This document shows positions 1-64,000 of a DNA stretch of 64,000 bases, piece after piece. The notes beneath the pieces are model-generated. The model was not told where the DNA came from and did not search any database. It was given only the letters and a program-made list of their open reading frames with translations. The stretch spans positions 1 through 64,000 of the forward strand of contig CALSUG010000004.1 in assembly GCA_943789475.1 (NCBI GenBank), in the 5' to 3' direction. How positions within the stretch are numbered: position 1 is the first letter of the stretch; each line of letters begins with the position of its first letter. Position numbers and translations under genes: made by a program. Source of the DNA: an uncultured Alphaproteobacteria bacterium. GTDB lineage: Bacteria > Pseudomonadota > Alphaproteobacteria > Micavibrionales > UBA1664.

Positions 1-885
1 TTCACCGATGTCTGCACGTGCGGGCGCATACCCAGTGGTTTCAAGACGCTTCTGCACCTTCTCAAATGTTGCCATTGAGATCAGTGGCTCGTGCTGGCCT
101 TTCAGCCAGTTCAACTCATAGACCTCGCTACAGATATAGCCGACATAGAGAGGATTGGTCAGTAAATCCGTGACCCGCTTGTCCCGAACCTTGCCGTTTT
201 TGTTGTGCGGGTAATCTGGCTTGGATTCCAAAAACCGCTTCACTTCCGCCTGTGTTTGGAAACGCCCAATTGCAAATCCTTCAATGGCCTCTCGCACAGT
301 GCTGGCGTGTGACTCATCTGGCTTCAGCAATTTGCCATGCCCTTTGACGGTCTGATAGCGAAAGCCGACAGGCGCGTTATGCACCCAGTATCCCAACTGC
401 ATACGGGCTTTCATCTTTTGCGCCACTTGCCGACCGTTTTGCTTGCGCTCTAATGCACCTTGAGCAGCCATGATGGTTTCGATGAATTCACCTTCGGGCG
501 TTTCATCGAACTTGAAATTCAAACATTCGATTGTCGCACCCCGCACACGGAACGCCTCACGCAGATCGAGGTGAAACCGCGTGTCCCGTGCAAAGCGTTT
601 GAGATCATCAAAGATCACGACAAACTGCGTATCTGGTTGGGCGTCCAAGAATGATAGCAGCGCCACCATTCCTGGTCTCTTCATGAAATCCCCGCCACCC
701 GTAATCGTATCAGGGAACACGGCAGCGACTTCATGTCCGTTTGATGCCGCAAATTCTCGACAACGGGTTTCTTGGCTTTTAAGACCGTGACCATCCGCTT
801 CTTGCGCACGTGACGATACACGACAATAGATCAGCGCCTGCCTCGGAGTTTCTGTATCTGGTTTTGTGTATCTACTCTGACGCAT
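1..885 (-). CDS. Large serine recombinase, 3' end outside window
   Basis: Site-specific recombinase of the resolvase/invertase superfamily that would integrate and excise the element. The first 295 residues are visible and the frame is open to base 1. The N-terminal catalytic domain has the nucleophile motif YCRVSS (residues 20-25, Ser24 the likely nucleophile) and the arginine-rich segment DDLKRFARD. A helical linker is followed by the Recombinase domain (GYWVHNAPVGFR; later TDLLTNPLYVGY). The ATG at 885 has AAGGAG about 8 bases upstream. The start overlaps the end of the 110-residue gene by 14 bases, so the two are probably co-transcribed. The C-terminal zinc-ribbon/coiled-coil part is not visible. 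Confidence 0.93.
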   Translation of the reverse strand, partial: MRQSRYTKPDTETPRQALIYCRVSSRAQEADGHGLKSQETRCREFAASNGHEVAAVFPDTITGGGDFMKRPGMVALLSFLDAQPDTQFVVIFDDLKRFARDTRFHLDLREAFRVRGATIECLNFKFDETPEGEFIETIMAAQGALERKQNGRQVAQKMKARMQLGYWVHNAPVGFRYQTVKGHGKLLKPDESHASTVREAIEGFAIGRFQTQAEVKRFLESKPDYPHNKNGKVRDKRVTDLLTNPLYVGYICSEVYELNWLKGQHEPLISMATFEKVQKRLETTGYAPARADIGE

Positions 886-1204
886 GCGGACTCCTTTCAC
901 TCTGCCCCTCGCGATGTGGGGCTGATGCCTGTTCGAATTCTGATGTTGTATTGTCCAAGTTTAGCACATCTCGTATCGGCACCTCAGCCAAAGAGATGTC
1001 TTTTCCACAAGCCTGCTGAACAGGGTGAACACCGAAACCAAGATCAACGAAGTTGACGACGATAGACCATAGCGCCTCGATCAATTCGCGCTTGTCCTCT
1101 TCCGAGATATCCTCATCTTCGAAGAATGGCAGATAGGCATCCCAATCAATCGTCAGGCTAGGCGGGGCCGTTTCTGGATTAAACTCTGGGGGAATGTCGG
1201 TCAT
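872..1204 (-). CDS. Hypothetical acidic protein upstream of recombinase
   Basis: A 110-residue protein that I do not recognise. It starts MTDIPPEFNPE and has a strongly acidic middle (FFEDEDISEEDKRELIEALW). A helical stretch, WSIVVNFVDLGFGVHPVQQACG, follows. The 3' end overlaps the recombinase start by 14 bases, implying translational coupling. I chose the ATG at 1204 because sequence upstream of it in the same frame is low-complexity, arginine-rich and unlike the body of the protein. Its position directly before the recombinase suggests a role in element control or as a recombinase partner, but that is position-based inference only. Confidence 0.7.
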   Translation of the reverse strand: MTDIPPEFNPETAPPSLTIDWDAYLPFFEDEDISEEDKRELIEALWSIVVNFVDLGFGVHPVQQACGKDISLAEVPIRDVLNLDNTTSEFEQASAPHREGQSERSPHASE

Positions 1205-1418
1205 GACCTGTCTCTTTCTGCCTCTTGGCGTTTCTCTGGTTGGGGGTCTCCTTTGTTGCCTCTCACCGCGAGAGAACGTAAGTGGAACATCATAGGATAA
1301 TATTCCCAAGACCCAAAGCGTGAATTTTCTAGCTTTGAAATCTGGATATCCTAAAATACCGCTGTAATGGCCGTAGCCTGCGGGTAAAATCGGGTAGTTT
1401 TGAGGCAAGGATTTTGAT

Positions 1419-2141
1419 GTGGATAACAATTGGAAGACAGCAACCAAAGCCGACCGAGCAACTCTCTATCAAGTCGCCCGTGCTGTTGCGGACACCACCG
1501 ACCTGAGTGTGGAAGCCATTATGGAGCAAGCCTTCGGTCACAAACTGATGGTTGGGACCGATTATCTGTCCAATTTCCGCAGCGGAGCAATCGGGCGGCC
1601 CAAAGCCAAGCTGATCCACGCTTGGATTGCCGAACACCACGCTATAACGGCACATGCTGTTAATCCCAGATTATTTCCGAAACAGCATACAAACGCATGG
1701 GATAGTTATGTCGAGGCGCACGGCATTCGTGGACAGCTACAGATCAAAAACTTTACCAAGGACGAATTGAACCTCATCAAAAAGGTCAAAGATCGTGATG
1801 CCCCAGACGCTATACTTAAACTTGGGGAGGAGTTTTGCTTTTTCCTGCGGTCCGACGTCCACGCATATGCTATCGGGTTTGAACGCTACAAAGGGGAATG
1901 GTACGTGATGCCATTAGGCCCGAATGGATCGCCCACCTTCCAGCTACAGAGCGATGAACCGCATTTTCCAATCGATGCGAAAGGAGAGATTGAACGGCTT
2001 TCCGAAGAAAGTGATATGGACATGCATCGCTTTGCCTTCGTCGTCTCGCAAGATGCAAATGACTTACCCAGCACACCCGACATCAAGGATATCGGCCAAG
2101 ATGCAAAGCTGCACTATATCGATGTTTTATTTTCGGCCTGA
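1419..2141 (+). CDS. Hypothetical element-borne protein, 240 aa
   Basis: Unrecognised protein starting with GTG; AAGG lies about 8 bases upstream. Residues 8-75 look like a compact helical domain (TKADRATLYQVARAVADTTD, later FRSGAIGRPKAKLIHAWIAEHH) that could bind DNA, though I see no diagnostic helix-turn-helix. The remaining 165 residues look mixed alpha/beta, with GFERYKGEWYVMPLGPNG and an acidic C-terminal third. Codon use matches the GC-rich element. It is divergent from the 110-residue gene, leaving a 214-bp region (1205-1418) that must hold both promoters; I could not pick a convincing -35/-10 pair there. Its 3' end overlaps the convergent 2114-2533 gene by 28 bases. Confidence 0.72.
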   Translation: MDNNWKTATKADRATLYQVARAVADTTDLSVEAIMEQAFGHKLMVGTDYLSNFRSGAIGRPKAKLIHAWIAEHHAITAHAVNPRLFPKQHTNAWDSYVEAHGIRGQLQIKNFTKDELNLIKKVKDRDAPDAILKLGEEFCFFLRSDVHAYAIGFERYKGEWYVMPLGPNGSPTFQLQSDEPHFPIDAKGEIERLSEESDMDMHRFAFVVSQDANDLPSTPDIKDIGQDAKLHYIDVLFSA

Positions 2142-2533
2142 AATTTATAGACCAATGGCAAAATCTGCTCATTAGCGTCCTTCAGCTCCGCCCACTCCTT
2201 CGCGCCAACCGTTTGCAACTGGTCCCAATGGCCAAGTTTTGCATGCGCGATATCTGCAAAGAAAGTCTCAGGATCACCGAGATCATGGATGAGATTTGTG
2301 GCCTCGGCTGATTTTGCCATCTCAACCGCATCAAAATAGGCAGGCAAAATCACCCCTTTTGCAAACTCCTGAATACGCTCAGCATCAGGCAGGTTGCCAG
2401 CATTTAGCGACACGCCAATGGACCACATCTCCCCCACATGCCCAAGTAGCTGAAATATTCTCGTCGCCGCCTTGGGATGGGTTTCGCTAGGATTGGGATT
2501 GTTCGAGTCAATTTCCTCAATCAACACCATCAC
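2114..2533 (-). CDS. Hypothetical protein, 139 aa
   Basis: Unrecognised soluble, mostly helical protein with a strongly acidic N-terminal half (MMVLIEEIDSNNPNPSETHP). Conserved-looking helices include RIFQLLGHVGEMWSIGVSLN and FAKGVILPAYFDAVEMAKSA. The frame opens with GTG at 2533 followed at once by ATG at 2530; neither has a clear Shine-Dalgarno sequence. The 3' end overlaps the 3' end of the 240-residue gene by 28 bases on the opposite strand. It lies upstream of the 46-residue gene's far end and reads in the same direction as the 320-residue gene and the small gene, so a common leftward transcript is possible. Confidence 0.62.
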   Translation of the reverse strand: MMVLIEEIDSNNPNPSETHPKAATRIFQLLGHVGEMWSIGVSLNAGNLPDAERIQEFAKGVILPAYFDAVEMAKSAEATNLIHDLGDPETFFADIAHAKLGHWDQLQTVGAKEWAELKDANEQILPLVYKFQAENKTSI

Positions 2534-2594
2534 AGAAGCGATACTGGCAACCTTGATGATAGGTCATAGGTATTCTCCTGAATTCTTGATGTCG

Positions 2595-2617
2595 CGCGGC
2601 AGGTTAGCCCTGCCGCG
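2595..2617 (-). terminator. GC-rich hairpin after 46-residue gene
   Basis: A perfect 9-bp stem, CGCGGCAGG against CCTGCCGCG with loop TTAGC, lies 15 bases beyond the stop of the small leftward gene. There is no U-tract on the downstream side for leftward transcription, so it is either a weak terminator or an RNA 3' stabiliser. An A-run on the + strand would place a U-run upstream, not downstream, of the hairpin. Confidence 0.4.
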
Positions 2618-2631
2618 AAAAAGGCAATGCG

Positions 2632-2772
2632 TTAGCTACCTTTGCGGCCTTGGTTGACCGCATTGTTGACGGCATTTTTGTCTGTGTAGTGCATGCCGTT
2701 GGTGTTCACGGTGCCACCCTGAGCGCCGATCTGTTTTGCTTGTTGAAGCTGCTGTTGAGAAAGGGATGTCAT
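2632..2772 (-). CDS. Small element protein, 46 aa
   Basis: Short frame starting MTSLSQQQLQQAKQIGAQGG and ending NQGRKGS, rich in Gln, Asn and Gly and with no hydrophobic segment. AGGAAA lies about 9 bases before the ATG, and a strong 9-bp hairpin follows the stop. Both argue for a real gene despite its size. It reads in the same direction as the 320-residue gene on its right. I do not recognise the protein. Polar composition suggests a partly disordered or nucleic-acid-associated peptide, which is only a guess. Confidence 0.55.
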   Translation of the reverse strand: MTSLSQQQLQQAKQIGAQGGTVNTNGMHYTDKNAVNNAVNQGRKGS

Positions 2773-2853
2773 GTGATGTTTCCTCGGTTGAGCAGCGCGG
2801 GGCTTCGCGCTGCCTACAACGAGAGATATAGGGAATCAAAAATTTAAAGTCAA

Positions 2854-3816
2854 CTAGCGAGTTGGCTTGTTTCCCCTTCGTTTACTATCAGCCTTGCGAC
2901 GGGTTTCCCTTATCGCTGCCATCATCTCTGTGTCAGATCGCGCAATGTGTTCAACTGCCCTCCCTTGAGCGGTCGGTAGCAATGTTTCGAAATCATCAGG
3001 GAATCCAGACTTATAGAGCGCCCTATAGCAAGGCTCATCTAAATCACGAAGTACTGGACGAGGAAGTCCGCCGACCTGATGAAGCCATTTTTTGTATACG
3101 CGCCTGACAAACTCGTCAGGTTTTTCTTTGCGGTGAACACCGTCAAAGTCACGTTTTTCACGATCTTTGTAGAGTTCGGGAGCTTCTGTAGGGTACGTAA
3201 TTTTTTGATCTAAGCCTTCGGAGGCCAATGTGCTGACTGCGGCCCTGAAATCCGAGAAAGCAGTGGGCGCGTCTGCGCCTATCATAGACGCTTCTTTTAG
3301 TAAGTGCCCTATGTCGCGTTTAATTCTCTCAAGTCTTAGTTCCGCATCGTCCAAAAGATATTCTTGGTAATTTTCTTTATTTATCTCAATACCTTGAGCA
3401 TAGCACAAATAGACCTTCTCTGTCAAAAATCTGATCGATTCAATGAGCGGCAAGCCCCTCAATTCTTCGAATTGTTTTCGATCTGCAACCTCCAACGTCA
3501 CGATCTGGCTGTGATAAATATTGCGGAGGTAAGTAGCCTCTTCGTGGAGACGCAAGCTTTCTTCTTTTGAAGTCGCGTTAAGAATTCGCTCTAGAGGAAA
3601 CTGCTCGATAGCTAATAAGTCACAAGCTTCCATTCGTTCTTGCGGGCGATGAGTGTCAATTCGCCGACCTTCCAGAAAACCCGCTTCTGTTGAGAAATGC
3701 TCACGGTCTTTGAGGTAAGTACGAGTTTTATCAGGCTCTCTTATCGCTTTGCGAAACAGGCTCTGAAATTTATCCACCCCTGAACGGATAGCCTGAATAA
3801 CGCCGCTATTAGACAA
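2854..3816 (-). CDS. Hypothetical element-borne protein, 320 aa
   Basis: Unrecognised, strongly charged, mostly helical protein. Visible features are a Glu/Arg-rich helix around residues 95-125, a possible coiled region (DDAELRLERIKRDIGHLLKEA), a C-terminal segment RVYKKWLHQVGGLPRPVLRDLDEP and a very basic tail (RRKADSKRRGNKPTR) that could bind nucleic acid. The only plausible start is TTG at 3816, just 6 bases from the junction palindrome and without a clear Shine-Dalgarno sequence; the next Met is residue 62. The true N-terminus may therefore lie across the attachment site in the circular form of the element. Its role is unknown. The element edge is a common site for defence or stability cargo, but no such motif is visible. 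Confidence 0.68.
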   Translation of the reverse strand: MSNSGVIQAIRSGVDKFQSLFRKAIREPDKTRTYLKDREHFSTEAGFLEGRRIDTHRPQERMEACDLLAIEQFPLERILNATSKEESLRLHEEATYLRNIYHSQIVTLEVADRKQFEELRGLPLIESIRFLTEKVYLCYAQGIEINKENYQEYLLDDAELRLERIKRDIGHLLKEASMIGADAPTAFSDFRAAVSTLASEGLDQKITYPTEAPELYKDREKRDFDGVHRKEKPDEFVRRVYKKWLHQVGGLPRPVLRDLDEPCYRALYKSGFPDDFETLLPTAQGRAVEHIARSDTEMMAAIRETRRKADSKRRGNKPTR

Positions 3817-3821
3817 TCGCC

Positions 3822-3841
3822 ATCCATGTGCGCGCGTGGAT
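3822..3841. other. Candidate attachment site at element-host junction
   Basis: A 20-bp imperfect palindrome whose half-sites ATCCATGTGC and (reverse-complemented) ATCCACGCGC agree at 8 of 10 positions, centred between 3831 and 3832. It sits where GC content changes and where a host gene loses its 5' part. Serine recombinases act on short imperfect inverted repeats with a 2-bp crossover, so this is a good candidate. The crossover dinucleotide cannot be assigned without the other end. Confidence 0.5.
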
Positions 3842-4425
3842 ACGATGTTTTGACGATTGATAGTGCGTCGAATAATTGGTTTTTGTCTAAAGACATTGAT
3901 GTGTTAGGGCGCGAATTGGTGAATATATCCCAAGGATATGATCGAAGTGTTTCTCTATGTTTTAGTATGGGAATTATGGGTGCGTTGTTGTTTCGTGATC
4001 AACTGCGTCTTAAAAATATTATGGCGTTTTCGCCATTTATATCGATTTTTGGTGACGACATACCAGATTATCGGTTAAAGAAATTTCGCAAAATTGTGAA
4101 TTGTCCTGAATATCGTGACCGATGGAAAGAGGGGGGAAAAGACATTCGTGGTGTTTTATGTTTTGACCCTTATATGCCATTTGATGCGCCGCAGGCACGG
4201 TTGGTGCATGAGTATTATCCAAACCTAAAACCCGTTGCATTGCCGTTTGGATGGCACCCATCAACGCAGGTAATACGCGAGGGGATGGGAATTCGATCCA
4301 TATACGATTTGATTGATAATGATGATTTTACACCATGCGGAATGAAATCATTGCATACGAGTGCACGTTTGCAATCGGCCAAATACAAAAAATCACTATA
4401 TAATCGCCGAAAAATTATTTTATAA
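3826..4425 (+). pseudogene. Alpha/beta-hydrolase-like gene, 5' part removed by the element
   Basis: The readable part is 199 residues. It opens in mid-fold with ARGYDVLTIDS, which in alpha/beta hydrolases is the strand after the first helix. CFSMGIMGALLF, the nucleophile elbow with Ser as the expected nucleophile, follows, then AFSPF. An acidic segment near DPYMPFDA and GWHPST could supply the Asp/His of a triad. No signal or first strand precedes it: the reading frame enters directly from the element at 3822-3841. The Met at 3826 has no Shine-Dalgarno sequence. This is most likely the 3' remnant of a host gene cut by integration. The precise substrate is unknown. Confidence 0.65.
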
Positions 4426-4529
4426 AATGTTGCTTTTTGCCGTGTACTTTTCATCGATATAGAATACAGCTATAATTGATTTGTTTTTTTAAGTATATCT
4501 GTTTGGTTGTGTTTTATGGGGAGTGATTT

Positions 4530-7068
4530 TTGTTTGAAAATATATTTATTTTAGGAGACGTACCTCCTCATGCGGAAACAGGAACATATGTTTTATCCCT
4601 CGTTATTTTATCATACGTGATTGCATCACTTGGCTCTTTTACAGGGTTAAGAGTGGCATCCGATATGCATAAAACTCAAAATCCTAAATTGAAAAAAACA
4701 CTACATTATTTTGGTTCATGTGCATTTGGGTCGGGTATATGGTCAATGCATTTTATTGGAATGTTAGCCTATAAAATGGAAATGTATCATACATATGACC
4801 TTGGCCTGACGATATTATCTATGGTTATTGCGGTTGTTATTGCATATGGCGTTCTCAAGGTCATTACGTTGAAAAATTTGGGCGCACAATCTGTTTTGAT
4901 TGGTGCGCTATTATTGGGAACGGCGATATGTGGGATGCATTATACAGGTATGATGGCATCTGTCTTCCTTCCCTATGCTGATTGTCGTTATGTGCCTAAC
5001 CAAGATATAATGGTTTTGGCGGTATCCATAGGTGTTATCAGTAGTATCCTTTTTGCCGCAGCAATGATTTTGAGTTTGTATAGTCGGCCTACTGAAAAAG
5101 ACGATCATGGTGTGGGTGCATATGCGGGCAATGTCGTGTTTTTACAATTGGCGGTTCTTTTAAGTACATTTCTTGTCTTGTTAGTTGGGTCATATTTTTT
5201 TATGAGTGAAAGCACAAAAGAACGACATGCGAAATCTAGTTTACTAAAAGTGGCTGGTGTGCAGCGTGCTTTTCTTGAAAGGTATGCACGTTATTCAATA
5301 GTGTTGGTTAATGCATATGATACGGCAGAAAATTTAGAAAAAAGACATAAAGAATTAGAAAAAAAGATCTCAATGATTGATCAAAATTATAATAATTTTT
5401 TGATTGGTGGAGAGGTGTTCGTTCGTTTTCATGAGCAGGATGTCATAATTGTTGATGGGGTCAAACGGGATAAAACAATAGGGCATGTTCAAGTCGCCAA
5501 AAATGAATGGAATGTGTTGAAGGAGATTATCGCAATGTTCCATAATGGTGCATCTTTACCTGTTAATCCTGACGTTTATCATAAAATAGAAACGCAGCTT
5601 GTGCGCACTGTAAGGGCGCAAGATGAAGTTGTGGCCGACCTGCATGAAGAATTAAAAATGGCGAATGACGCGTTGCTGTATAAACAATTGGTTATACTGT
5701 CTGTTGGAATTCTTGTTTTTTTACTGACATTACTTTATGCGCGTTTCTTCATTGCAAATCGAATTGATAGGGCCAGAGAAAAATTACAGGAATATCAACG
5801 CGACCTTGAAGGGTTGGTTGCATTAAGGACACAAGATTTGCAAACGGCCATTGGTGTTGCAAATGAAGCAAAAGAAAAGGCAGAGGAGGCAAACCGTATA
5901 AAAAGTGATTTTTTAGCCAATATGTCGCATGAATTACGCACCCCTCTCAACAGTATTATTGGTATGAATCGGATGCTTGCAGAGGATGTAGACGAAAAGA
6001 GTGAAGCGCATGAAATGTTAGAGGTTATGCATACGTCATCTCAATCATTGCTTGAGCTTGTAAATGATATTTTGGATTTATCAAAAATTGAATCTGGTGA
6101 AATTGTTTTGGAAAAAATTGATTTTAGTTTCAAAAAAAATCACGACGGATATTTTGGACGCCCTTGCCCCTGTGGCCAGCAAGAAGGGGCTTTCTTTATC
6201 TTGTGGATACGCAAGTCAGGATAATTTTCCATGGTTAAATGGTGATCCTGTACGCATAAAACGTGTGCTTAATAATTTAATTGGAAATGCGATTAAATAC
6301 ACGTTGGAGGGCAAAGTGGATATTTTGGTTGAGCATGAACTGTTGCCAGACGAAAAAGTTCGTGTGCGTTGTTCTATTATGGATACGGGCGTGGGGGTTG
6401 CAAAGGGTAAGCAAGATTTAATTTTTGAAAAATTTTCACAAGAAGACGAAACAATTACACGAAAATTTGGAGGGACAGGCCTTGGCCTCGCTATTACAAA
6501 AGATATCGTTGATATGATGTCTGGTGATATCGGTGTGAGCAGTGAAGAGGGCAAGGGATCAACATTTTGGTTCGAAATCGTGTTTGATATTGGGCATGCG
6601 AAAGTTGAGAAGGTTGTTGAAGATAAGCCTGTGGTTCCTGCATCTATAGCAAAAGAAAATACTAAGGACATATTGGCTTGTGCAGATGCACGAATTTTGA
6701 TTGCCGAAGATCATAATTTGAACCAAATTTTGATAAAAAAGGCATTAACTCGGATGGGAATTGTGCATATTGATCTGGTTGAAAATGGACAATTGGCCGT
6801 AGATGCATATCAAAAAAATAAATACGATATCATTTTGATGGATTGTCACATGCCAGAAAAAAATGGATATGACGCAACTGGAGATATTCGTAATGTTGAA
6901 ATGAAACGAGGGGATCGTAATGTTCCTATTATTGCACTGACGGCGGATGCCATGGTTGGTACACGTGAAAAATGTATCGAGGCCGGAATGACGGAATATA
7001 TAAGTAAACCAATCGATGTAAAATTGTTAAAAGAAACATTGACACAATGGATTGTTTTTGAAGAATAG
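4530..7068 (+). CDS. MHYT-sensor hybrid histidine kinase (frame broken at A8)
   Basis: Inner-membrane sensor kinase, 845 residues once one base is removed. The N-terminus is an MHYT domain of seven membrane segments, with MHFIGMLA near residue 73 and MHYTGMMA near 135; such domains are proposed to sense gases via copper. A further membrane segment (about 390-410) and a coiled coil precede HisKA ([10 protein letters not shown], His about 468), HATPase ([26 protein letters not shown]) and a receiver (AEDHN, MDCHMP with phospho-Asp, ALTAD, SKP). The frame breaks at an eight-A run, 6132-6139; seven A would read through. The N-terminal part reaches a stop at 6224 and the C-terminal part is open from 6064. 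TTG start at 4530 with GGGGAG upstream. Confidence 0.88.
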
Positions 7069-7077
7069 ATACTTGTT

Positions 7078-7770
7078 ATGGATGTATTTATAGTTCCTAT
7101 TTTAGAAGATAATTATGCCTATGTGATCCAATCGGGTGACATGGTTGGAGTTGTTGATCCTGGAGAGGCAGGGCCTGTTGTCGCGTATTTAGAACAGCAT
7201 AATTTAAAACCTGATTGGATTATCAATACGCATCATCACTGGGACCATGTTGATGGTAATGCGGATTTGATTGAAAAATATGGGTGCAAGGTTGCGGCAC
7301 CAAATGAATGTAAGGGTGACAAAGATGTTATTTTACAAGACGGCGAAGATTTTAAATTTGGTGATATTGCGTTTCAAATATTTCTAACCGCTGGACATAC
7401 AATGGGGCATATTGTGTTGTTTGACCCGACATACCGCATATTGTTTTCGGGTGATACATTATTTGTTATGGGATGTGGACGTTTGTTTGAAGGGACGCAC
7501 GCGGACATGTTCAAATCAATGCAGGTGATCAAGTCGTTTCCACCTGAGACTGCTATCTATTGTGGTCATGAATATACGGCAGGGAACGCAAAATTTGCCA
7601 CGCATATTATGCCTGATAGCGCGGATATAAAATCGCGAGCGATGGAAGTCATTGGACAGGGGTGTACAATGCCAACTATGTTAGCAACGGAACTTGCGAC
7701 GAACCCGTATTTAATAGCTAAGAGTATTGAGGATTTTAAGAAGTACCGCACGGCAAAAGATAATTTTTGA
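7078..7770 (+). CDS. gloB: Hydroxyacylglutathione hydrolase (glyoxalase II)
   Basis: Hydrolyses S-lactoylglutathione to lactate and glutathione, completing methylglyoxal detoxification in the cytosol. The metallo-beta-lactamase metal motif THHHWDHVDGN is at residues 50-60, with further ligands in GHTMGHI (second His), FSGDTLF and the C-terminal YCGHEYT. At 230 residues it is slightly shorter than the usual 250. The C-terminal ending (NPYLIAKSIEDFKKYRTAKDNF region) matches the family's substrate-binding tail, although the usual NPFLR arginine is Ile-Ala here. It starts 9 bases after the kinase stop, so the two may share a transcript. Confidence 0.9.
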   Translation: MDVFIVPILEDNYAYVIQSGDMVGVVDPGEAGPVVAYLEQHNLKPDWIINTHHHWDHVDGNADLIEKYGCKVAAPNECKGDKDVILQDGEDFKFGDIAFQIFLTAGHTMGHIVLFDPTYRILFSGDTLFVMGCGRLFEGTHADMFKSMQVIKSFPPETAIYCGHEYTAGNAKFATHIMPDSADIKSRAMEVIGQGCTMPTMLATELATNPYLIAKSIEDFKKYRTAKDNF

Positions 7771-7804
7771 CATATTGATAGTGTTTGTTTATACACTGAT
7801 CGCT

Positions 7805-8155
7805 ATGAGAAACTATACAGATCCATATAAAACTCCAAAGACAAATAGAGAAGTGGCGTTAAAAGCATTTAACAGGGTTGCTCTTTTGGCTTGTGCTGGT
7901 TTAGCAACAACATTGATTGCATGTTACGCATTTTTACAGGGGCATAATGTTTTGGGAGGAGGGGCATTAGCTGTTTCATTGTTGGGATTCTCAGGATTGG
8001 GACGGCAGTTGTTCAGTGCCAGAAAAGCCATTGGTGGTATGATAGATACTCCTATCGAGACACAACGATCACATAATATCACAGGTCGGAGTAGCGCCTG
8101 GCAAGAACCTATAAATCAAACACAGTATCCGTTATCTATTCGTTCGCCGCGATAA
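7805..8155 (+). CDS. Small membrane protein of unknown function
   Basis: A 116-residue protein, MRNYTDPYKTPKTNREVAL and onwards. It has two hydrophobic segments, about residues 28-48 (LLACAGLATTLIACYAFL) and 53-68 (LGGGALAVSLLGFSGLG), and a polar Ser/Pro/Gln tail. I chose the ATG at 7805 because the frame upstream runs back into gloB without any ribosome site. The 3' end overlaps the convergent trxB by 20 bases. I do not recognise a family. The topology fits a small inner-membrane protein with both ends on the same side. Confidence 0.6.
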   Translation: MRNYTDPYKTPKTNREVALKAFNRVALLACAGLATTLIACYAFLQGHNVLGGGALAVSLLGFSGLGRQLFSARKAIGGMIDTPIETQRSHNITGRSSAWQEPINQTQYPLSIRSPR

Positions 8156-9092
8156 ATTTGTCGGCGTCTAGAGCGGCCATGCATCCCATACCAGCGGCAG
8201 TTACGGCCTGACGGTAGATTTTATCTGTAACGTCACCTGCGGCGTATACACCATCAATATTTGTTTTTGGTGTACCTGCCTCGACAATTAAATATCCCTC
8301 ATCATCCATTGGTAGTTTGTCTTTGAATAATGATGTTGCAGGATCATGTCCGATGGCGACAAACATGCCGTGGCAATCGACGACACTCTCATCACCTGTT
8401 TTTGTGTTTTTAATGCGTACGCCTGTCATGCCCGGTGTGCCATCTTCGCCATGTCCAACGCCGACGACTTCTTCAACTGTACTGTCCCAAATAACCTCAA
8501 CCTTTTCATTAGCGAATAGGCGATCTTGCATCACCTTTTCCGCCCGCAATTCATCACGGCGATGGATGAGGGTTACCTTTGAACAGAAATTAGTGAGAAA
8601 TAAGGCTTCTTCAACCGCGCTGTTTCCGCCGCCAATAACGGTGACTTCTTTACCTTTGAAAAAGAAACCATCACATGTGGCGCAGGCAGAAACGCCAAGT
8701 CCCATGAATTTTTCTTCGCTAGGTAATCCTAACCAACGTGCCTTGGCACCTGTTGAAATAATGACTGTGTCGGCCTTGTATACATTGCCGCTATCATCCG
8801 TGGCGGTGAATGGACGCGCGGAAAAATCAACATCCGCAATCATGTTGTAAACAATTTCTGTGCCAACATTTTCGGCCTGTTCACGCATTTGTTCCATCAA
8901 AAATGGACCCTCAATCGCCTTTGCAAATCCAGGGTAGTTTTCAACATCCGTTGTGATGGTTAATTGACCACCAGGTTGGTTACCCGTGACCATGATCGGT
9001 TTTAAATTTGCACGTGCGGCGTAAATTGCGGCGGTGTATCCCGCAGGGCCAGAACCAATGATAAGGACTTTTGTTTCAATAATTTCACTCAT
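8136..9092 (-). CDS. trxB: Thioredoxin reductase
   Basis: NADPH-dependent flavoenzyme that keeps thioredoxin reduced. At 318 residues it has normal family length. FAD-binding GSGPAGYTAA lies near residue 13, the redox-active CATC near 136 (ACATCDGFFF), NADPH-binding GGGNSAVEEA near 155 and the second FAD motif YAAGDVTD near 285. The preceding HRRDELRA segment gives the NADPH phosphate contacts. It is followed 10 bases upstream (to the right) by the ELM1-like gene on the same strand, which may form a two-gene operon. Confidence 0.97.
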   Translation of the reverse strand: MSEIIETKVLIIGSGPAGYTAAIYAARANLKPIMVTGNQPGGQLTITTDVENYPGFAKAIEGPFLMEQMREQAENVGTEIVYNMIADVDFSARPFTATDDSGNVYKADTVIISTGAKARWLGLPSEEKFMGLGVSACATCDGFFFKGKEVTVIGGGNSAVEEALFLTNFCSKVTLIHRRDELRAEKVMQDRLFANEKVEVIWDSTVEEVVGVGHGEDGTPGMTGVRIKNTKTGDESVVDCHGMFVAIGHDPATSLFKDKLPMDDEGYLIVEAGTPKTNIDGVYAAGDVTDKIYRQAVTAAGMGCMAALDADKFIAANE

Positions 9093-9102
9093 AATATTCT
9101 CA

Positions 9103-10053
9103 TTACGTTGTTATGTGACGTTTTTCAAAGGCTTTCTTGATTTCATCCGCAACCAATTTTGCATCGTTTAATGGTATGTAATCATAATGATCCAGTTCAC
9201 CATCAAAAACCTTTAATCCAGTATGGTTAGATAATGTGGCATAAAGACGATCAAATTTGTCTGATCCACCATCAAGGGGCAGGCGGTATGTTGGTTTTCC
9301 TGTGCTTAACGCATCGGATAACATAGATGTACTGTCCTCTGTTACAAGGATTGTATCGGCATTGGCAAGGTATGAATGATATGGATTTTCGCCATCACCA
9401 TTCCAAAAGGCGCATTTGTCATTGTTAAATAATGATTTTAAATCATCTTGAATATGTTGCGGGGTGCGGCGTGATGCGGTAATCATGAAACCATATTCAT
9501 CGGATTGCAGGTAAGGCATTAATTGTTCGTGTAGGGCGTATGCAAATGCATCAGGCATTGTGTGGGTTTTACTGTTCCCGCCAATAAGTATAGCGATCTT
9601 TTTGGGGGGAAGGTACGATAGGTCGTAATTGTCTTTTGCAATATTTAAGGAATCTTGCGTGATACGGTTTGGCGCGGCGGTTGTGACAACAACATTACTT
9701 CCGCGTGTTTTATCGTGATTAGGGATGGCGCATAAATCGAAATGTGAGGGATTAATGCGCGGGTCTTGAACAAATACTTTAAACGCGTTTTTGAATTTTA
9801 ACGTTGGTGCGATGGCTTTGCGTCCGCTGGCGATAATTATATCGGGTGTTTGTGCATTCCAATCAATGCCCTTGATCGCCCATTTGGGAGCAGTTTTGAA
9901 AATGAGTGGGCATAAAAAATTAAATGGGAATGCGATTGTAACCCGCTTGACTTCAGCGTTAGGGGGCGGTAAACACTCAGCAATCGCGAGACACTGATTT
10001 TCAGTTCCCGCCATTCCTTCTGTAATTACCCATAATTTTGTATCTTTATTCAT
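9103..10053 (-). CDS. ELM1-like protein (DUF1022 family)
   Basis: A 316-residue member of the family named after plant ELM1, the dynamin recruiter of mitochondrial fission, which is widespread in alphaproteobacteria. Diagnostic segments are WVITEGMAGTENQCLAIAE at the N-terminus, QDPRINPSHFDLCAIPNHD, ILIGGNSKTH and TEDSTSMLSDALSTGKP. The overall arrangement resembles a GT-B glycosyltransferase (two Rossmann-like halves, nucleotide-sugar-type motif at TEDSTSM). The bacterial function is unsettled; an envelope glycosyltransferase role is one possibility. It is followed by trxB after 10 bases. Confidence 0.85.
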   Translation of the reverse strand: MNKDTKLWVITEGMAGTENQCLAIAECLPPPNAEVKRVTIAFPFNFLCPLIFKTAPKWAIKGIDWNAQTPDIIIASGRKAIAPTLKFKNAFKVFVQDPRINPSHFDLCAIPNHDKTRGSNVVVTTAAPNRITQDSLNIAKDNYDLSYLPPKKIAILIGGNSKTHTMPDAFAYALHEQLMPYLQSDEYGFMITASRRTPQHIQDDLKSLFNNDKCAFWNGDGENPYHSYLANADTILVTEDSTSMLSDALSTGKPTYRLPLDGGSDKFDRLYATLSNHTGLKVFDGELDHYDYIPLNDAKLVADEIKKAFEKRHITT

Positions 10054-10061
10054 AATTTAAA

Positions 10062-10076
10062 TGTAATTTTATTACA
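10062..10076. promoter_or_regulatory. Palindrome between ELM1-like and Lrp genes, possible Lrp operator
   Basis: TGTAAT-TTT-ATTACA is a perfect 6-bp inverted repeat with an AT centre. It lies 9 bases before the ELM1-like start and 77 bases before the Lrp-family start. Lrp/AsnC regulators usually bind 15-bp AT-centred palindromes and regulate themselves, so an autoregulatory site in this divergent spacer is plausible. This is inference from position and form. Confidence 0.4.
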
Positions 10077-10152
10077 AGAATACTCTTGCACATCCTTTTT
10101 AAGAGGACTATAAGCACAAGCAAACACATTGAAAAGAGGGTTTAGGGTTGCC

Positions 10153-10647
10153 ATGACAACAGGTTCAGTAAGTAAAAAAATAAAGTTAGATAAAATCGAC
10201 CGCAAAATCTTAAATGATTTACAAGGTAGTGGTCGAATGACCAATGTTGAATTGGCAAATCGCTCTGGAATTTCGGCACCTCCATGTCTTCGTCGTGTTC
10301 GTGCGCTAGAAGATAATCATTTGATCCTTGGGTATTTTGCAAATTTGAATGCGAAAAAATTGGGATTTGGTATTACTGCATTTGCGACGGTCCGCCTGAA
10401 AGAACAAAATGATGATGATATTGTGGCGTTTGAAAAACAAATTTCACAATGGGATAACGTGCGTGAAGCCTACGTGATTTCTGGTGATTATGATTTCATG
10501 TTAAAAGTTGTGGCGCGTGATTGGGATGAGTACCAAGATTTTTTGTCGAATCATTTAACAAAAATTCCGAACGTGGCATCTGTGCGTTCCGCGATGCAGG
10601 TTAAATCATCAAAATATCAACCGGGTGTGCCGATTGATATTGATTAA
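10153..10647 (+). CDS. Lrp/AsnC family transcriptional regulator
   Basis: Feast/famine-type regulator of 164 residues. The N-terminal helix-turn-helix has DRKILNDLQGSGRMTNVELA followed by RSGISAPPCLRRVRALE, which is the family hallmark. The C-terminal RAM/ligand-binding domain contains VREAYVISGDYDFMLKVVARDWDEYQDF. The effector is not predictable; branched-chain or other amino acids are usual. I chose the ATG at 10153 (MTTGSVSKKIKLDKIDR); an in-frame TTG at 10129 would add eight residues. The 3' end overlaps pdxH (opposite strand) by 4 bases. It is transcribed divergently from the ELM1-like gene. Confidence 0.93.
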   Translation: MTTGSVSKKIKLDKIDRKILNDLQGSGRMTNVELANRSGISAPPCLRRVRALEDNHLILGYFANLNAKKLGFGITAFATVRLKEQNDDDIVAFEKQISQWDNVREAYVISGDYDFMLKVVARDWDEYQDFLSNHLTKIPNVASVRSAMQVKSSKYQPGVPIDID

Positions 10648-11243
10648 GGATATAACCTCTCCGCAATCCAATCATTATACGCTTTAAACACAAATCGATC
10701 ATGTGTGCGGTATTGTCCTTCTTGCCACAATTCAATTAATGATGGGATAACGCGGTATCCATTCCAACGATCGGGGCATGGAATTTCCTCAATATCCTTA
10801 AATTGGTTTTCTAATTCTGTAATACGGTCTTCGTAAACACCTTTGTCGGGCAAGGGAGACGATTGTTGTGACGCGTATGATGCAATCTGACTACCTCGTT
10901 GGCGTGAGTTGAAATAGGTCTGTGTCATCTGACGTGAAACAATTTCTATCTTTCCTTCAATGCGGACTTGGCGTTGGCTTTCTCGCCAATAGAGGTTGAG
11001 TGCAGCATGTGGGTTTTTTGATAAATCTTGTCCCTTACGGCTTTCACTATTTGTATAAAAAATAAAACCATCCTCGCTGTATTCTTTAAGTAAGACCATA
11101 CGTGATGAGGGGGTACCTGTTGATGATACCGTGGATAGACACATGGCGTTGGGGTTGTCAGGATTATCCTTGATGGCTTGTTTTATCCAATCATTAAATA
11201 TATCAAACGGATTTTGACCTGTTGCATCAAATTCGGACATCAT
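10644..11243 (-). CDS. pdxH: Pyridoxamine 5'-phosphate oxidase
   Basis: FMN-dependent oxidase making pyridoxal 5'-phosphate from pyridoxine or pyridoxamine phosphate, the last step of vitamin B6 synthesis and salvage. It is 199 residues long. FMN/substrate segments visible are SSRMVLLKEYSEDGFIFYTN, SRKGQDLSKNP, RQVRIEGKIEIVS and SRQRGSQIASYASQQSSPL. The C-terminal signature has WNGYRVIPSLIELWQEG followed by the Arg-rich end RLYP, where most members end in RLAP. The start is MMSEF, with ATG at 11243 or 11240. Confidence 0.96.
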   Translation of the reverse strand: MMSEFDATGQNPFDIFNDWIKQAIKDNPDNPNAMCLSTVSSTGTPSSRMVLLKEYSEDGFIFYTNSESRKGQDLSKNPHAALNLYWRESQRQVRIEGKIEIVSRQMTQTYFNSRQRGSQIASYASQQSSPLPDKGVYEDRITELENQFKDIEEIPCPDRWNGYRVIPSLIELWQEGQYRTHDRFVFKAYNDWIAERLYP

Positions 11244-11312
11244 TTCGCCTTTCTGTTGCCTTAATTTATGAACAGAATATGATTGTTCTATTATTAAAAG
11301 AAAGGGTTTTTC

Positions 11313-11789
11313 ATGAAAAAATTTATTTTACCAGTCATTTTGATGGCGACGATATCATTGGGCGCATGTGAAAACATGCAAAATGCAGGAGTGAAAGAAA
11401 AGATTGGATCTGTTATTGGTGCCGTTGGTGGTGGATATGCTGGATCCAAAATCGGTGGTGGATCAGGTCAATTATGGGCAACCGCCGCGGGAACATTACT
11501 TGGCGCATGGGCAGGAAATGAAATTGGTAAATCACTTGATAAGGCGGATTTGATGTATGCACAGCAAGCCGAAGCAAAAGCGTACGAAGCACCATTGGGG
11601 CAACAAGTTTCATGGAATAATCCTGAGTCAGGAAATTATGGAACGGTAACGCCTGTCCGTGATGGTTCAACAGAATCTGGTGATTATTGCCGCGAATATG
11701 AACAAACAATCTATATCGGCGGTCGTGCGGAGACAGGTGTAGGTGTCGCGTGCCAACGTGAAGACGGAAAGTGGGAAGTGATTAGTTAA
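11313..11789 (+). CDS. 17-kDa surface-antigen-like lipoprotein
   Basis: Predicted outer-membrane lipoprotein of 158 residues. The signal peptide ends in lipobox LGAC (Cys about residue 19). A glycine-zipper 2TM domain follows (GSVIGAVGGGYAGSKIGGGSG, then AAGTLLGAWAGNEIG), which in the rickettsial 17-kDa antigen family inserts into membranes. A C-terminal beta-rich domain includes GDYCREYEQTIYIGG and VGVACQREDGKWEVIS; the two Cys there may form a disulphide. It is preceded by an A/G-rich Shine-Dalgarno stretch (AAAGAAAGGG) and followed by a hairpin terminator, so it is likely monocistronic. Confidence 0.88.
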   Translation: MKKFILPVILMATISLGACENMQNAGVKEKIGSVIGAVGGGYAGSKIGGGSGQLWATAAGTLLGAWAGNEIGKSLDKADLMYAQQAEAKAYEAPLGQQVSWNNPESGNYGTVTPVRDGSTESGDYCREYEQTIYIGGRAETGVGVACQREDGKWEVIS

Positions 11790-11812
11790 ATATCATTTCT
11801 GCCTTTTAAAAG

Positions 11813-11841
11813 CGCTACGTCATACCATGTCGTGGCGTTTT
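11813..11841 (+). terminator. Intrinsic terminator after the 17-kDa-like lipoprotein gene
   Basis: The stem CGCTACG (11813-11819) pairs with CGTGGCG (11831-11837) with one G-U pair, then TTTT. It lies 24 bases past the stop codon and faces the lipoprotein transcript. Confidence 0.55.
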
Positions 11842-11920
11842 GTTTGTTCGGGAATGGTTTTTATCGTTGAAAAATGTTAATATTGTTTTTCTGTAGAGTT
11901 GAGTGAAAGTGTTTTGAAAC

Positions 11921-12667
11921 ATGAGTTATGATAAAATTGTTGAAGGGTTAAAACAGGATTTTATTGAATACACTCTTGAAAAATTGGATGATATCTCTCA
12001 CTTGATTGAACATGGTGATGCGGAAACATCACCACAAAAAAATATTAGAAATATTAAAAATGAAATTCATGGCATAAAGGGGATGGGGTCTTCATTCGAC
12101 TATCCCAGTGTAACTATGGTTATGCATCGATTGGAAGATTTTTTAATTGGTAAAGATTCTTTGTGTGATGATGACAAACAAAATATTTACCAATTTATTG
12201 ATCTAGCTAGCCATTTTGTAGGTTTGAAAAAGCAACCTGATAGTGAAAAATTACAAAAATTAATCTCTGATCTTCCTGGTCGTGGAAATTATGCAATGGA
12301 TGCAAAAAATCTTCACGCGATTTTGGTTATGCCATATGGGGTTCAGCAACGTTTAATTGAACAAACAATGCAAAAGGTTGGCGTGCAATTAACAACCATT
12401 GCATCCCCGTTTCAAGCATTGGATGCGGTGGTTCATATGAAGCCAGATTTTATTGTTTTGAATGCATCATTTAATGAATTGCAAGGCGAAGAAATTGCGT
12501 GGATGACCCGTGTCATGCGTGTAACAAAAAACATTCCCGTTCTTATTGTTACAAGCGCGGATGTTACGGATGAGAAAAATGATAATTTACCCGATGGTGT
12601 TGAATTTATTCAAAAAAATAATGATTTTGCTGATGAATTAATTAAAAAAATGAATGATTTGATTTAA
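11921..12667 (+). CDS. Hpt domain fused to a degenerate receiver
   Basis: A 248-residue phosphorelay-type protein. Residues 5-105 form an Hpt four-helix bundle with EIHGIKGMGSSFDYP, the H-x-x-K-G-x-G phosphotransfer motif, His about 51. Residues 125-248 have receiver fold order (AILVMPYGVQQ, then IVLNASFNELQGEE, PVLIVTSAD, VEFIQKN). The phosphoacceptor Asp position is Asn (LNAS) and the usual Asp pair after the first strand is missing. So the receiver should not accept phosphate and may serve as a binding module. The lysine of the last strand seems kept. Partner kinase unknown; the hybrid MHYT kinase 5 kb upstream is one candidate. Confidence 0.72.
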   Translation: MSYDKIVEGLKQDFIEYTLEKLDDISHLIEHGDAETSPQKNIRNIKNEIHGIKGMGSSFDYPSVTMVMHRLEDFLIGKDSLCDDDKQNIYQFIDLASHFVGLKKQPDSEKLQKLISDLPGRGNYAMDAKNLHAILVMPYGVQQRLIEQTMQKVGVQLTTIASPFQALDAVVHMKPDFIVLNASFNELQGEEIAWMTRVMRVTKNIPVLIVTSADVTDEKNDNLPDGVEFIQKNNDFADELIKKMNDLI

Positions 12668-12710
12668 TCGTACATTCATTATCTTTTCTAGTAATGCGAT
12701 GTAACGGATT

Positions 12711-12740
12711 TTGACTGGATTTTGTCCGCAAAATGCTTAT
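12711..12740 (+). promoter_or_regulatory. Possible promoter of fabI
   Basis: TTGACT at 12711 and GCTTAT at 12735 are spaced 18 bases apart. The -35 hexamer is good and the -10 is poor. They lie 39-68 bases before the fabI start. Weak call. Confidence 0.3.
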
Positions 12741-12778
12741 TATCCACCCATAATTTAAAGTATAGAGAGGATATATAC

Positions 12779-13630
12779 ATGTCTTTTGAAGGAATGATGA
12801 AGGGTAAACGCGGTTTAATTATGGGGGTCGCAAACGACCGCTCAATCTCTTGGGGGATTGCAAAGGCGTGTGCCGATGCGGGCGCAGAACTTGCCTTTAC
12901 TTACCAAGGTGAAGCGTTGGAACGTCGTGTAAGGCCATTGGCGGAATCCGTTGGTTCATCCATGTTGATGGAATGTGATGTCACAAATGATGAATCTGTT
13001 GATGCGGCATTCGATCGTATTAAGGATGAGTGGGGATCAATTGATTTTGTTGTTCATGGCATCGCATTTTCTGACAAAAATGAATTGGACGGTTTGTACC
13101 TTGATACAACGCGTGGCAATTTCCTTAAAACAATGGATATCTCTGTATATTCATTCACATCTGTGGCGCAACGCGCGGTTCCATTGATGAATGAAGGTGG
13201 ATCATTGTTGACCCTTTCATATTATGGCGCGGAACAAGTCATGCCACATTACAACGTCATGGGTGTTGCAAAGGCGGCGTTGGAAGCTTCCGTTCGTTAT
13301 TTGGCGGCTGATCTTGGTCGTAATGATATTCGTGTGAATGCAATCTCGGCTGGTCCAATTAAAACATTGGCGGCAAGTGGTATTGGCGATTTTCGCTTTA
13401 TCCTTAAATGGAATGAATTGAATGCACCGTTAAAACGTAATGTGACAACAGGCGATGTTGGAAATTCAGGTCTGTACCTTTTGTCTGATCTTGGGTCTGG
13501 TGTGACTGGTGAAGTATTGCATGTGGATAGTGGTTATCACACTGTTGGTATGGTCGCGGTTGACGCGGCGGCAGAAACGGCCGAACTCCTCGCTCAAATG
13601 GCCCCCAAAAAATCGGATGAAGCAGCTTAA
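12779..13630 (+). CDS. fabI: Enoyl-ACP reductase (NADH)
   Basis: Reduces trans-2-enoyl-ACP in the last step of each fatty-acid elongation cycle; target of triclosan-type inhibitors. It is a 283-residue short-chain dehydrogenase of the FabI branch. The cofactor segment GLIMGVANDRSISWGIA is at the N-terminus. The catalytic Tyr and Lys lie in SYYGAEQVMPHYNVMGVAKAALEA (Y-x6-K arrangement), followed by RVNAISAGPIKTLAASGI. The ATG at 12779 has AGAGAGG 9 bases upstream; frame extension further upstream has no ribosome site. A strong terminator follows the stop, so the gene ends its own transcript. Confidence 0.97.
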   Translation: MSFEGMMKGKRGLIMGVANDRSISWGIAKACADAGAELAFTYQGEALERRVRPLAESVGSSMLMECDVTNDESVDAAFDRIKDEWGSIDFVVHGIAFSDKNELDGLYLDTTRGNFLKTMDISVYSFTSVAQRAVPLMNEGGSLLTLSYYGAEQVMPHYNVMGVAKAALEASVRYLAADLGRNDIRVNAISAGPIKTLAASGIGDFRFILKWNELNAPLKRNVTTGDVGNSGLYLLSDLGSGVTGEVLHVDSGYHTVGMVAVDAAAETAELLAQMAPKKSDEAA

Positions 13631-13657
13631 AAGTGTTTTTCTAAAATTAAATATTTA

Positions 13658-13687
13658 AAAGCTCCGACTTTTCGGAGCTTTTTTTTT
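13658..13687 (+). terminator. Strong intrinsic terminator after fabI
   Basis: AAAGCTCCGA (13658-13667), loop CTTT, TCGGAGCTTT (13672-13681) continuing into a T-run to 13687. A perfect 10-bp stem lies 27 bases after the fabI stop. The A-rich left arm would let it act weakly on the other strand as well. Confidence 0.9.
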
Positions 13688-13733
13688 ATGCGGGATGATT
13701 TACAAGAAATAGAGGGAGGCATAGTATAAAAAT

Positions 13734-14168
13734 ATGACATGGTTCAAAAAATACACTGTTGATGATTTAAACACGATGCGAAACGCCAATATGGGCACAC
13801 ATGTGGGAATTCAATTTACCGAAATTGGCGATGATTACTTGTGCGCGACGATGCCCGTTGATCATCGGACAGTGCAAAATTTTGGCCGCCTTCATGGTGG
13901 GGCTAGCTGTGTGTTGTCTGAAACATTGGGGTCGGTCGCCGCGTGGATGTGTGTTGACCCAGATGTGCAAGCCGCGGTTGGTATTGAGATTAATGCCAAT
14001 CATATTTCCACGGCGTGGGATGGTAAGGGGGACGTGATTGGAAAATGCACGCCAATGCATATTGGAAAATCGACCCATGTATGGCAAACGGATATTACGC
14101 ATAGTGAGACGGGAAAACGCGTGTGCATATCACGATTAACGGTTGCCATTATTGATAAGCCTAAATAA
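13734..14168 (+). CDS. Hotdog-fold thioesterase (PaaI/EntH-like)
   Basis: A 144-residue acyl-CoA/acyl-ACP thioesterase of the hotdog superfamily. The signature HGGASCVLSETLGSVAAW (residues 55-72) carries the HGG substrate loop and the Glu expected to act as catalytic base. EINANHISTA follows, typical of the 1,4-dihydroxy-2-naphthoyl-CoA/EntH/PaaI group. The substrate cannot be fixed from sequence. It lies between the fabI terminator and sppA and its 3' end nearly touches the sppA start, so the two probably form an operon. Confidence 0.86.
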   Translation: MTWFKKYTVDDLNTMRNANMGTHVGIQFTEIGDDYLCATMPVDHRTVQNFGRLHGGASCVLSETLGSVAAWMCVDPDVQAAVGIEINANHISTAWDGKGDVIGKCTPMHIGKSTHVWQTDITHSETGKRVCISRLTVAIIDKPK

Positions 14169-14181
14169 TGTTGTTCCCATC

Positions 14182-16005
14182 ATGGGATCATTTTTAACAA
14201 AAAAATCACTTCAAAATCCAATTCAGCCTGAGAAAAAGGGAGGTACAATTTTCCGTTTTTTCGGACGATTTTTTATGATGTTGGGGTGCTTGATGTTTAT
14301 CAGTATGATGATCAGCCTTGTTTCATTTTTCTCATTTTTCGGTGGGGCTGAAAAAATAAAACCGTTACCAGATAAATTTATTTTGGCACATTCATTTAAA
14401 GGCACGATGCCTGAAATGCCGATCGTGGGTTCTATTGTTGCGGAATTTATCGTACCGCCAACATCTCTATATGATTTTATGCGCGTGTTGGACACTGCAA
14501 AAAATGATGATCGTGTTACGGCGTTTATCGCGCGAGTGGATGATGGTGAATACAGTTTGACCCAAGTTGAAACGATCCGTAATGCGGTTTTGGATTTTCG
14601 TGAGTCGGGTAAAAAGGCATATATATACGCCAATTCGATTGGTGGTTTTTCAAATGGAACGGGTGAATATTGGTTAGCATCCGCCTTTGATGAAATATGG
14701 GTTCAACCCGTGGGGACAGTATCGGTTAGTGGTATTTATGCAGAACAACCATTTTTAAAAGACGTGTTGAATAATATTGGCGTTGAAATGGAAATGGAAC
14801 AACGTAAACGGTATAAGACGGGCCCTGAAATGTACACGCGTTCTGATATGTCGGATGAAAATCGTAAAACCATGCGATCAATCATATCGGGGTTAATGAC
14901 TAAAATTTCGATTGATGTTGCCAAGGGGCGTAATATTGCACAGGTCGATTTTGACCGTGCGGTGAATGCTTCACCTTTAACATTGGAGGAGGCTAAACGG
15001 TTTAACCTCATTGATAAAATCGCCTATGTTGATGAATTGGAAGATCATATAAAGCAAGGGAGTGAGCAGAGATTTATTGGTATGGGGCGGTATGTTTCTG
15101 ATATGAAAGGGCGCCTTGATATTACAAATGATCCTGCAAAAGTGGCCTTTATAAAAATTGATGGTATGATTTTGGATGCTGATCCAATGGCATCTATTTC
15201 TAGTCCTAAATCATTTATTTTACCTGACAATATTGCCGAGGCGCGTCATATATCGGCGTTGATTGATGAAGCGTCCGATGATGATAATATTAAGGTGATT
15301 GTGTTGAGGATCAATAGCCCTGGTGGGTCGCCAACCGCATCTGAAACCATTCGTCGTGCGGTGGTTAAGGCGCGTAAAAAAGGTAAATTTGTAATTGCAT
15401 CCATGGGCGATGTGGCGGCCAGTGGTGGATATTGGATTGCGGTCAATGCCAATCAAATTATTGCATCCGACCTGACCATTACGGGATCAATCGGTGTGTA
15501 TGGTGGAATACCAAATTTAAAAGGGTTGTGGGATAAAATAGGACTTAATTTTGATCACGTGTCATATGGCGATAATGCGGGTATGTATTCGTTGAATAAA
15601 CCATTGAGTGATGGTGAGCGTAAACGTTTGTCCGTTATGATGGATCAGGTGTATAAGGATTTTGTAGAGCGTGTAGCGGAAGGCCGCATGATGAATATGG
15701 GCAAGGTTGAAGATGTAGCGCAAGGGCGTGCATGGACAGGTGAAGAGGCAAAAGACAATGGCCTTGTCGATTTGAATGGTGGGTTTTATTTTACATTGAA
15801 ACGTGCGATGAGCGAGGCTGGCGGTCTTGACTGGCGTACGGCATCCATGATGGTGTTACCGCGCCATAAAGATCCGTTGGCGGAATTAATGGAATTGCTG
15901 GATTTACCCATAGGAATTAAAGTGCCATCAATTTCACAAACATTGATGCAATCATTATCGCCAAACGCGATTGCGACAATGCCTGAATTAAACGTTCAGT
16001 TTTAA
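14182..16005 (+). CDS. sppA: Signal peptide peptidase SppA, 67K type
   Basis: Inner-membrane serine protease that degrades cleaved signal peptides in the periplasm; 607 residues from MGSFLTKKS. A single membrane anchor (about residues 28-52, FFMMLGCLMFISMMISLVSFF) is followed by two tandem S49 domains. The general-base Lys is in the first domain (RKRYKTGPEMYTR, about residue 211) and the nucleophile Ser in the second (MGDVAASGGYWIAV, about 416), matching the Ser-Lys dyad of long-type SppA. Other conserved stretches are NSPGGSPTASETIRRAV and TGSIGVYGG. An in-frame TTG at 14143 would extend it into the thioesterase gene; I prefer the ATG. Confidence 0.94.
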   Translation: MGSFLTKKSLQNPIQPEKKGGTIFRFFGRFFMMLGCLMFISMMISLVSFFSFFGGAEKIKPLPDKFILAHSFKGTMPEMPIVGSIVAEFIVPPTSLYDFMRVLDTAKNDDRVTAFIARVDDGEYSLTQVETIRNAVLDFRESGKKAYIYANSIGGFSNGTGEYWLASAFDEIWVQPVGTVSVSGIYAEQPFLKDVLNNIGVEMEMEQRKRYKTGPEMYTRSDMSDENRKTMRSIISGLMTKISIDVAKGRNIAQVDFDRAVNASPLTLEEAKRFNLIDKIAYVDELEDHIKQGSEQRFIGMGRYVSDMKGRLDITNDPAKVAFIKIDGMILDADPMASISSPKSFILPDNIAEARHISALIDEASDDDNIKVIVLRINSPGGSPTASETIRRAVVKARKKGKFVIASMGDVAASGGYWIAVNANQIIASDLTITGSIGVYGGIPNLKGLWDKIGLNFDHVSYGDNAGMYSLNKPLSDGERKRLSVMMDQVYKDFVERVAEGRMMNMGKVEDVAQGRAWTGEEAKDNGLVDLNGGFYFTLKRAMSEAGGLDWRTASMMVLPRHKDPLAELMELLDLPIGIKVPSISQTLMQSLSPNAIATMPELNVQF

Positions 16006-16010
16006 AATCG

Positions 16011-16418
16011 TTATTTAGATAGTTTATTTAAATTTAAATCTTCGGGGCCAAAGCTATCGGGTAATAACTCATCCATAGTGTATGAACGTAATTTTTCACC
16101 GTTGCGATTAAACACATTAATTGTTGTTTCAGGGGACGAAAATTCTCTAATACGTTGACGGCAATCTCCACATGGCGTGCATAGATGTTTTCCTGGTCCA
16201 ACAATGATTATTTCAGCAATATTACGTTGCCCCGCATTGTTCATTGCGGCAATGGCTCCTGCTTCTGCGCATGTGCCTTTGTAATTTGCGAGTTCGACAT
16301 TACCACCAGAGAAAATAGATCCGTCAGCACTACGAATGGCGCACCCCACAGGGTGGTTAGAATAGGGAGCATATGCGTTTTCTAGCGCTTGAAGTGCGAG
16401 TTTTAAAAGTTGTTTCAA
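16011..16418 (-). CDS. cdd: Cytidine deaminase
   Basis: Zinc enzyme converting cytidine and deoxycytidine to uridines in pyrimidine salvage. It is 135 residues, the usual size of the tetrameric type. The catalytic C-A-E motif is in GTCAEAGAIAAM, and the two further zinc cysteines are in CTPCGDCRQRIREF. The N-terminus AYAPYSNHPVGCAIRSADG carries the substrate loop. It lies 12 bases after dxs on the same strand, so it is the last gene of a leftward transcript from dxs, and it is convergent with sppA, whose stop is 5 bases away. Confidence 0.96.
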   Translation of the reverse strand: MKQLLKLALQALENAYAPYSNHPVGCAIRSADGSIFSGGNVELANYKGTCAEAGAIAAMNNAGQRNIAEIIIVGPGKHLCTPCGDCRQRIREFSSPETTINVFNRNGEKLRSYTMDELLPDSFGPEDLNLNKLSK

Positions 16419-16430
16419 TTGCGGATGTCC

Positions 16431-18347
16431 TTAATTGTTTAACTCTAACACTTTTTCAACAATGGCAGCGGCGTCCAATCCCGCCTGTTTATATTGTAAA
16501 TCAGGTTTGTCTTGATCTTGATAAATATCAGGAAGGTGCATTGTGCGCACCTTGAGGTCGCCATCCAATAGTCCATCGCGAGATAGGAATTCAAGCACGA
16601 ATGAGCCAAATCCACCGATTGATCCTTCTTCAATTGTGATTAATGCATCATGATTTTGTGCAAGATCACGGATAAGGTTTTCGTCTAATGGTTTTGCGAA
16701 ACGCGCATCCGCGATTGTTAAATTGATATTTCTTGTCTTTAAGATATCTGCGGCTTCCAAACATTCTTGTAAACGTCCACCGAATGATAGGATTGCGATG
16801 TTCTTGCCTTCGCGAACAATGCGTCCTTTACCAACTTCTATCGCAGGGGCATTGGCATCAATTTTAACGCCATATCCATTTCCACGAGGGAAGCGGAGGG
16901 CGCATGGCCCTTCATCATATTGTGCGGCGGTCGTCACCATGCGTGATAGTTCGGATTCATCACTTGGTGCCATTAACATCATGTTGGGGAGGCAGCCAAG
17001 GTAGGCGGTATCAAAAGCACCTGCATGGGTTGATCCATCTGCGCCGACTAAGCCGGCACGGTCTAATATAAAACGCACAGGTAGGTTTTGAATACACACA
17101 TCATGGACGACTTGGTCATATCCACGTTGTAGGAATGTTGAATAAATGGCACAAAATGGTTTCATTCCATCGGCGGCTAATCCAGCGGCAAATGTCACTG
17201 CATGTTGTTCGGCAATACCAACATCAAACATGCGTTTTGGGTACGTACCGCCAAATACATCCATACCTGTACCACCAGGCATCGCGGCGGTAATGCCGAC
17301 GATTTTATCATCTATTTTTGCTTCATTAACCAATTGATCGGCAAATACGCGTGTGAAACTTGGTGCGTTTGCGATAGGTTTATTTTGTTTTCCTGTTACA
17401 ACATCAAACGTTGCAACGCCGTGCATTTTGTCGGCTGAATTTTCTGCAGGTGCATATCCTTTACCCTTTTGTGTCACAACATGAAGGAGGACAGGACGAT
17501 CTTGTTCGCTATCTCGGATATTGCGGAGAATAGGGAGAAGGTGATCCATATTATGCCCGTCAACAGGGCCGATATAGTAAAAACCCATCTCTTCGAATAA
17601 GGTTCCTCCACCTAATGCTGCGCGTGCTGTTTCTTCTGCACGGGCTGCAGCTTTTTGAAGAGCCTCTGGCAGAATGCTTGTGGCTTTTTTTGCCATTTCA
17701 CGAACGTTATTGTAATGTTTTCCCGATACAAGGTTTGTTAAATATCGGCTCATTGCACCAGTTGGTGGAGCAATAGACATGTCATTATCGTTTAGAATGA
17801 CAAGCATACGTGATTTTATATCGCCTGCATTATTCATGGCTTCGTACGCCATACCAGCCGAAATTGACCCATCGCCAATCACCGCGATAACATTGTTGTC
17901 ATTCCCTTGTAAATCACGTGAAACGGCCATGCCCAGGCCAGCGGATATTGAGGTCGAGCTGTGCCCCGCGCCAAAATCATCATATTCACTTTCTTTACGT
18001 TTTGTGAAACCAGATAGCCCACCACCTTTGCGTATGGTTGTCATTCCACCTTTGCGCCCTGTTAAAATTTTATGGGGATAACATTGATGCCCTACATCCC
18101 AAATTAATTTGTCCTTTGGTGTGTCAAATACGGCGTGAATAGCGGTAGTCAGTTCAACAACACCTAAACCCGCGCCTAAATGGCCGCCCGTTTGTGCAAC
18201 GGAACCAATCATGTGGTTACGTACATTATTGGCCAATTCTTTTATTTCTGTATCATCGAGTGATTTTATATCTGTAGGAATGTTTACACGATCGAGGATG
18301 GTGTTTTGGTTATTTTTGTTGTTTTCTACTTTTTCCGCGTGTTGCAT
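16431..18347 (-). CDS. dxs: 1-deoxy-D-xylulose-5-phosphate synthase
   Basis: Thiamine-diphosphate enzyme joining pyruvate and glyceraldehyde 3-phosphate, the entry step of the MEP isoprenoid pathway; 638 residues. Transketolase-type motifs are [50 protein letters not shown] (ThDP motif, GDG...N), YIGPVDGHN and [15 protein letters not shown]. The N-terminus is about 15 residues longer and more polar than in typical homologues. Its presence shows that the organism makes isoprenoids by the MEP route, which makes the broken ispH frame nearby suspicious. Downstream neighbour is cdd. Confidence 0.98.
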
Positions 18348-18426
18348 CCTTTATGTTTTAAAGGGATACATAAAAAAGTCACTAAAAATATTGACTGTAG
18401 ACATAATTATATTTTATATTCTTCAA

Positions 18427-19026
18427 ATGCAAGATTGTTTAATCACTGTTCCTCCATCATCAAGCTTGAAATTTGAGAAAGCGGGATCACATGAGCGTTG
18501 GTTATGGAACAATTTTTCAAATTGTTATGGTTATACAATACGGCATGCATGGATAAGGGCTGTTAATTTGGGATCCTTGACATTATCGCAAGATAATAAA
18601 GGGGATAATAATAAATTAACTTCATCAGAAGGATTGCAAGAATTATTGGATCGCGATGGATGGGGGTGGATCGATCCAAATGATATTAATCCTGCTACAA
18701 TGCATGTTGTTGGTGTGTTTGGTTTTCGTCCATTAGGGTATGATTTTAATGAACATCATTGCTTTAGCTTGAATAAAGATGGTTCTTTTTCAGAAAAACC
18801 AGGTTCTGGTAACGCGCTTATTCGTTCAGGGCGATATAGTGATCATCATCACCCGTTGACAATTGAAAACTTGATTGATGAATATACGAAAGATATTGCG
18901 AAAAGTGTAATGTCACCTGTTTTTTCAGGATTTCATAGAATATTAGATAACGGATTAAAAATTCATGCACGACACTTTAGGCAAGGTGCGCCAGAACTTA
19001 TGCATTTTTATCCGAGTTATAGTTAG
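18427..19026 (+). CDS. Hypothetical protein between dxs and ispA, 199 aa
   Basis: Unrecognised cytosolic protein starting MQDCLITVPPSSSLKFEKAG, without signal peptide. Features are a Trp-rich stretch (GSHERWLWNNFSNCYGYTIRHAW), an acidic loop GLQELLDRDGWGWIDPNDINP, GRYSDHHHPLTIENLIDEY and a basic C-terminus KIHARHFRQGAPELMHFYP. It is divergent from dxs with 79 bases between the starts. It is AT-rich like the host chromosome. It lies in a region normally occupied by an uninterrupted ispA-dxs arrangement and reads against it. Confidence 0.68.
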   Translation: MQDCLITVPPSSSLKFEKAGSHERWLWNNFSNCYGYTIRHAWIRAVNLGSLTLSQDNKGDNNKLTSSEGLQELLDRDGWGWIDPNDINPATMHVVGVFGFRPLGYDFNEHHCFSLNKDGSFSEKPGSGNALIRSGRYSDHHHPLTIENLIDEYTKDIAKSVMSPVFSGFHRILDNGLKIHARHFRQGAPELMHFYPSYS

Positions 19027-19084
19027 TGGAAATATTATGAAGATGTCAGATGACATAATTTTTTAATGTTGTATTGTCTCGATC

Positions 19085-19573
19085 ATGAAAAAAACATGTC
19101 TTGTATCGACTATTCTATTATCGTTAAGTTCTAGTGCTATATCTCAAGGATTACTTTCTAGTGTTGTTTCTGAGAAACTAGATGAAACAGAATTTGTTCA
19201 TTTCGATCCTCATATGAAAGTAGAAAACGGGATGGCGATGGTGCCTTTTATGCAAGCAGTGCTATCCCTGAATGAAGAGTGCATTAACTTTAATGGTGTC
19301 GATTATATGGACCAACTTTGTAAAAAAGTTGGTGAAATTGTTAATGATGAAAATGATATGGCTTTTCCTGCCTTCTATGGTGTGGACGATCTTAAAAGGT
19401 TGCCTGCGGATTTATCTCTATCACAAGTGAGAACATTGGAGAAATGGGGGGCTTCTATACAAGCGGTATTTGAGCAACATGTATTAAATCGTGCAGATTG
19501 TCCTGATGATAATGTGTGCATACAACCAGTAGATAATGGAAAAATTTATCGTTTTCCTATAACTCCAGTTTAA
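19085..19573 (+). CDS. Hypothetical exported protein, 162 aa
   Basis: An N-terminal Sec signal peptide (MKKTCLVSTILLSLSSSAISQ, cleavage probably after Ser-Gln or nearby) is followed by about 140 polar residues. The mature part holds four Cys (EECINFNG, DQLCKKVG, ADCPDDNVC) that could form two periplasmic disulphides, and a helical C-terminal half around LPADLSLSQVRTLEKWGASI. I do not recognise a family. It follows the 199-residue hypothetical gene by 58 bases on the same strand and converges on ispA, ending 3 bases from it. Confidence 0.68.
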   Translation: MKKTCLVSTILLSLSSSAISQGLLSSVVSEKLDETEFVHFDPHMKVENGMAMVPFMQAVLSLNEECINFNGVDYMDQLCKKVGEIVNDENDMAFPAFYGVDDLKRLPADLSLSQVRTLEKWGASIQAVFEQHVLNRADCPDDNVCIQPVDNGKIYRFPITPV

Positions 19574-19576
19574 AAA

Positions 19577-20485
19577 TTAAGCACGACGCTCCAGCACATA
19601 ATGCGCGAATTTTTTAAGCATATTTGCACGATCACCAAATACATGTAAGTGACGACATGCTTGTGCAACCAACATTTCGGCACGCATACGAGCTTGATCT
19701 TTACCTAATGTTGATACGAATGTTGCTTTACCTGCAGCTTCATCTTGGTTGGCTGGTTTACCTGTATCATTTTCATCACCTTCAACATCTAAAATGTCAT
19801 CGGTAACTTGGAAAGCTAGTCCTAAATCATGGGCATATCCGCGTAAGGCTTTGCGATGTGCTTCATCTGCCTTACCCAAAATCCCACCTGCTTCACAAGC
19901 AAAGGCCATCAACATTCCTGTTTTTAAACGTTGAAGACGAGAGATGGTTCCCATGTCAAATTCTTCTGTTTCACCGATAAGGTCAAGCATTTGACCACCA
20001 CACATGCCATGACCACCCGCGGCCTTTGCCATTGCGGAGATTAATTGACAACGTACGCGTGGGTCTTCGTGAGTTTGGTTGTCAGATAAAATTTCAAAAC
20101 CGAGGGCTTGTAATGCATCACCAGCTAAAATAGCAGTCGCTTCATCAAATTTGCGGTGTGTTGATGGTTTTCCACGACGTGTATCGGCATCATCCATTGC
20201 GGGCAAATCATCATGAACAAGTGAATAACAGTGAATGAATTCTAATGCTGCGGCCGCGCGTTTTGCACGTGTTGGATCAACGTTAAATAATTTTGCTGAC
20301 TGCATGACCAAAAATGGACGAAGGCGTTTACCTCCACCAAGTGAACTGAAACGCATAGCGTCATAAAGGTAACCCTCGGCATCATCTGTTTGAGGAAGAA
20401 GATGTTCCATCGTTTTTGAAACGGTGGCGGCAACGTCATCAATGGCGGCTTGTAATTCTGGTTCGGCTTCACGAGGGGATGGCAT
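19577..20485 (-). CDS. ispA: Polyprenyl (farnesyl) diphosphate synthase
   Basis: Head-to-tail prenyltransferase extending dimethylallyl diphosphate with isopentenyl units to farnesyl diphosphate; 302 residues. The first aspartate-rich motif is in YSLVHDDLPAMDDADTRRGKP (residues about 95-115) and the second in AFQVTDDILDVEGDENDTGKP (about 225). GGKRLRPFLVMQSAKLF and GGQMLDLIGE are also family marks. Two small residues rather than aromatics before the first motif fit a C15 product, as far as this can be judged. It lies 30 bases after xseB on the same strand. Confidence 0.96.
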   Translation of the reverse strand: MPSPREAEPELQAAIDDVAATVSKTMEHLLPQTDDAEGYLYDAMRFSSLGGGKRLRPFLVMQSAKLFNVDPTRAKRAAAALEFIHCYSLVHDDLPAMDDADTRRGKPSTHRKFDEATAILAGDALQALGFEILSDNQTHEDPRVRCQLISAMAKAAGGHGMCGGQMLDLIGETEEFDMGTISRLQRLKTGMLMAFACEAGGILGKADEAHRKALRGYAHDLGLAFQVTDDILDVEGDENDTGKPANQDEAAGKATFVSTLGKDQARMRAEMLVAQACRHLHVFGDRANMLKKFAHYVLERRA

Positions 20486-20515
20486 GCTTGTTTTTATCCT
20501 TAAACTTAATTGTTA

Positions 20516-20776
20516 TTATTGGTTTTCAGGGTCGAATGGTTCTGTCCCTTTGGGGGTGCCATTTTGATCCAATGTTATTTTTTCGATTTTTAAACGCGCA
20601 TCATTAAGGCGTTTTTCACAATGTTTTTTGAGTGCCACACCGCGTTCATACGCAGAAATGGATTCATCTAGTTTTGTTTGTCCAGTTTCAAGATTGCGAA
20701 CGATGGTTTCTAATTCGCCCATCGCATCTTCAAACGCCATATTTTCTATTGCTGTCTGTGTCATAATGACAAACAT
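20516..20776 (-). CDS. xseB: Exodeoxyribonuclease VII small subunit
   Basis: Small helical subunit of ExoVII, a single-strand-specific nuclease; 86 residues. The family core MAFEDAMGELETIVRNLETG followed by KLDESISAYERGVALKKHCEKRL forms the two-helix hairpin that decorates XseA. The ATG at 20776 has AGG 4 bases away; an internal ATG at 20764 is equally possible. The xseB-ispA pairing is a widespread arrangement, normally continuing directly into dxs. Here dxs is 1.2 kb further on. Confidence 0.92.
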   Translation of the reverse strand: MFVIMTQTAIENMAFEDAMGELETIVRNLETGQTKLDESISAYERGVALKKHCEKRLNDARLKIEKITLDQNGTPKGTEPFDPENQ

Positions 20777-20824
20777 CGTACCTGATTTTTTTTATTCTTT
20801 CTATTGTTTTAGTTGAATATTAAC

Positions 20825-20853
20825 TTGACATAATGATCGCATTCAAATATCAT
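20825..20853 (+). promoter_or_regulatory. Sigma-70-type promoter of the small lipoprotein gene
   Basis: TTGACA (20825-20830), 17-base spacer, TATCAT (20848-20853). The -35 is a perfect match and the -10 matches at 5 of 6 positions. Transcription would start near 20860, about 25 bases before the GTG start at 20885. Confidence 0.75.
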
Positions 20854-20884
20854 GCTAAATATATAAAATTAAAGGAATGTTGGT

Positions 20885-21298
20885 GTGAAGAAAAAATTTA
20901 GAGCGGCTGTTTTTTTAGGAGTGTCCTCAATGCTGTCAGCATGTGAAAATCCGGATGCTTCATATTTTAAGCCGGTAGAGGTGCAGGGTTATATTGGAGA
21001 GCTAGAAGAGCGTGCAAATGTTGTCTTTGATATGCAGGAGAGATCTCAAATGGCATGTGTTCTTTTTTCAATAACTAACGGTGATGTTCGAAAATTGGAG
21101 AAGGCAATGAAACCCATTGTTGAGGTGTGGGAGGCTAATATAGGGGCAGATAATGAAAATATCAATGTTGAAGATGTTATTAGTCGTGTGGAACTTGCTG
21201 TGAGTAGTTCTTCTTTTCAAGAATCAGTTGAGAGGTTGAAAATGTTTGGAGAAAATGTAGGGCGCAGAGCTTCTTCACTGTGTTTTGGAATGAAATAA
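20885..21298 (+). CDS. Small lipoprotein of unknown function
   Basis: A 137-residue predicted lipoprotein whose basic n-region KKKFRAA and hydrophobic core lead to lipobox LSAC (Cys about residue 20). The mature part is helical and charged (YIGELEERANVVFDMQERSQ; SRVELAVSSSSFQESVERL), with a Cys in MACVLF and another near the end (SSLCFGMK). The GTG start is preceded by AAAGGA with 7-base spacing and by a near-consensus promoter. It probably stands alone: xseB is divergent and the deacetylase-family gene is convergent 5 bases away. No family recognised. Confidence 0.75.
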   Translation: MKKKFRAAVFLGVSSMLSACENPDASYFKPVEVQGYIGELEERANVVFDMQERSQMACVLFSITNGDVRKLEKAMKPIVEVWEANIGADNENINVEDVISRVELAVSSSSFQESVERLKMFGENVGRRASSLCFGMK

Positions 21299-21303
21299 TG
21301 CTT

Positions 21304-22215
21304 TTATTGTTTTGTATTTTTTAGAGCTTGTAGGTGGTGTTTTACGGATGTAGGAAGTGTATCCAAATTGTATCCACCTTCAAGGATGGATACGATGCGA
21401 GGGCATATTGATTTAATCTGATCCACAATCCACCCAAAATCGTTATGTGTGAGGTTGAGTTCACCTAGTGGATCACTTTCATGTGCATCAAATCCTGCGG
21501 AAAATATGATGAGTTCTGGATTGAATAGTTTGGCAAAGGGAATTATCTTATTGGTTACTGTTTTTCGAAAATCATCAGATGTTGTACCAACGGATAGAGG
21601 AGCATTGCATATATTTTTTGCATCAACATGCCCTGTATTAGGCCAAAATCCCAATCCTTGATGTGTCGAAGCATAGGCAATGTCATCGTGCCCATTGGCG
21701 GTGTGACGTTTAACTAAATCTTCTGTTCCATTGCCATGATGAACGTCAAAATCAATGATGAGTGTTCGGACGCTGCTTGATCTCGCCGCGATAAACGCAT
21801 TGGCGAATAGGCAAAATCCCATTGCTGTATCATATTCGGCATGGTGCCCAGGCGGACGGGAAAGAGCGAAGGCGGTTTTTGTTTCGCCATTCACAACTGC
21901 TTTGACGGCCTGTACGCCTGCGCCAACGGATATTAGTGCGGCATCATAAGATGTTGGTGACAAGTAAGTATCACCGTCAATGGCGTGATATCCATCAAAA
22001 GGTGTGTTGTCTAAGATAGAATCAAGATGGTCTTGTGGATGGGCGAGGAGGAGTGTGTTCTCATCTGCAGGATAGGCCTTTTCAATTGGAATATTTGGCA
22101 TGTCATTTTTGACCATGTCCAAAATACGTTCTAGACGCGCACTACATTCAGGGTGACCCAATCCTTGATTATGCTTGGTCATTGCCTCGTTTGTGAAAAT
22201 AACGAGGTCGTGCAT
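21304..22215 (-). CDS. Histone deacetylase family protein
   Basis: Zinc-dependent deacetylase of the arginase/HDAC fold (class II-like bacterial group: acetylpolyamine amidohydrolases and AcuC/HDLP-type enzymes); 303 residues. Visible active-site features are SRPPGHHAEYDTAMGFCLFAN with the tandem His, DFDVHHGNGTEDLV with zinc ligands Asp and His, and FSAGFDAHESDPLG with the third ligand Asp. EGGYNLDTL carries the conserved Gly-Gly-Tyr. The native substrate is unknown; acetylated lysine or polyamine are both possible. Its start codon overlaps the stop of the upstream lipoprotein gene by one base (TAATG), so translation is probably coupled. Confidence 0.92.
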   Translation of the reverse strand: MHDLVIFTNEAMTKHNQGLGHPECSARLERILDMVKNDMPNIPIEKAYPADENTLLLAHPQDHLDSILDNTPFDGYHAIDGDTYLSPTSYDAALISVGAGVQAVKAVVNGETKTAFALSRPPGHHAEYDTAMGFCLFANAFIAARSSSVRTLIIDFDVHHGNGTEDLVKRHTANGHDDIAYASTHQGLGFWPNTGHVDAKNICNAPLSVGTTSDDFRKTVTNKIIPFAKLFNPELIIFSAGFDAHESDPLGELNLTHNDFGWIVDQIKSICPRIVSILEGGYNLDTLPTSVKHHLQALKNTKQ

Positions 22216-23392
22216 TATTGTGCCAATGGATTGGTTGATCTGCGTGGGCGATGAATTAAATCAGGCGCTACGCGTTTGTTATCGGCACGCATCATTGTTT
22301 GTGCGCGGTTATATTCCAATTGTTTGCGTGTTAATTGATACCCAACGATAATTTTATAATTGGCGGCATTCGATGTGTTATCCATTGGAATGTACTGTGT
22401 AATTTTTTCTGCGTGATCTAAATGGTCAACGGATGGGCGGAATCGCATTGCGGTTGCCATGATTTTTTTTATCAACGGGTAATCCTTGTGGTGTAAGTAC
22501 GGAAACAAAATAGGGGAATGTCATAAAGGCTTCTTGATCCTTATTACCCTCAAAACGGCCTTTGTTTGTTATACGTCCGTTCATTAGGATATCAATATCC
22601 AATTCCATACCATTTGATGTTATTTCACATCCACCACGAATTTCATTAATCACTGCGCGGGCAAGTAAGTTTCCTGATAATTCGTTTTCAAAATAAGTCA
22701 TAGAGCGCGCGGACGGCATGATTTCGATTTGTGGGCATCCGGTTGCAGATGATAATTTTAAATCGGCCTCAGTAAACATGGGTGTTTCGATTGTTTGTGT
22801 TGGTGTTTGAATTTTGGGTTGTACAACCTCTACAGCCTTCATGACGGGTTCAACAATTTTTGTCATTTTTTTAGGTTGTATTACTTCTTGGATAGGTTCA
22901 ATTTTTTCAGCGACTGTTTTGGCGATTTCTTTTTCCGTCTTTGTAGTAGTGGATTGAGTGTCTTCTTTGATGTCTTTTACAATGGTTTGTGGCTTCGGTT
23001 GTTTGGGAACCGTTGGGTTTTATTATTGGTTCTGTGGTGATTGCTTTTGTGATTTCAATTGGTTGTGTAACAGTTGCCTTTTCAGCAGGCTTAATCGCTT
23101 CTTCTATAACTTCTTTTACGGGTGCGTCGGCAACGTCAACGATTTTTGATTTGGATGCTGTGTTGTCAAAACGAGGTGCATAACCGGTTAATTTTTCCAT
23201 CTCACTTAATTCTGTATCAATGGTCGCGCGATTGAGTGTTGGGGCAGGTGTGTTTTGAGTGCTAATATTTTCAACAGGCTGTGTGTCACTGAATAAATCT
23301 AATGATGGCATTGTTGGCCATGATATTGTGTCAACCGTTTCACATGCGTTTAATGTTAGGCAAGCGGTGGTGATTAATAGAATTTTTTTCAT
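22215..23392 (-). CDS. Alphaproteobacterial lipoprotein (frame broken twice)
   Basis: Read as one gene it encodes about 392 residues. There is a signal peptide with lipobox LNAC (Cys about 17). A long Lys/Thr/Glu/Pro-rich, probably disordered linker follows (about 60-190). The C-terminal domain holds TGCPQIEIMP, GGCEITSNG, TFPYFVSVL and finally IIVGYQLTRKQLEYNRAQ, a pattern I associate with conserved alphaproteobacterial envelope lipoproteins. Two frame breaks, near 23018-23021 (AAAA before CCC on the coding strand) and at the eight-A run 22463-22470, each need one base fewer. Fragments are 22907-23392, 22426-22866 extended, and 22215-22508 extended. The gene overlaps the downstream deacetylase gene by one base. 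Confidence 0.7.
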
Positions 23393-23451
23393 GTGGTTCT
23401 CTTCAATTAAGGCTATGGCTTTTTTTATAGTGATAGCCTATGTTTTTGATC

Positions 23452-24410
23452 ATGGCAATATCTCAAGAGATGACAATTCTTTTATCCGCACCACGTGGTT
23501 TTTGTGCGGGCGTTGATCGTGCAATTCAAATTGTAGAACGTGCGCTGGGGCAATATGGTGCGCCAGTATATGTTAGGCATGAAATTGTGCATAATAAATA
23601 TGTGGTAAATAGCCTGCGTGATAAAGGTGCAATTTTTATTGAGGAGTTAGATGAAATTCCAGAAGATCATAGTGATCGTCCCGTTATTTTCTCGGCACAT
23701 GGTGTGCCAAAATCGGTTCCTGAATTAGCGTCAGCAATGAATTTATTTTACATTGATGCAACATGTCCATTGGTGAGTAAAGTCCACCGCGAGGCGGAGC
23801 GTCATTATAAAAATGGTGATCATATTGTTTTGATAGGACATGAAGGTCATCCAGAGGTCGCAGGAACAATGGGGCAATTGCCCGATGGCGCGGTGACATT
23901 GGTTGAAACGATAGATGATGTTCAGGCGTTATCATTTTCAACAAATTCTGCACTGGCATATGCAACACAAACGACCGCTATCTATCGATGACACAGCGGA
24001 TATTGTGAATGCGTTGAAGGAAAAATATCCAGATATCCAAGGGCCGCATAAAGAAGATATTTGTTATGCAACAACGAATAGGCAAGAAGCAGTAAAAATG
24101 ATTGCTGAACGCGCGGATGCGATGTTGGTGATTGGTGCGCCCAATTCATCCAATTCAAATCGTTTGGTCGAGGGTGGCGTTGAATTACGGCTGTGCCAAG
24201 GCTGTATTAATTCAACGTGCCATTGATATTGATTGGAATTGGTTGGACGGTGTAAAAACGTTAGGTTTAACCGCGGGGGCATCGGCGCCTGAAATTTTGG
24301 TTGAAGAGGTCATTGAGGCGGTCAAAGAACGATATAATGTGAATGTTGAAGAAATCACTCTCCGCGAAGAAAATGTTGAATTTAAATTACCAAAGATTTT
24401 AAGAAGCTAA
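23452..24410 (+). CDS. ispH: 4-hydroxy-3-methylbut-2-enyl diphosphate reductase (frame broken twice)
   Basis: Iron-sulphur enzyme making isopentenyl and dimethylallyl diphosphate, the last MEP step. Cluster ligands are the Cys in [11 protein letters not shown], in [11 protein letters not shown] and in NYGCAKA (after correction). [12 protein letters not shown] and [14 protein letters not shown] are family marks. One surplus base near 23977 (ACC-G-CTATCTATCGATGAC) causes a stop at 23991; another in GGG at 24172-24174 breaks the frame again. Removing both gives one continuous IspH of about 318 residues with the expected [14 protein letters not shown] and RLVE-VALNYGC joins. The gene should be essential here, so sequence error is the likely cause. 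An upstream ATG at 23440 is possible. Confidence 0.93.
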
Positions 24411-25003
24411 ATTTTAAAAGGTCTAAAGATGCCTGTTGGCGTAACTCCATTTTCTTTTAATTCAGCCTCGTTTGTTAATTTCTCACGTAGTGTAAGCATG
24501 TCCATTGTGGCGCCAGCTTGAATTCCTTTTACAACATCACCTATTAATTTTAGGGAATGTGTGATTTCTTTTTTGCTAAAAGGTGTTATAAGGCCCATGG
24601 CTCCCGGTGCAATGGTTACGTTTGATATTCCAGGCAGAATAGGTTGTGCGTTGACGCTTGCAAATGAAATGGGAGAGAGTTTTGAAAGAAGACCTTTTTC
24701 TAAAAACTTCACCTCTCCAACATCTAAACTTGCTGTGAATCGCTCTTTTTCCAGTACATTCCATATGTGGTTGGCAACGGAATAAAAGGTGGCATTTTCA
24801 CTGCAGTCATATGCGGTATCATAAAAGCGGCCAGTTAGTAGCTGTTGAGGTTTTCCTTCTTCTTGGTAACGGCATCTGTACTCTGGTGTTATAACTGCGC
24901 GTAGGAAGGACTGGGAAGGGGATCTATCAAAGGCACTGTGTATGCGTGTAGGGTAAATATTGACGCCTAAAAGATTCTGTAGTCGGTGGTTTGAGATAAT
25001 CAT
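24407..25003 (-). CDS. Hypothetical protein, 198 aa
   Basis: Unrecognised cytosolic protein of host-like composition, convergent with ispH (4-base overlap). Segments of note: LLGVNIYPTRIHSAFDRSPS, FLRAVITPEYRCRYQEEGKP, a Gly/Pro-rich PILPGISNVTIAPGAMGLIT and a helical C-terminus KLIGDVVKGIQAGATMDML. No signal peptide, membrane segment or catalytic motif is visible. The region between its start and flhF (25004-25142) is AT-rich and contains one palindrome. Confidence 0.65.
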   Translation of the reverse strand: MIISNHRLQNLLGVNIYPTRIHSAFDRSPSQSFLRAVITPEYRCRYQEEGKPQQLLTGRFYDTAYDCSENATFYSVANHIWNVLEKERFTASLDVGEVKFLEKGLLSKLSPISFASVNAQPILPGISNVTIAPGAMGLITPFSKKEITHSLKLIGDVVKGIQAGATMDMLTLREKLTNEAELKENGVTPTGIFRPFKI

Positions 25004-25079
25004 ATATGGTTAATATACGTAGTATTTTTTGATATGTCAAACAATCGTTAACTTTTTGTTAAGAATTAGGTCTGGACAC

Positions 25080-25098
25080 ATGATTCGGGATGAATCAT
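25080..25098. promoter_or_regulatory. Palindrome upstream of flhF
   Basis: ATGATTC-GGGAT-GAATCAT, a perfect 7-bp inverted repeat 44 bases before the flhF start. The form suits a dimeric regulator's operator. No U-tract follows, so it is unlikely to be a terminator. The bound factor is unknown. Confidence 0.35.
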
Positions 25099-25142
25099 AC
25101 TATTTATGTGATTCTATACAATTCTATGTGTTATTCTAAATT

Positions 25143-26249
25143 ATGCGTCTTAAGACATTTCAAGCAAGAACTATGACAGAAGCAATGAAGCAAGTTCGTG
25201 ACACCTTAGGAGATGAAGCTGTGATTATATCCACTTCTGAGGAGAATAATGGTGTCCGCGTTACGGCAGCAATTGAACATATGGACGATTTGCCAGACCC
25301 TTACCCGCATGATTATGAACCGTTGGCATCGCGTCAGGCCGAACGCCCTCAATTTTCAAATGATTTATCCGCGCCAAAAGAAGAGATATCAAAAAAAGAA
25401 TATCTTCAATATGACGCCGAAGAAGATTTCGAAGGGCAAATAACAGAAGAGTTAACTGATATTATGTTACGCCATGTTGTCCCGACCGAGGTCATGGATA
25501 ATATTTTGGCTACCGCGGCAATGACAGGTTTGGGTAATACAAATTCTGCATTAATGGCGGCATTGGATCACTTATATAAATTTGTACCGTTACCTGCGAA
25601 ATCTAAACGCAAGGCGTTAATGTTGGTTGGCCCACCGGGTGCAGGCAAAACATTGATGGTCGCAAAGATGGCGACCCGTGCTGTGATGGATGGTTTAAAC
25701 GTTGCTGTTGTGACAACGGACACGGTTCGCGCAGGTGGTGTTGAACAATTACAAGCATTTACAAAGATTTTGGATATTCCATTACAAAAGGCAAAAACGC
25801 GTGATGATTTGAATAAGGTTTTAAATCAAACGCACGATCATGATATTGTGATTATTGATACGGCGGGGACAAATCCGCACGATCCCGATGATATGGCACG
25901 TGTTTCTCGTCTGGTTGATGCAGGATCTATCGAACCTATATTGGCAATGACCGCAGGTGTGGATGCCGAAGAATCATCAGAAATAGCGCAAAGTTTTGCC
26001 TTGTTAGGGGTGCAACGTATGGTCGCAACACGTCTTGATATCGCGCGTCGTTTAGGCGGATTATTATCCGCGGCACAAAAAGGTGGGTTGGCGTTTTGTG
26101 ATATTAGTTTTACCCCAAAGGTCACAGATGGTTTGTCATCAATGACACCGAATTTGTTATCTGAATTTTTAATTAACCCTGATCGTGCATTGCGATCATC
26201 GACCACCCCTGAACCTGAAAATAAAAAAACTGTAGGACAAAAGTCATGA
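25143..26249 (+). CDS. flhF: Flagellar SRP-like GTPase FlhF
   Basis: Signal-recognition-type GTPase that sets the polar site of flagellar assembly; 368 residues. The N-terminal B domain begins MRLKTFQARTMTEAMKQVRD, typical of FlhF. It is followed by a variable acidic linker, the N domain and the G domain: P-loop GPPGAGKT (about residue 164), TTDTVRAGGVEQLQAFTKIL, DTAGTNP (G3), and ATRLDIARRLGGLLSAA, which corresponds to the TKxD region with Arg-Leu in place of Lys-x. It overlaps flhG by 4 bases (ATGA), so translation is coupled. The presence of flhF and flhG implies a polar, number-controlled flagellum. Confidence 0.94.
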   Translation: MRLKTFQARTMTEAMKQVRDTLGDEAVIISTSEENNGVRVTAAIEHMDDLPDPYPHDYEPLASRQAERPQFSNDLSAPKEEISKKEYLQYDAEEDFEGQITEELTDIMLRHVVPTEVMDNILATAAMTGLGNTNSALMAALDHLYKFVPLPAKSKRKALMLVGPPGAGKTLMVAKMATRAVMDGLNVAVVTTDTVRAGGVEQLQAFTKILDIPLQKAKTRDDLNKVLNQTHDHDIVIIDTAGTNPHDPDDMARVSRLVDAGSIEPILAMTAGVDAEESSEIAQSFALLGVQRMVATRLDIARRLGGLLSAAQKGGLAFCDISFTPKVTDGLSSMTPNLLSEFLINPDRALRSSTTPEPENKKTVGQKS

Positions 26250-27071
26250 CTGAAAAATTGAAAACAGCCAATGATCAATCATCAACCCCATCAAATGCAT
26301 TTCCACAAGGTAAGAATGTTATCGCGGTGGCAAGCGGTAAGGGTGGTGTTGGTAAGACATGGTTTTCGGTCACACTTTCTCACGCTTTGGCTAGACAGGG
26401 TAAAAAAGTTCTTCTTTTTGATGGTGATTTGGGATTGGCCAACGTTGACGTTCAATTGGGATTGATGGCGAAACGTGATTTGAATGATGTTATTCGTGGA
26501 CGCTTGAGTTTGGATAAGGTCGTGCAACGTTATGAATCTGGTGAATTTGATATTATTGCTGGTCGTTCGGGGCAGGCATCTTTGTCAGCATTGCCATCAC
26601 AACGTTTGGCGATGTTACGTGATCAATTATTGGATTTGGCAAAATCATACGACGTTGTAATTATTGATTTGGGGGCAGGGGTTGATCGTACCGTGCGTAT
26701 GATGTCTGCGTCTGCGGTTCGTTCATTGTTGGTAACAACGGATGAACCAACATCGCTAACTGATGCTTATGCTTATATCAAACTTGGTGCGGCGGCAGGC
26801 ATGTCAAAGCGTGTAAGTATTGTTGCGAACCAAGCGCCAAATGCATTAGAAGGCGAAAAAACATACAGAACATTATTGAAAGCATGTGAAAATTTCTTGC
26901 GCCTAACACCGCCATTGGCGGGAATTGTGCGTCATGATCCACGCGTTAAAGATTCTATTCGTGCGCAAACACCAATTCTAACCACGCTCGCCAAATACGG
27001 AAGCAGCGCAAGATGTTGAAAAAATTGCAACGTATGTTGAAAGCCTTATACAGAAGGCCGCCACGGGTTAA
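26246..27071 (+). CDS. flhG: Flagellar number regulator FlhG (MinD-like ATPase), frame broken near 3' end
   Basis: ParA/MinD-superfamily ATPase that partners FlhF to limit flagellar number. Deviant Walker A ASGKGGVGKTWFSVTLSHAL is near residue 30, with LLFDGDLGLANVDVQLGL (Walker A' Asp), VIIDLGAGVDRTVRMM (Walker B) and LVTTDEPTSLTDAYAYIKL. The N-terminal extension is short, about 23 residues. The frame ends early at 27019 with an unrelated tail. Removing one base near 26983 restores LTRSPNTEAAQDVEKIATYVESL and a stop at 27069-27071, a normal FlhG ending. It is translationally coupled to flhF and converges on a small membrane-protein gene. Confidence 0.93.
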
Positions 27072-27366
27072 CAATTTTAGAACGTTTTTGCTTTTCTCGA
27101 TCTTGTTGAATGTAACGGATAGTACCTGAAATCATAAGAAGGATTGCAGAAACAGTATGAGTGCTGGAAAAATCTTCTATGCTGTTTATAGCTGCGTCTG
27201 ATACGGTAATGTCATAAATTTTGTTGCATATTTCAACTGTGTTTGTTTTTTTTAAATACGATGTTGTTATATCGCACATGGCAGAGATAAAAAGAAATCC
27301 ACTGGCCCAATTAAAAAAGGTTTGTGAATTTATGTTATTAAAATCAGTCGACTTGATAAACTCCAT
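27046..27366 (-). CDS. Small membrane protein, hypothetical
   Basis: About 106 residues from MEFIKSTDFNN (an upstream in-frame ATG at 27390 is also possible). It has two hydrophobic segments, roughly FFNWASGFLFISAMCDITTSY and THTVSAILLMISGTIRYI, then a basic tail QQDREKQKRSKIVN that should stay in the cytoplasm. There is no clear Shine-Dalgarno sequence. It overlaps the corrected 3' end of flhG by 26 bases on the opposite strand. No family recognised; moderate confidence that it is a gene. Confidence 0.45.
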   Translation of the reverse strand: MEFIKSTDFNNINSQTFFNWASGFLFISAMCDITTSYLKKTNTVEICNKIYDITVSDAAINSIEDFSSTHTVSAILLMISGTIRYIQQDREKQKRSKIVNPWRPSV

Positions 27367-27437
27367 TACTAAAAATATATAGCATAGCAAGATGTTACTG
27401 TCATGATTGTACGAAAAGGTATGATATACTTGTGCAC

Positions 27438-29179
27438 ATGAATGGTATCAGCCCGTATACATCATTGTTTTTGCAAAACCTGTATGCTCAAGGACAGTCA
27501 AATCCGTTTTCGGTACAGGCCGTTGATTTACTTAACCTTCCGCCTGACTTGCGTAATTTGACGGAAGCAAAAACGATACAAGGGCAAGTTACTGCACAAT
27601 CAACGAATGGGAATGTCACAATAGAAACACCGCAAGGGAAACAGATTGAAGTCAGGTTAAAAACACCATTACCTGTGGGAACAAAAATTGATTTGCAAAT
27701 ACCGTCGGGTAAATTTGCAAATGAAGGAATATTGCAGCCAACCCCTGACACGAGCAATTAATAATGCGCAACAGGGACAGGGGGGTGCGGTTCAACAACA
27801 ACAGCCTTTGCAGACAAAGCCAACGGAAATTATTGCTGATGTTAAAAATTTACAAGTTACTGCACAAAAGGCGACATTAAGTACGTCTTCATCTCAAATA
27901 ATATTAAAGGTTGGGCAGTCGGTGCGTTTATCACCTTTACCACCAGCACAACAAAACATTGTAAGTGTAAAAAATTTACCACAGCAAATTTCAACACAAC
28001 CCGGTATAATATTGAGTTCTCTATCCAATGTAGGTGGAAATCAGCCTATAGTTTCGAATATAAGTGTATCGCCATTACGTTTTGACACAGCGACATTAAC
28101 ACGAGCATTACCAAGCACGGCGACAACTCAATTATCACTACCGCCATCATTGGGTGAAAAAATAATATTACCAACGCAAACAAGCGCATCGCCAATTATT
28201 GCTAAAACAAAATGTAGGTAACCAAATAAACGCAGTTAATAGGGATGCACGCGTATTTGATGTTGCACAATCACGAGTTAACTTTGGAAGTGTTAATATT
28301 CAACCACAGGCGATCTCTATGTCTCAAGCCGTTGCTTCGCAAACAGTTGTTCATGCAACAGGACATGTCACGGCACAAGGTAACCCAGTAGTACAGTTGG
28401 TAAATGTAACAGGAGGGACACCTGTGTTTTATGAAATGCATTATCCCGCACAAAATTTACCTGCTGGAACGCAAATAACATTAGATACCGTGTCGGTTAA
28501 AAATGGGGCAACAATAAAGACGGCAACAACTAATTGGACCTCAATGCAAGATGTTATAGAATTTTTGATCGCACAGTTACCTACAGCACAGTCACAATCA
28601 TTGTTACAGACAATTCCAAATTCGTCTAATCCAAAGAGTTTCCCAGCAGCGGCGTTATTATTTTTGGCTGCGGCAAAGGGTGGAGATTTAAGTGGTTGGT
28701 TAGGGGCGCCAGCGATATCTGCATTACAAAATGTACCGATGGGTATAAAAAAATCATTTGAAAAAATGACGAGTGAAATATTGGGAGATACATCAAAAGT
28801 TGGTGCGAAAGGTGATAGGTTGATATCTTCTCCGGCACAAACGTCAACGGATTGGCGTGGGTATACATTGCCTATGATGTTTGGTGAGGAAATTTATAAA
28901 TTACCTCTATGGATTCATGATCAACATGGTGAAAATGAAAATGGAGAAATGAAAAAATTAGCGACACGATTTGTAATTGATTTAAATTTATCTCGTATGG
29001 GGAATGTGCAAGTCGATGGTATCATTCGCAATCATATCCACCAATTTGATATGGCGATTTTAACTGAAGGCGATTTTGGACAAGATGCTCGCGATTATAT
29101 AATCGATATTTGGCAAACAACACTACAATCAATGGATATGCGTGGACAAATTGATTTTCGCCGTATTGAAAATACTTAG
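27438..29179 (+). CDS. FliK-like flagellar protein next to flhFG (frame broken twice)
   Basis: About 579 residues after correction. It is Gln/Thr/Ser/Pro-rich throughout. The C-terminal domain TRFVIDLNLSRMGNVQVDGI followed by HQFDMAILTEGDFGQDARDYI has the layout of the hook-length-control C-terminal domain. Three related segments of the form VTAQ...G...LP-x-GT-x-I-x-L recur (near 27560, 27850 and 28360). Breaks: CCCC at 27742-27745 and AAAA at 28204-28207, each with one surplus base. Pieces are 27438-27761, 27688-28221 and 28199-29179. Position behind flhFG supports a flagellar role; a true fliK lies at 38475-39941, so this is a second, divergent member. A GTG at 27432 is an alternative start. 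Confidence 0.68.
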
Positions 29180-29197
29180 TTTAGATATAGTGAGCGC

Positions 29198-29545
29198 ATG
29201 AAACATATACTGCTTGTTGATGATGACGACACCTTACGTATTTTTTTGAAAAAAGCTTTAGAAACGAACGATTTTAAAGTGACTGATTTTGATTGTGGTG
29301 AGGCAGCTAAGGATTTTTTGTTAACGAACAATGATGTCGTATTGATGTTAACCGATATTGTTATGCCGGGCATGGATGGATTTGAACTATCAAAGATCGC
29401 TAAAGATGAAAACCCAGGCATTAAAATCATGTATATGAGTGGTTTTTCAGCCATGGAAAGTCAAGCTGATGATGCAGGAGCATTTGTATCAAAACCGTTT
29501 CATCTTAATGATATTGTGAATAAGGTTCGAGCTGAATTAAATTAG
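29198..29545 (+). CDS. cpdR: Single-domain response regulator CpdR
   Basis: A 115-residue receiver-only protein. In Caulobacter, unphosphorylated CpdR primes the polar ClpXP protease for cell-cycle proteolysis. The acidic pocket DDDDTL, phospho-Asp in MLTDIVMPGMDGFEL (about residue 52), YMSGFSA in place of the Thr motif and SKPFHLNDIVNKV with the conserved Lys are visible. The TDIVMPxMDG and KPFHL motifs are typical of CpdR. It starts 18 bases after the FliK-like gene and overlaps the convergent 29542-30129 gene by 4 bases. The kinase and phosphotransfer partner are not in the window in recognisable form. Confidence 0.9.
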   Translation: MKHILLVDDDDTLRIFLKKALETNDFKVTDFDCGEAAKDFLLTNNDVVLMLTDIVMPGMDGFELSKIAKDENPGIKIMYMSGFSAMESQADDAGAFVSKPFHLNDIVNKVRAELN

Positions 29546-30129
29546 GCCGTGCGTGCGTTGAAAAATGCGGATTGTATTGTTGACATATCCAATTCTTGAG
29601 CGCGTTTTTTATTGTTCATTTGTGCTAACCGCATGCCTAGCATGAGGTAGAAAAAGAAGCCTCCATCTTTTTCTTCTTTACGACGTTTTTCTTCCATATT
29701 CTTCTTACGCATATTTGCGAACTGTTCGTTCATGCGCTCTTGCATGGATTGTGCATGCATTTGCTTTTTGGCTTCAATTTCACCTTCGCTCATCGCAGTT
29801 GATGCAGATTGAGATGCGAGTTTGTTTTTACGTACTTCCATTAATCGTGTTTGATATGCACTTTCTGCGCTTTCGAAACGCCATAGGGCTATGTCGGCCA
29901 TATTTCCAGTTTTACGTGCAATGTCTAATTGTGCCGCGGCTGTCTTCATATCTTTGTGAAGTATGGCTAGGTCAGGATCTAGCAAGGCAAAGGCAGAGCT
30001 TAATTCGCCTGGAATAACGGTCGGGGCTTGTTTTATATTTTCGTCTTTGGATAGATTGTCACGCACAGACAAAATATCATCCATGAGGGATGTTACCGAT
30101 TGTCCGTTATGTGGTGTTAAGTGCATCAT
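29542..30129 (-). CDS. Hypothetical coiled-coil protein, 195 aa
   Basis: Unrecognised protein with a Lys/Glu/Met-rich long helix (about residues 90-160: SEGEIEAKKQMHAQSMQERM and on to KKNMEEKRRKEEKDGG) flanked by GGFFFYLMLGMRLAQMNN, a short hydrophobic patch. The N-terminal third is acidic and helical (SVTSLMDDILSVRDNLSKDE). No signal peptide. It is convergent with cpdR with a 4-base overlap. The coil suggests oligomerisation. The function cannot be inferred. Confidence 0.66.
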   Translation of the reverse strand: MMHLTPHNGQSVTSLMDDILSVRDNLSKDENIKQAPTVIPGELSSAFALLDPDLAILHKDMKTAAAQLDIARKTGNMADIALWRFESAESAYQTRLMEVRKNKLASQSASTAMSEGEIEAKKQMHAQSMQERMNEQFANMRKKNMEEKRRKEEKDGGFFFYLMLGMRLAQMNNKKRAQELDMSTIQSAFFNARTA

Positions 30130-30197
30130 TTTTTATTCCTACCCACAATCATAATGCCTGAAAGTGGTGAATAAAACGTTAATGTATTGACGTATAT

Positions 30198-30512
30198 TTA
30201 AGTATGAGTAAGGGATGATTTTAACGTTGTATAATACTTCATACAGCGAATGAATAAGTGGTGATGTACTTTCAATTGAAATTCATGCTGTAAACGTTTG
30301 ATCGCATGTGTATGGTTATACTGATTTCGTAAATGTTTAGGGACTGGTTTTCCATTTAATATTTCTCTTAGTGCAAGAGCATTGTTCAAATTTGTTCCTG
30401 ATGAAGTTGAGTAAACTCGTGTGTATTCTTCTCGAGTGAGTTCTTGCACAAGACCATTGAGGGCTTCCTTTAATTTTTGTGCTTCAAAAATTTTAGAAAG
30501 CGAATGCTTCAC
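30198..30512 (-). CDS. Small basic hypothetical protein downstream of gapR
   Basis: A 104-residue protein rich in His, Lys and Arg (LRNQYNHTHAIKRLQHEFQLKVHHHLFIRCMKYY). Its N-terminal helix has KIFEAQKLKEALNGLVQELTREEYTRVY. It begins 2 bases after the gapR stop on the same strand, so it shares the COQ9-gapR transcript. It could bind nucleic acid given its charge and its neighbour, but I recognise no domain. Confidence 0.6.
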   Translation of the reverse strand: MKHSLSKIFEAQKLKEALNGLVQELTREEYTRVYSTSSGTNLNNALALREILNGKPVPKHLRNQYNHTHAIKRLQHEFQLKVHHHLFIRCMKYYTTLKSSLTHT

Positions 30513-30514
30513 GC

Positions 30515-30811
30515 TTACTCCATGCCAATGGCTGATTTGTAAAGGTCTAACATATCATCCGCTTCACGGCGTTTCTCGATATCTAATTTACGCAGGGTAA
30601 TGACCTTGCGAATTGTTTTTGTGTCAAACCCTGTGCCTTTGGCTTCGGCGTAAACATCTTTTATATCCTCAGCAATGGCTGATTTTTCTTCTTCTAAACG
30701 TTCAATACGTTCTATAAAAGATTTTAAACGTGCGCCTGCAACACCACCAACATCATTTGTTGTTTCTGTATTTGTGTCTTCTTGTTGAAATTCAGTCACG
30801 TTGTTTTCCAT
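30515..30811 (-). CDS. gapR: Nucleoid-associated protein GapR (DUF2312)
   Basis: DNA-binding protein known from Caulobacter to track overtwisted DNA ahead of polymerases and assist topoisomerases. It is 98 residues, with an N-terminal acidic extension of about 25 residues. The conserved core [20 protein letters not shown] then [21 protein letters not shown] and [19 protein letters not shown] matches GapR closely, including the basic Lys/Arg positions on the second helix. It lies 3 bases after the COQ9-family gene, and a small basic gene follows after 2 bases. Confidence 0.95.
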
Positions 30812-30814
30812 GGT

Positions 30815-31459
30815 TTATGCCTTTTCGGTTTTTGATTTGATGTTAGGCACTATAAAATTTTTAAAGACGCTTTCAAGTGGTTTCACAATTTTTCCGATGT
30901 TTTTCCCAACAAATAAGACATTTTCTATACGATTATTCAAAAATGTTTTTGTTTTCTCTGCATTGTCTGAATTGTCATTGAGCCAGTAAATGAATGTGGA
31001 TCCTATCACACCGCTCAACAATCCACGTTTTGTGTATTTGTTGTAATCTGTTGCCTCATCACCAGCCCAATTCCAAATAAGATCAGACGTTCGCCACATG
31101 ATAGACGTAGATAGGCGCGCATGGTTTGGGGTACGTAATCGTTTAAAACTATGTTGTGTGACCTCTTTATAAGGGGACAGAATCTCGATACGTTTTTCAA
31201 CTGCAATACGGATACGAGCGCGGACTTTAAGATCTTCAGTATTCACCGATGTCAATGATTCCATCATTTTTTTATCTGTCCATATTGCAAAAAAATCGAG
31301 AATATCTGCATTCCCTTTTGGAAATAATGCCGGGATTATATTTTTTTCAAATTCTAAATCAACGGCCGCCTTTTCAAATACCTCAATTGTCCATCCATCA
31401 AAAGGGATGTCTTTTAGTGCTTGTTCAAATATTTGTGTTTTTTGTTCATCTAAATTCAT
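30815..31459 (-). CDS. COQ9 family protein
   Basis: A 214-residue TetR-like-fold protein of the COQ9 family, which in mitochondria binds lipids and aids ubiquinone biosynthesis through COQ7. Family features are FDGWTIEVFEKAAVDLEFEK, a central KVRARIRIAVEKRIEIL helix, MWRTSDLIWNWAGDEATDYNKYTKR (the most conserved block) and GLLSGVIGSTFIYWLND. The C-terminal helix is extended and basic. First gene of a leftward group with gapR. The ABC1/UbiB-family kinase 2.4 kb to the right would be a functional partner in ubiquinone metabolism. Confidence 0.92.
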   Translation of the reverse strand: MNLDEQKTQIFEQALKDIPFDGWTIEVFEKAAVDLEFEKNIIPALFPKGNADILDFFAIWTDKKMMESLTSVNTEDLKVRARIRIAVEKRIEILSPYKEVTQHSFKRLRTPNHARLSTSIMWRTSDLIWNWAGDEATDYNKYTKRGLLSGVIGSTFIYWLNDNSDNAEKTKTFLNNRIENVLFVGKNIGKIVKPLESVFKNFIVPNIKSKTEKA

Positions 31460-31498
31460 GCCTATTAATATAGATAAGTGATGAGTGAAAAGCGAGAT

Positions 31499-33764
31499 TT
31501 ATTCTTCGTCTTCTAACAAATCCATAAGGTCTGAAAAATCATCACTGCTTTTGTGTACTGGAATGTAGAGGGTGAATGTTGAACCTTTTCCTTCAATACT
31601 ATCAACGGTAATGGCACCGCCCCATGAACGGATAATACCGTGAACAACAGATAGGCCAAGTCCTGTACCTGCGCCAACATCTTTTGTTGTAAATAACGGG
31701 TCGAATATTTTTTTCTAAATTTTCAGAAGAAATTCCAGATCCATTGTCCTTCACAGAAATGGTAGCAAAATCGGCGGCAATAACATTCAATTTGGTGCGG
31801 TCGGCATTACTCAAAACTTTTTTGTCTAAAGATATCTCAATAAGCCCTGAATTTTCACCTAAAGCATGCTCTGCATTACGGCACATATTTGTGAAAATTT
31901 GTTTCATCTCCGTACTGTTGATCATGGCTTCTATGTTTAAAACATCTTTGTCGGATGGTGTGTTTAACACAAGTTCTGTTTTGGCTTGAAGGAGGCTTTG
32001 AATAAAGTGAGTTGCCTCAGATAGTTCTTGAAACAAAGCAACCTTTTTTAAATCATCTGTTCCTTTTCTTGAAAATGTTAAAATGCCTTGTACAATTTCT
32101 TTTGCTTGGTTGGCGTAATCAACAATCATATCTAATTGTTCATGTGCGAACGGGTCGCATTCTTCTTTTAATTCATCCTCCAAAATATCTTTTGCCATGG
32201 ACATGGGCATAAGAAGATTATTAATTTCGTGTGCAACGGATGCAGCAAGAGATCCCAACGATTCATTACGTTGGCGTAATACTTCTTGTTTTTCGTATTC
32301 AATAGAGCTGGTCAAATCGTTAAACGTGATGATGTAATGATTAATGATGTTTTCATTATCTTCAATGGTAATGGGGCTAAGGGTTACATTATTCCAAAAA
32401 TGTGTTCCATTCACATGGTAACTTAACATTTTTAAATTCGCTTTTTTTCCTTCGTTAATTGTGTAATCAATTTTATCTAAGTCACTCATTGATGTTTGAG
32501 GACCTGTGAAAACATTCATGTTTTTTTGACGTAGAGATTGAGGGGAATGCCCTGTGAGATCGCAAAATGCTTGACTGGCATACCTGAAATTACGTGAAGG
32601 GTGTGATAGATCAATGATTCCGAATGCTATATTGCAGGCCTCAATACCATTAATAAAAATATTTTTTTCTATTTCTGCTTCTTTTCGAGATGTTATGTCT
32701 TCAATGGACCCAATCATACGATAAGCTGTATTACAATCTTTCCACATGGCTTGACCGATAACGTGAGCCCAAATGTAGTGTCCATTTTTATGTTTTAATC
32801 GTACTTCATGTTCAAAACGAATTTTTGTTTCTTTACCGTTGTTAATGTGATCTTGGAAATTTGTTTTAAAATTATTTCTATCTTCTTCGTGAATCATTTC
32901 ATAAAATTCACCGAGACTTATATAATTATCCTCATTATATGTGATGCCCATTATTTCTTGTAAAATATTATTCCAAACGAAATATTCGATATTAAGATCC
33001 AGATCCCATATACCTGTGCTTGTTCCTTCTAGGGCTAACTTTAATCGCTTTCTTTCTGTTGCGTGAATGAGGCGCTCTTGTTTTAAAACGTTAGAAGAAT
33101 GATGAAGTTTTTTATGAAGTGGAAGGAATGAAGCGGCAATAATTGCGAAAATCGCAATAAAAAATAATATGATGAGAACAAGTTTTATAAGTTTGTTTGT
33201 TTTATTCTCGCTGATGATAAATTTTTTATACTCATCAATCGCACCAGAGGCGACATCTAATGCCTCATTTTCTATGAGTGTTTGTAAGTTATCAATGTCA
33301 AGTATTATACCATCAGGTAGAGGTGTTTCTGTTTTGTTGTTTTGAAAAAAAGCGGCAATTCTATTGGCTATATCAACGGTGTTATTAATGTGTTGGAGGC
33401 GAGTTAATCCGCTCTCGTCTTTTTCATGGTAATAATTGTGTGTGCTTTCTTTTAATTTTTCATGTGTATCGTAAAATGTGCGAATGATGAATTCGTTTTG
33501 AAAAATTTTAGAAACAGTAATGTTAAAATTATTTTTGTATTCTACAACATTAGCGTGTTTGGGAGGGTTTTTTATGAGTGCTCCTAAATAAGATAATCTT
33601 TGCGCAAGAAATCGTTGTTCTGAAATAGTATCCGAAATACGTGATGTTTCTATAATACGGTTGTCTAAGTTGTAACTAATGAAGATGGCTGAAAGTAAAA
33701 GAACAAAAAGCAGGCTAACGCATATTGTTAATCTTTTTATAAATTCTGTGCTTTTAAATATCAT
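31499..33764 (-). CDS. Membrane PAS-PAS sensor histidine kinase (frame broken near 3' end)
   Basis: About 754 residues after correction. N-terminal membrane segment (residues 10-30), extracytoplasmic helical sensor (30-190), second membrane segment (about 193-215). First PAS (about 240-365, [17 protein letters not shown]). Second PAS (370-495) is LOV-like, with [10 protein letters not shown] and [14 protein letters not shown], but the photoactive Cys position reads KNMNVF. The NtrB-like HisKA is [12 protein letters not shown]; the ATPase has the N box CRNAEHAL and NGSGIS. A surplus base in the seven-A run 31709-31715 derails the frame. Removing it gives [20 protein letters not shown] and a stop at 31499-31501. 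An acidic tail ends the protein. No response regulator is adjacent. Confidence 0.87.
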
Positions 33765-33853
33765 TTTTTTTCTAAAATAAAGAAGACGCCTAATGTTTTT
33801 TTGTATAAACTAGATTATATATCTTAATGAAGTCTTAGGCTAGCGTATAAAAA

Positions 33854-35188
33854 ATGGATGATACATCGAAAATTATAAAAAAAGCAGGACGTTATGCGTC
33901 TATGTCAACATCTGTGGCTGGTGTTGCACTCCAATTGGTAGGGGAGAAGTTTTTAGGTGTTTCAATTGATCGTGATGCGCATTCTGCAAACTTGATGGCG
34001 GTTCTTGGGAAGTTTAAAGGGCCGATAATGAAAGTTGCGCAAATTTTGGCAACAATCCCAAATGCGTTACCTCCCGAATACGCGAAAGCGTTTCAGGAGT
34101 TACAGGCAAATGCGCCTGCGATGGGGTGGCCGTTTGTTCGCCGTCGCATGAAGGCAGAATTAGGTGTAGATTGGCAATCTAACTTTATTGAATTCCCAAA
34201 AAATGCAACGGCCGCGGCATCGTTGGGGCAGGTGCATAAGGCGCAAGATAGTGATGGAAATTGGGTGGCGTGTAAATTGCAGTACCCAGATATGATGAGT
34301 GCGGTTGAAGCTGATCTCAATCAATTGAAACTGTTGTTAAAAATATACAAACAATATGATGACTCAGTTGTGATGGAAAATGTTCACGCGGAGCTTGCGG
34401 ATAGGTTGCATGAAGAGTTGGATTATAGGCGTGAGGCAAATGTTCAAAAATTATACGCGCAATTATTAAAGGATGAAGCGCATGTGCATGTGCCAAATGT
34501 GGTTGGTACATTGTCGACAGATCGATTGCTAACAACCGAATGGGTTGATGGATGTGGCGTGTTGGAATTTGAAAAGGCGCCACTGGAAGATCGTAATAAA
34601 ATTGCATTGAATTTGTTTAAGGCATGGTATGTGCCATTATATAAAACAGGAATTATTCACGGTGATCCACATCCAGGGAACTATACCGTACGGGATGACT
34701 TGTCCATCAACTTACTTGATTTTGGATGTGTACGAATATTTAACCCTGACTTTGTTGGAGCTAGTATTGATCTTTATAATGCGTTGAAAAATAAAGATGA
34801 AGAACTGGCCGTGCAATCTTATAAAACGTGGGGGTTTGGTGATTTAAACAGGGAAACTATTGAAATTTTGAATGTCTGGGCAGGATTTTTATATGGTCCA
34901 ATTCTTGACGATAATATTCGCACAATCGGGAGTAGCGATGAAGGGGTGTATGGACAAGAAACAGCCCGTGAAGTGCATAAAAAATTGCGTGAATTGCGTG
35001 CAGGTTTACCCATTCCACGCGAATTTGTGTTTATGGATCGTGCTGCATTGGGAATCGGATCAATATGTATTCGATTGCAGTCAGAGGTAAACTGGTATCG
35101 ATTGTTTAATGAAATGATCGAAGGATTTGATGTTGATGATGTTCGTGCAAGACAAAATGAAATTTTGCCCAAATATGATTTAGTTTAA
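33854..35188 (+). CDS. ABC1/AarF (UbiB-family) atypical kinase
   Basis: Protein-kinase-like protein of 444 residues from the family linked to ubiquinone biosynthesis and lipid homeostasis. Family motifs are KVAQILATIPNALPPEY (KxGQ motif with Ala for Gly), AAASLGQVH (Ala-rich loop), ACKLQYPD with the conserved Lys, HEELDYRREA, HGDPHPGNYTVR (catalytic loop) and LDFGCVR (DFG equivalent). No C-terminal membrane pair as in Coq8/UbiB proper is visible. It is divergent from the PAS kinase, and its 3' end overlaps the convergent LOG-family gene by 9 bases. COQ9 nearby supports a coenzyme Q link. Confidence 0.9.
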   Translation: MDDTSKIIKKAGRYASMSTSVAGVALQLVGEKFLGVSIDRDAHSANLMAVLGKFKGPIMKVAQILATIPNALPPEYAKAFQELQANAPAMGWPFVRRRMKAELGVDWQSNFIEFPKNATAAASLGQVHKAQDSDGNWVACKLQYPDMMSAVEADLNQLKLLLKIYKQYDDSVVMENVHAELADRLHEELDYRREANVQKLYAQLLKDEAHVHVPNVVGTLSTDRLLTTEWVDGCGVLEFEKAPLEDRNKIALNLFKAWYVPLYKTGIIHGDPHPGNYTVRDDLSINLLDFGCVRIFNPDFVGASIDLYNALKNKDEELAVQSYKTWGFGDLNRETIEILNVWAGFLYGPILDDNIRTIGSSDEGVYGQETAREVHKKLRELRAGLPIPREFVFMDRAALGIGSICIRLQSEVNWYRLFNEMIEGFDVDDVRARQNEILPKYDLV

Positions 35189-35725
35189 ATTTAGTATTTG
35201 AATTGCATCGCGAGGAGACGGTACGATTTTATAGCGATCTTTTATAGATGGATCGTTAAATTCTTTGTCTATGATGTTTGATAAGAGTTTGCTTAACCCA
35301 TTATAAAAACCATCAGTTGAAATGATTATTAAGGGGGCGGATGTTTTGTCGTGATAAATTTTGTGGTTGAGGGCGTGCACAATTTCAAGCAGGCTGCCAA
35401 CACCGCCATTGAGTGCAATTTGAAAATTAGCACGCATAAAAATATCATTACGTTCTGCATCATTGGTGCAAGATTCTGCGCTCACTATATGTTCAGGAAA
35501 TATTTCATTTGGATCGTAATAGGCCTGTGCGATGTAAGCCTTCATTTGTCCATCTTGACTTGCAACACCGTCGGATAGTGCTCCCATTCCACCATTTTTT
35601 CCGCCACCCCATAAAACAGTGTGATTAATTTGTGCAAGTAGTGCGCCTAATTCAAAAGCGTGTTTGTTGAATGCGAAAGATGTTCCATGTCTTGATCCTG
35701 CGAACACTGCAACGGTATTATCCAT
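35180..35725 (-). CDS. LOG-family nucleoside 5'-monophosphate phosphoribohydrolase-like protein
   Basis: A 181-residue Rossmann-fold protein of the LOG/TIGR00730 group; characterised members release the base from (cytokinin) nucleoside monophosphates or from IMP/AMP. VAVFAGSRHGTS at the N-terminus, LWGGGKNGGMGALSDGV and MRANFQIALNGGVGSLLEIVHAL are the expected phosphate and nucleotide loops. The usual PGGxGTxxE is NGGVGSLLE here, so Pro and Thr are replaced but the catalytic Glu remains. Converges with the ABC1 gene (9-base overlap). It may be a family member with altered specificity. Confidence 0.84.
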   Translation of the reverse strand: MDNTVAVFAGSRHGTSFAFNKHAFELGALLAQINHTVLWGGGKNGGMGALSDGVASQDGQMKAYIAQAYYDPNEIFPEHIVSAESCTNDAERNDIFMRANFQIALNGGVGSLLEIVHALNHKIYHDKTSAPLIIISTDGFYNGLSKLLSNIIDKEFNDPSIKDRYKIVPSPRDAIQILNLN

Positions 35726-35762
35726 ATTTGTAATTTAAATACATATTCTTTTAAATGCAAAT

Positions 35763-36809
35763 TTAAAATCTACGACTAATTGATATTGCGCCAAAAACTG
35801 ACGTATCATCCTGTGTCTTAAATTCTTTGGAACGTCTAACCAGAGTGTAGGACAGGCGGGTTTGACCATAGGTGAAATCGACACCCGCGTTTATATCATA
35901 AACAAGTGGTTTCTTGTCGACAGATGGAGAGTTTTCAAATGTGTTTCCATCAAGAAAAATATTTCGTCCGACTGCGCGCCCGTTTAGGCCACCAAAAATA
36001 GACCAACTGAACTCATTTGCAGGTTTTGGAAAGTATCCAGTTCCCGGCATTGCTGGCCGCACGCGCAGGGGCATATCGGAAAATCGTTCTGTTTTTGGTG
36101 AAATACGAAGATTCAATCCCGCCTCGGCATGGGTGTAAATATTACCAAGGCTTAGTCCAATTTGGGGTGAGGCTTGTAACCACAGATCATTATTAATATC
36201 CCATGTCTTATATTCAGGCCATCGGCGTTGCCATGACAGGTTTAATCCGATTTCATTATCCAATTGATGTTTCCATCCTTTTGGTTCTGGCGAGTTACTA
36301 ATTTTATCATGAACATATTTTTGTGTTTGTTCGCCTAGTGCGGCAGGACCAACAATGCCGAGCGCCATTTCAATTTCATCAACGTGATTATCGGTAATGG
36401 TTATAAGGCCAGTTGAACCATAAAGCCATGCGGCCCATGGACGATCATTTTTTTGCTCGGTGGCAATTCTTATATCACTGGGGGTGTAGAGATTTTGTCC
36501 GATGGAAAATGTAACGGATGTTGTGTCGTTAATGCGAAACCCAGGATAAAGTTCGCCAATATTGCTGATCCATGACGGTGGAATTGCACCAGCTTCGAAC
36601 CAACTTAGTCGAATGCCATTGGTGTAATGTTGATCTGTTCCGTTACCAAATAGATCATTTTCAACGGCCAATGTTAAAAACGATGGATCAAGTTCGTTTG
36701 CGTGGTTTGATATTGCTTCATCTTCTAAAGATGGGGATTGCGAAAATGCTGAATCAGGTACACTGATGCAATATAAAACTATTACAAGGATTGCTAATGT
36801 CTTCTTCAT
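35763..36809 (-). CDS. Lipid A deacylase LpxR family outer-membrane protein
   Basis: A 348-residue predicted outer-membrane beta-barrel (DUF2219/LpxR), an esterase family that removes 3'-acyloxyacyl chains from lipid A. Signal peptide MKKTLAILVIVLYCISVPDS. The characteristic N-terminal block LTLAVENDLFGNGTDQHYTNGIRLSW contains the conserved Asn/Asp/His/Tyr active-site and calcium residues. GQNLYTPSDI and DRPWAAWLYGS follow, and the last strand ends with FGAISISRRF (terminal aromatic). ATG at 36809 starts the signal peptide; 36827 is a longer in-frame option. Its start overlaps the divergent ctlX start. Confidence 0.88.
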   Translation of the reverse strand: MKKTLAILVIVLYCISVPDSAFSQSPSLEDEAISNHANELDPSFLTLAVENDLFGNGTDQHYTNGIRLSWFEAGAIPPSWISNIGELYPGFRINDTTSVTFSIGQNLYTPSDIRIATEQKNDRPWAAWLYGSTGLITITDNHVDEIEMALGIVGPAALGEQTQKYVHDKISNSPEPKGWKHQLDNEIGLNLSWQRRWPEYKTWDINNDLWLQASPQIGLSLGNIYTHAEAGLNLRISPKTERFSDMPLRVRPAMPGTGYFPKPANEFSWSIFGGLNGRAVGRNIFLDGNTFENSPSVDKKPLVYDINAGVDFTYGQTRLSYTLVRRSKEFKTQDDTSVFGAISISRRF

Positions 36810-37702
36810 CGGTTTCTCAAACAACACGTCATTTATTTATGGTTGAACCTGCCGGATTTTATTTTAATCATTCAACGGCTCCGTCTAATCCATACCAAAT
36901 TAATGATGATGAGGATAGAGATGTTATTTTAACTAAAGCGGTGTCTGAATTTCGAGAATTTGTGAATATTCTGATTGAAAATGGTGTGCATGTCACGGTT
37001 GCAAAAGGGCATGCAGAATGTCCAGATCATATTTTTCCAAATTGGTTTTCTGTGCATGAAGATCGCAAAATGGTGATTTATCCAATGTTGACGGAAAATC
37101 GTGCTGCGGAAAAAACACCAGCCATGATTGAAACATTGTCACGTCATTATGATGTTTTGATGGATTGGTCACATTATGAGGCGGAGAATAAATGTTTGGA
37201 GGGGGTAAGTTCTCTCATTTTGGATCGTGTAAATCGCAAAGCCTATGGAACTTTTTCTGCGCGAACTGACCGTGAGTTAGCGCCAAAGTGGTGTGCGGAT
37301 ATGGGGTATGAACCATTTTTATTTGAAACGGCGTCCCATACGGGAGATCCTGTGTATCATAGTGATGTGATGATGCATATTGGAACGGATTTCGTGGGTA
37401 TTTGTGCCGATTCTATTACATTGGAATATCGTGGAAAGGTAATGGATAGTCTGCGTAAAACACATGATATTATTGAACTTGATATGGATCAGGTGCGCGC
37501 GTTCGCAGGAAATGCTTTGGAGGTTAAGGGGCAGGGTGATAAGCCAATGATTATTATGTCTCAATCAGGATATGATAGTTTGACCGATGTGCAACGCGAT
37601 CATTATCTGCGTCATGTTGATCGCTTTATTACGCCGAATTTGTCAACGGTGCAACATTATGGTGGTGGTGCCGCACGTTGTATGTTGCAAGAGTTGTTTT
37701 AA
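36797..37702 (+). CDS. ctlX: Arginine-deiminase-fold protein CtlX
   Basis: A 301-residue member of the guanidino-group-modifying fold (amidinotransferase/arginine deiminase). The close pattern is CtlX, described as a citrulline-utilisation hydrolase. Motifs are FMVEPAGFYFNHSTAPSNPY, PNWFSVHEDRKMVIYPM (Asn/Asp side), LEGVSSLILDRVNRKAYG (Glu-Gly), YHSDVMMHIGTDF (catalytic His) and GGGAARCMLQELF, with the C-terminal Cys as expected nucleophile. ATG at 36797 has AAGGA 6 bases upstream. The start lies within the divergent LpxR gene. It ends 1 base before the convergent flbT-flaF gene. Confidence 0.88.
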   Translation: MSSSSVSQTTRHLFMVEPAGFYFNHSTAPSNPYQINDDEDRDVILTKAVSEFREFVNILIENGVHVTVAKGHAECPDHIFPNWFSVHEDRKMVIYPMLTENRAAEKTPAMIETLSRHYDVLMDWSHYEAENKCLEGVSSLILDRVNRKAYGTFSARTDRELAPKWCADMGYEPFLFETASHTGDPVYHSDVMMHIGTDFVGICADSITLEYRGKVMDSLRKTHDIIELDMDQVRAFAGNALEVKGQGDKPMIIMSQSGYDSLTDVQRDHYLRHVDRFITPNLSTVQHYGGGAARCMLQELF

Positions 37703-37703
37703 G

Positions 37704-38447
37704 TTAGCTTGATAATAATGCCGTGGCGGTGGCGCGGTTGATGTCGATCAAGGATTGTATCTTGTTTTTATCTTTGTTTTTGATGATATCTGTTGATGAT
37801 GAATATATGAATTGATATAAATTTACGATGTTATTCAATAAATTAAATTGATCTGTTGATTTTTTTGGTGAAGTTTTGTCATCGTTAACACCATCAAAAA
37901 ATGCCATCCATAATTTACGATTATAGGAAATGGTGTTTTCAATATCGTCAATATTTAAAGCGTCCCAATTGTTTTGAACATCTACTAATTGATCTGCTGC
38001 TTGATTAAGGAGTTGTGCTTCCATCTTATTTCTGTTTGACGGCTCTTTTGGGTTAAGCGTAGATGGCGCTTCACCGCTTTCTTCGCAATTTATTAAATCT
38101 TGAATAAGTTTTAGGGCTTTGTAATATGTGCCTTGAATAATATGTGCGCTGACCTGATTAAAGAAAATTTCAACGTGAGGTGCTATATCAACTATTGATT
38201 TTAATTGACTGAAATAATTGCTGAATTCATTCATGGCATCAGAGCCCGGAGCCAAATAAATATTTTGAATGATGAGGTATAATTTTTTTGCAGGTGTATT
38301 TGCATCCGCGTCATTCATTGTATCTTTTTCACGCAAAATTGGTGCATCGCCTTCGATACGAAGGCGAGTTTTTTGTTTGTCATTTGTGATCAGAGTGTTT
38401 CCGACCAAAACTTTTTCATGTGGTTTAAGATCAATTAATAGAGCCAT
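37704..38447 (-). CDS. flbT-flaF: FlbT-FlaF fusion, flagellin regulator
   Basis: A 247-residue single frame joining two proteins that are normally separate. Residues 1-125 are FlbT-like: LKPHEKVLVGNTLITND, RLRIEGDAPILREKDTMND, PAKKLYLIIQNIYLAPG and GTYYKALKLIQDLINCEE. Residues 140-247 are FlaF-like: LLNQAADQLVDVQNNWD, ISYNRKLWMAFFDGV, NLLNNIVNLYQFIYS and LIDINRATATALL. In Caulobacter FlbT blocks flagellin mRNA translation and FlaF promotes flagellin secretion, so the fusion ties the two opposing functions together. It is the last gene of the leftward flgI-flgJ-flgN-fliK group. No flagellin gene is in the window. Confidence 0.82.
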   Translation of the reverse strand: MALLIDLKPHEKVLVGNTLITNDKQKTRLRIEGDAPILREKDTMNDADANTPAKKLYLIIQNIYLAPGSDAMNEFSNYFSQLKSIVDIAPHVEIFFNQVSAHIIQGTYYKALKLIQDLINCEESGEAPSTLNPKEPSNRNKMEAQLLNQAADQLVDVQNNWDALNIDDIENTISYNRKLWMAFFDGVNDDKTSPKKSTDQFNLLNNIVNLYQFIYSSSTDIIKNKDKNKIQSLIDINRATATALLSS

Positions 38448-38474
38448 GGCAATACTATGCCATGGTCATTATGG

Positions 38475-39941
38475 CTAGACAAGCATGTTGACGTGTTTTT
38501 GACCTGTTTCGGGATCGATAATAACACTCATTTCACTTTCAAGAATATGAAGATCGCCTTCAACCATATCGGATTGTGAATTATTTCGTCCGTTACTATT
38601 CCCGTTATTTGCATGATCACCCGCGTTATTGTCTTGAGATAGACTAAAACTTAGATCGTTTTGGCTCATGCTTTCAAAACCGGCATCTTGCATAGCCTTG
38701 ATAAGAGTATTCATGTCCTTTTGAAGCATGGCAAGTGTTTCTGGTTTATCGACAACGATGACAGTTTTGACCTTGCCAGAGTCTAGGAAATCCATTTCGA
38801 TATCCAAACGTCCCATTTCTGGTGGATCAAGTTGTAGGCGGTAACGATCGCTCTCTCCCGCTTTTCCTGTTTGTGCAAATTTGGTTAAAGACATTGCAAC
38901 GGTTTGTGTTGCAGGATGTGATTGTGTCGCGGATGCGTTGTTTAGTAGGGCGTTTGTTGCTTGTGTAATTGTTTTAAAGCTGGCCTCAAATGGGATAACA
39001 GATTCGCCATCTGTTAAAAATTCAGAACCACTTCCACCAGGGATAATGGCATTAAATGATTCTGCATTAAACGGAATATTATTATTGGTATTACCCGATA
39101 CGTGCGCATGAACACGATCCGCGATGGATTGGTAGTCAGATTTAATGCCTGTAGTTGTGTTATTTAACACGTTATCGGATACAGATTTTAATTCTGGTGA
39201 CGCATCTTGTTCTGATTTTGTCATGAATGGGTTAAGCCCACGTGATGCTTCGGGAGTGTTTTGAAGTGCGATCGTAGCAGTTTCAGGTTTTTGTGCCGTT
39301 TGAACAGGTGTTTTTAAGATAGTAGATTGTGTTTCCAATGACACAACGACCAACTCTTCTTCATTTTTAGGTTTAATATCTTTTGTAATAATGTCAGATA
39401 CAATTTCATCTGTAATATCGGTTGGCTTGAAGTTCAATTGTTCAACATTGCTTTGTTTTTGTATTACCAAAGATTGTAACGCGCTTATAACGGTTTCTAT
39501 ATCCGTTGTTTCATCAATGCTGTTAAATTGATTGATAATGTTTGTCAGTTCAATTTTTAGTTCTGGATCTTGTAAAATCGTGACAAGTTCTGTGTCGCTA
39601 AATGTTGCAGTTAATTTTTGTATTATTTGATCAGAGGCACCTTGTTGTGCAAGCCCTAAAACAATAAGGTTTGATTGCGCACTATCATTGGCACCATTTT
39701 GGGCAATAAACTGCCAAATGGATGATGGTGATGATGTTTCACCGCTCAATTCAGCTGTCAATTGAGTGCCTTGTGCTTGGCCGTTAATAATATTCGATTG
39801 TGCCCCAGATAAAATTGTCTGAAAATTACCTGCATTTTGGGATGCATCACCATTGATGTTTTGCCCTGCACGTAATGTTGAGGGTGGTTGCGTTCCGGCA
39901 ATAAGAGCCATAAATTGTGCGACGGATGATGTTGTGCTCAT
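38475..39941 (-). CDS. fliK: Flagellar hook-length control protein FliK
   Basis: A 488-residue protein that gauges hook length and switches export specificity. The long N-terminal two-thirds is Gln/Asn/Thr/Ser-rich and probably disordered. The C-terminal Flg_hook domain (about 350-430) has YRLQLDPPEMGRLDIEMDFL then VKTVIVVDKPETLAMLQKDM and LIKAMQDAGF. The tail is Asn-rich (NAGDHANNGNSNGRNNSQ). It sits between the flgN-like gene and flbT-flaF in one orientation, 27 bases before the latter. The frame is intact, unlike the second FliK-like gene at 27.4 kb. Confidence 0.9.
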   Translation of the reverse strand: MSTTSSVAQFMALIAGTQPPSTLRAGQNINGDASQNAGNFQTILSGAQSNIINGQAQGTQLTAELSGETSSPSSIWQFIAQNGANDSAQSNLIVLGLAQQGASDQIIQKLTATFSDTELVTILQDPELKIELTNIINQFNSIDETTDIETVISALQSLVIQKQSNVEQLNFKPTDITDEIVSDIITKDIKPKNEEELVVVSLETQSTILKTPVQTAQKPETATIALQNTPEASRGLNPFMTKSEQDASPELKSVSDNVLNNTTTGIKSDYQSIADRVHAHVSGNTNNNIPFNAESFNAIIPGGSGSEFLTDGESVIPFEASFKTITQATNALLNNASATQSHPATQTVAMSLTKFAQTGKAGESDRYRLQLDPPEMGRLDIEMDFLDSGKVKTVIVVDKPETLAMLQKDMNTLIKAMQDAGFESMSQNDLSFSLSQDNNAGDHANNGNSNGRNNSQSDMVEGDLHILESEMSVIIDPETGQKHVNMLV

Positions 39942-39975
39942 AGTTATAATCTTTCGTTTTTATTACTACTTATAC

Positions 39976-40437
39976 TTAATACGTTTCATTCAGTTTTGAC
40001 GGTGTGGAAAAAGGTTGAGAGCTTTTCTGAACAAATTGTCCGCGCGCATCGTAATTCACGTTTTCTTGTGCGACCGCCTGACGTGCTTTTTCCAAAATTC
40101 TGGTTAAAAGGCGTGTTGCAGCTTTTTTTCCTGTCGTAATAGCAATTGCATTTTCTTTTAATGTGTCATCAAAATCCTGAATAACATTTTTTAAATATGA
40201 TTTAATACTAGGATCGGTCATATCAATATCCTTTGTACTTTCAGACAGTTCTGAATGAAGAGATTGATAACGTAATAATAATGATTTTTTTTCTTTTAAG
40301 TGAGATGCGGATGCCTTTTTATCATGAGCGCGTAATGCTTCTGTCTCGGCTTGAATACAGGCTATTAATTCTTTTAACATTTGTTCAATGCGTAAGGCAA
40401 CGTCAGCGCCCTTTGTGTTTAAATCGCTATTGTTCAT
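39976..40437 (-). CDS. FlgN-like flagellar export chaperone
   Basis: A 153-residue helical protein with FlgN features: a long N-terminal helix pair (LRIEQMLKELIACIQAETEA, LKEKKSLLLRYQSLHSEL) and a C-terminal segment KARQAVAQENVNYDARGQF, where the Tyr-x-Ala/Pro-x-Gly ending is common in FlgN homologues. FlgN keeps hook-associated proteins FlgK/FlgL export-competent. It lies 3 bases after flgJ in the leftward flagellar operon and before fliK. Family assignment is by pattern and context. Confidence 0.7.
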   Translation of the reverse strand: MNNSDLNTKGADVALRIEQMLKELIACIQAETEALRAHDKKASASHLKEKKSLLLRYQSLHSELSESTKDIDMTDPSIKSYLKNVIQDFDDTLKENAIAITTGKKAATRLLTRILEKARQAVAQENVNYDARGQFVQKSSQPFSTPSKLNETY

Positions 40438-40440
40438 GTT

Positions 40441-40800
40441 TTATAATCCTCCTGCTTGTTGATTTGATTGCATTTCAATCATTTCGGCCATCACACTATC
40501 GCTTAGGCCAATGCCACCATTTTTGGACATCATTTTTCCGTATTCATCTACCATCATTGATCTGAAAATATCTTCTGCATTTCCGCCACCAAACATGCCG
40601 TCTGTTTTGATACCCTCGAACATGTGCGTTAACATTTGTGAAATAAAGACAGCTTCAAAGTCTTGTGCCGCAGCTTTAGTTTTATCTAAGGCACCCTGGT
40701 CAAGGTTTCTTTGTAGTGTTTTGGAAGCATTATTTAATTTGCCACCGTGAACGGTATTCATACTTTGGTTAATTGTATTTTGGACGAGCGCGTTATTCAT
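40441..40800 (-). CDS. flgJ: Flagellar rod-binding protein FlgJ (N-terminal domain only)
   Basis: A 119-residue rod-scaffold protein: AAAQDFEAVFISQMLTHMFE, GGGNAEDIFRSMMVDEYGKMM and GGIGLSDSVMAEMIEMQ match the FlgJ rod-binding domain. The muramidase domain of enterobacterial FlgJ is absent, as is usual in alphaproteobacteria. The start overlaps the flgI stop by one base (TAATG), giving tight translational coupling. It acts in the periplasm as a cap for rod assembly. Confidence 0.93.
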   Translation of the reverse strand: MNNALVQNTINQSMNTVHGGKLNNASKTLQRNLDQGALDKTKAAAQDFEAVFISQMLTHMFEGIKTDGMFGGGNAEDIFRSMMVDEYGKMMSKNGGIGLSDSVMAEMIEMQSNQQAGGL

Positions 40801-41930
40801 TACATAACCTCAATTTCTGCCTGCATGGCACCGGCGGCCTTGATAGCTTGTAAAATTGTAATAACATCACGTGGTGCAATACCAAGCGCGTTTAATGATG
40901 TTACAAGATCTTGTAATGTGATGCCTTCTTGTAGAATTGCCATTTCTGCTTTTCCACTTTCGTTCACCGCGATATTTGTCCGAGGAACCACAGTTGTTTC
41001 ACCATTTTCCGAAAAGGCATTTGGCTGACTAACTTGAGGTTCCTCGGTAATTTTGACGGTTAAATCACCCTGTGCAACTGCAACAGTGCTGATTTTAACG
41101 TCCTTCCCCATGACAATAACGCCGGAGCGTTCATCAATAACTATTTTTGCTGGTTGATCTGGCAAAATTTCTAATTGTTCTAAATCTGTAATTAATTCAA
41201 CAATTGATTGTTTTGTGTATTCACCTGTTTTTGTGATGCGAACGCTTGCTGGATTTTCTGCAACGGCAGAACCTTGCCCAAAACGTGCGTTAATACGTTG
41301 TGCAACACGACGTGCAGTCGTAAAATCAGGATTCCGTAATGAAAGGCGAATAATATTTAAGTCTGCTAAATTAAACTCAATTTCTTTTTCAACGATTGCA
41401 CCATTTGGGATGCGTGCCGCGGTTGGAATGTTTGTTGTAACTGACCCTGCCTGACCTTCGGCGGAGATAGAAGATGTAATAACACCACCTTGTGCCATGG
41501 CATAAACATTACTGTCCGCACCCATTAACGGAGTAACTAATAACGTTCCACCTTGTAGTGACGATGAATCACCCATTGTGGAGATACTTACATCAATACG
41601 TGATCCTTGATTTTTAAACGGAGGTAGGGTAGCCGTAACCATAACCGCGGCGATATTTCCTGTATTCAAATTTTGACCACGGATATTTACGCCTAAGCGT
41701 TCTAGCATGGCTGTTAAGGATTGTTCGGTGAATGGTGAGTTTCCTAAAGAATCACCCGTTCCATTTAAACCAACGACCAATCCATATCCGATTAACATGT
41801 TGTCACGAACGCCCTCTATATCAACAATATCCTTGATACGTGAGGTCGCAGCATTGGCGACAAGAATGTTTCCGGCCATTACTAACCAGAGGAAAAGTGA
41901 TATAAAGACTAGGCGTTTGTTACTTACCAT
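40800..41930 (-). CDS. flgI: Flagellar P-ring protein FlgI
   Basis: A 376-residue periplasmic protein forming the peptidoglycan-level ring round the flagellar rod. Signal peptide (residues 1-28, RLVFISLFLWLVMAGNILVANA). Family blocks are IKDIVDIEGVRDNMLIGYGLVVGLNGTGDS (in part), TEQSLTAMLERLGVN, NIAAVMVTATLPPF, RIDVSISTMGDSSSLQGGTL and VVVPRTNIAV towards the C-terminus, ending with DVITILQAIKAAGAMQAEIEVM, all normal. First gene of the leftward operon flgI-flgJ-flgN-fliK-flbT/flaF and divergent from fliX with 77 bases between starts, an arrangement seen in Caulobacter. Confidence 0.97.
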   Translation of the reverse strand: MVSNKRLVFISLFLWLVMAGNILVANAATSRIKDIVDIEGVRDNMLIGYGLVVGLNGTGDSLGNSPFTEQSLTAMLERLGVNIRGQNLNTGNIAAVMVTATLPPFKNQGSRIDVSISTMGDSSSLQGGTLLVTPLMGADSNVYAMAQGGVITSSISAEGQAGSVTTNIPTAARIPNGAIVEKEIEFNLADLNIIRLSLRNPDFTTARRVAQRINARFGQGSAVAENPASVRITKTGEYTKQSIVELITDLEQLEILPDQPAKIVIDERSGVIVMGKDVKISTVAVAQGDLTVKITEEPQVSQPNAFSENGETTVVPRTNIAVNESGKAEMAILQEGITLQDLVTSLNALGIAPRDVITILQAIKAAGAMQAEIEVM

Positions 41931-42007
41931 AGATGGTCTCCTTTGTTTTCTGGAATTGAGTTTGCGAAAACCGTGCCAAAATAAAAATTTCGTGTTATTC
42001 TTGTGTC

Positions 42008-42457
42008 ATGAAAATTGATGGACCAAAATCTTCTTCGGAAATTTCAAAGAAAAAAGAAGCAAAGAAAACCTCCTCAGGTGATGGCGCTTTTGGCGCGATG
42101 CTAGGTGGTGATGATACGTCGAGTGTTAGCGATAGTGCGGGGATGTCTATGTCATCAAATATAGCAGGTGTTGATGCGTTATTAATGGCACAAGCCGCGG
42201 ACGATCCATTACAGGGTAAGGCCAAGCGTCAAATGAAAGAGCGTGCCAGTTCTATACTGGATAAATTGAATGATTTGAAAGTCGCGATGGTAAGTGGAAA
42301 GGTAACAATTGGTCATATGATTTCTATTGCGGATGTTGTTGCATCACATCGCGAAACAATAACTGATCCTGAATTGAGTGCAATTTTAGATGAAATTGAT
42401 TTGCGGGCTCATGTAGAGCTTGCAAAATTAGAAGTCGCGAAAACTAAAACGTATTAA
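42008..42457 (+). CDS. fliX: Flagellar assembly regulator FliX
   Basis: A 149-residue trans-acting factor that in Caulobacter links early flagellar assembly to the transcription activator FlbD. Ser/Lys/Gly-rich N-terminus (PKSSSEISKKKEAKKTSSG) and a helical C-terminal half KRQMKERASSILDKLNDLKV, ending LSAILDEIDLRAHVELAKLE, which is the FliX hallmark. It is divergent from flgI. No flbD is visible in the window, so the sigma-54 partner would lie elsewhere. Confidence 0.88.
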   Translation: MKIDGPKSSSEISKKKEAKKTSSGDGAFGAMLGGDDTSSVSDSAGMSMSSNIAGVDALLMAQAADDPLQGKAKRQMKERASSILDKLNDLKVAMVSGKVTIGHMISIADVVASHRETITDPELSAILDEIDLRAHVELAKLEVAKTKTY

Positions 42458-42466
42458 TAATGGTAT

Positions 42467-42985
42467 TTACCCTGCTCGAGTTTGTGTGTCATCAGTCGTC
42501 ATATTAGGCATATGTTTTTTATTAAATCGACTACAGGCATCATCAAGCTCAGTTAAAATAGCGCGTGAAAATTTATGGTTTGAGTCTGTAATATCGCTTT
42601 GTATGACTAGATTCAATGCGTTTACATGGGCGCGAATGATATGATAAGCGTCAACATTCATTGTTTGTAATTTTTCTACAAAATTTAATAGTTTTTCGGC
42701 GATGGTAGCCAGATTTTTATTTTGTGACAGGTGACTATCCACCTTTAGAGGCAGGAGATCGAAAACAAAATCTTCCATTGTTTCTTCGGATGGTTTGTTG
42801 ATAAGTGTTTCATTATTAATATGAGTTTGTAATTTCTCGACATGTTCTTTGATGCTGGCTTCAATATCGTTCGACAAAGATGAAATGGCTTCATTTGCTT
42901 TGTTTAATAGAGCATCATCAATACCGCCTTGACCTGTTTTGGCCTTTAATTGTGGTGTAGGAGTGAATAATTCAATTTTACTCAT
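42467..42985 (-). CDS. Hypothetical helical protein near fliX
   Basis: A 172-residue protein from MSKIELFTPTPQLKAKTGQG, chosen over a longer frame from 43027 that opens with a Cys-rich, unlikely N-terminus. It is predicted all-helical: ALLNKANEAISSLSNDIEAS, then KNLATIAEKLLNFVEKLQTM and YHIIRAHVNALNLVIQ, and a C-terminal ILTELDDACSRFNKKHMP. The layout resembles CheZ-like or flagellum-linked helical bundles but no active-site Gln/Asp motif is visible. It converges with fliX, 9 bases apart. Confidence 0.68.
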   Translation of the reverse strand: MSKIELFTPTPQLKAKTGQGGIDDALLNKANEAISSLSNDIEASIKEHVEKLQTHINNETLINKPSEETMEDFVFDLLPLKVDSHLSQNKNLATIAEKLLNFVEKLQTMNVDAYHIIRAHVNALNLVIQSDITDSNHKFSRAILTELDDACSRFNKKHMPNMTTDDTQTRAG

Positions 42986-43224
42986 AAGCAATATACAAAT
43001 ATGTCCTTTACAACAAAAAAGAGGCAACCTAATTGGTGTCCCCCCCTAAAATTAACTATCGATGTTTTTACGTGCTCTAATTGCCACTTATGCAGCATTT
43101 TTATTTATGTTTATATAATACCATAGTACCTGTTAACAATTCAATAGTTTTTGATGAAAATTATTGTGTTAAATTTTTATACTTGTTATGACTATATAAA
43201 ACAGGGAGAAGGCGATTTTATACG

Positions 43225-44226
43225 GTGTTAGACGGTAAACAGCCACGTATTTATACAACAGATAATATGCATGACATCGTTGTGCAGAATTTATTTAATT
43301 CCAGATCATATGATGATGATTGGAAAGCGTTTTTAGTACACCGTGAAAGAATTTTAAATGGTTTGCCTGATCAGATAACTTTGGGAGAGGTTTATGATGC
43401 ATTTGAAGATGGTAAAACATTTGATCAAATTTTAAATGATATCGTAGAAATATCACCACAATCAGTACTTTTAGGACGTGCCTTCTATATGGCAGCAAAT
43501 CCTGCGGGATACTCTGTATCAAGAGATAGACAATACTTAAGAGTATTATGTGATGAAAACAGTGATCCAAGGGCTTTAACGGATGGTGCACGTGAAGTGT
43601 TTGGTTATGCGTCACATACAAGCTTTGAAGGGTTGACGGGGCAGCCTGATAGCAAGGTTTGGTCTAAATCTAGTGGTAAATTTAATTTGATTGTTACTAA
43701 GGATAGAGCTGTAAAAAAATCACGTGACACAATGGATACGATTGATTTAACGCGATGCGCCCTGTTACGTTGGAAGCATGCATTGAAATATAGGGGGGAA
43801 ATTCCAAGAGAGTTACCTGTCTTATTACATGTTATGGATGCAGAGGCGAGTGGAAGTAAAATTAAAAATTTACTACGTAAACATAAACAATCTATATTTG
43901 AAATTTATGAAGAAAGAGTGTCACCAGTCATAGAATTGTATGATCATAAGGTTAATCCAGGGATCACTGGTGCAGAAATTTTAGAAATATATGATCCTAC
44001 ATATACGATGACACCTCGTGATAAAATGTGGGAAGAAGATTGGTTTAAAACAATTGTTAAAAATCGTGGAGGATCTCCCTTGTCATCAGAGGAAGAGGTG
44101 CATATTCGTAAAACAATTAAAAATGCAGCAATGCAGTCAATCAAGATGTGTCAATCTGCAGATATATTAGAGTTACCAATAAGAAAACGCGCCGAGGCGC
44201 GTCGTTCTGCACTAAGGATGGCTTAA
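43225..44226 (+). CDS. Hypothetical protein, 333 aa
   Basis: Unrecognised protein starting with GTG at 43225; GGGAGAAGG lies upstream with about 10-base spacing. No signal peptide or membrane segment. Notable parts: SYDDDWKAFLVHRERILNGL, a central ALLRWKHALKYRGEIPRELP, an acidic stretch around EILEIYDPTYTMTPRDKMW and a basic C-terminus RKRAEARRSALRMA. The 197-bp region before it (43028-43224) is AT-rich with TATAAT at 43114-43119 but no well-placed -35. It ends 7 bases from the convergent greA. Confidence 0.7.
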   Translation: MLDGKQPRIYTTDNMHDIVVQNLFNSRSYDDDWKAFLVHRERILNGLPDQITLGEVYDAFEDGKTFDQILNDIVEISPQSVLLGRAFYMAANPAGYSVSRDRQYLRVLCDENSDPRALTDGAREVFGYASHTSFEGLTGQPDSKVWSKSSGKFNLIVTKDRAVKKSRDTMDTIDLTRCALLRWKHALKYRGEIPRELPVLLHVMDAEASGSKIKNLLRKHKQSIFEIYEERVSPVIELYDHKVNPGITGAEILEIYDPTYTMTPRDKMWEEDWFKTIVKNRGGSPLSSEEEVHIRKTIKNAAMQSIKMCQSADILELPIRKRAEARRSALRMA

Positions 44227-44233
44227 AGAGTTT

Positions 44234-44707
44234 TTACTTATACTCAATTTCCAACACTTCGTATGATTTTCCACCATTTGGTGTGTTAACGGTCACGCTG
44301 TCCTCAACGCCTTTACCAATCAATGCGCGGGATAGGGGGGCGGTGAGGGAGATTTTATTATTTTCCATGTCACCTTCATAATTTCCAACGATTTGGTATG
44401 TCGCTTCTTCATCCGTGTCTTCATCAACAACGGTAACCGTTGCACCAAAACGAATAATATCGTTTGAAAATTTGGTTACATCAATGACATCGGCAAGGCC
44501 AAGAACACCTTCAAGTTCGTCAATACGTCCTTCAATAAAGCTTTGGCGTTCTTTTGCCGCGTGATACTCCGCATTTTCGGATAGGTCACCATGGGCGCGT
44601 GCTTCGGCAATATCTTGAATAACTTCTGGGCGTTGAACCTTTTTCAAGTCAGTTAATTCATCGTTTAAAATTTTGTGACCTTGTACGGTCATTGGAATTT
44701 TTTCCAT
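44234..44707 (-). CDS. greA: Transcription elongation factor GreA
   Basis: Stimulates RNA polymerase's intrinsic cleavage of backtracked transcripts; 157 residues from MEKIPMTVQGHKILNDEL. The N-terminal coiled coil carries the tip motif ARAHGDLSENAEYHAAKERQ with the conserved acidic pair (Asp, Glu). The C-terminal FKBP-like domain has GATVTVVDEDTDEEATYQIVG and PLSRALIGKGVEDSV. The ATG at 44707 gives the normal length; an in-frame ATG at 44746 falls inside the leader hairpin. The leader contains a promoter and a terminator-like hairpin, pointing to attenuation. Confidence 0.97.
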   Translation of the reverse strand: MEKIPMTVQGHKILNDELTDLKKVQRPEVIQDIAEARAHGDLSENAEYHAAKERQSFIEGRIDELEGVLGLADVIDVTKFSNDIIRFGATVTVVDEDTDEEATYQIVGNYEGDMENNKISLTAPLSRALIGKGVEDSVTVNTPNGGKSYEVLEIEYK

Positions 44708-44731
44708 GGTGTTTATCCTTCGTCTTATAAC

Positions 44732-44762
44732 AAAAAAAGACCGCACAAATCATGCGGACTTT
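44732..44762 (-). terminator. Terminator-like hairpin in the greA leader
   Basis: On the minus strand AAAG-T-CCGCA (44762 down to 44753) pairs with TGCGG-T-CTTT (44745 down to 44736) across a 7-base loop: nine base pairs around one mismatch. It runs directly into seven T (44738 to 44732). It lies 25-55 bases before the greA start codon and after a well-formed promoter, so it would end a short leader RNA. Confidence 0.7.
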
Positions 44763-44787
44763 GGTAAAATATTAATTATCTGTCTGT

Positions 44788-44816
44788 ACGATAGTAAATA
44801 TATTGAGAAAGGTCAA
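44788..44816 (-). promoter_or_regulatory. Promoter of greA
   Basis: On the minus strand TTGACC (44816-44811), 17-base spacer, TATCGT (44793-44788). The start would fall near 44781, giving a leader of about 74 bases before the ATG with the hairpin in its middle. Confidence 0.6.
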
Positions 44817-44819
44817 GAT

Positions 44820-46088
44820 TTGTCGAACATATCTCTGCTTTATGAACGCGAGGCGTTGAAAATGCAAATTCTGGCCGACCTTCCTAAAATTCCTGCATTC
44901 ATTCGTAACTCTTACCAACTATGGATGGGTGCGCAGTGGAGCAAGGAAACACCACACGACGTGTTTTATGGCACAGGATGGATACACGAGGTGTTAGGCC
45001 GTCAATTGGCGCGTAAATCATGTATGGCACATTGGCGTGATGCAAAGGTAACGGGAAACACAGCGCAATTGATTGAACCCACGACAACGGTATTGGATTA
45101 TACGCGTGATATTGCGGGCGAATTACAAGAATTCACAGGTGCGGACACGCCCTATGACGCACTCATCCATTTTCAAACACCAGGATTTGAAAATCCATTA
45201 ACCGCGGGTGATCTATCAAAAATTCATGATTTTGTACGGGATAGGCAAGTTGACGACCCTGTTGGTGATCATCCAAACGTCTCCGTTGATGTGCAAAACC
45301 ATATTATAAAATGCATGATTGATATGGCGAGTATCAATGAAAGCAAGGTCGAGATATTATATGAAACGGCGCACCCGGCATGCCTTGGTTATGGTGGGGT
45401 GGAGCAGGGGGTGAAATTGGGCGTGACGCACGACCCACATATGACACCATTCAAAAGCCTGATTACCAATTGGCATGAAATTGGCCATGCCGTTTATCGA
45501 CAATCCATCCCATACGGTCATTTCGTTGCTGGGCGGGCTATGGACGAGGCGATCGCATTCTTGTTTGAATATTATATTGGGTACAGCGATGATTTCATGC
45601 AAATGATGTTGGATGAGGGGCTTGCCCAATGTGGATATGACATGGATATGTTGAAACGTCATTCAACCGAAATTGTGCGTAATACCAAACGCATTGAAAC
45701 CAACCCCATTCGTCATTTTATCGATATTGATTTGTGCGAACAATTGGAACGTGCGCTGGTCAATGAAGATATAGAGGCCGAGGATTGTGAAGTGTTTTGG
45801 GCACGGTTGGTTGAACCTTATGCCGATATTTTTCCCACCGACTATCCCTATTATTATGACGTGCATATGATGAGCGGTATTTATGGGGACAGGCCATGTT
45901 ATAACCCCGGCATGTTGGCCGCCATGCAAATTGGTGATGCAAAAAATGTCACAACGGATAATTTTAATGATATCGTGATGAGGGTTGCCCAATCGGGACA
46001 TGATAGGTTTGATACGGCGGTTAAAGACATCACAGGGCAATCATTATCCACCGAACCATTTTTCAAATGGATGACATTAAAATTTTAA
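44820..46088 (+). CDS. M32-type (Taq family) metallocarboxypeptidase-like protein
   Basis: A 422-residue putative zinc carboxypeptidase. The HExxH motif is in TNWHEIGHAVYRQSIP (about residue 220). The second metal segment, usually HESxS, reads GRAMDEAIAFLFEYYIGYSD, keeping the Glu ligand but not the His. Nearby substrate-type blocks are THDPHMTPFKSL and MMSGIYGDRPCYNPG. It is about 70 residues shorter than Taq carboxypeptidase. TTG start at 44820 with GAGAAAGG 7 bases upstream; the next Met is residue 15. It is divergent from greA and its promoter must overlap the greA leader region. Activity against peptides is inferred from family. Confidence 0.72.
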   Translation: MSNISLLYEREALKMQILADLPKIPAFIRNSYQLWMGAQWSKETPHDVFYGTGWIHEVLGRQLARKSCMAHWRDAKVTGNTAQLIEPTTTVLDYTRDIAGELQEFTGADTPYDALIHFQTPGFENPLTAGDLSKIHDFVRDRQVDDPVGDHPNVSVDVQNHIIKCMIDMASINESKVEILYETAHPACLGYGGVEQGVKLGVTHDPHMTPFKSLITNWHEIGHAVYRQSIPYGHFVAGRAMDEAIAFLFEYYIGYSDDFMQMMLDEGLAQCGYDMDMLKRHSTEIVRNTKRIETNPIRHFIDIDLCEQLERALVNEDIEAEDCEVFWARLVEPYADIFPTDYPYYYDVHMMSGIYGDRPCYNPGMLAAMQIGDAKNVTTDNFNDIVMRVAQSGHDRFDTAVKDITGQSLSTEPFFKWMTLKF

Positions 46089-46156
46089 TCATCTAAATCG
46101 TTAAAGAATTTTCGTCAGAGTGATTGTAATAAAAAATCAGTAACTTTTTATTTTTA

Positions 46157-46727
46157 CTACCTATGCACAAGTGGTGGAACTAGTAACCCTTGATTTCTTG
46201 ATAAAACACCAGATTTGGAAGCATCTTTCCATTTGTAAGATGTCGTTTTACCAGTGGAATACCTGTAACCGTACTGCATAGTAGCTGTTTGTCCAATGCC
46301 TTTATTTGCAAAACGCTTTAATAGTGAAGCACTGTATGAGATTGCGCTTGTTTCAAAAGCTCCTTTTGTTTGTTTTGAATTACCACTGTCGTAGAGTGTT
46401 AGTGTATTTTCTTGTGGGTAAAAAAAAGCATGGACTGTACGATCGAATAATCCTTTTTCAACGTTGGCCATTCGTCTGTCTAGACAAACAGTTATGTCAT
46501 TTTCAAGGATGTAATCGAGTGCTTGTGTTCATTAATACTTCATGAAGTCTAGATTCGTAGCTAGCACTACTGTTAAATTCATTCTGTGGATCACATTGAG
46601 ATAAAGAGGTACTTAAAATATCTTGAGCGACACTTGCTTTACGTGCTTTATCTGAAGCATTTTCGCACCCGGATAAAAACAAAATTGTGGCCATTGATGC
46701 TAAAGCAGGTTTTATAATTTTTTTCAT
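46157..46727 (-). CDS. Lipoprotein of unknown function (frame broken once)
   Basis: Joined, about 189 residues. Signal peptide with lipobox LSGC (Cys about 20), then SDKARKASVAQDILSTSLSQCDPQ, EVLMNTS, after the break DYILENDITVCLDRRMANVE, then a C-terminal domain TVHAFFYPQENTLTLYDSGN and ATMQYGYRYSTGKTTSYKW. The first frame (46503-46727) ends in an unrelated tail. Removing one base near 46517-46521 joins it to the frame of 46157-46471, open back to that point. Three Cys in the mature part may pair. No family recognised. It is followed leftwards by about 70 bases of AT-rich spacer before the peptidase gene's end. Confidence 0.6.
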
Positions 46728-46839
46728 AGAATAGTTGTAAGGAATATATTTTTCTATGTCAATAAAAATAAGCCACTTTATCCAATGATATAGGAAAAAA
46801 ATTATAAATTAATGACAGTGAATCTCTAAAATAACGTGA

Positions 46840-49368
46840 TTATTTGTAATCAGAAAATTTTGAAATATTCCCGTCTTGATCAGATGACTTAGTCTTTTTA
46901 GCCGCGACACGTTTTTCAGGAATTGTGATTGTTACGGTTGTACCAAATCCTTTTTGACTGATGAGTTCTAGAGAGCCATCATGTAAACGAATGAGGGAAT
47001 AGACAAGGGTTAATCCGAGACCTGTTCCTGCATTACTTCGCGCCAATGTACTGTCAATTTGCCCAAACGGGGATAATGCCTTTGGAATATCAACCTCATC
47101 AATTCCAACGCCTGTATCCGTAATGGACAAGCGAATGTCTTTACCATCATAATCAGCAGATAGAGTTATTGAACCATTTTCAGGAGTAAACTTGATAGCA
47201 TTTGAGAGAAGATTCATTAAAATTTGTTTGAGCGCTAACTCCTCTGCAACGATATTTGGTATGGTGTCGGCAATTAAATTGTTAACTTGAACTTGTCGAT
47301 TTTCAATTTTATTGGCCATAAGGTCAATGCATGTTTGTGTAATTTTGGATATATCGACGACTGACTCATTTAGTTGTCGTTCTCCTGCTTCTATTTTTGA
47401 GATGCCTAAAATTTCATTAATAACATTTAAAAGTCGTGTGCCACTGCTATGAATATCACTTGCATAATCCACATATGGTTTGTTTACAATTTCACCTAAT
47501 GCTTCACTTTTTATGATTTCGGAAAAACCAATAATAGAATTGAGTGGTGTGCGTAACTCATGACTCATATTTGCCAAAAATTCTGATTTGGCGCGCGAGG
47601 CAAGATCTGAATTTAACTTTGCTTCAATAAGCGCTATTTCAGCTTCTTTTCTTTGGGTGATATCTTCTATGCTACCTTCATAGTATAAAATTGTACCATC
47701 TTCATCTTTTACGGCGCGTGCATTTTCATTAATCCAAATTAAACGACCGCTTGTGTGTCTCACTTGTATTTCATAGTTTCGTATTTGTTCATCTCGATAT
47801 ATTTGTGTTTCATACGCATTGCGATCCTCTGCGTTGATATAAACCTCTTTAATATTATGCTTTTCTGGGGCATCTTTATCAAAATCATTATAGCCAAGAA
47901 TATTTAAAAATGCTGGGTTAGCGCTCATTATTGTTCCATCTGGTGCAATTTGATAAATGCCGCCAGCTGCATTTTCCACGATCTTTCGTGATCTTTTTTC
48001 AGCTTCATCTAATGCTTTTTCTGCACGACGTTTTTCTTCTGTATCCGTGATCGTGCCAATAATACGTAATGTCCCTTCAGCATCATTTCTTAGAACAGAA
48101 AAGGCGATGTCAACAGATCTGTAATCACCTGAGACAGTTTGTAATTTTGCAAAATTTTTCGTATATTTTTCCGTTTTTGTGAAATTAAAAAAAGAGTCTT
48201 GAATTGCATTTATGTCTTGAGGGTGAATAAGTCGAAATAAATTTTCTCCGTAAACATCTTCTGGAGGTAAGCCTGTGATACGTTTCCAAGACGCGTTCAA
48301 AAAAACAATTTGTCCGGTAATGTCCAGTTCAAATAATATGTCCTGAACTGAATTGACTACGGCTTTATATTCGTCTTCACTTTCTTTTAGTGCTTTTGAA
48401 ATGCTTTGTGATTCATCTATTTTATATTCTAAAGATTGGTTTTTATCTTCCAAAATTTCATTCATTAAATGCATTTTTTGAGATTGATGTTGGTTATTAC
48501 GAACAAATAATGTTCCTAATATCGTTAATAAAGCACCAAATAAAAGCAATATAAATGGAAGTTTGTCGCTTAGGAAAAATACATTTTCGTTAAATAAATT
48601 GATAGTTATTTGTAGATCATGACCCAATATTTTTATGTGTTGATTGAGATGTGTTGTTGATTTTTTTTGATTGTTTTCTGTTTGATATTCGAATGAAGGA
48701 GCGTCGTTATCCATGTCGAACAAGCGAACTTTCTCAACCGTATTGTATTTAGAGTTGTCAAAAATTTGTTTAATTTTTTGTGGATTTAGTAATGCTAAAA
48801 AAGTTTGTTTGTTCTTGTTCGTGTATGTTATATAAAATTTATTTTCGTAACTGATGATGTTTTTCAGTTTTTGTGCTTTTATCTGTTTAATGGTTTTTCG
48901 AACAATATCATTGTTAATGTGTCCTTTGCCATACATTGTTTTTACATGCCATGAATTTGAAGAGGGACTTATTTGAGTGAGAGATAATATGGCATCACTG
49001 TTTTGTGTTTGGCTGATAGTCTCTAAAGTAAATATAGAGTAGGCATGAGATACAGCGGTATCGATATCGAATGAAATATTTTGTACAATTTCACTATGTT
49101 TATTTTGTGTTATTTTTTCTATATAAACAAATAATGAAATCGTTGCCGCAATGGTTAAAATTAGGCCATTTAAAAAGATAATAAATTGCGGCCAATGCGT
49201 TGATTTTGAACGCATTGATGATTTGGCCGCATTCGGCTCTAATATGTTTATGAGATCATTCTCTCCCATTAGTATTGTTATCTCTTTATTTTTTCGATTA
49301 TCAGGTGCGATAATCTCCTTCCAACTGTATCTTGCATTAAAGAGGTTAAAAAAGATTAAAGAGTTCAA
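46840..49368 (-). CDS. DivJ/PleC-like PAS sensor histidine kinase
   Basis: An 842-residue inner-membrane kinase. Two membrane segments (about 58-82 and 270-290) enclose a periplasmic sensor of about 185 residues. Two PAS/PAC units follow (about 335-455, LFELDITGQIVFLNASWKRI; 465-590, GIYQIAPDGTIMSANPAFLN). HisKA has [20 protein letters not shown], then YASDIHSSGTRLLNVINEIL and SKIEAGER, closely matching the PleC/DivJ group. The ATPase has NLLSNAIKFTPENG, DTGVGI and GTGLGLTL. It starts immediately after the upstream kinase gene's stop (46840-50679 is one transcript). Partner response regulator (DivK/PleD type) not in the window. Confidence 0.9.
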   Translation of the reverse strand: MNSLIFFNLFNARYSWKEIIAPDNRKNKEITILMGENDLINILEPNAAKSSMRSKSTHWPQFIIFLNGLILTIAATISLFVYIEKITQNKHSEIVQNISFDIDTAVSHAYSIFTLETISQTQNSDAILSLTQISPSSNSWHVKTMYGKGHINNDIVRKTIKQIKAQKLKNIISYENKFYITYTNKNKQTFLALLNPQKIKQIFDNSKYNTVEKVRLFDMDNDAPSFEYQTENNQKKSTTHLNQHIKILGHDLQITINLFNENVFFLSDKLPFILLLFGALLTILGTLFVRNNQHQSQKMHLMNEILEDKNQSLEYKIDESQSISKALKESEDEYKAVVNSVQDILFELDITGQIVFLNASWKRITGLPPEDVYGENLFRLIHPQDINAIQDSFFNFTKTEKYTKNFAKLQTVSGDYRSVDIAFSVLRNDAEGTLRIIGTITDTEEKRRAEKALDEAEKRSRKIVENAAGGIYQIAPDGTIMSANPAFLNILGYNDFDKDAPEKHNIKEVYINAEDRNAYETQIYRDEQIRNYEIQVRHTSGRLIWINENARAVKDEDGTILYYEGSIEDITQRKEAEIALIEAKLNSDLASRAKSEFLANMSHELRTPLNSIIGFSEIIKSEALGEIVNKPYVDYASDIHSSGTRLLNVINEILGISKIEAGERQLNESVVDISKITQTCIDLMANKIENRQVQVNNLIADTIPNIVAEELALKQILMNLLSNAIKFTPENGSITLSADYDGKDIRLSITDTGVGIDEVDIPKALSPFGQIDSTLARSNAGTGLGLTLVYSLIRLHDGSLELISQKGFGTTVTITIPEKRVAAKKTKSSDQDGNISKFSDYK

Positions 49369-50679
49369 TTAAAGGGGGAGGGATATTGTAACGATAAGGC
49401 CAGTTGTACCATCATTGTTTGAGAGGGTTATTGTTCCTCCATGGGCAGTTATAATGTCATTCGTGATTGTGAGGCCAAGGCCAACACCGCCCGTTTTATT
49501 ATTTCTTGATTCTTCACCGCGAACAAAAGGATTAAGGACGTCATCTATTTTTTCGACTGAAATGCCAGGACCATTATCTGTGATGATGATTGAAACTATG
49601 TCATTTTTTGTTTCAATAGTTTCGAGTGTAATTTTAGTGGCGTATTGTGCTGCATTGCTGATAATATTATCTAGTGCACGTGCAAGTGTATTTGGCTTTG
49701 CCCATAAAATTGTTTCAGTATCATTTATATGTCGTTTATCATCTACATCTAATAATAAACGTCGTGCATCATCAATGGTTTTGTTGAGGAAATTGTGCAA
49801 GTTGATTCGTTGCATTTTTTCGCCATCATCCCCTTTTGCAAAGGAAAGATATCCCTCAATCATTGTTTCCATGTCTTTTATATCGTTTTTAATTGCGGTG
49901 ATATCGGGATTTTCATCCATCATTTCAGTTTGCAATTTAATGCGTGTTAGAGGAGTTCGTAAATCGTGAGAAACACCTGCAAGCATAGTTGTTCGTTGAT
50001 CTATAAATTGGTTTATACGGTTTTGCATTGTTATAAATGCTTGAGTGGCTAAACGAACTTCATGTGCACCAGTAGGTTTTATGGAGCCAATAGGGATGCC
50101 TCGCCCCAACCGTTCAGCAATTAATCCAAGGCGATAAATAGGCCGAATTTGATTGCGCATAAATATAAGAGCAATTGTAAAGAGAATGATTGAAAGGCTA
50201 ATCATCCATAATATGAAGATGTAACTAGATGAGCTGAATAATCGTCCTTCTGGTATATTAATGCTTAATAATCCTGTGTTCGTTATGGTATGAACGATTA
50301 TTTTTTTTTCATGCGGATAATATTGGACTGTAAAGGGGGACGAAAGTTGCTCTTGTAAGTGGTTTGATAGATCATTTGTTATCGTATGGATGTTTTTTTT
50401 ATCTATTTTGGGTAATTGTAAGATGTTTTTTTTGTGGGTGAATTGTAATCCGAGAGGTTGGAAATCACTGTTTTTTAAATGAAAGGCGTTCGTTTTGATC
50501 TGATTGACAATAAGAACTATTTCGCCAGCCACAGAAGATGCTAAACGGTCAGTCATTCTCGACCAATGCCTGTCAAAAAAGATTGTTGAAACGGCGATTT
50601 GTAATAATAATGCGGGCATCATTATTATGAGGAACGTTCGTCCAAATAAGCTTTGTGGCAAAAATTGTTTCAAGTTCAT
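49369..50679 (-). CDS. EnvZ-like sensor histidine kinase
   Basis: A 436-residue kinase of the EnvZ/OmpR class. First membrane segment (14-34, TFLIIMMPALLLQIAVSTIFF), periplasmic loop of about 130 residues, second membrane segment (about 160-180), HAMP (RPIYRLGLIAERLGRGIPIG), HisKA with LAGVSHDLRTPLTRIKLQTEM (His about 246) and HATPase with LDNIISNAAQYA, DNGPGI and GGVGLGLTI. The phospho-His motif HDLRTPLTR is diagnostic for EnvZ-like kinases. The OmpR-type partner normally encoded directly upstream is absent; an intrinsic terminator and an OmpA gene lie there instead. The stop abuts the start of the PAS kinase. Confidence 0.92.
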   Translation of the reverse strand: MNLKQFLPQSLFGRTFLIIMMPALLLQIAVSTIFFDRHWSRMTDRLASSVAGEIVLIVNQIKTNAFHLKNSDFQPLGLQFTHKKNILQLPKIDKKNIHTITNDLSNHLQEQLSSPFTVQYYPHEKKIIVHTITNTGLLSINIPEGRLFSSSSYIFILWMISLSIILFTIALIFMRNQIRPIYRLGLIAERLGRGIPIGSIKPTGAHEVRLATQAFITMQNRINQFIDQRTTMLAGVSHDLRTPLTRIKLQTEMMDENPDITAIKNDIKDMETMIEGYLSFAKGDDGEKMQRINLHNFLNKTIDDARRLLLDVDDKRHINDTETILWAKPNTLARALDNIISNAAQYATKITLETIETKNDIVSIIITDNGPGISVEKIDDVLNPFVRGEESRNNKTGGVGLGLTITNDIITAHGGTITLSNNDGTTGLIVTISLPL

Positions 50680-50713
50680 GGGATAACTTTATCACGAGAG
50701 GTGAATCTGTCAT

Positions 50714-50741
50714 AAAAAAAACGGCCAGTGAAGGCCGTTTT
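50714..50741 (-). terminator. Intrinsic terminator after the OmpA-family gene
   Basis: On the minus strand AAAACGGCC (50741-50733), loop, GGCCGTTTT (50726-50718), continuing as a run of T to 50714. A 9-bp perfect stem lies 22 bases past the OmpA-family stop. It separates that gene from the kinase pair. Confidence 0.88.
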
Positions 50742-50762
50742 AATTTTATATTTTTACAAATG

Positions 50763-51665
50763 TTATTCGAATGTGATAACCGCACGACGGTTAGCGGGCT
50801 CGCGAATATCGTTTTGTGTTTGGACAAGAAGTTCATTTTCGCCACGCCCCTCAATCATGATTTTCCCAGCTGGAATGCCGCGTGCAATAAGAGCGGATTT
50901 TACATCGTTACCACGACGATTAGCCAAACGTGCATTGTATGCTGCTGATCCTGATGTATCAGTGTGTCCCACAACATTAATTGTGTTTATGTTACGAGAG
51001 TTTACTTCGTTGGCAACTGCATCAAGAACACTTGCCCCATCCGCATTGACGTCATCTGAGTCAAAGTCAAAGAATACAAGGTACATAGCTTCTTGGACGT
51101 TCAAAGGTTCGTTTGTATCGATCATTTCAACAGGAGCCGGAAATTCTTCTACAGGAGCCATCATAGCAGGGAGAACTGCTTCTACTTCGTTCATTGCTGC
51201 CATGAAGTCAGCTTTACAAGGTACGGACATCATTGCGCCGTTTGCAACTTCTTCTTGTTCTTCAATCCAGCAATCATAACGTGCTTGTGCGATAGCGGCC
51301 TTACCTGGAATGATTTCACGTGCACCACGATCAATTGCAGAAACTAAGCGAGCATATGCTGTTGATAATTCCACGATATCGGCAGCTGTTAAATCCCAAT
51401 CATTTACAGGTTCAGGCATAACGTTAACACCTTTTGCCGCTTCTAAACCTTTACGAGAAAAATGTAATGCATCGGCATAATCTTTTTCTTGATTAAGTTC
51501 AAAAGAAGAGAATGCACGGTATTCAGAAGTTAATTGTTGTGTGAATGGAGAACCACTAGCTGTCGCCGCTCCAAGTTGTTCAACTTCATTATTGCCTTCA
51601 AAGGCAGAACATGCGCCAAGTCCAAGGACAACTGCGCTTGTTAATATTGTTTTTAGAATGGTCAT
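50763..51665 (-). CDS. OmpA-family lipoprotein
   Basis: A 300-residue outer-membrane lipoprotein. Signal peptide with lipobox LGAC (Cys about 19). A helical N-terminal region includes LTSEYRAFSSFELNQEKDYA and a central ARYDCWIEEQEE segment. The C-terminal peptidoglycan-binding OmpA domain (about 185-300) has YLVFFDFDSDDVNADGASVL, NVVGHTDTSGSAAYNARLAN and RGENELLVQTQNDIREPANR; the Asp and Arg that hold diaminopimelate are present (HTDTSG; NRRA). Strong Shine-Dalgarno AAGGAGA 8 bases before the ATG and a perfect terminator after it suggest high single-gene expression. Confidence 0.93.
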   Translation of the reverse strand: MTILKTILTSAVVLGLGACSAFEGNNEVEQLGAATASGSPFTQQLTSEYRAFSSFELNQEKDYADALHFSRKGLEAAKGVNVMPEPVNDWDLTAADIVELSTAYARLVSAIDRGAREIIPGKAAIAQARYDCWIEEQEEVANGAMMSVPCKADFMAAMNEVEAVLPAMMAPVEEFPAPVEMIDTNEPLNVQEAMYLVFFDFDSDDVNADGASVLDAVANEVNSRNINTINVVGHTDTSGSAAYNARLANRRGNDVKSALIARGIPAGKIMIEGRGENELLVQTQNDIREPANRRAVITFE

Positions 51666-51775
51666 TACTATTTCTCCTTAATCATGACTAAAATAAGTAC
51701 ATTTAATGGTTTTAAGGGGATATTTATAAAATGTAAAGTATTGAATCGCTTGGGGAAGTGGGGTAAAAAAAATCC

Positions 51776-52883
51776 ATGAAAGCAGAAACGGAAAATACAG
51801 TTCAGGCTATAGAGCAATCGCTTGGGTTGCTAAGGAGGCATCTTTGACTGGCCAAAGGCACAAGAACGATTGAGTGAACTTAATTCCTTATCAGAAAATC
51901 CTGATCTTTGGAATGATGCTCAAAAGGCTCAAAAAATTATGCAAGAGCGTACGATTTTGCAACAGAGTATTGATGCTGTGCTTGAGGTGGAGCAATCTTT
52001 AAATGACAATGTTGAAATGATCTTCATGGCTGAAGACGAGGGAGATGATGATTTGGTTGTAGAATGCGAAACCATATTATCGGCATTACACGTTAAATCG
52101 GCACGAATGGAGTTAGAAAGTCTGTTATCTGGTGAAGCGGATAAAAATGATGCTTATCTTGAGGTTAACTCCGGTGCCGGTGGAACAGAGGCATGTGATT
52201 GGGCCTTGATGATTTTACGTATGTATACACGTTGGGCTGAATCAAAAGGATACAAAATTGAATTGTTAGATCAGTCTGATGGTGAGGAGGCGGGAATAAA
52301 ATCAGCGACTATTCAAATTAAGGGGCATAATGCATATGGTTGGTTGAAGGGGGACAATGGTGTTCATCGTTTGGTGCGTATTTCTCCGTTTGATTCTGCG
52401 GCAAGGCGACATACAAGTTTTGCCTCAGTTGCTATATCCCCAGTGATTGACGATACGATTGATATTGACGTTGAGGAAAAAGATTTGCGGATTGATACGT
52501 TTAGATCGAGTGGGGCAGGTGGTCAGCACGTTAACACAACTGATTCTGCGGTGCGTATTACGCATATCCCAACAAATATTGTTGTGTCGTGCCAAAACCA
52601 AAGATCTCAACATCAAAATCGGGATAGCGCTATGAACATGTTAAAAGCACGTTTATATGAGGCTGAAATGCAGCGTAGAGAACAAGCAAAAACAGACGCG
52701 CACGGTGAAAAGACGGATATAGGATGGGGGCATCAAATTAGATCTTATGTGTTGCATCCATATCAAATGATTAAAGATTTACGTACAGGGGCAGAAACAA
52801 ATCAGTCGGATAAAGTTCTAAATGGTGATCTTGATTTGTTTTTAGAATCTGCGCTTGCCTACAAATTGGGTGGAGAAGAGTAA
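51776..52883 (+). CDS. prfB: Peptide chain release factor 2 (programmed +1 frameshift)
   Basis: Class I release factor reading UGA and UAA. The ATG at 51776 opens a 23-codon frame that meets an in-frame UGA at 51845-51847. Shifting by one base continues as DWPKAQERLSELNSL and runs to 52883, giving about 368 residues. GGQ catalytic motif in RSSGAGGQHVNTTDSAVRIT. The anticodon-like recognition loop is near SPFDSAARRHTSFAS, with the RF2-type SPF tripeptide that reads UGA. VNSGAGGTEACDWA and GWGHQIRSYVLHPY are also typical. The frameshift is autoregulatory in RF2. It is divergent from the OmpA gene. The two-gene envelope module starts 43 bases downstream. Confidence 0.96.
51833..51848 (+). promoter_or_regulatory. 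prfB recoding site
   Basis: AGGAGG (51833-51838), three bases, then CTT TGA C. This is the spacing and slippery codon known from enterobacterial prfB, with the internal Shine-Dalgarno-like sequence positioned to push the ribosome +1 when RF2 is scarce. Confidence 0.95.
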
Positions 52884-52926
52884 GATTCAGGTTGCGATTC
52901 CCTGAAAGGATTTTATAAATAATCAC

Positions 52927-54240
52927 ATGAGATTATTTATTACATGTGTTTCTGCTTATATAGTTTTGATTGTTTACGGCTTTGCGGCCATGGCTAAAGA
53001 TGACAAACCGTTATCGTTACCTATGTCCCAATGGTCTGTGGACAAAGTTTTTAAGGTTAATGGTTTTCCAACGCGAGAATGTCTTATGACGACATCATTT
53101 GATAACGGTATGGAAATTGCGTTTAAGGGGAAAGGCGAGCGTCTTTCGGCGCTTCGTATTAAAGATGTTTCAGGTAATGTATCTTCAAAAATTTCTGGTT
53201 TCGTAGGTCTTGGAATTGGAAAGAATTCATATGGTCTTCAATCACGTTCGACGGCAGGGCAAGTTGATTCTAGCTTGTTAACGGTCGCTCACGTTGCAGA
53301 TAAGATTATTTCTGAGAATATGTTTCGATTGAAAGTTGGCGGACAAGATTATTATTTTTCAGGGGTTGGTTTTGAACAAGCCTATGACCAATTGTTGACA
53401 TGTCTTGGTCGTAAAAACCTTAAAACATTGAAAGTTGTTAGTGATGATATTATGCGTTTGCCACGCGCACCTAGGGTTAAATTAGATATGCCAGCGGAAC
53501 CAGTAGACGTCGTTATTGCGGAACCGGTTGATGTGATGATGATTGACGAACCTGTGATAGAAAAAACAATGAAGAGTGAATTCGAGGATGGAGGGATTGT
53601 TGCAAATCATGGTCCTGAATCTTTGCTTATTCCAGAAATAAGTGGAAAATCGAATGATGATAAACCATTGGCAGAGTGGGTTGCGGCTAAAGGACAAAAG
53701 GTTTCCATGGTTTTAGGTGAGTGGGGCGCAAAAAAGGGCGTTAATGTTGCCGTGAATTTAGACAACAACCCAGTTGTTTTAGAAGATTTTGCATTTGATG
53801 GAGCATTTTCCGATGCGGTTAATAAGTTGATTAATGATAATATGGAATGGGTTGGAACACGGCCAACGGCTGTTTTAAAAGATGCTCAAGGTGTTGAAAC
53901 ACAGTTGACAGGATACAAAGATGATAGAAGTGTTAAGGTTTCTCGTTCTCGTAATGTGAAAAAACAGGTTGATCATCGTTGGCGTGCGTTAGAGGGAACT
54001 AATCTTCGTAAGGTTTTGCAACAATGGGCAAAACGTGAAGATATCAATTTTATTTGGCAGGCTGATCAAACATTCTTAATTCGTAAATCAGTTAAAAGTA
54101 CAACAGATTTTCCTGATGCGGTGTCATCGTTGTTGGTGCAATATAAAGATCAATCTGTGCGCCCTGTCGCACAATTGAATACAGATCCCAAAACAGGTGA
54201 AATGTCATTGATTGTTAAGGTTTTAAAATCTGCATCATAA
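52927..54240 (+). CDS. Exported protein with two TcpQ-like modules
   Basis: A 437-residue exported protein. Signal peptide (residues 1-23, TCVSAYIVLIVYGFAAMA), then an N-terminal domain of about 140 residues beginning SQWSVDKVFKVNGFPTRECL and ending AYDQLLTCLG. A Pro/Val/Asp-rich linker follows (AEPVDVVIAEPVDVMMIDEP). Two modules of the same plan come next: LAEWVAAKGQKVSMVLGEWG to FDGAFSDAVNKLI, and RALEGTNLRKVLQQWAKRED to FPDAVSSLLVQYKDQS. The second matches the TcpQ C-terminal domain known from type IVb pilus and Dot/Icm-related machineries. No pilus gene is nearby. Probably in the same transcript as the next gene, whose N-domain is similar. Confidence 0.75.
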   Translation: MRLFITCVSAYIVLIVYGFAAMAKDDKPLSLPMSQWSVDKVFKVNGFPTRECLMTTSFDNGMEIAFKGKGERLSALRIKDVSGNVSSKISGFVGLGIGKNSYGLQSRSTAGQVDSSLLTVAHVADKIISENMFRLKVGGQDYYFSGVGFEQAYDQLLTCLGRKNLKTLKVVSDDIMRLPRAPRVKLDMPAEPVDVVIAEPVDVMMIDEPVIEKTMKSEFEDGGIVANHGPESLLIPEISGKSNDDKPLAEWVAAKGQKVSMVLGEWGAKKGVNVAVNLDNNPVVLEDFAFDGAFSDAVNKLINDNMEWVGTRPTAVLKDAQGVETQLTGYKDDRSVKVSRSRNVKKQVDHRWRALEGTNLRKVLQQWAKREDINFIWQADQTFLIRKSVKSTTDFPDAVSSLLVQYKDQSVRPVAQLNTDPKTGEMSLIVKVLKSAS

Positions 54241-54309
54241 AAAACAGTTTGAACTAAAGCAAAACCCGCTTTAACCTTAATGTGTGATTCGTATTTTGGG
54301 TGTTCTTTC

Positions 54310-56577
54310 ATGAAAAAAATTCTATTTGGTTTATCAACAGTTGGTGCTTTGCTTGTGAGTGTGTCTCACGTCGATGCGCGAATGTTGTTGGCGTCGTCGG
54401 ATTGGTCTATGAACAAGGTTGAGACGGCCATCCCATATTGTACACTGGCGCGTGAGTATGAGGCCGGTGCAGTTGTAACGTTTGCTAAAAATGCCAAGGG
54501 TGAGGGAACTGTAGCGATTGATTTTCAGCGGGATGCATTTGATGTAACACGCCCATACCCAATTACCCTGCGAGCAGGAAACGTTTTGCGTCAATATGTT
54601 GTGAAGCCAGTAAATAACAGTACGATTATTATGAGAACCAGTACTGATACATCTTTATTTGAAGGAATGGCTGGAACGTCACGGTTGAATATCCAAATTG
54701 ATAGTGAAAAATTTGATTTGGATCTTAGTGGATATAAAAAAGCCTTCGCAGAAATGAATTCCTGTGCAGGAGCTGAGAAACGCGTAAAAATCGTAGCAAT
54801 TCAACCAGAGATACCAGTTCAAAATATAGATGTTAAAATCCCTCGTGCGCCAATTTTGCAAAAAACAGCCAATGCACAAAGTGAACAAATTTCAGAATTG
54901 TTAAATGAAAATAGACGTCTAACACAGGAATTATCACGACCTCAAAAAACGATACTCACGCCTTCTTCTTTGTCATCAGCAGGGAATGTTGAATTGTTGA
55001 ATAAACTTGCGGATGCAGAAAAACGTAATTTAGAATTAATGCGTAAGGTGTCTGTTTTAGAGGAAAAAGTGGCAAATTCTCAAACGTCATATAATCCTGA
55101 TTTAAACGCCGTTGTTGCAGAAAAAGAGGCGCAAATTGCGTCACTACAATCACAAAATGATGCTTTGAAAAAGGCTGTTGTTGATGCAAAAAATGTTGCG
55201 CCAGAGGTTATTGTTAAGGAAATTATTAAAGAGGTGCCTTCTATACCCGCGGGAATGGCACAAAATGAAGCTGAAATGACATTGCGTTTGGCAGATGCGG
55301 AAACACAAGCAATGTCATTTAAGGCGGAACGTGATGAATACCGTCGTTTATTGCAAAACGAACGTAAGCGTTTAAAAAATATGGGGGAGATGGCCGGGCA
55401 AATCAGCGGCATCCAAGGGCAAAGTAATGATTTGGTTGCGGATATTCGTCGTCTTGAAAAAGAAAAAGTTGAACTTATTCGTGAATTAGAATTTGTAAAA
55501 TCATCTGTGGATCCGTCTATGTTGCCATCTGAGGGTAACCAAAAGGCGTTAGATAATTTGTTTGGTCAGTTGGATTACATGAAAGCAGAATTGAGTAAAT
55601 TAGCGATTGAAAAAAAATCGTTAAAAACGCAGCTAGTGGAGTCTGAAAGAGCATTCAAAATTTCACAACAAAAACTATCTGAGATGCAAGTTAATGATTT
55701 AGCAAAAGATAACAGTGTTAATGATCTTGAATTACAAACAATGCGCGCAGAAATCGCGGCACTTGAGGCACAAAATTTAACATTGCGCGAGGATGTTGCA
55801 CGTTTAAACGCACGTGAGCCAGAAGTCATAGTTAAAGAGGTTGTAAAAACGGTCCAGGGGCAAATTCCTGCTGTTCCTGTGCCGTCATTATCGTCAGAAC
55901 CGATTGATGTCGTTGTATCATCGCCATCACCTGTTGTGATGCAGCAAAAAGTGAATAAAATTACAGGTGAAATAACAGCTACAGAAGCACGACAACAGTT
56001 GCGTAACCGATTGCAAAATAAATCTCAATCTGTATCTAAATTGCCTGTGATTGCAGATAAAATGCCTTCGTCATCATCGGTAGTACCATCACCAGCTCAA
56101 ACGGTTGATGTGCCTAAAATGGTAGCGTTATCTGGTGATAACATTCGTCAGTTAGTTTCGGCATCACGCATACCACTACAAACACAGGTTGGGCGTGTGA
56201 ATAGTGTTTCGGGTCCTGATTTTGCAGCGTTTAAATGGGATACTGGAATGGTTTACGGTTCGGGTGAGCAGAGCCGTTTGAGTAATGTTTCCGCATTTGA
56301 TGGATCTGTTAAGCAGTATATTCAAAAAACAGCTAGTCGTTGTTCAGGTGCATTTGATCAAACTATTGTGCCTGTTCAGATGTCAAATGGATTAACGGTT
56401 AAATCGGCTGATATTGCTTGTGTTGATAATCAAGGACAGGGACATGCAGCATCAATTTTGTTTTTTGCGAAAAATGGTATGTTCTATGCCTTGGCACATG
56501 AGGCGGATATGAACTCATTTGAAATTGCGATGGATATGCGTGAGAGATTATCTGGTGCACTTAAGAGTGTATTTTAA
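54310..56577 (+). CDS. Exported coiled-coil protein with the same N-domain
   Basis: A 755-residue exported protein. Signal peptide (MKKILFGLSTVGALLVSVSH). N-terminal domain (about 22-155) of the same plan as the upstream protein: SDWSMNKVETAIPYCTLA to GYKKAFAEMNSCAG. A long coiled coil follows (about 195-530, many heptads such as SEQISELLNENRRLTQELSR and QLDYMKAELSKLAIEKKSL) with repeated EVIVKE(I/V)VK segments. A Ser/Pro/Val linker and a C-terminal domain of about 110 residues (FAAFKWDTGMVYGSGEQSRL, with Cys in ASRCSGAF and IACVDNQ) complete it. An ATG at 54280 is upstream in frame. Envelope-spanning scaffold is my inference. Its stop touches that of phaR. Confidence 0.72.
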   Translation: MKKILFGLSTVGALLVSVSHVDARMLLASSDWSMNKVETAIPYCTLAREYEAGAVVTFAKNAKGEGTVAIDFQRDAFDVTRPYPITLRAGNVLRQYVVKPVNNSTIIMRTSTDTSLFEGMAGTSRLNIQIDSEKFDLDLSGYKKAFAEMNSCAGAEKRVKIVAIQPEIPVQNIDVKIPRAPILQKTANAQSEQISELLNENRRLTQELSRPQKTILTPSSLSSAGNVELLNKLADAEKRNLELMRKVSVLEEKVANSQTSYNPDLNAVVAEKEAQIASLQSQNDALKKAVVDAKNVAPEVIVKEIIKEVPSIPAGMAQNEAEMTLRLADAETQAMSFKAERDEYRRLLQNERKRLKNMGEMAGQISGIQGQSNDLVADIRRLEKEKVELIRELEFVKSSVDPSMLPSEGNQKALDNLFGQLDYMKAELSKLAIEKKSLKTQLVESERAFKISQQKLSEMQVNDLAKDNSVNDLELQTMRAEIAALEAQNLTLREDVARLNAREPEVIVKEVVKTVQGQIPAVPVPSLSSEPIDVVVSSPSPVVMQQKVNKITGEITATEARQQLRNRLQNKSQSVSKLPVIADKMPSSSSVVPSPAQTVDVPKMVALSGDNIRQLVSASRIPLQTQVGRVNSVSGPDFAAFKWDTGMVYGSGEQSRLSNVSAFDGSVKQYIQKTASRCSGAFDQTIVPVQMSNGLTVKSADIACVDNQGQGHAASILFFAKNGMFYALAHEADMNSFEIAMDMRERLSGALKSVF

Positions 56578-57075
56578 TTAACCTTTTTTATCTGTTGTTG
56601 GGGTAAAAGCCATGAATGCCTGCATCATTTGTTGCATAGCTTCTAAATTTTGTTTTGTAACATCCTGTACCTGTTCGGCATTTGGAATTGAATCTGTTGG
56701 CATGATGGTGCCAAATGATTGTTCCATTTGATCTTGTATAGTTTTTTGTGCTTGAACAAAATTAATCATGGCCTGGTTAAGGTATATTGGAACAAAACGC
56801 TGCATGTTTGTTCCATAAAATTTAATTATTTCTTTTAAAAATTGTTGAGGAAGAAGGTTCGGGGAGCTTTCCTTTGATTCTTGCTCGACGATAATTTGAG
56901 TAAGAACACTTTGGGTTAGATCTTTCTCTGTCTTTGCATCAATAACTTTAAAATCATGCCCTTCACGGAGCATTTCGGCGAGATCATCAAGTGTGACATA
57001 ACTGCTTCGTCCTGTGTCATAAAGTCTACGATTTGCATATTTTTTAACAATTGTGATTGCGCTATTTTTACTCAT
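56578..57075 (-). CDS. phaR: Polyhydroxyalkanoate synthesis repressor PhaR
   Basis: DNA-binding repressor that senses polyhydroxyalkanoate granules; 165 residues from MSKNSAITIVKK. The PHB/PHA DNA-binding domain IVKKYANRRLYDTGRSSYVTLDDLAEMLREG is at the N-terminus and the accumulation-regulator domain follows (QSVLTQIIVEQESKE, LKEIIKFYGTNMQRFVPIYL, INFVQAQKTIQDQMEQ). AGAGGA lies about 9 bases before the ATG. No phaC, phasin or depolymerase gene lies within the window. Its stop and that of the coiled-coil gene abut as TAATTA. Divergent from the cyclic-nucleotide-binding gene. Confidence 0.93.
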   Translation of the reverse strand: MSKNSAITIVKKYANRRLYDTGRSSYVTLDDLAEMLREGHDFKVIDAKTEKDLTQSVLTQIIVEQESKESSPNLLPQQFLKEIIKFYGTNMQRFVPIYLNQAMINFVQAQKTIQDQMEQSFGTIMPTDSIPNAEQVQDVTKQNLEAMQQMMQAFMAFTPTTDKKG

Positions 57076-57158
57076 TATAATTGTCCTCTTCAATAAAGGG
57101 CGTTTGTATTATTAAGACACAATTTTTGTTGCAGAGCAAAATATTTATACTTGATTGA

Positions 57159-57731
57159 ATGATAAGACTGCACAGGCATGATCATGTGTGGCATAATGAT
57201 TCCGATATGTCGCAAAAAAGTGTACTAGAACGCCGTTTTTATCCTAAGGGAAAAGTCATCGTTAAAGAAGGTGATGAGGCATATGTTGCCTTTATCATTC
57301 AATCAGGTATCGTTAGCGTCTTTTCAGAAAAAGATGGTAAGAAAGTTGAATTTTCAAAATTAAAAACAGGTGATATTTTTGGTGAAACATCATTAATTAT
57401 GTCGGCGCCGCGTTCTGCATCGGTGGAAGCGTTGGAAGATTGTAACATGATTGTCATTCGTCGAGATGACTTTGAAAATAAATTACACAAATCTGACGCG
57501 ACTATTAAAGCGGTTGTGCAAATGTTGAGTAGACGTATTTTAAACTCTAATGCTGAAATGTTAAAAGCAAAGGGCGTTAACGTTGACAGTTTCATTAGTC
57601 TTTTAAATCAATTGTTTCGTGATTTGCTTGAGGCAATGCCAGATAGTGATAAGGACAGCTTTCGAGATCAAGCCTTTCCTGTGCTTGGTGATTTGATTAA
57701 AGTCATTGAAAAATATCGCGATAAACTATAA
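57159..57731 (+). CDS. Cyclic-nucleotide-binding domain protein without HTH
   Basis: A 190-residue protein with a single cNMP-binding fold (about residues 24-125): FYPKGKVIVKEGDEAYVAFI, LKTGDIFGETSLIMSAPRSA (phosphate-binding cassette, with Gly-Glu-Thr-Ser-Leu and Arg). EDCNMIVIRRDDFEN follows. The C-terminal 65 residues are helical (SFISLLNQLFRDLLEAMPDS) and lack the DNA-binding helix-turn-helix of Crp/Fnr, so it is a sensor or adaptor rather than a transcription factor. An alternative ATG at 57207 (MSQKSVLERR) would give 174 residues. Neither start has a clear ribosome site. Confidence 0.83.
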   Translation: MIRLHRHDHVWHNDSDMSQKSVLERRFYPKGKVIVKEGDEAYVAFIIQSGIVSVFSEKDGKKVEFSKLKTGDIFGETSLIMSAPRSASVEALEDCNMIVIRRDDFENKLHKSDATIKAVVQMLSRRILNSNAEMLKAKGVNVDSFISLLNQLFRDLLEAMPDSDKDSFRDQAFPVLGDLIKVIEKYRDKL

Positions 57732-57810
57732 TTCATCATTGCCATTATTCCGCCATAGGAATAGATAATATAGGTACATTAAAACTGTTATTGTTGTTAG
57801 GTGTCTCTAT

Positions 57811-60477
57811 ATGAATAAAATTATCCTGTCTTTTCTATTATTCTTTGTTATCGCGATTGTTACGTTACTGATTATCCCATCATTTATTGATTGGAGTGAT
57901 TATAAAACGCAAATCATCGAACAGGTTAAAGATAAAACAGGATATGATTTAGGTGTTGATGGCGAATTGCGCGCCGCATTTTTACCAACCCCCCATGTAA
58001 ATGTTGAAAAATTATCAATTGATAGTGCAAATGCAAAAGGACCTGTGTCATTCAAAGGACAGGTCGATAAGGCATCGATTTCATTGGCATTAATCCCCTT
58101 ATTATCAGGACATGTTGTGGTCAGTGACGTGACATTGATAAAGCCAGTTATTGATTTGAAAGAACAAAAAACAAAGGGAACAGCTACAAAAAAATCCACA
58201 TCAAACGTGGATGTCAAGACACAGGGAGATGATGTTAGTGCTGATACGCCAGCGGTATCTGTTGAATCTGTTTCAATCTATAATGCAAAGATATCTTATA
58301 CACCTTTAAAGGGTGAATTGATGGATGTTGAAATTCCAGAATTGAATTTGCAGGCGGATGATTTGATGGGACCATATGAATTCGATACACGTGTTCTTTA
58401 CCAACAATTTGACCTGTCCATTAATGGTAATATTGGTGAATTTGATAAAACAAAACCCATATCAACAAACTTGAATATTAATGGTGGTGCATATGATTTG
58501 TCATTTTCTGGGATAGCCGACATGGCAAAGGATGTTCCAGAAATCCAAGGTGAGTTGGCGATTAATGCGAAAAGCATAAAATCCATGGCTCAACAATTTG
58601 GTGCAAAGGATTTAAAGATCAAAGATCAATCGTTTGAATTAAAAGGAATGGTTAATGTATCATCCAAGGCAGCGTCACTAAATAATGGAAATATTAAGCT
58701 AGGTGGTTTTGGTGAAGCAATGCCGATCAAATTTGATTTTCAACCGACACAAGAAACTGGCGCGCTGACATTACAAAATATGCCAGGTAAAGGATCAATT
58801 ATTGCCGATATTAAAATGGGTGATGCAATGAAGGTTTCTGCGGATGTGAAATTACCATCACTGCAATCAATTTTTGTCGATGGATTGGGCATTGTTGATG
58901 CCAAAACATTTGATAATCCACAAGTGCCGAATAATATTGAAGGTGATGTGCGTGTTATATTGAATGGTGATAAAATAAAATTGTCATCACAAAAAATGAT
59001 GTTAGGTGATTATGTTTTGAAGAAAACATCACTGGATTATTTTGCGGGGGATACGCCGAAAATTGATTTAAATATTGCTGATTTTTCAGGTGCAAAAATA
59101 AAGGCGTCTGGTGCCGTCGATATGGCACAAGGTGTAAATGTTAGTGTCTCTCACACCAATGCTGCAAAATTTATTCAAATTTTTCAAAAGGATTTCAAAT
59201 CATCACCAACAACATCGCAATCGTTTGCGTTTAAAGGTCTGATTAAAAAGGACGATAGCGCAATTAATGTGACCAACATGAATGCAAAAATTGGTAAAAT
59301 TGATGCAAATGGTTTGCTTGCAGTTGATAATAGTTCCTCTGTACCGTCTATTAAGGCCGATTTAACATTTGGTACACTGGACACACAAGCATTGATGAGT
59401 GGTAAAACATCCAAGGCATCATCAGGAGTTGGAAAATCTTCTTCATCGACCTCATCTTCAACAACTAAATCGGGCGCCGCACCATGGACGCGAGATGCGA
59501 TTGATACATCCGTCTTGCGTTCTGTTAATTTAGAATTGGATGCAAAGGCCAAAAAGTTGGTTCATGGAACATGGGTAATTGATAATCCAACCATAAAAAT
59601 GACAATGAATAACGGTGTTGTGAATGTTGAAAAAATCGATGGTGGTTTGTTCGGTGGCTCGTTGAACATGAATGTAACGGCCGAGGCGAAAGAGGCCGGA
59701 AAACCTTTGGTTGTAAAAGCAAAAATGAATGCGAAGGCCGTTGATTTGTCAAAACTGGTTAAGGCCGCGACATCACAAACAAAAGAGCGTGTGGTGGGGA
59801 CTGGTGATTTGTCGATTGATCTTTTAACACAAGGGCTATCATCATCGGCTCTTGTTTATGGTTTGAATGCAGATGGTAATATTCATACATCTGCGTTGGT
59901 GGTAAAAGGACTTGATCTTGCGAAGGTGACAGAGGCTATATCAGATGAAAGCCTTACTGATCTTGGGGCAGTCATACAAGGTGCATTTAAAACAGGGCAA
60001 ACAGAATTTGAAACAATTAATCATGATTTTGTAATTCGTGAAGGTACAATGCCGGTGAAAGATTTTACATTAGTATCATCGACGGCTAACTTAATTGCTA
60101 ATGGAGAGGTTAGTTTTTCCCGTTGGATGATGGACTTAACGAATACCGTTGATTTTACAAATCCTGATGATTTACCATCCGTTGAAATGACATTAAAAGG
60201 GCCCTTAAATGCGCCGAAAAATGATGTGGCATCAGATGTCTTAAAATCTTTCGTGATTAATAAATATGGTGCAAAAATTCAAAAAAAAATAGATAAGGTT
60301 CTGGGCGATAAATTAAAGGGAACAGGGGCAGATAAATTGATTAATAATCTTCTTGGATTACCTCAGAGACAGGAGGATACAAAAAAATCCCCCTCAAATG
60401 ATAATGCGCAACCAATTGAACAACCAAAATTGGAAGAACAATTATTAAAAGGATTGTTTAATTCGTTGGGCAAGTAA
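57811..60477 (+). CDS. AsmA family protein
   Basis: An 888-residue inner-membrane-anchored periplasmic protein. An N-terminal membrane segment (residues 3-24, IILSFLLFFVIAIVTLLIIP) leads into IDWSDYKTQIIEQVKDKTGYDLGVDG, the classic AsmA start. A long repetitive beta region follows (about 60-800), as expected for bridge-like lipid-transfer proteins of the AsmA/TamB class. LSGHVVVSDVTLIKPVIDL and NSTANLIANGEVSFSR-type segments are typical. The C-terminus is basic and helical (FVINKYGAKIQKKIDKVLGD). A Ser/Thr-rich insert near residue 540 (SSSTSSSTTKSG) splits the two halves. Role in outer-membrane lipid homeostasis is inferred from the family. Overlaps the RHH gene by 20 bases. Confidence 0.92.
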   Translation: MNKIILSFLLFFVIAIVTLLIIPSFIDWSDYKTQIIEQVKDKTGYDLGVDGELRAAFLPTPHVNVEKLSIDSANAKGPVSFKGQVDKASISLALIPLLSGHVVVSDVTLIKPVIDLKEQKTKGTATKKSTSNVDVKTQGDDVSADTPAVSVESVSIYNAKISYTPLKGELMDVEIPELNLQADDLMGPYEFDTRVLYQQFDLSINGNIGEFDKTKPISTNLNINGGAYDLSFSGIADMAKDVPEIQGELAINAKSIKSMAQQFGAKDLKIKDQSFELKGMVNVSSKAASLNNGNIKLGGFGEAMPIKFDFQPTQETGALTLQNMPGKGSIIADIKMGDAMKVSADVKLPSLQSIFVDGLGIVDAKTFDNPQVPNNIEGDVRVILNGDKIKLSSQKMMLGDYVLKKTSLDYFAGDTPKIDLNIADFSGAKIKASGAVDMAQGVNVSVSHTNAAKFIQIFQKDFKSSPTTSQSFAFKGLIKKDDSAINVTNMNAKIGKIDANGLLAVDNSSSVPSIKADLTFGTLDTQALMSGKTSKASSGVGKSSSSTSSSTTKSGAAPWTRDAIDTSVLRSVNLELDAKAKKLVHGTWVIDNPTIKMTMNNGVVNVEKIDGGLFGGSLNMNVTAEAKEAGKPLVVKAKMNAKAVDLSKLVKAATSQTKERVVGTGDLSIDLLTQGLSSSALVYGLNADGNIHTSALVVKGLDLAKVTEAISDESLTDLGAVIQGAFKTGQTEFETINHDFVIREGTMPVKDFTLVSSTANLIANGEVSFSRWMMDLTNTVDFTNPDDLPSVEMTLKGPLNAPKNDVASDVLKSFVINKYGAKIQKKIDKVLGDKLKGTGADKLINNLLGLPQRQEDTKKSPSNDNAQPIEQPKLEEQLLKGLFNSLGK

Positions 60478-60676
60478 GCGATCGTAAAACATATATACGA
60501 ATTGCGCTTGATAGCCCACCCGTTTGTGCGTCTAATCGCTCTTCATCAATATCATTGATAAGGGATGCGATAGATTGATTTTTATCAGATGCAATTTGTT
60601 TTAGAATGACCCAAAATTCATCTTCTAGTGTGATGCTTGTCGCATGTCCTTTTAATGTAACGGATCGTTTTTTCAT
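60458..60676 (-). CDS. Ribbon-helix-helix domain protein
   Basis: A 72-residue protein of the RHH_4-type family common in alphaproteobacteria. [28 protein letters not shown] supplies the beta strand and first helix, SIASLINDIDEER the second, and GLSSAIRIYVLRSL a third. RHH proteins bind DNA as dimers; the target is unknown. Its start overlaps the upstream acyltransferase stop by 4 bases (coupled translation), and its 3' end overlaps asmA by 20 bases on the opposite strand. Confidence 0.86.
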   Translation of the reverse strand: MKKRSVTLKGHATSITLEDEFWVILKQIASDKNQSIASLINDIDEERLDAQTGGLSSAIRIYVLRSLTCPTN

Positions 60677-61593
60677 GGTGCGCCTTTTATTTTTTTCGTA
60701 TCAATCTTATAGGCAGGTTTTGGCGGTGGTAGTGTATTCATGTCACCCAATTTATAAGTAATTGTACGCAAATGATGCATTAAATCTGTTTTATCTTTGA
60801 GATGTGCGATGTCCTCGTAAGGAATAGGTTTTCCAATTCTTACACCTACATATGACCCGATGCGATCCGCTAATTCTTTTATAAAAAGGGATAGGCGAAG
60901 AGTCGCGGAAAAGAGACTTGTAAGCTGGAATAGTCGGCTATTTTGTCCTTCAAAAAATAATGGAACAACTGTGGCTTGTGATCCATGGATCAATGATCCA
61001 ATAAATGATTGCCATTGTGTATCTTGTGCGACTTTATCCTTCCATGTTGGGATGGATGATACGCCCCCTGCGGGGAATACCGCAATGCATCCACCATTTT
61101 TAAGAATATTACGTGCTGTCTTTCGTGTTTCTAAGTTGGTTTTTAAGGCCTCTTCGGTCATATCAAAATCAATGGGGAGGAGCGTAGGATTAGCCTCTGG
61201 CATTTTGAATAGTGCAGTATTGGTCAGAACCTTAAAATCGGATCGTACTTTGTTTGTCAGGTGATTGATAACAATACCATCTAAAACTCCATAGGGGTGG
61301 TTGGCGACAATAACGAGTGGACCTGTTTTAGGAATGGCGTTGATGGCGCTCTGCTCATATCGAACATTGAGTGACATGCGTTTAACGGCTTCGTCAAAAA
61401 AGAAATGATCATTATGTGCAACGTCATGGTGATATTGCTTGTACAGGTCATAAATTTTTCGTTGTCCAGTCAATAATTCAATTGAACGTATGAAATTACG
61501 TTTAAAGACATTGTAACTGTCCGATGCATACGAAAACATATTTGTGTTCAACATGAATCCCAGATTAAAGAAATTCATGGGAATGAAAAGCAA
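60673..61593 (-). CDS. 1-acyl-glycerol-3-phosphate-type acyltransferase
   Basis: A 306-residue lysophospholipid acyltransferase of the PlsC/hemolysin-like group. Block I is [13 protein letters not shown], where Asn-His-Pro and the trailing Asp follow the HX4D layout. Block III is [20 protein letters not shown], and [20 protein letters not shown] supplies block IV. No clear N-terminal membrane segment, but [16 protein letters not shown] is amphipathic. Products could include phosphatidate precursors or ornithine lipid. The TTG start at 61593 is supported by AAGGGG 7 bases upstream; the first ATG is at 61578. It is followed by the coupled RHH gene and is divergent from uvrA. Confidence 0.86.
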
Positions 61594-61664
61594 ATAAAAA
61601 CCCCTTGTTTTTCTGGCTATAGCATGTATTTTGTATTAAGAACAAATTAGGAACATAAATCAAA

Positions 61665-64000
61665 ATGGCTTTGACTGAAATATCCGTTCGCGGTGCGCGT
61701 GAACATAATCTAAAAAATGTTGATATTGATATTCCGCGCGACAAACTTGTCGTGATTACGGGGCTGTCGGGATCAGGTAAGTCATCGCTTGCGTTTGATA
61801 CGATTTATGCGGAAGGGCAACGCCGTTATGTTGAATCACTCTCCGCCTATGCGCGTCAATTTTTGGAAATGATGCAAAAACCCGATGTGGATAGCATCGA
61901 GGGATTATCACCCGCCATTTCGATTGAACAAAAAACGACGTCTAAAAACCCGCGTTCCATTGTTGGTACGGTGACTGAAATTTACGATTACATGCGATTA
62001 TTATGGGCGCGTGTTGGTGTGCCATATTCTCCAACGACGGGTTTGCCGATTGAAAGCCAAACCGTGTCCCAAATGGTTGATCGTGTCATGGCGATGGATG
62101 AGGGGACAAAATTATATATCACTGCACCAATCGTGCGTGGTCGTAAGGGGGAATATCGTAAGGAGTTTAAAGAATTTCAAGCCAAAGGGTTTCAACGCGT
62201 TAAAGTTGATGGTGAATTTTATGAAATTGATGAGGTTCCTGAACTCAACAAAAAACTAAAACATGATATTGCGATTGTGATTGATCGTCTTGTTTTGCGT
62301 GATGATATTGGTAATCGTTTGGCGGATTCGATCGAAATATGCCTGCGCACGGCCGACGGTTTATGTGTTGTTGAGAATGCAACCACAGGTGATGAGACAT
62401 TATTTAGCGAAAAATTTTCATGTCCTGTATCGGGGTTTACTATTGCAGAAATTGAACCGCGTTTGTTTTCATTTAATAATCCCCATGGCGCGTGTCCTGC
62501 ATGTGATGGATTGGGTGAAAAACACGACTTTGATATGGATTTGATTGTCCCTGATGTAACAAAAACATTGGATGGTGGTGCAATTGCACCATGGTCAAAA
62601 GGGGCGTTTGGCGGATTTTATGCTCAGGCCTTGCGCGGGGTGGCTGATCATTATGGTTTCTCAATGAAAACCAAGTGGAAGGACCTGAATGAAAAATATC
62701 AAGACATCATCCTCTATGGATCTGGCAAAGAAAAAATAGAAACAGTATATGAGTCAGAACGCAACACATGGAAAAATTTTAAACCATTTGAAGGTGTTAT
62801 TGGTAATTTAAAACGTCGTATGGTGGAAACGGATTCAAACCGTGTGCGTGATGAATTGGCCGAATATCAACAATCAACACCATGTACAACATGTAGTGGA
62901 TATAGATTGCGTGCGGAATCGATGGCGGTGAAAATTGACGGTCTCCATATTGGTGAAGCAACACAATTTTCGATTGAAAAATCACATGCGTGGTTTGCTA
63001 ATGTTGATAAAACATTGACCAATCAACAATCGCAAATTGCAGAAAAAATTCTAAAAGAAATCAATGAACGCTTGGCCTTTTTGATGAATGTGGGGCTTGG
63101 TTATCTATCGCTTGATCGCCGTGCAGGAACATTGAGCGGTGGTGAATCGCAGCGCATTCGTTTGGCCTCACAGATTGGTTCTGGGTTGACGGGTGTTTTA
63201 TATGTGTTGGATGAACCGTCAATTGGACTTCACCAACGTGATAATAATCGCTTGCTCGAAACGCTAAAACATTTACGCGATATTGGAAATACAGTCATTG
63301 TTGTGGAACATGATGAAGATTCAATACGCCTTGCGGATCATTTAATTGATATGGGGCCTGGTGCGGGTGTGCATGGCGGTGCCGTGGTCGCACAAGGGAA
63401 ACCTGATGAGGTTGTGGCATGTGAACAATCATTAACGGCAGATTATTTGACAGGTCGTCGCGAGGTCGCGGTACCATTAACGCGCCGAAAGGCAAAAAAG
63501 GGACACAAGGTTTCGCTTAAAGGTGCAACGGGTAACAATTTGAAAAATGTATCTGTTGATATTTCATTAGGGGTTATGACTTGTGTTACGGGTGTGTCAG
63601 GATCTGGTAAATCAACATTGATTTTGGATACGTTTTACAAGGCCGCGGCGCGTGCCATCATGCGTGCAAAAGATGCACCAATGCCGTATAAAGATATCAA
63701 AGGGTTGGAACATTTGGACAAGGTGATTGATATTGACCAATCACCCATTGGTCGTACACCACGGTCAAACCCGGCGACATATACCGGCGCGTTCACACAT
63801 ATTCGTGATTGGTATGCAGGTTTACCCGAGGCAAAGACGCGTGGATATAACGCTGGGCGTTTTTCATTCAATGTAAAAGGAGGACGTTGTGAATCGTGCC
63901 AAGGTGATGGCGTGATAAAAATTGAAATGCATTTTTTACCTGATGTGTTTGTGACGTGTGAGCAATGTAACGGTGCACGTTATAATCGTGAGACACTTGA
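61665..64000 (+). CDS. uvrA: Excinuclease ABC subunit A, 3' end outside window
   Basis: Damage-recognition ATPase of nucleotide excision repair; the first 778 residues are visible and the frame is uninterrupted. Walker [22 protein letters not shown]. The UvrB-binding and insertion domains lead to the first zinc module ([15 protein letters not shown]). Signature: [20 protein letters not shown], with Walker [15 protein letters not shown]. Walker [19 protein letters not shown]. The C-terminal zinc module begins ([21 protein letters not shown]). Divergent from the acyltransferase; LexA control would be expected in the 71-bp spacer but I see no clear box. The second signature and the C-terminus are beyond 64000. 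Confidence 0.98.

Follow-up and report, generated by a model that had tools for sequence, protein, structure and literature searches.

A FlbT-FlaF fusion restricted, among the Micavibrionales surveyed, to a genus in which flagellin and its chaperone have been exchanged

Among the closest described systems is the control of flagellin synthesis in Caulobacter. There, FlbT is a translational repressor that acts with the flagellin FljJ, and FlaF is a secretion chaperone whose action relieves the repression exerted by FlbT (PMC7591256, PMC9812332). According to PMC7591256, which cites Ardissone (2020) on these points, FlaF binds all six flagellins, FlbT binds FljJ only, and FlbT together with FljJ represses translation until FljJ has been secreted. 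FlbT stays at a constant level, and the peak of FlaF comes late (PMC3930126). In Brucella, FlbT has been proposed to be an activator, and the mechanism of FlbT was listed as unresolved in a 2015 review (PMC4347634). An earlier note on the DNA studied here started from the premise that FlbT and FlaF have opposite effects in model alphaproteobacteria. This is a simplification, in view of the repression by FlbT and FljJ and its relief by FlaF in Caulobacter (PMC7591256, PMC9812332) and of the activator proposed for Brucella (PMC4347634). The FlbT, FlaF and FliS families are already known; in the open-access literature searched, no report was found of a FlbT-FlaF fusion, of an erosion of FlaF linked to FliS or of a mutual exclusion of FlaF and FliS.

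The window, by which we mean the whole analysed stretch of 64,000 nucleotides, belongs to a genome of the order Micavibrionales (G000) and carries a single gene that comprises both domains:

37704..38447, minus strand: flbT-flaF fusion gene, 247 amino acids (ATG at 38447-38445, stop at 37704-37706)
38076..38447, minus strand: FlbT half, residues 1-124 (Pfam PF07378, 1.2e-32; AlphaFold2 model of the fusion)
38034..38075, minus strand: linker, residues 125-138 (identity between species 7-29%)
37707..38033, minus strand: FlaF half, residues 139-247 (Pfam PF07309, E 4.4e-15)
38022..38024, minus strand: ATG of Met142, without a Shine-Dalgarno sequence; an ATG is likewise placed in the three other fused species

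The earlier note had described a near-complete FlbT pattern followed by that of FlaF in one intact frame, and this was confirmed by the Pfam matches and by the complete lack of internal stop codons in the 247-residue frame; its coordinates were right, and the strand, which it had left unstated, is the minus strand. When the two halves were searched separately against Pfam, each matched its own family alone. The FlbT domain is full (residues 3-123; 112.9 bits versus a cut-off of 27; profile positions 1-122 of 125), whereas the FlaF domain (residues 137-244; 56.1 bits versus a cut-off of 23.6; profile positions 13-113) misses the first 12 or so profile positions. Scores below the NCBIfam equivalog cut-offs, namely 120.1 of 153 bits (NF009432) and 82 of 125 bits (NF001995) for the FlbT half and 59.2 of 91 bits (NF009435) for the FlaF half, indicate that both halves are divergent family members, and the missed FlbT cut-off weakens a claim of functional equivalence, not that of domain membership. 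The FlbT half keeps the N-terminal pattern of its family, IDLKP.EK...LREKD, and the FlaF half keeps the core motifs YNRKLW, NIVNL (NI.NL) and LIDIN. No FlbT or FlaF match was obtained elsewhere in the 1.97-Mb assembly (97% complete), and the fusion is the sole copy of both. Modelling of the fusion with AlphaFold2 (pLDDT 91, pTM 0.68, lowest confidence around residues 131-140) predicts a beta-structured N-terminus followed by four helices for the FlbT half and helices at residues 139-159, 166-192, 198-224 and 227-246 for the FlaF half; at this pTM it is unsure how the two halves are placed relative to each other.

The fusion resembles Caulobacter FlbT (PF07378), the post-transcriptional regulator of flagellin mRNA, in its whole domain, its conserved N-terminus and its location in a flagellar operon, but differs from it in a C-terminus that continues into FlaF, in a score below the NCBI equivalog cut-off and in the loss of the adjacent flagellin gene. 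With FlaF (PF07309), the flagellin secretion chaperone of alphaproteobacteria, it shares the helical core with its conserved motifs; unlike FlaF, this part of the protein lacks both its own start codon and its own ribosome-binding site, as well as the NPYAxAAGAYG segment and the C-terminal tail.

In an order survey of 142 Micavibrionales genomes, both domains occurred in a single open frame only in the genus of the window. A first scan of genome contigs with the single fusion protein gave no matches; an alignment-based scan did find relatives. The survey of relatives that the earlier note had proposed revealed the fused frame, an open frame of 253 amino acids in G000, in G117 (257 amino acids) and G118 (261 amino acids) as well as in G115, where a contig break falls within the linker, the two contig ends have exactly 101 bases in common and the frame runs on. 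Thus, all four genus members that retain the locus have the fusion; in a fifth member (66% complete) neither a FlbT nor a FlaF domain was detected, and in the sister genera, represented in the family by three genomes (G119-G121), flbT and flaF are separate genes. A FlbT tree unites the fused species in a single long-branched clade (SH-aLRT 100). Between the window and G117, differences at codon positions 1/2/3 amount to 0.31/0.17/0.56 for the FlbT half and to 0.34/0.28/0.55 for the FlaF half, which indicates purifying selection on both; the linker is unconserved among the fused species. The FlbT-FlaF fusion is a stable architecture throughout the genus.

Since separate flbT and flaF genes overlap in the +1 frame, a single wrong base would suffice to fuse them, and a false indel introduced by sequencing or assembly had to be considered. 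However, the fusion is common to four species at about 50% identity, and the start codon, the Shine-Dalgarno sequence and the N-terminal motif of flaF have been lost outright, not just shifted. The three further species with the fused frame rule out that a stop or start was overlooked in a single assembly, and we regard an artefact as practically inconceivable.

The relative frame is +1 in 63 of 71 separate flbT/flaF pairs, so that one indel could fuse the two genes. In the pairs inspected, the ATG of flaF usually precedes the stop of flbT by a few to about 40 bases, and the Shine-Dalgarno sequence of flaF lies inside flbT (median -6.0 kcal/mol); the overlapping genes of the sister genera are probably translationally coupled. 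In the fusion, the linker occupies the place taken in separate relatives by the flbT C-terminus, the flaF Shine-Dalgarno sequence and start and the FlaF N-terminal motif. The flaF Shine-Dalgarno sequence is lost in the fused species, with energies at Met142 of 0.2, 0.7, -0.6 and -1.3 kcal/mol in the four of them versus the median of -6.0. Also, all fused species lack the N-terminal motif NPYAxAAGAYG, although the N-terminal A, A and Y are near-invariant across 56 separate FlaF relatives, and the C-terminal tail of FlaF is missing. The fusion step is old and committed, and internal re-initiation at Met142 is unlikely. As the frame has kept no internal start preceded by a Shine-Dalgarno sequence, one chain per FlbT/FlaF pair is to be expected, in line with the fixed 1:1 stoichiometry envisaged in the earlier note.

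Among the matches listed for a class sample of 385 alphaproteobacterial genomes, both domains were present in one frame only in G000 and in G465, a member of another alphaproteobacterial order, and a widespread occurrence of the fusion was rejected. Like the fusion of the window, the run-on frame of G465 (L154:6201-7154, minus strand, 318 amino acids) unites a FlbT and a FlaF domain, but in it the flaF ATG, its Shine-Dalgarno sequence (-5.6 kcal/mol), the FlaF N-terminal motif and an adjoining flagellin gene are all retained. Of the 17 genomes of its family, G465 alone has such a frame, which is a second, independent event; G465 may still make separate FlaF. A third candidate, the 794-residue open frame that includes FlbT in G185, was discarded because it resembles a spurious upstream extension in high-GC DNA.

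The flagellin genes of the fused genus differ from those of its relatives. In most Micavibrionales, including the sister genera, a long divergent flagellin of about 550-600 amino acids is encoded just upstream of flbT, and the arrangement [long flagellin]-flbT-flaF is thus shared by the sister genera with most of the order Micavibrionales. The flagellin beside flbT-flaF of the sister genera has about 570-590 amino acids, and FliS is absent from them. A profile of the flbT-linked flagellins gave no match in any of the five genomes of the fused genus, versus matches of about 1e-40 in the sisters. The sole filament flagellin of the fused genus has 277 amino acids and is encoded on a separate contig in the order fliC-fliD-fliS, with fliC of G000 at L176:11446-12279 and fliS at L176:14120-14629; the other flagellin-like match in this genus is probably FlgL.

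These data bear on the suggestion of the earlier note that, through covalent linkage, mRNA control hands over directly to secretion. Under such a scheme, each half would go on performing its classical task, both on one flagellin and at 1:1, control by FlbT being followed by FlaF-mediated export, and this would be in agreement with two recognisable domains under purifying selection, with the retention of YNRKLW and NI.NL in the FlaF core and with one chain devoid of an internal start. However, FliS adjoins the sole filament flagellin, the genus no longer has the flagellin formerly linked to flbT-flaF, and both the N-terminal motif and the C-terminal tail are missing from the FlaF half. Furthermore, the split described for Caulobacter in PMC7591256, with FlbT binding FljJ only and FlaF binding all flagellins, is impossible in a one-flagellin genome, which has no FljJ, and a single FlbT-FlaF chain makes a separate timing of FlbT and FlaF as in Caulobacter impossible. 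The proposed hand-over is not sustained by these findings and we judge it unlikely; that the fusion is a regulator in remodelled form is more likely than that it is a new device for handing flagellin to the export machine.

FliS was found in 27 of 135 Micavibrionales, among them G000, G117 and G118 and none of the sisters. Within the FlbT-containing Micavibrionales, FlaF was absent, scored below 75 bits or was fused in 20 of 26 genomes with FliS versus 7 of 93 without it (p 5e-12), and in the class sample of 385 genomes FlaF occurred in 139, FliS in 81 and both in 9 versus 29 expected (p 2.6e-8), both p-values counting related genomes. Six genomes with FliS retain a normal FlaF. The association clusters by genus and the FlbT tree leaves one well-supported independent pair, so that at the level of the order it is not significant after correction for descent.

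An alternative view is that FlbT does the work and that a fading FlaF core merely stabilises the FlbT fold or awaits loss. The FliS-containing genera g37 and g39 keep flbT, together with a degenerate flagellin-like gene of about 270 codons, and mostly lack FlaF, which implies a role of FlbT that is independent of FlaF; FlaF scores are also low in genera g40 and g42, and among the fused species the FlaF half has diverged faster (42-53% identity) than the FlbT half (60-66%). Against such a relic speak the intact frame and the strongly conserved FlaF motifs, which the four fused species all keep although they are only about 50-57% identical, and the conservation of second codon positions in the FlaF half, and we consider it doubtful.

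In FliS-containing genera without FlaF, degenerate flagellin-like genes of about 265-280 codons lie directly upstream of flbT (L171:3481-4275, minus strand; L172:2370-3194, plus strand; L173:1718-2542, plus strand) and possibly encode FljJ-like regulatory flagellins. In two FliS-containing genera, proteins with GxxGxDxxxG-like repeats are encoded next to the flagellin genes of the fliC-fliD-fliS cassette, at L176:8761-11169 (plus strand, 802 amino acids) and at L180:4599-7314 (plus strand, 437 and 422 amino acids).

FliS (Pfam PF02561) is the canonical flagellin export chaperone, and in it the flagellin-binding groove is covered, or framed, by the N-terminal segment. The AlphaFold2 model of a separate FlaF from a sister genus (pLDDT 85) has a bundle of four helices and, at the N-terminus, a further short helix, and its best match in a Foldseek search of the PDB was the FliS chaperone 5xef, with seven more FliS structures among the top 30; probabilities were close to 1 and TM scores about 0.5-0.6 by query, at weak E values of 0.05-0.5 and for a four-helix bundle, which is a common fold. 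Profile alignment of FlaF and FliS with hhalign, running from the motif NPY..AA.AYG onward, gave a probability of 69% and an E value of 4.5e-5. By sequence, FlaF did not match the FliS chains of the PDB, and neither the fusion nor FlaF nor FlbT found convincing relatives there. A CsrA-like N-terminus of FlbT, suggested by eye, was dropped at an hhalign probability of 3.5%, with no CsrA among the PDB matches. Homology of FlaF and FliS is likely, though short of proof with such weak fold E values and so common a bundle, and separate FlaF shares the N-terminal NPY..A...AYG with FliS. The FlaF half of the fusion model also matches FliS (TMt 0.77) but without the N-terminal segment, and FliS is encoded by its own gene beside fliC and fliD in the same genome; a fold search with the whole fusion returned mostly unspecific helical matches, FliS among them.

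We tentatively favour, at somewhat less than even confidence, the reading that the fusion is a genus-specific remodelled FlbT regulator in which a lidless FlaF core has been kept as a flagellin-responsive arm in cis. The fliC-fliD-fliS cassette would have come first and the fusion later: once FliS had taken over flagellin export, FlaF would have been freed from its duty as a chaperone, an indel in the flbT/flaF overlap may have joined both frames, and the helical core of FlaF may have persisted since it now acted in cis on FlbT. As a FliS-like bundle without a lid, this core could bind unsecreted flagellin or a FliS-flagellin complex, and its flagellin-bound state would set whether the FlbT half represses or releases flagellin mRNA, the target being the new fliC mRNA. 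Sensing by the FlaF core would stand in for the FlbT-linked flagellin that was lost, comparable to the binding of FljJ to FlbT for repression in Caulobacter, and expression of the fusion would probably be tied to translation of fliK. Co-repression by FljJ and FlbT offers the analogy of a regulator of flagellin translation whose state is set by a flagellin and its secretion; unlike in Caulobacter, a second regulatory flagellin was not found in the fused genus, and sensing would need the sole FliC. A bolder formulation, possible but less readily accepted, is that FlaF is a distant alphaproteobacterial homologue of FliS which has repeatedly been displaced by fliC-fliD-fliS and was captured here by FlbT as a covalent flagellin sensor in a one-chain switch. 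The occurrence of the fusion, in the Micavibrionales, only where flagellin and chaperone have been swapped separates a regulatory from an export role, and the near-exclusion of FlaF and FliS in the Alphaproteobacteria can be put as a testable proposition, namely that the two proteins are chaperones of one kind and alternatives to each other. The locus bears on the sensing of flagellin by FlbT and on the relationship between FlaF and FliS.

The fusion belongs to a run of flagellar genes, with fliX as a divergent neighbour:

38444..38465, minus strand: predicted RNA hairpin over the fusion start codon, 8-bp stem CCAUGGCA/UGCCAUGG
38475..39941, minus strand: fliK, hook-length control (Pfam PF02120, 9.5e-12), directly upstream of the fusion
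39976..40437, minus strand: FlgN-like small gene in the gene run of the fusion, named by position only, no Pfam match
40441..40800, minus strand: flgJ-type rod-binding protein (Pfam PF10135, 2.8e-14)
40800..41930, minus strand: flgI, P-ring protein (Pfam PF02119, 5e-136)
42008..42457, plus strand: fliX, class II flagellar assembly regulator (Pfam PF10768, 1.5e-33)

The fliK stop lies 27 nt ahead of the fusion start. In all four fused species, G115, G117 and G118 included, fliK is directly upstream at a spacing of about 30-50 nt, a placement that none of the examined relatives with separate genes shows. The start of the fusion itself has no Shine-Dalgarno sequence and, together with the hairpin predicted after the fliK stop, this suggests that the fusion is coupled to fliK translation. 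Comparable hairpins were predicted in the three other fused species, with z-scores of -2.5 for the window and of -0.35, -1.0 and -4.4 for the others, and in view of this uneven support across species the hairpin is suggestive only. The same features, fliK directly upstream in the fused species alone and a start without a Shine-Dalgarno sequence under a hairpin just past the fliK stop, would also suit a fusion that serves the switch from hook to filament and controls or chaperones a non-filament client such as FliK, FlgL or FlgK instead of flagellin. Any such client is purely putative, however, the hairpin z-scores are uneven, and other FliS-containing genera also have long FliK-like genes close to flbT, at a distance of one more gene upstream, which makes this explanation improbable.

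Two further observations concern the surroundings of the fusion. A gene of the eukaryotic-type dimethylarginine dimethylaminohydrolase (DDAH) family (window 36791-37702) is convergent with the fusion, its end lying one base from the fusion stop. At 31602-33764 of the window, a 720-residue frame encodes a PAS-containing histidine kinase whose C-terminal end reads out of frame, suggesting a frameshift.
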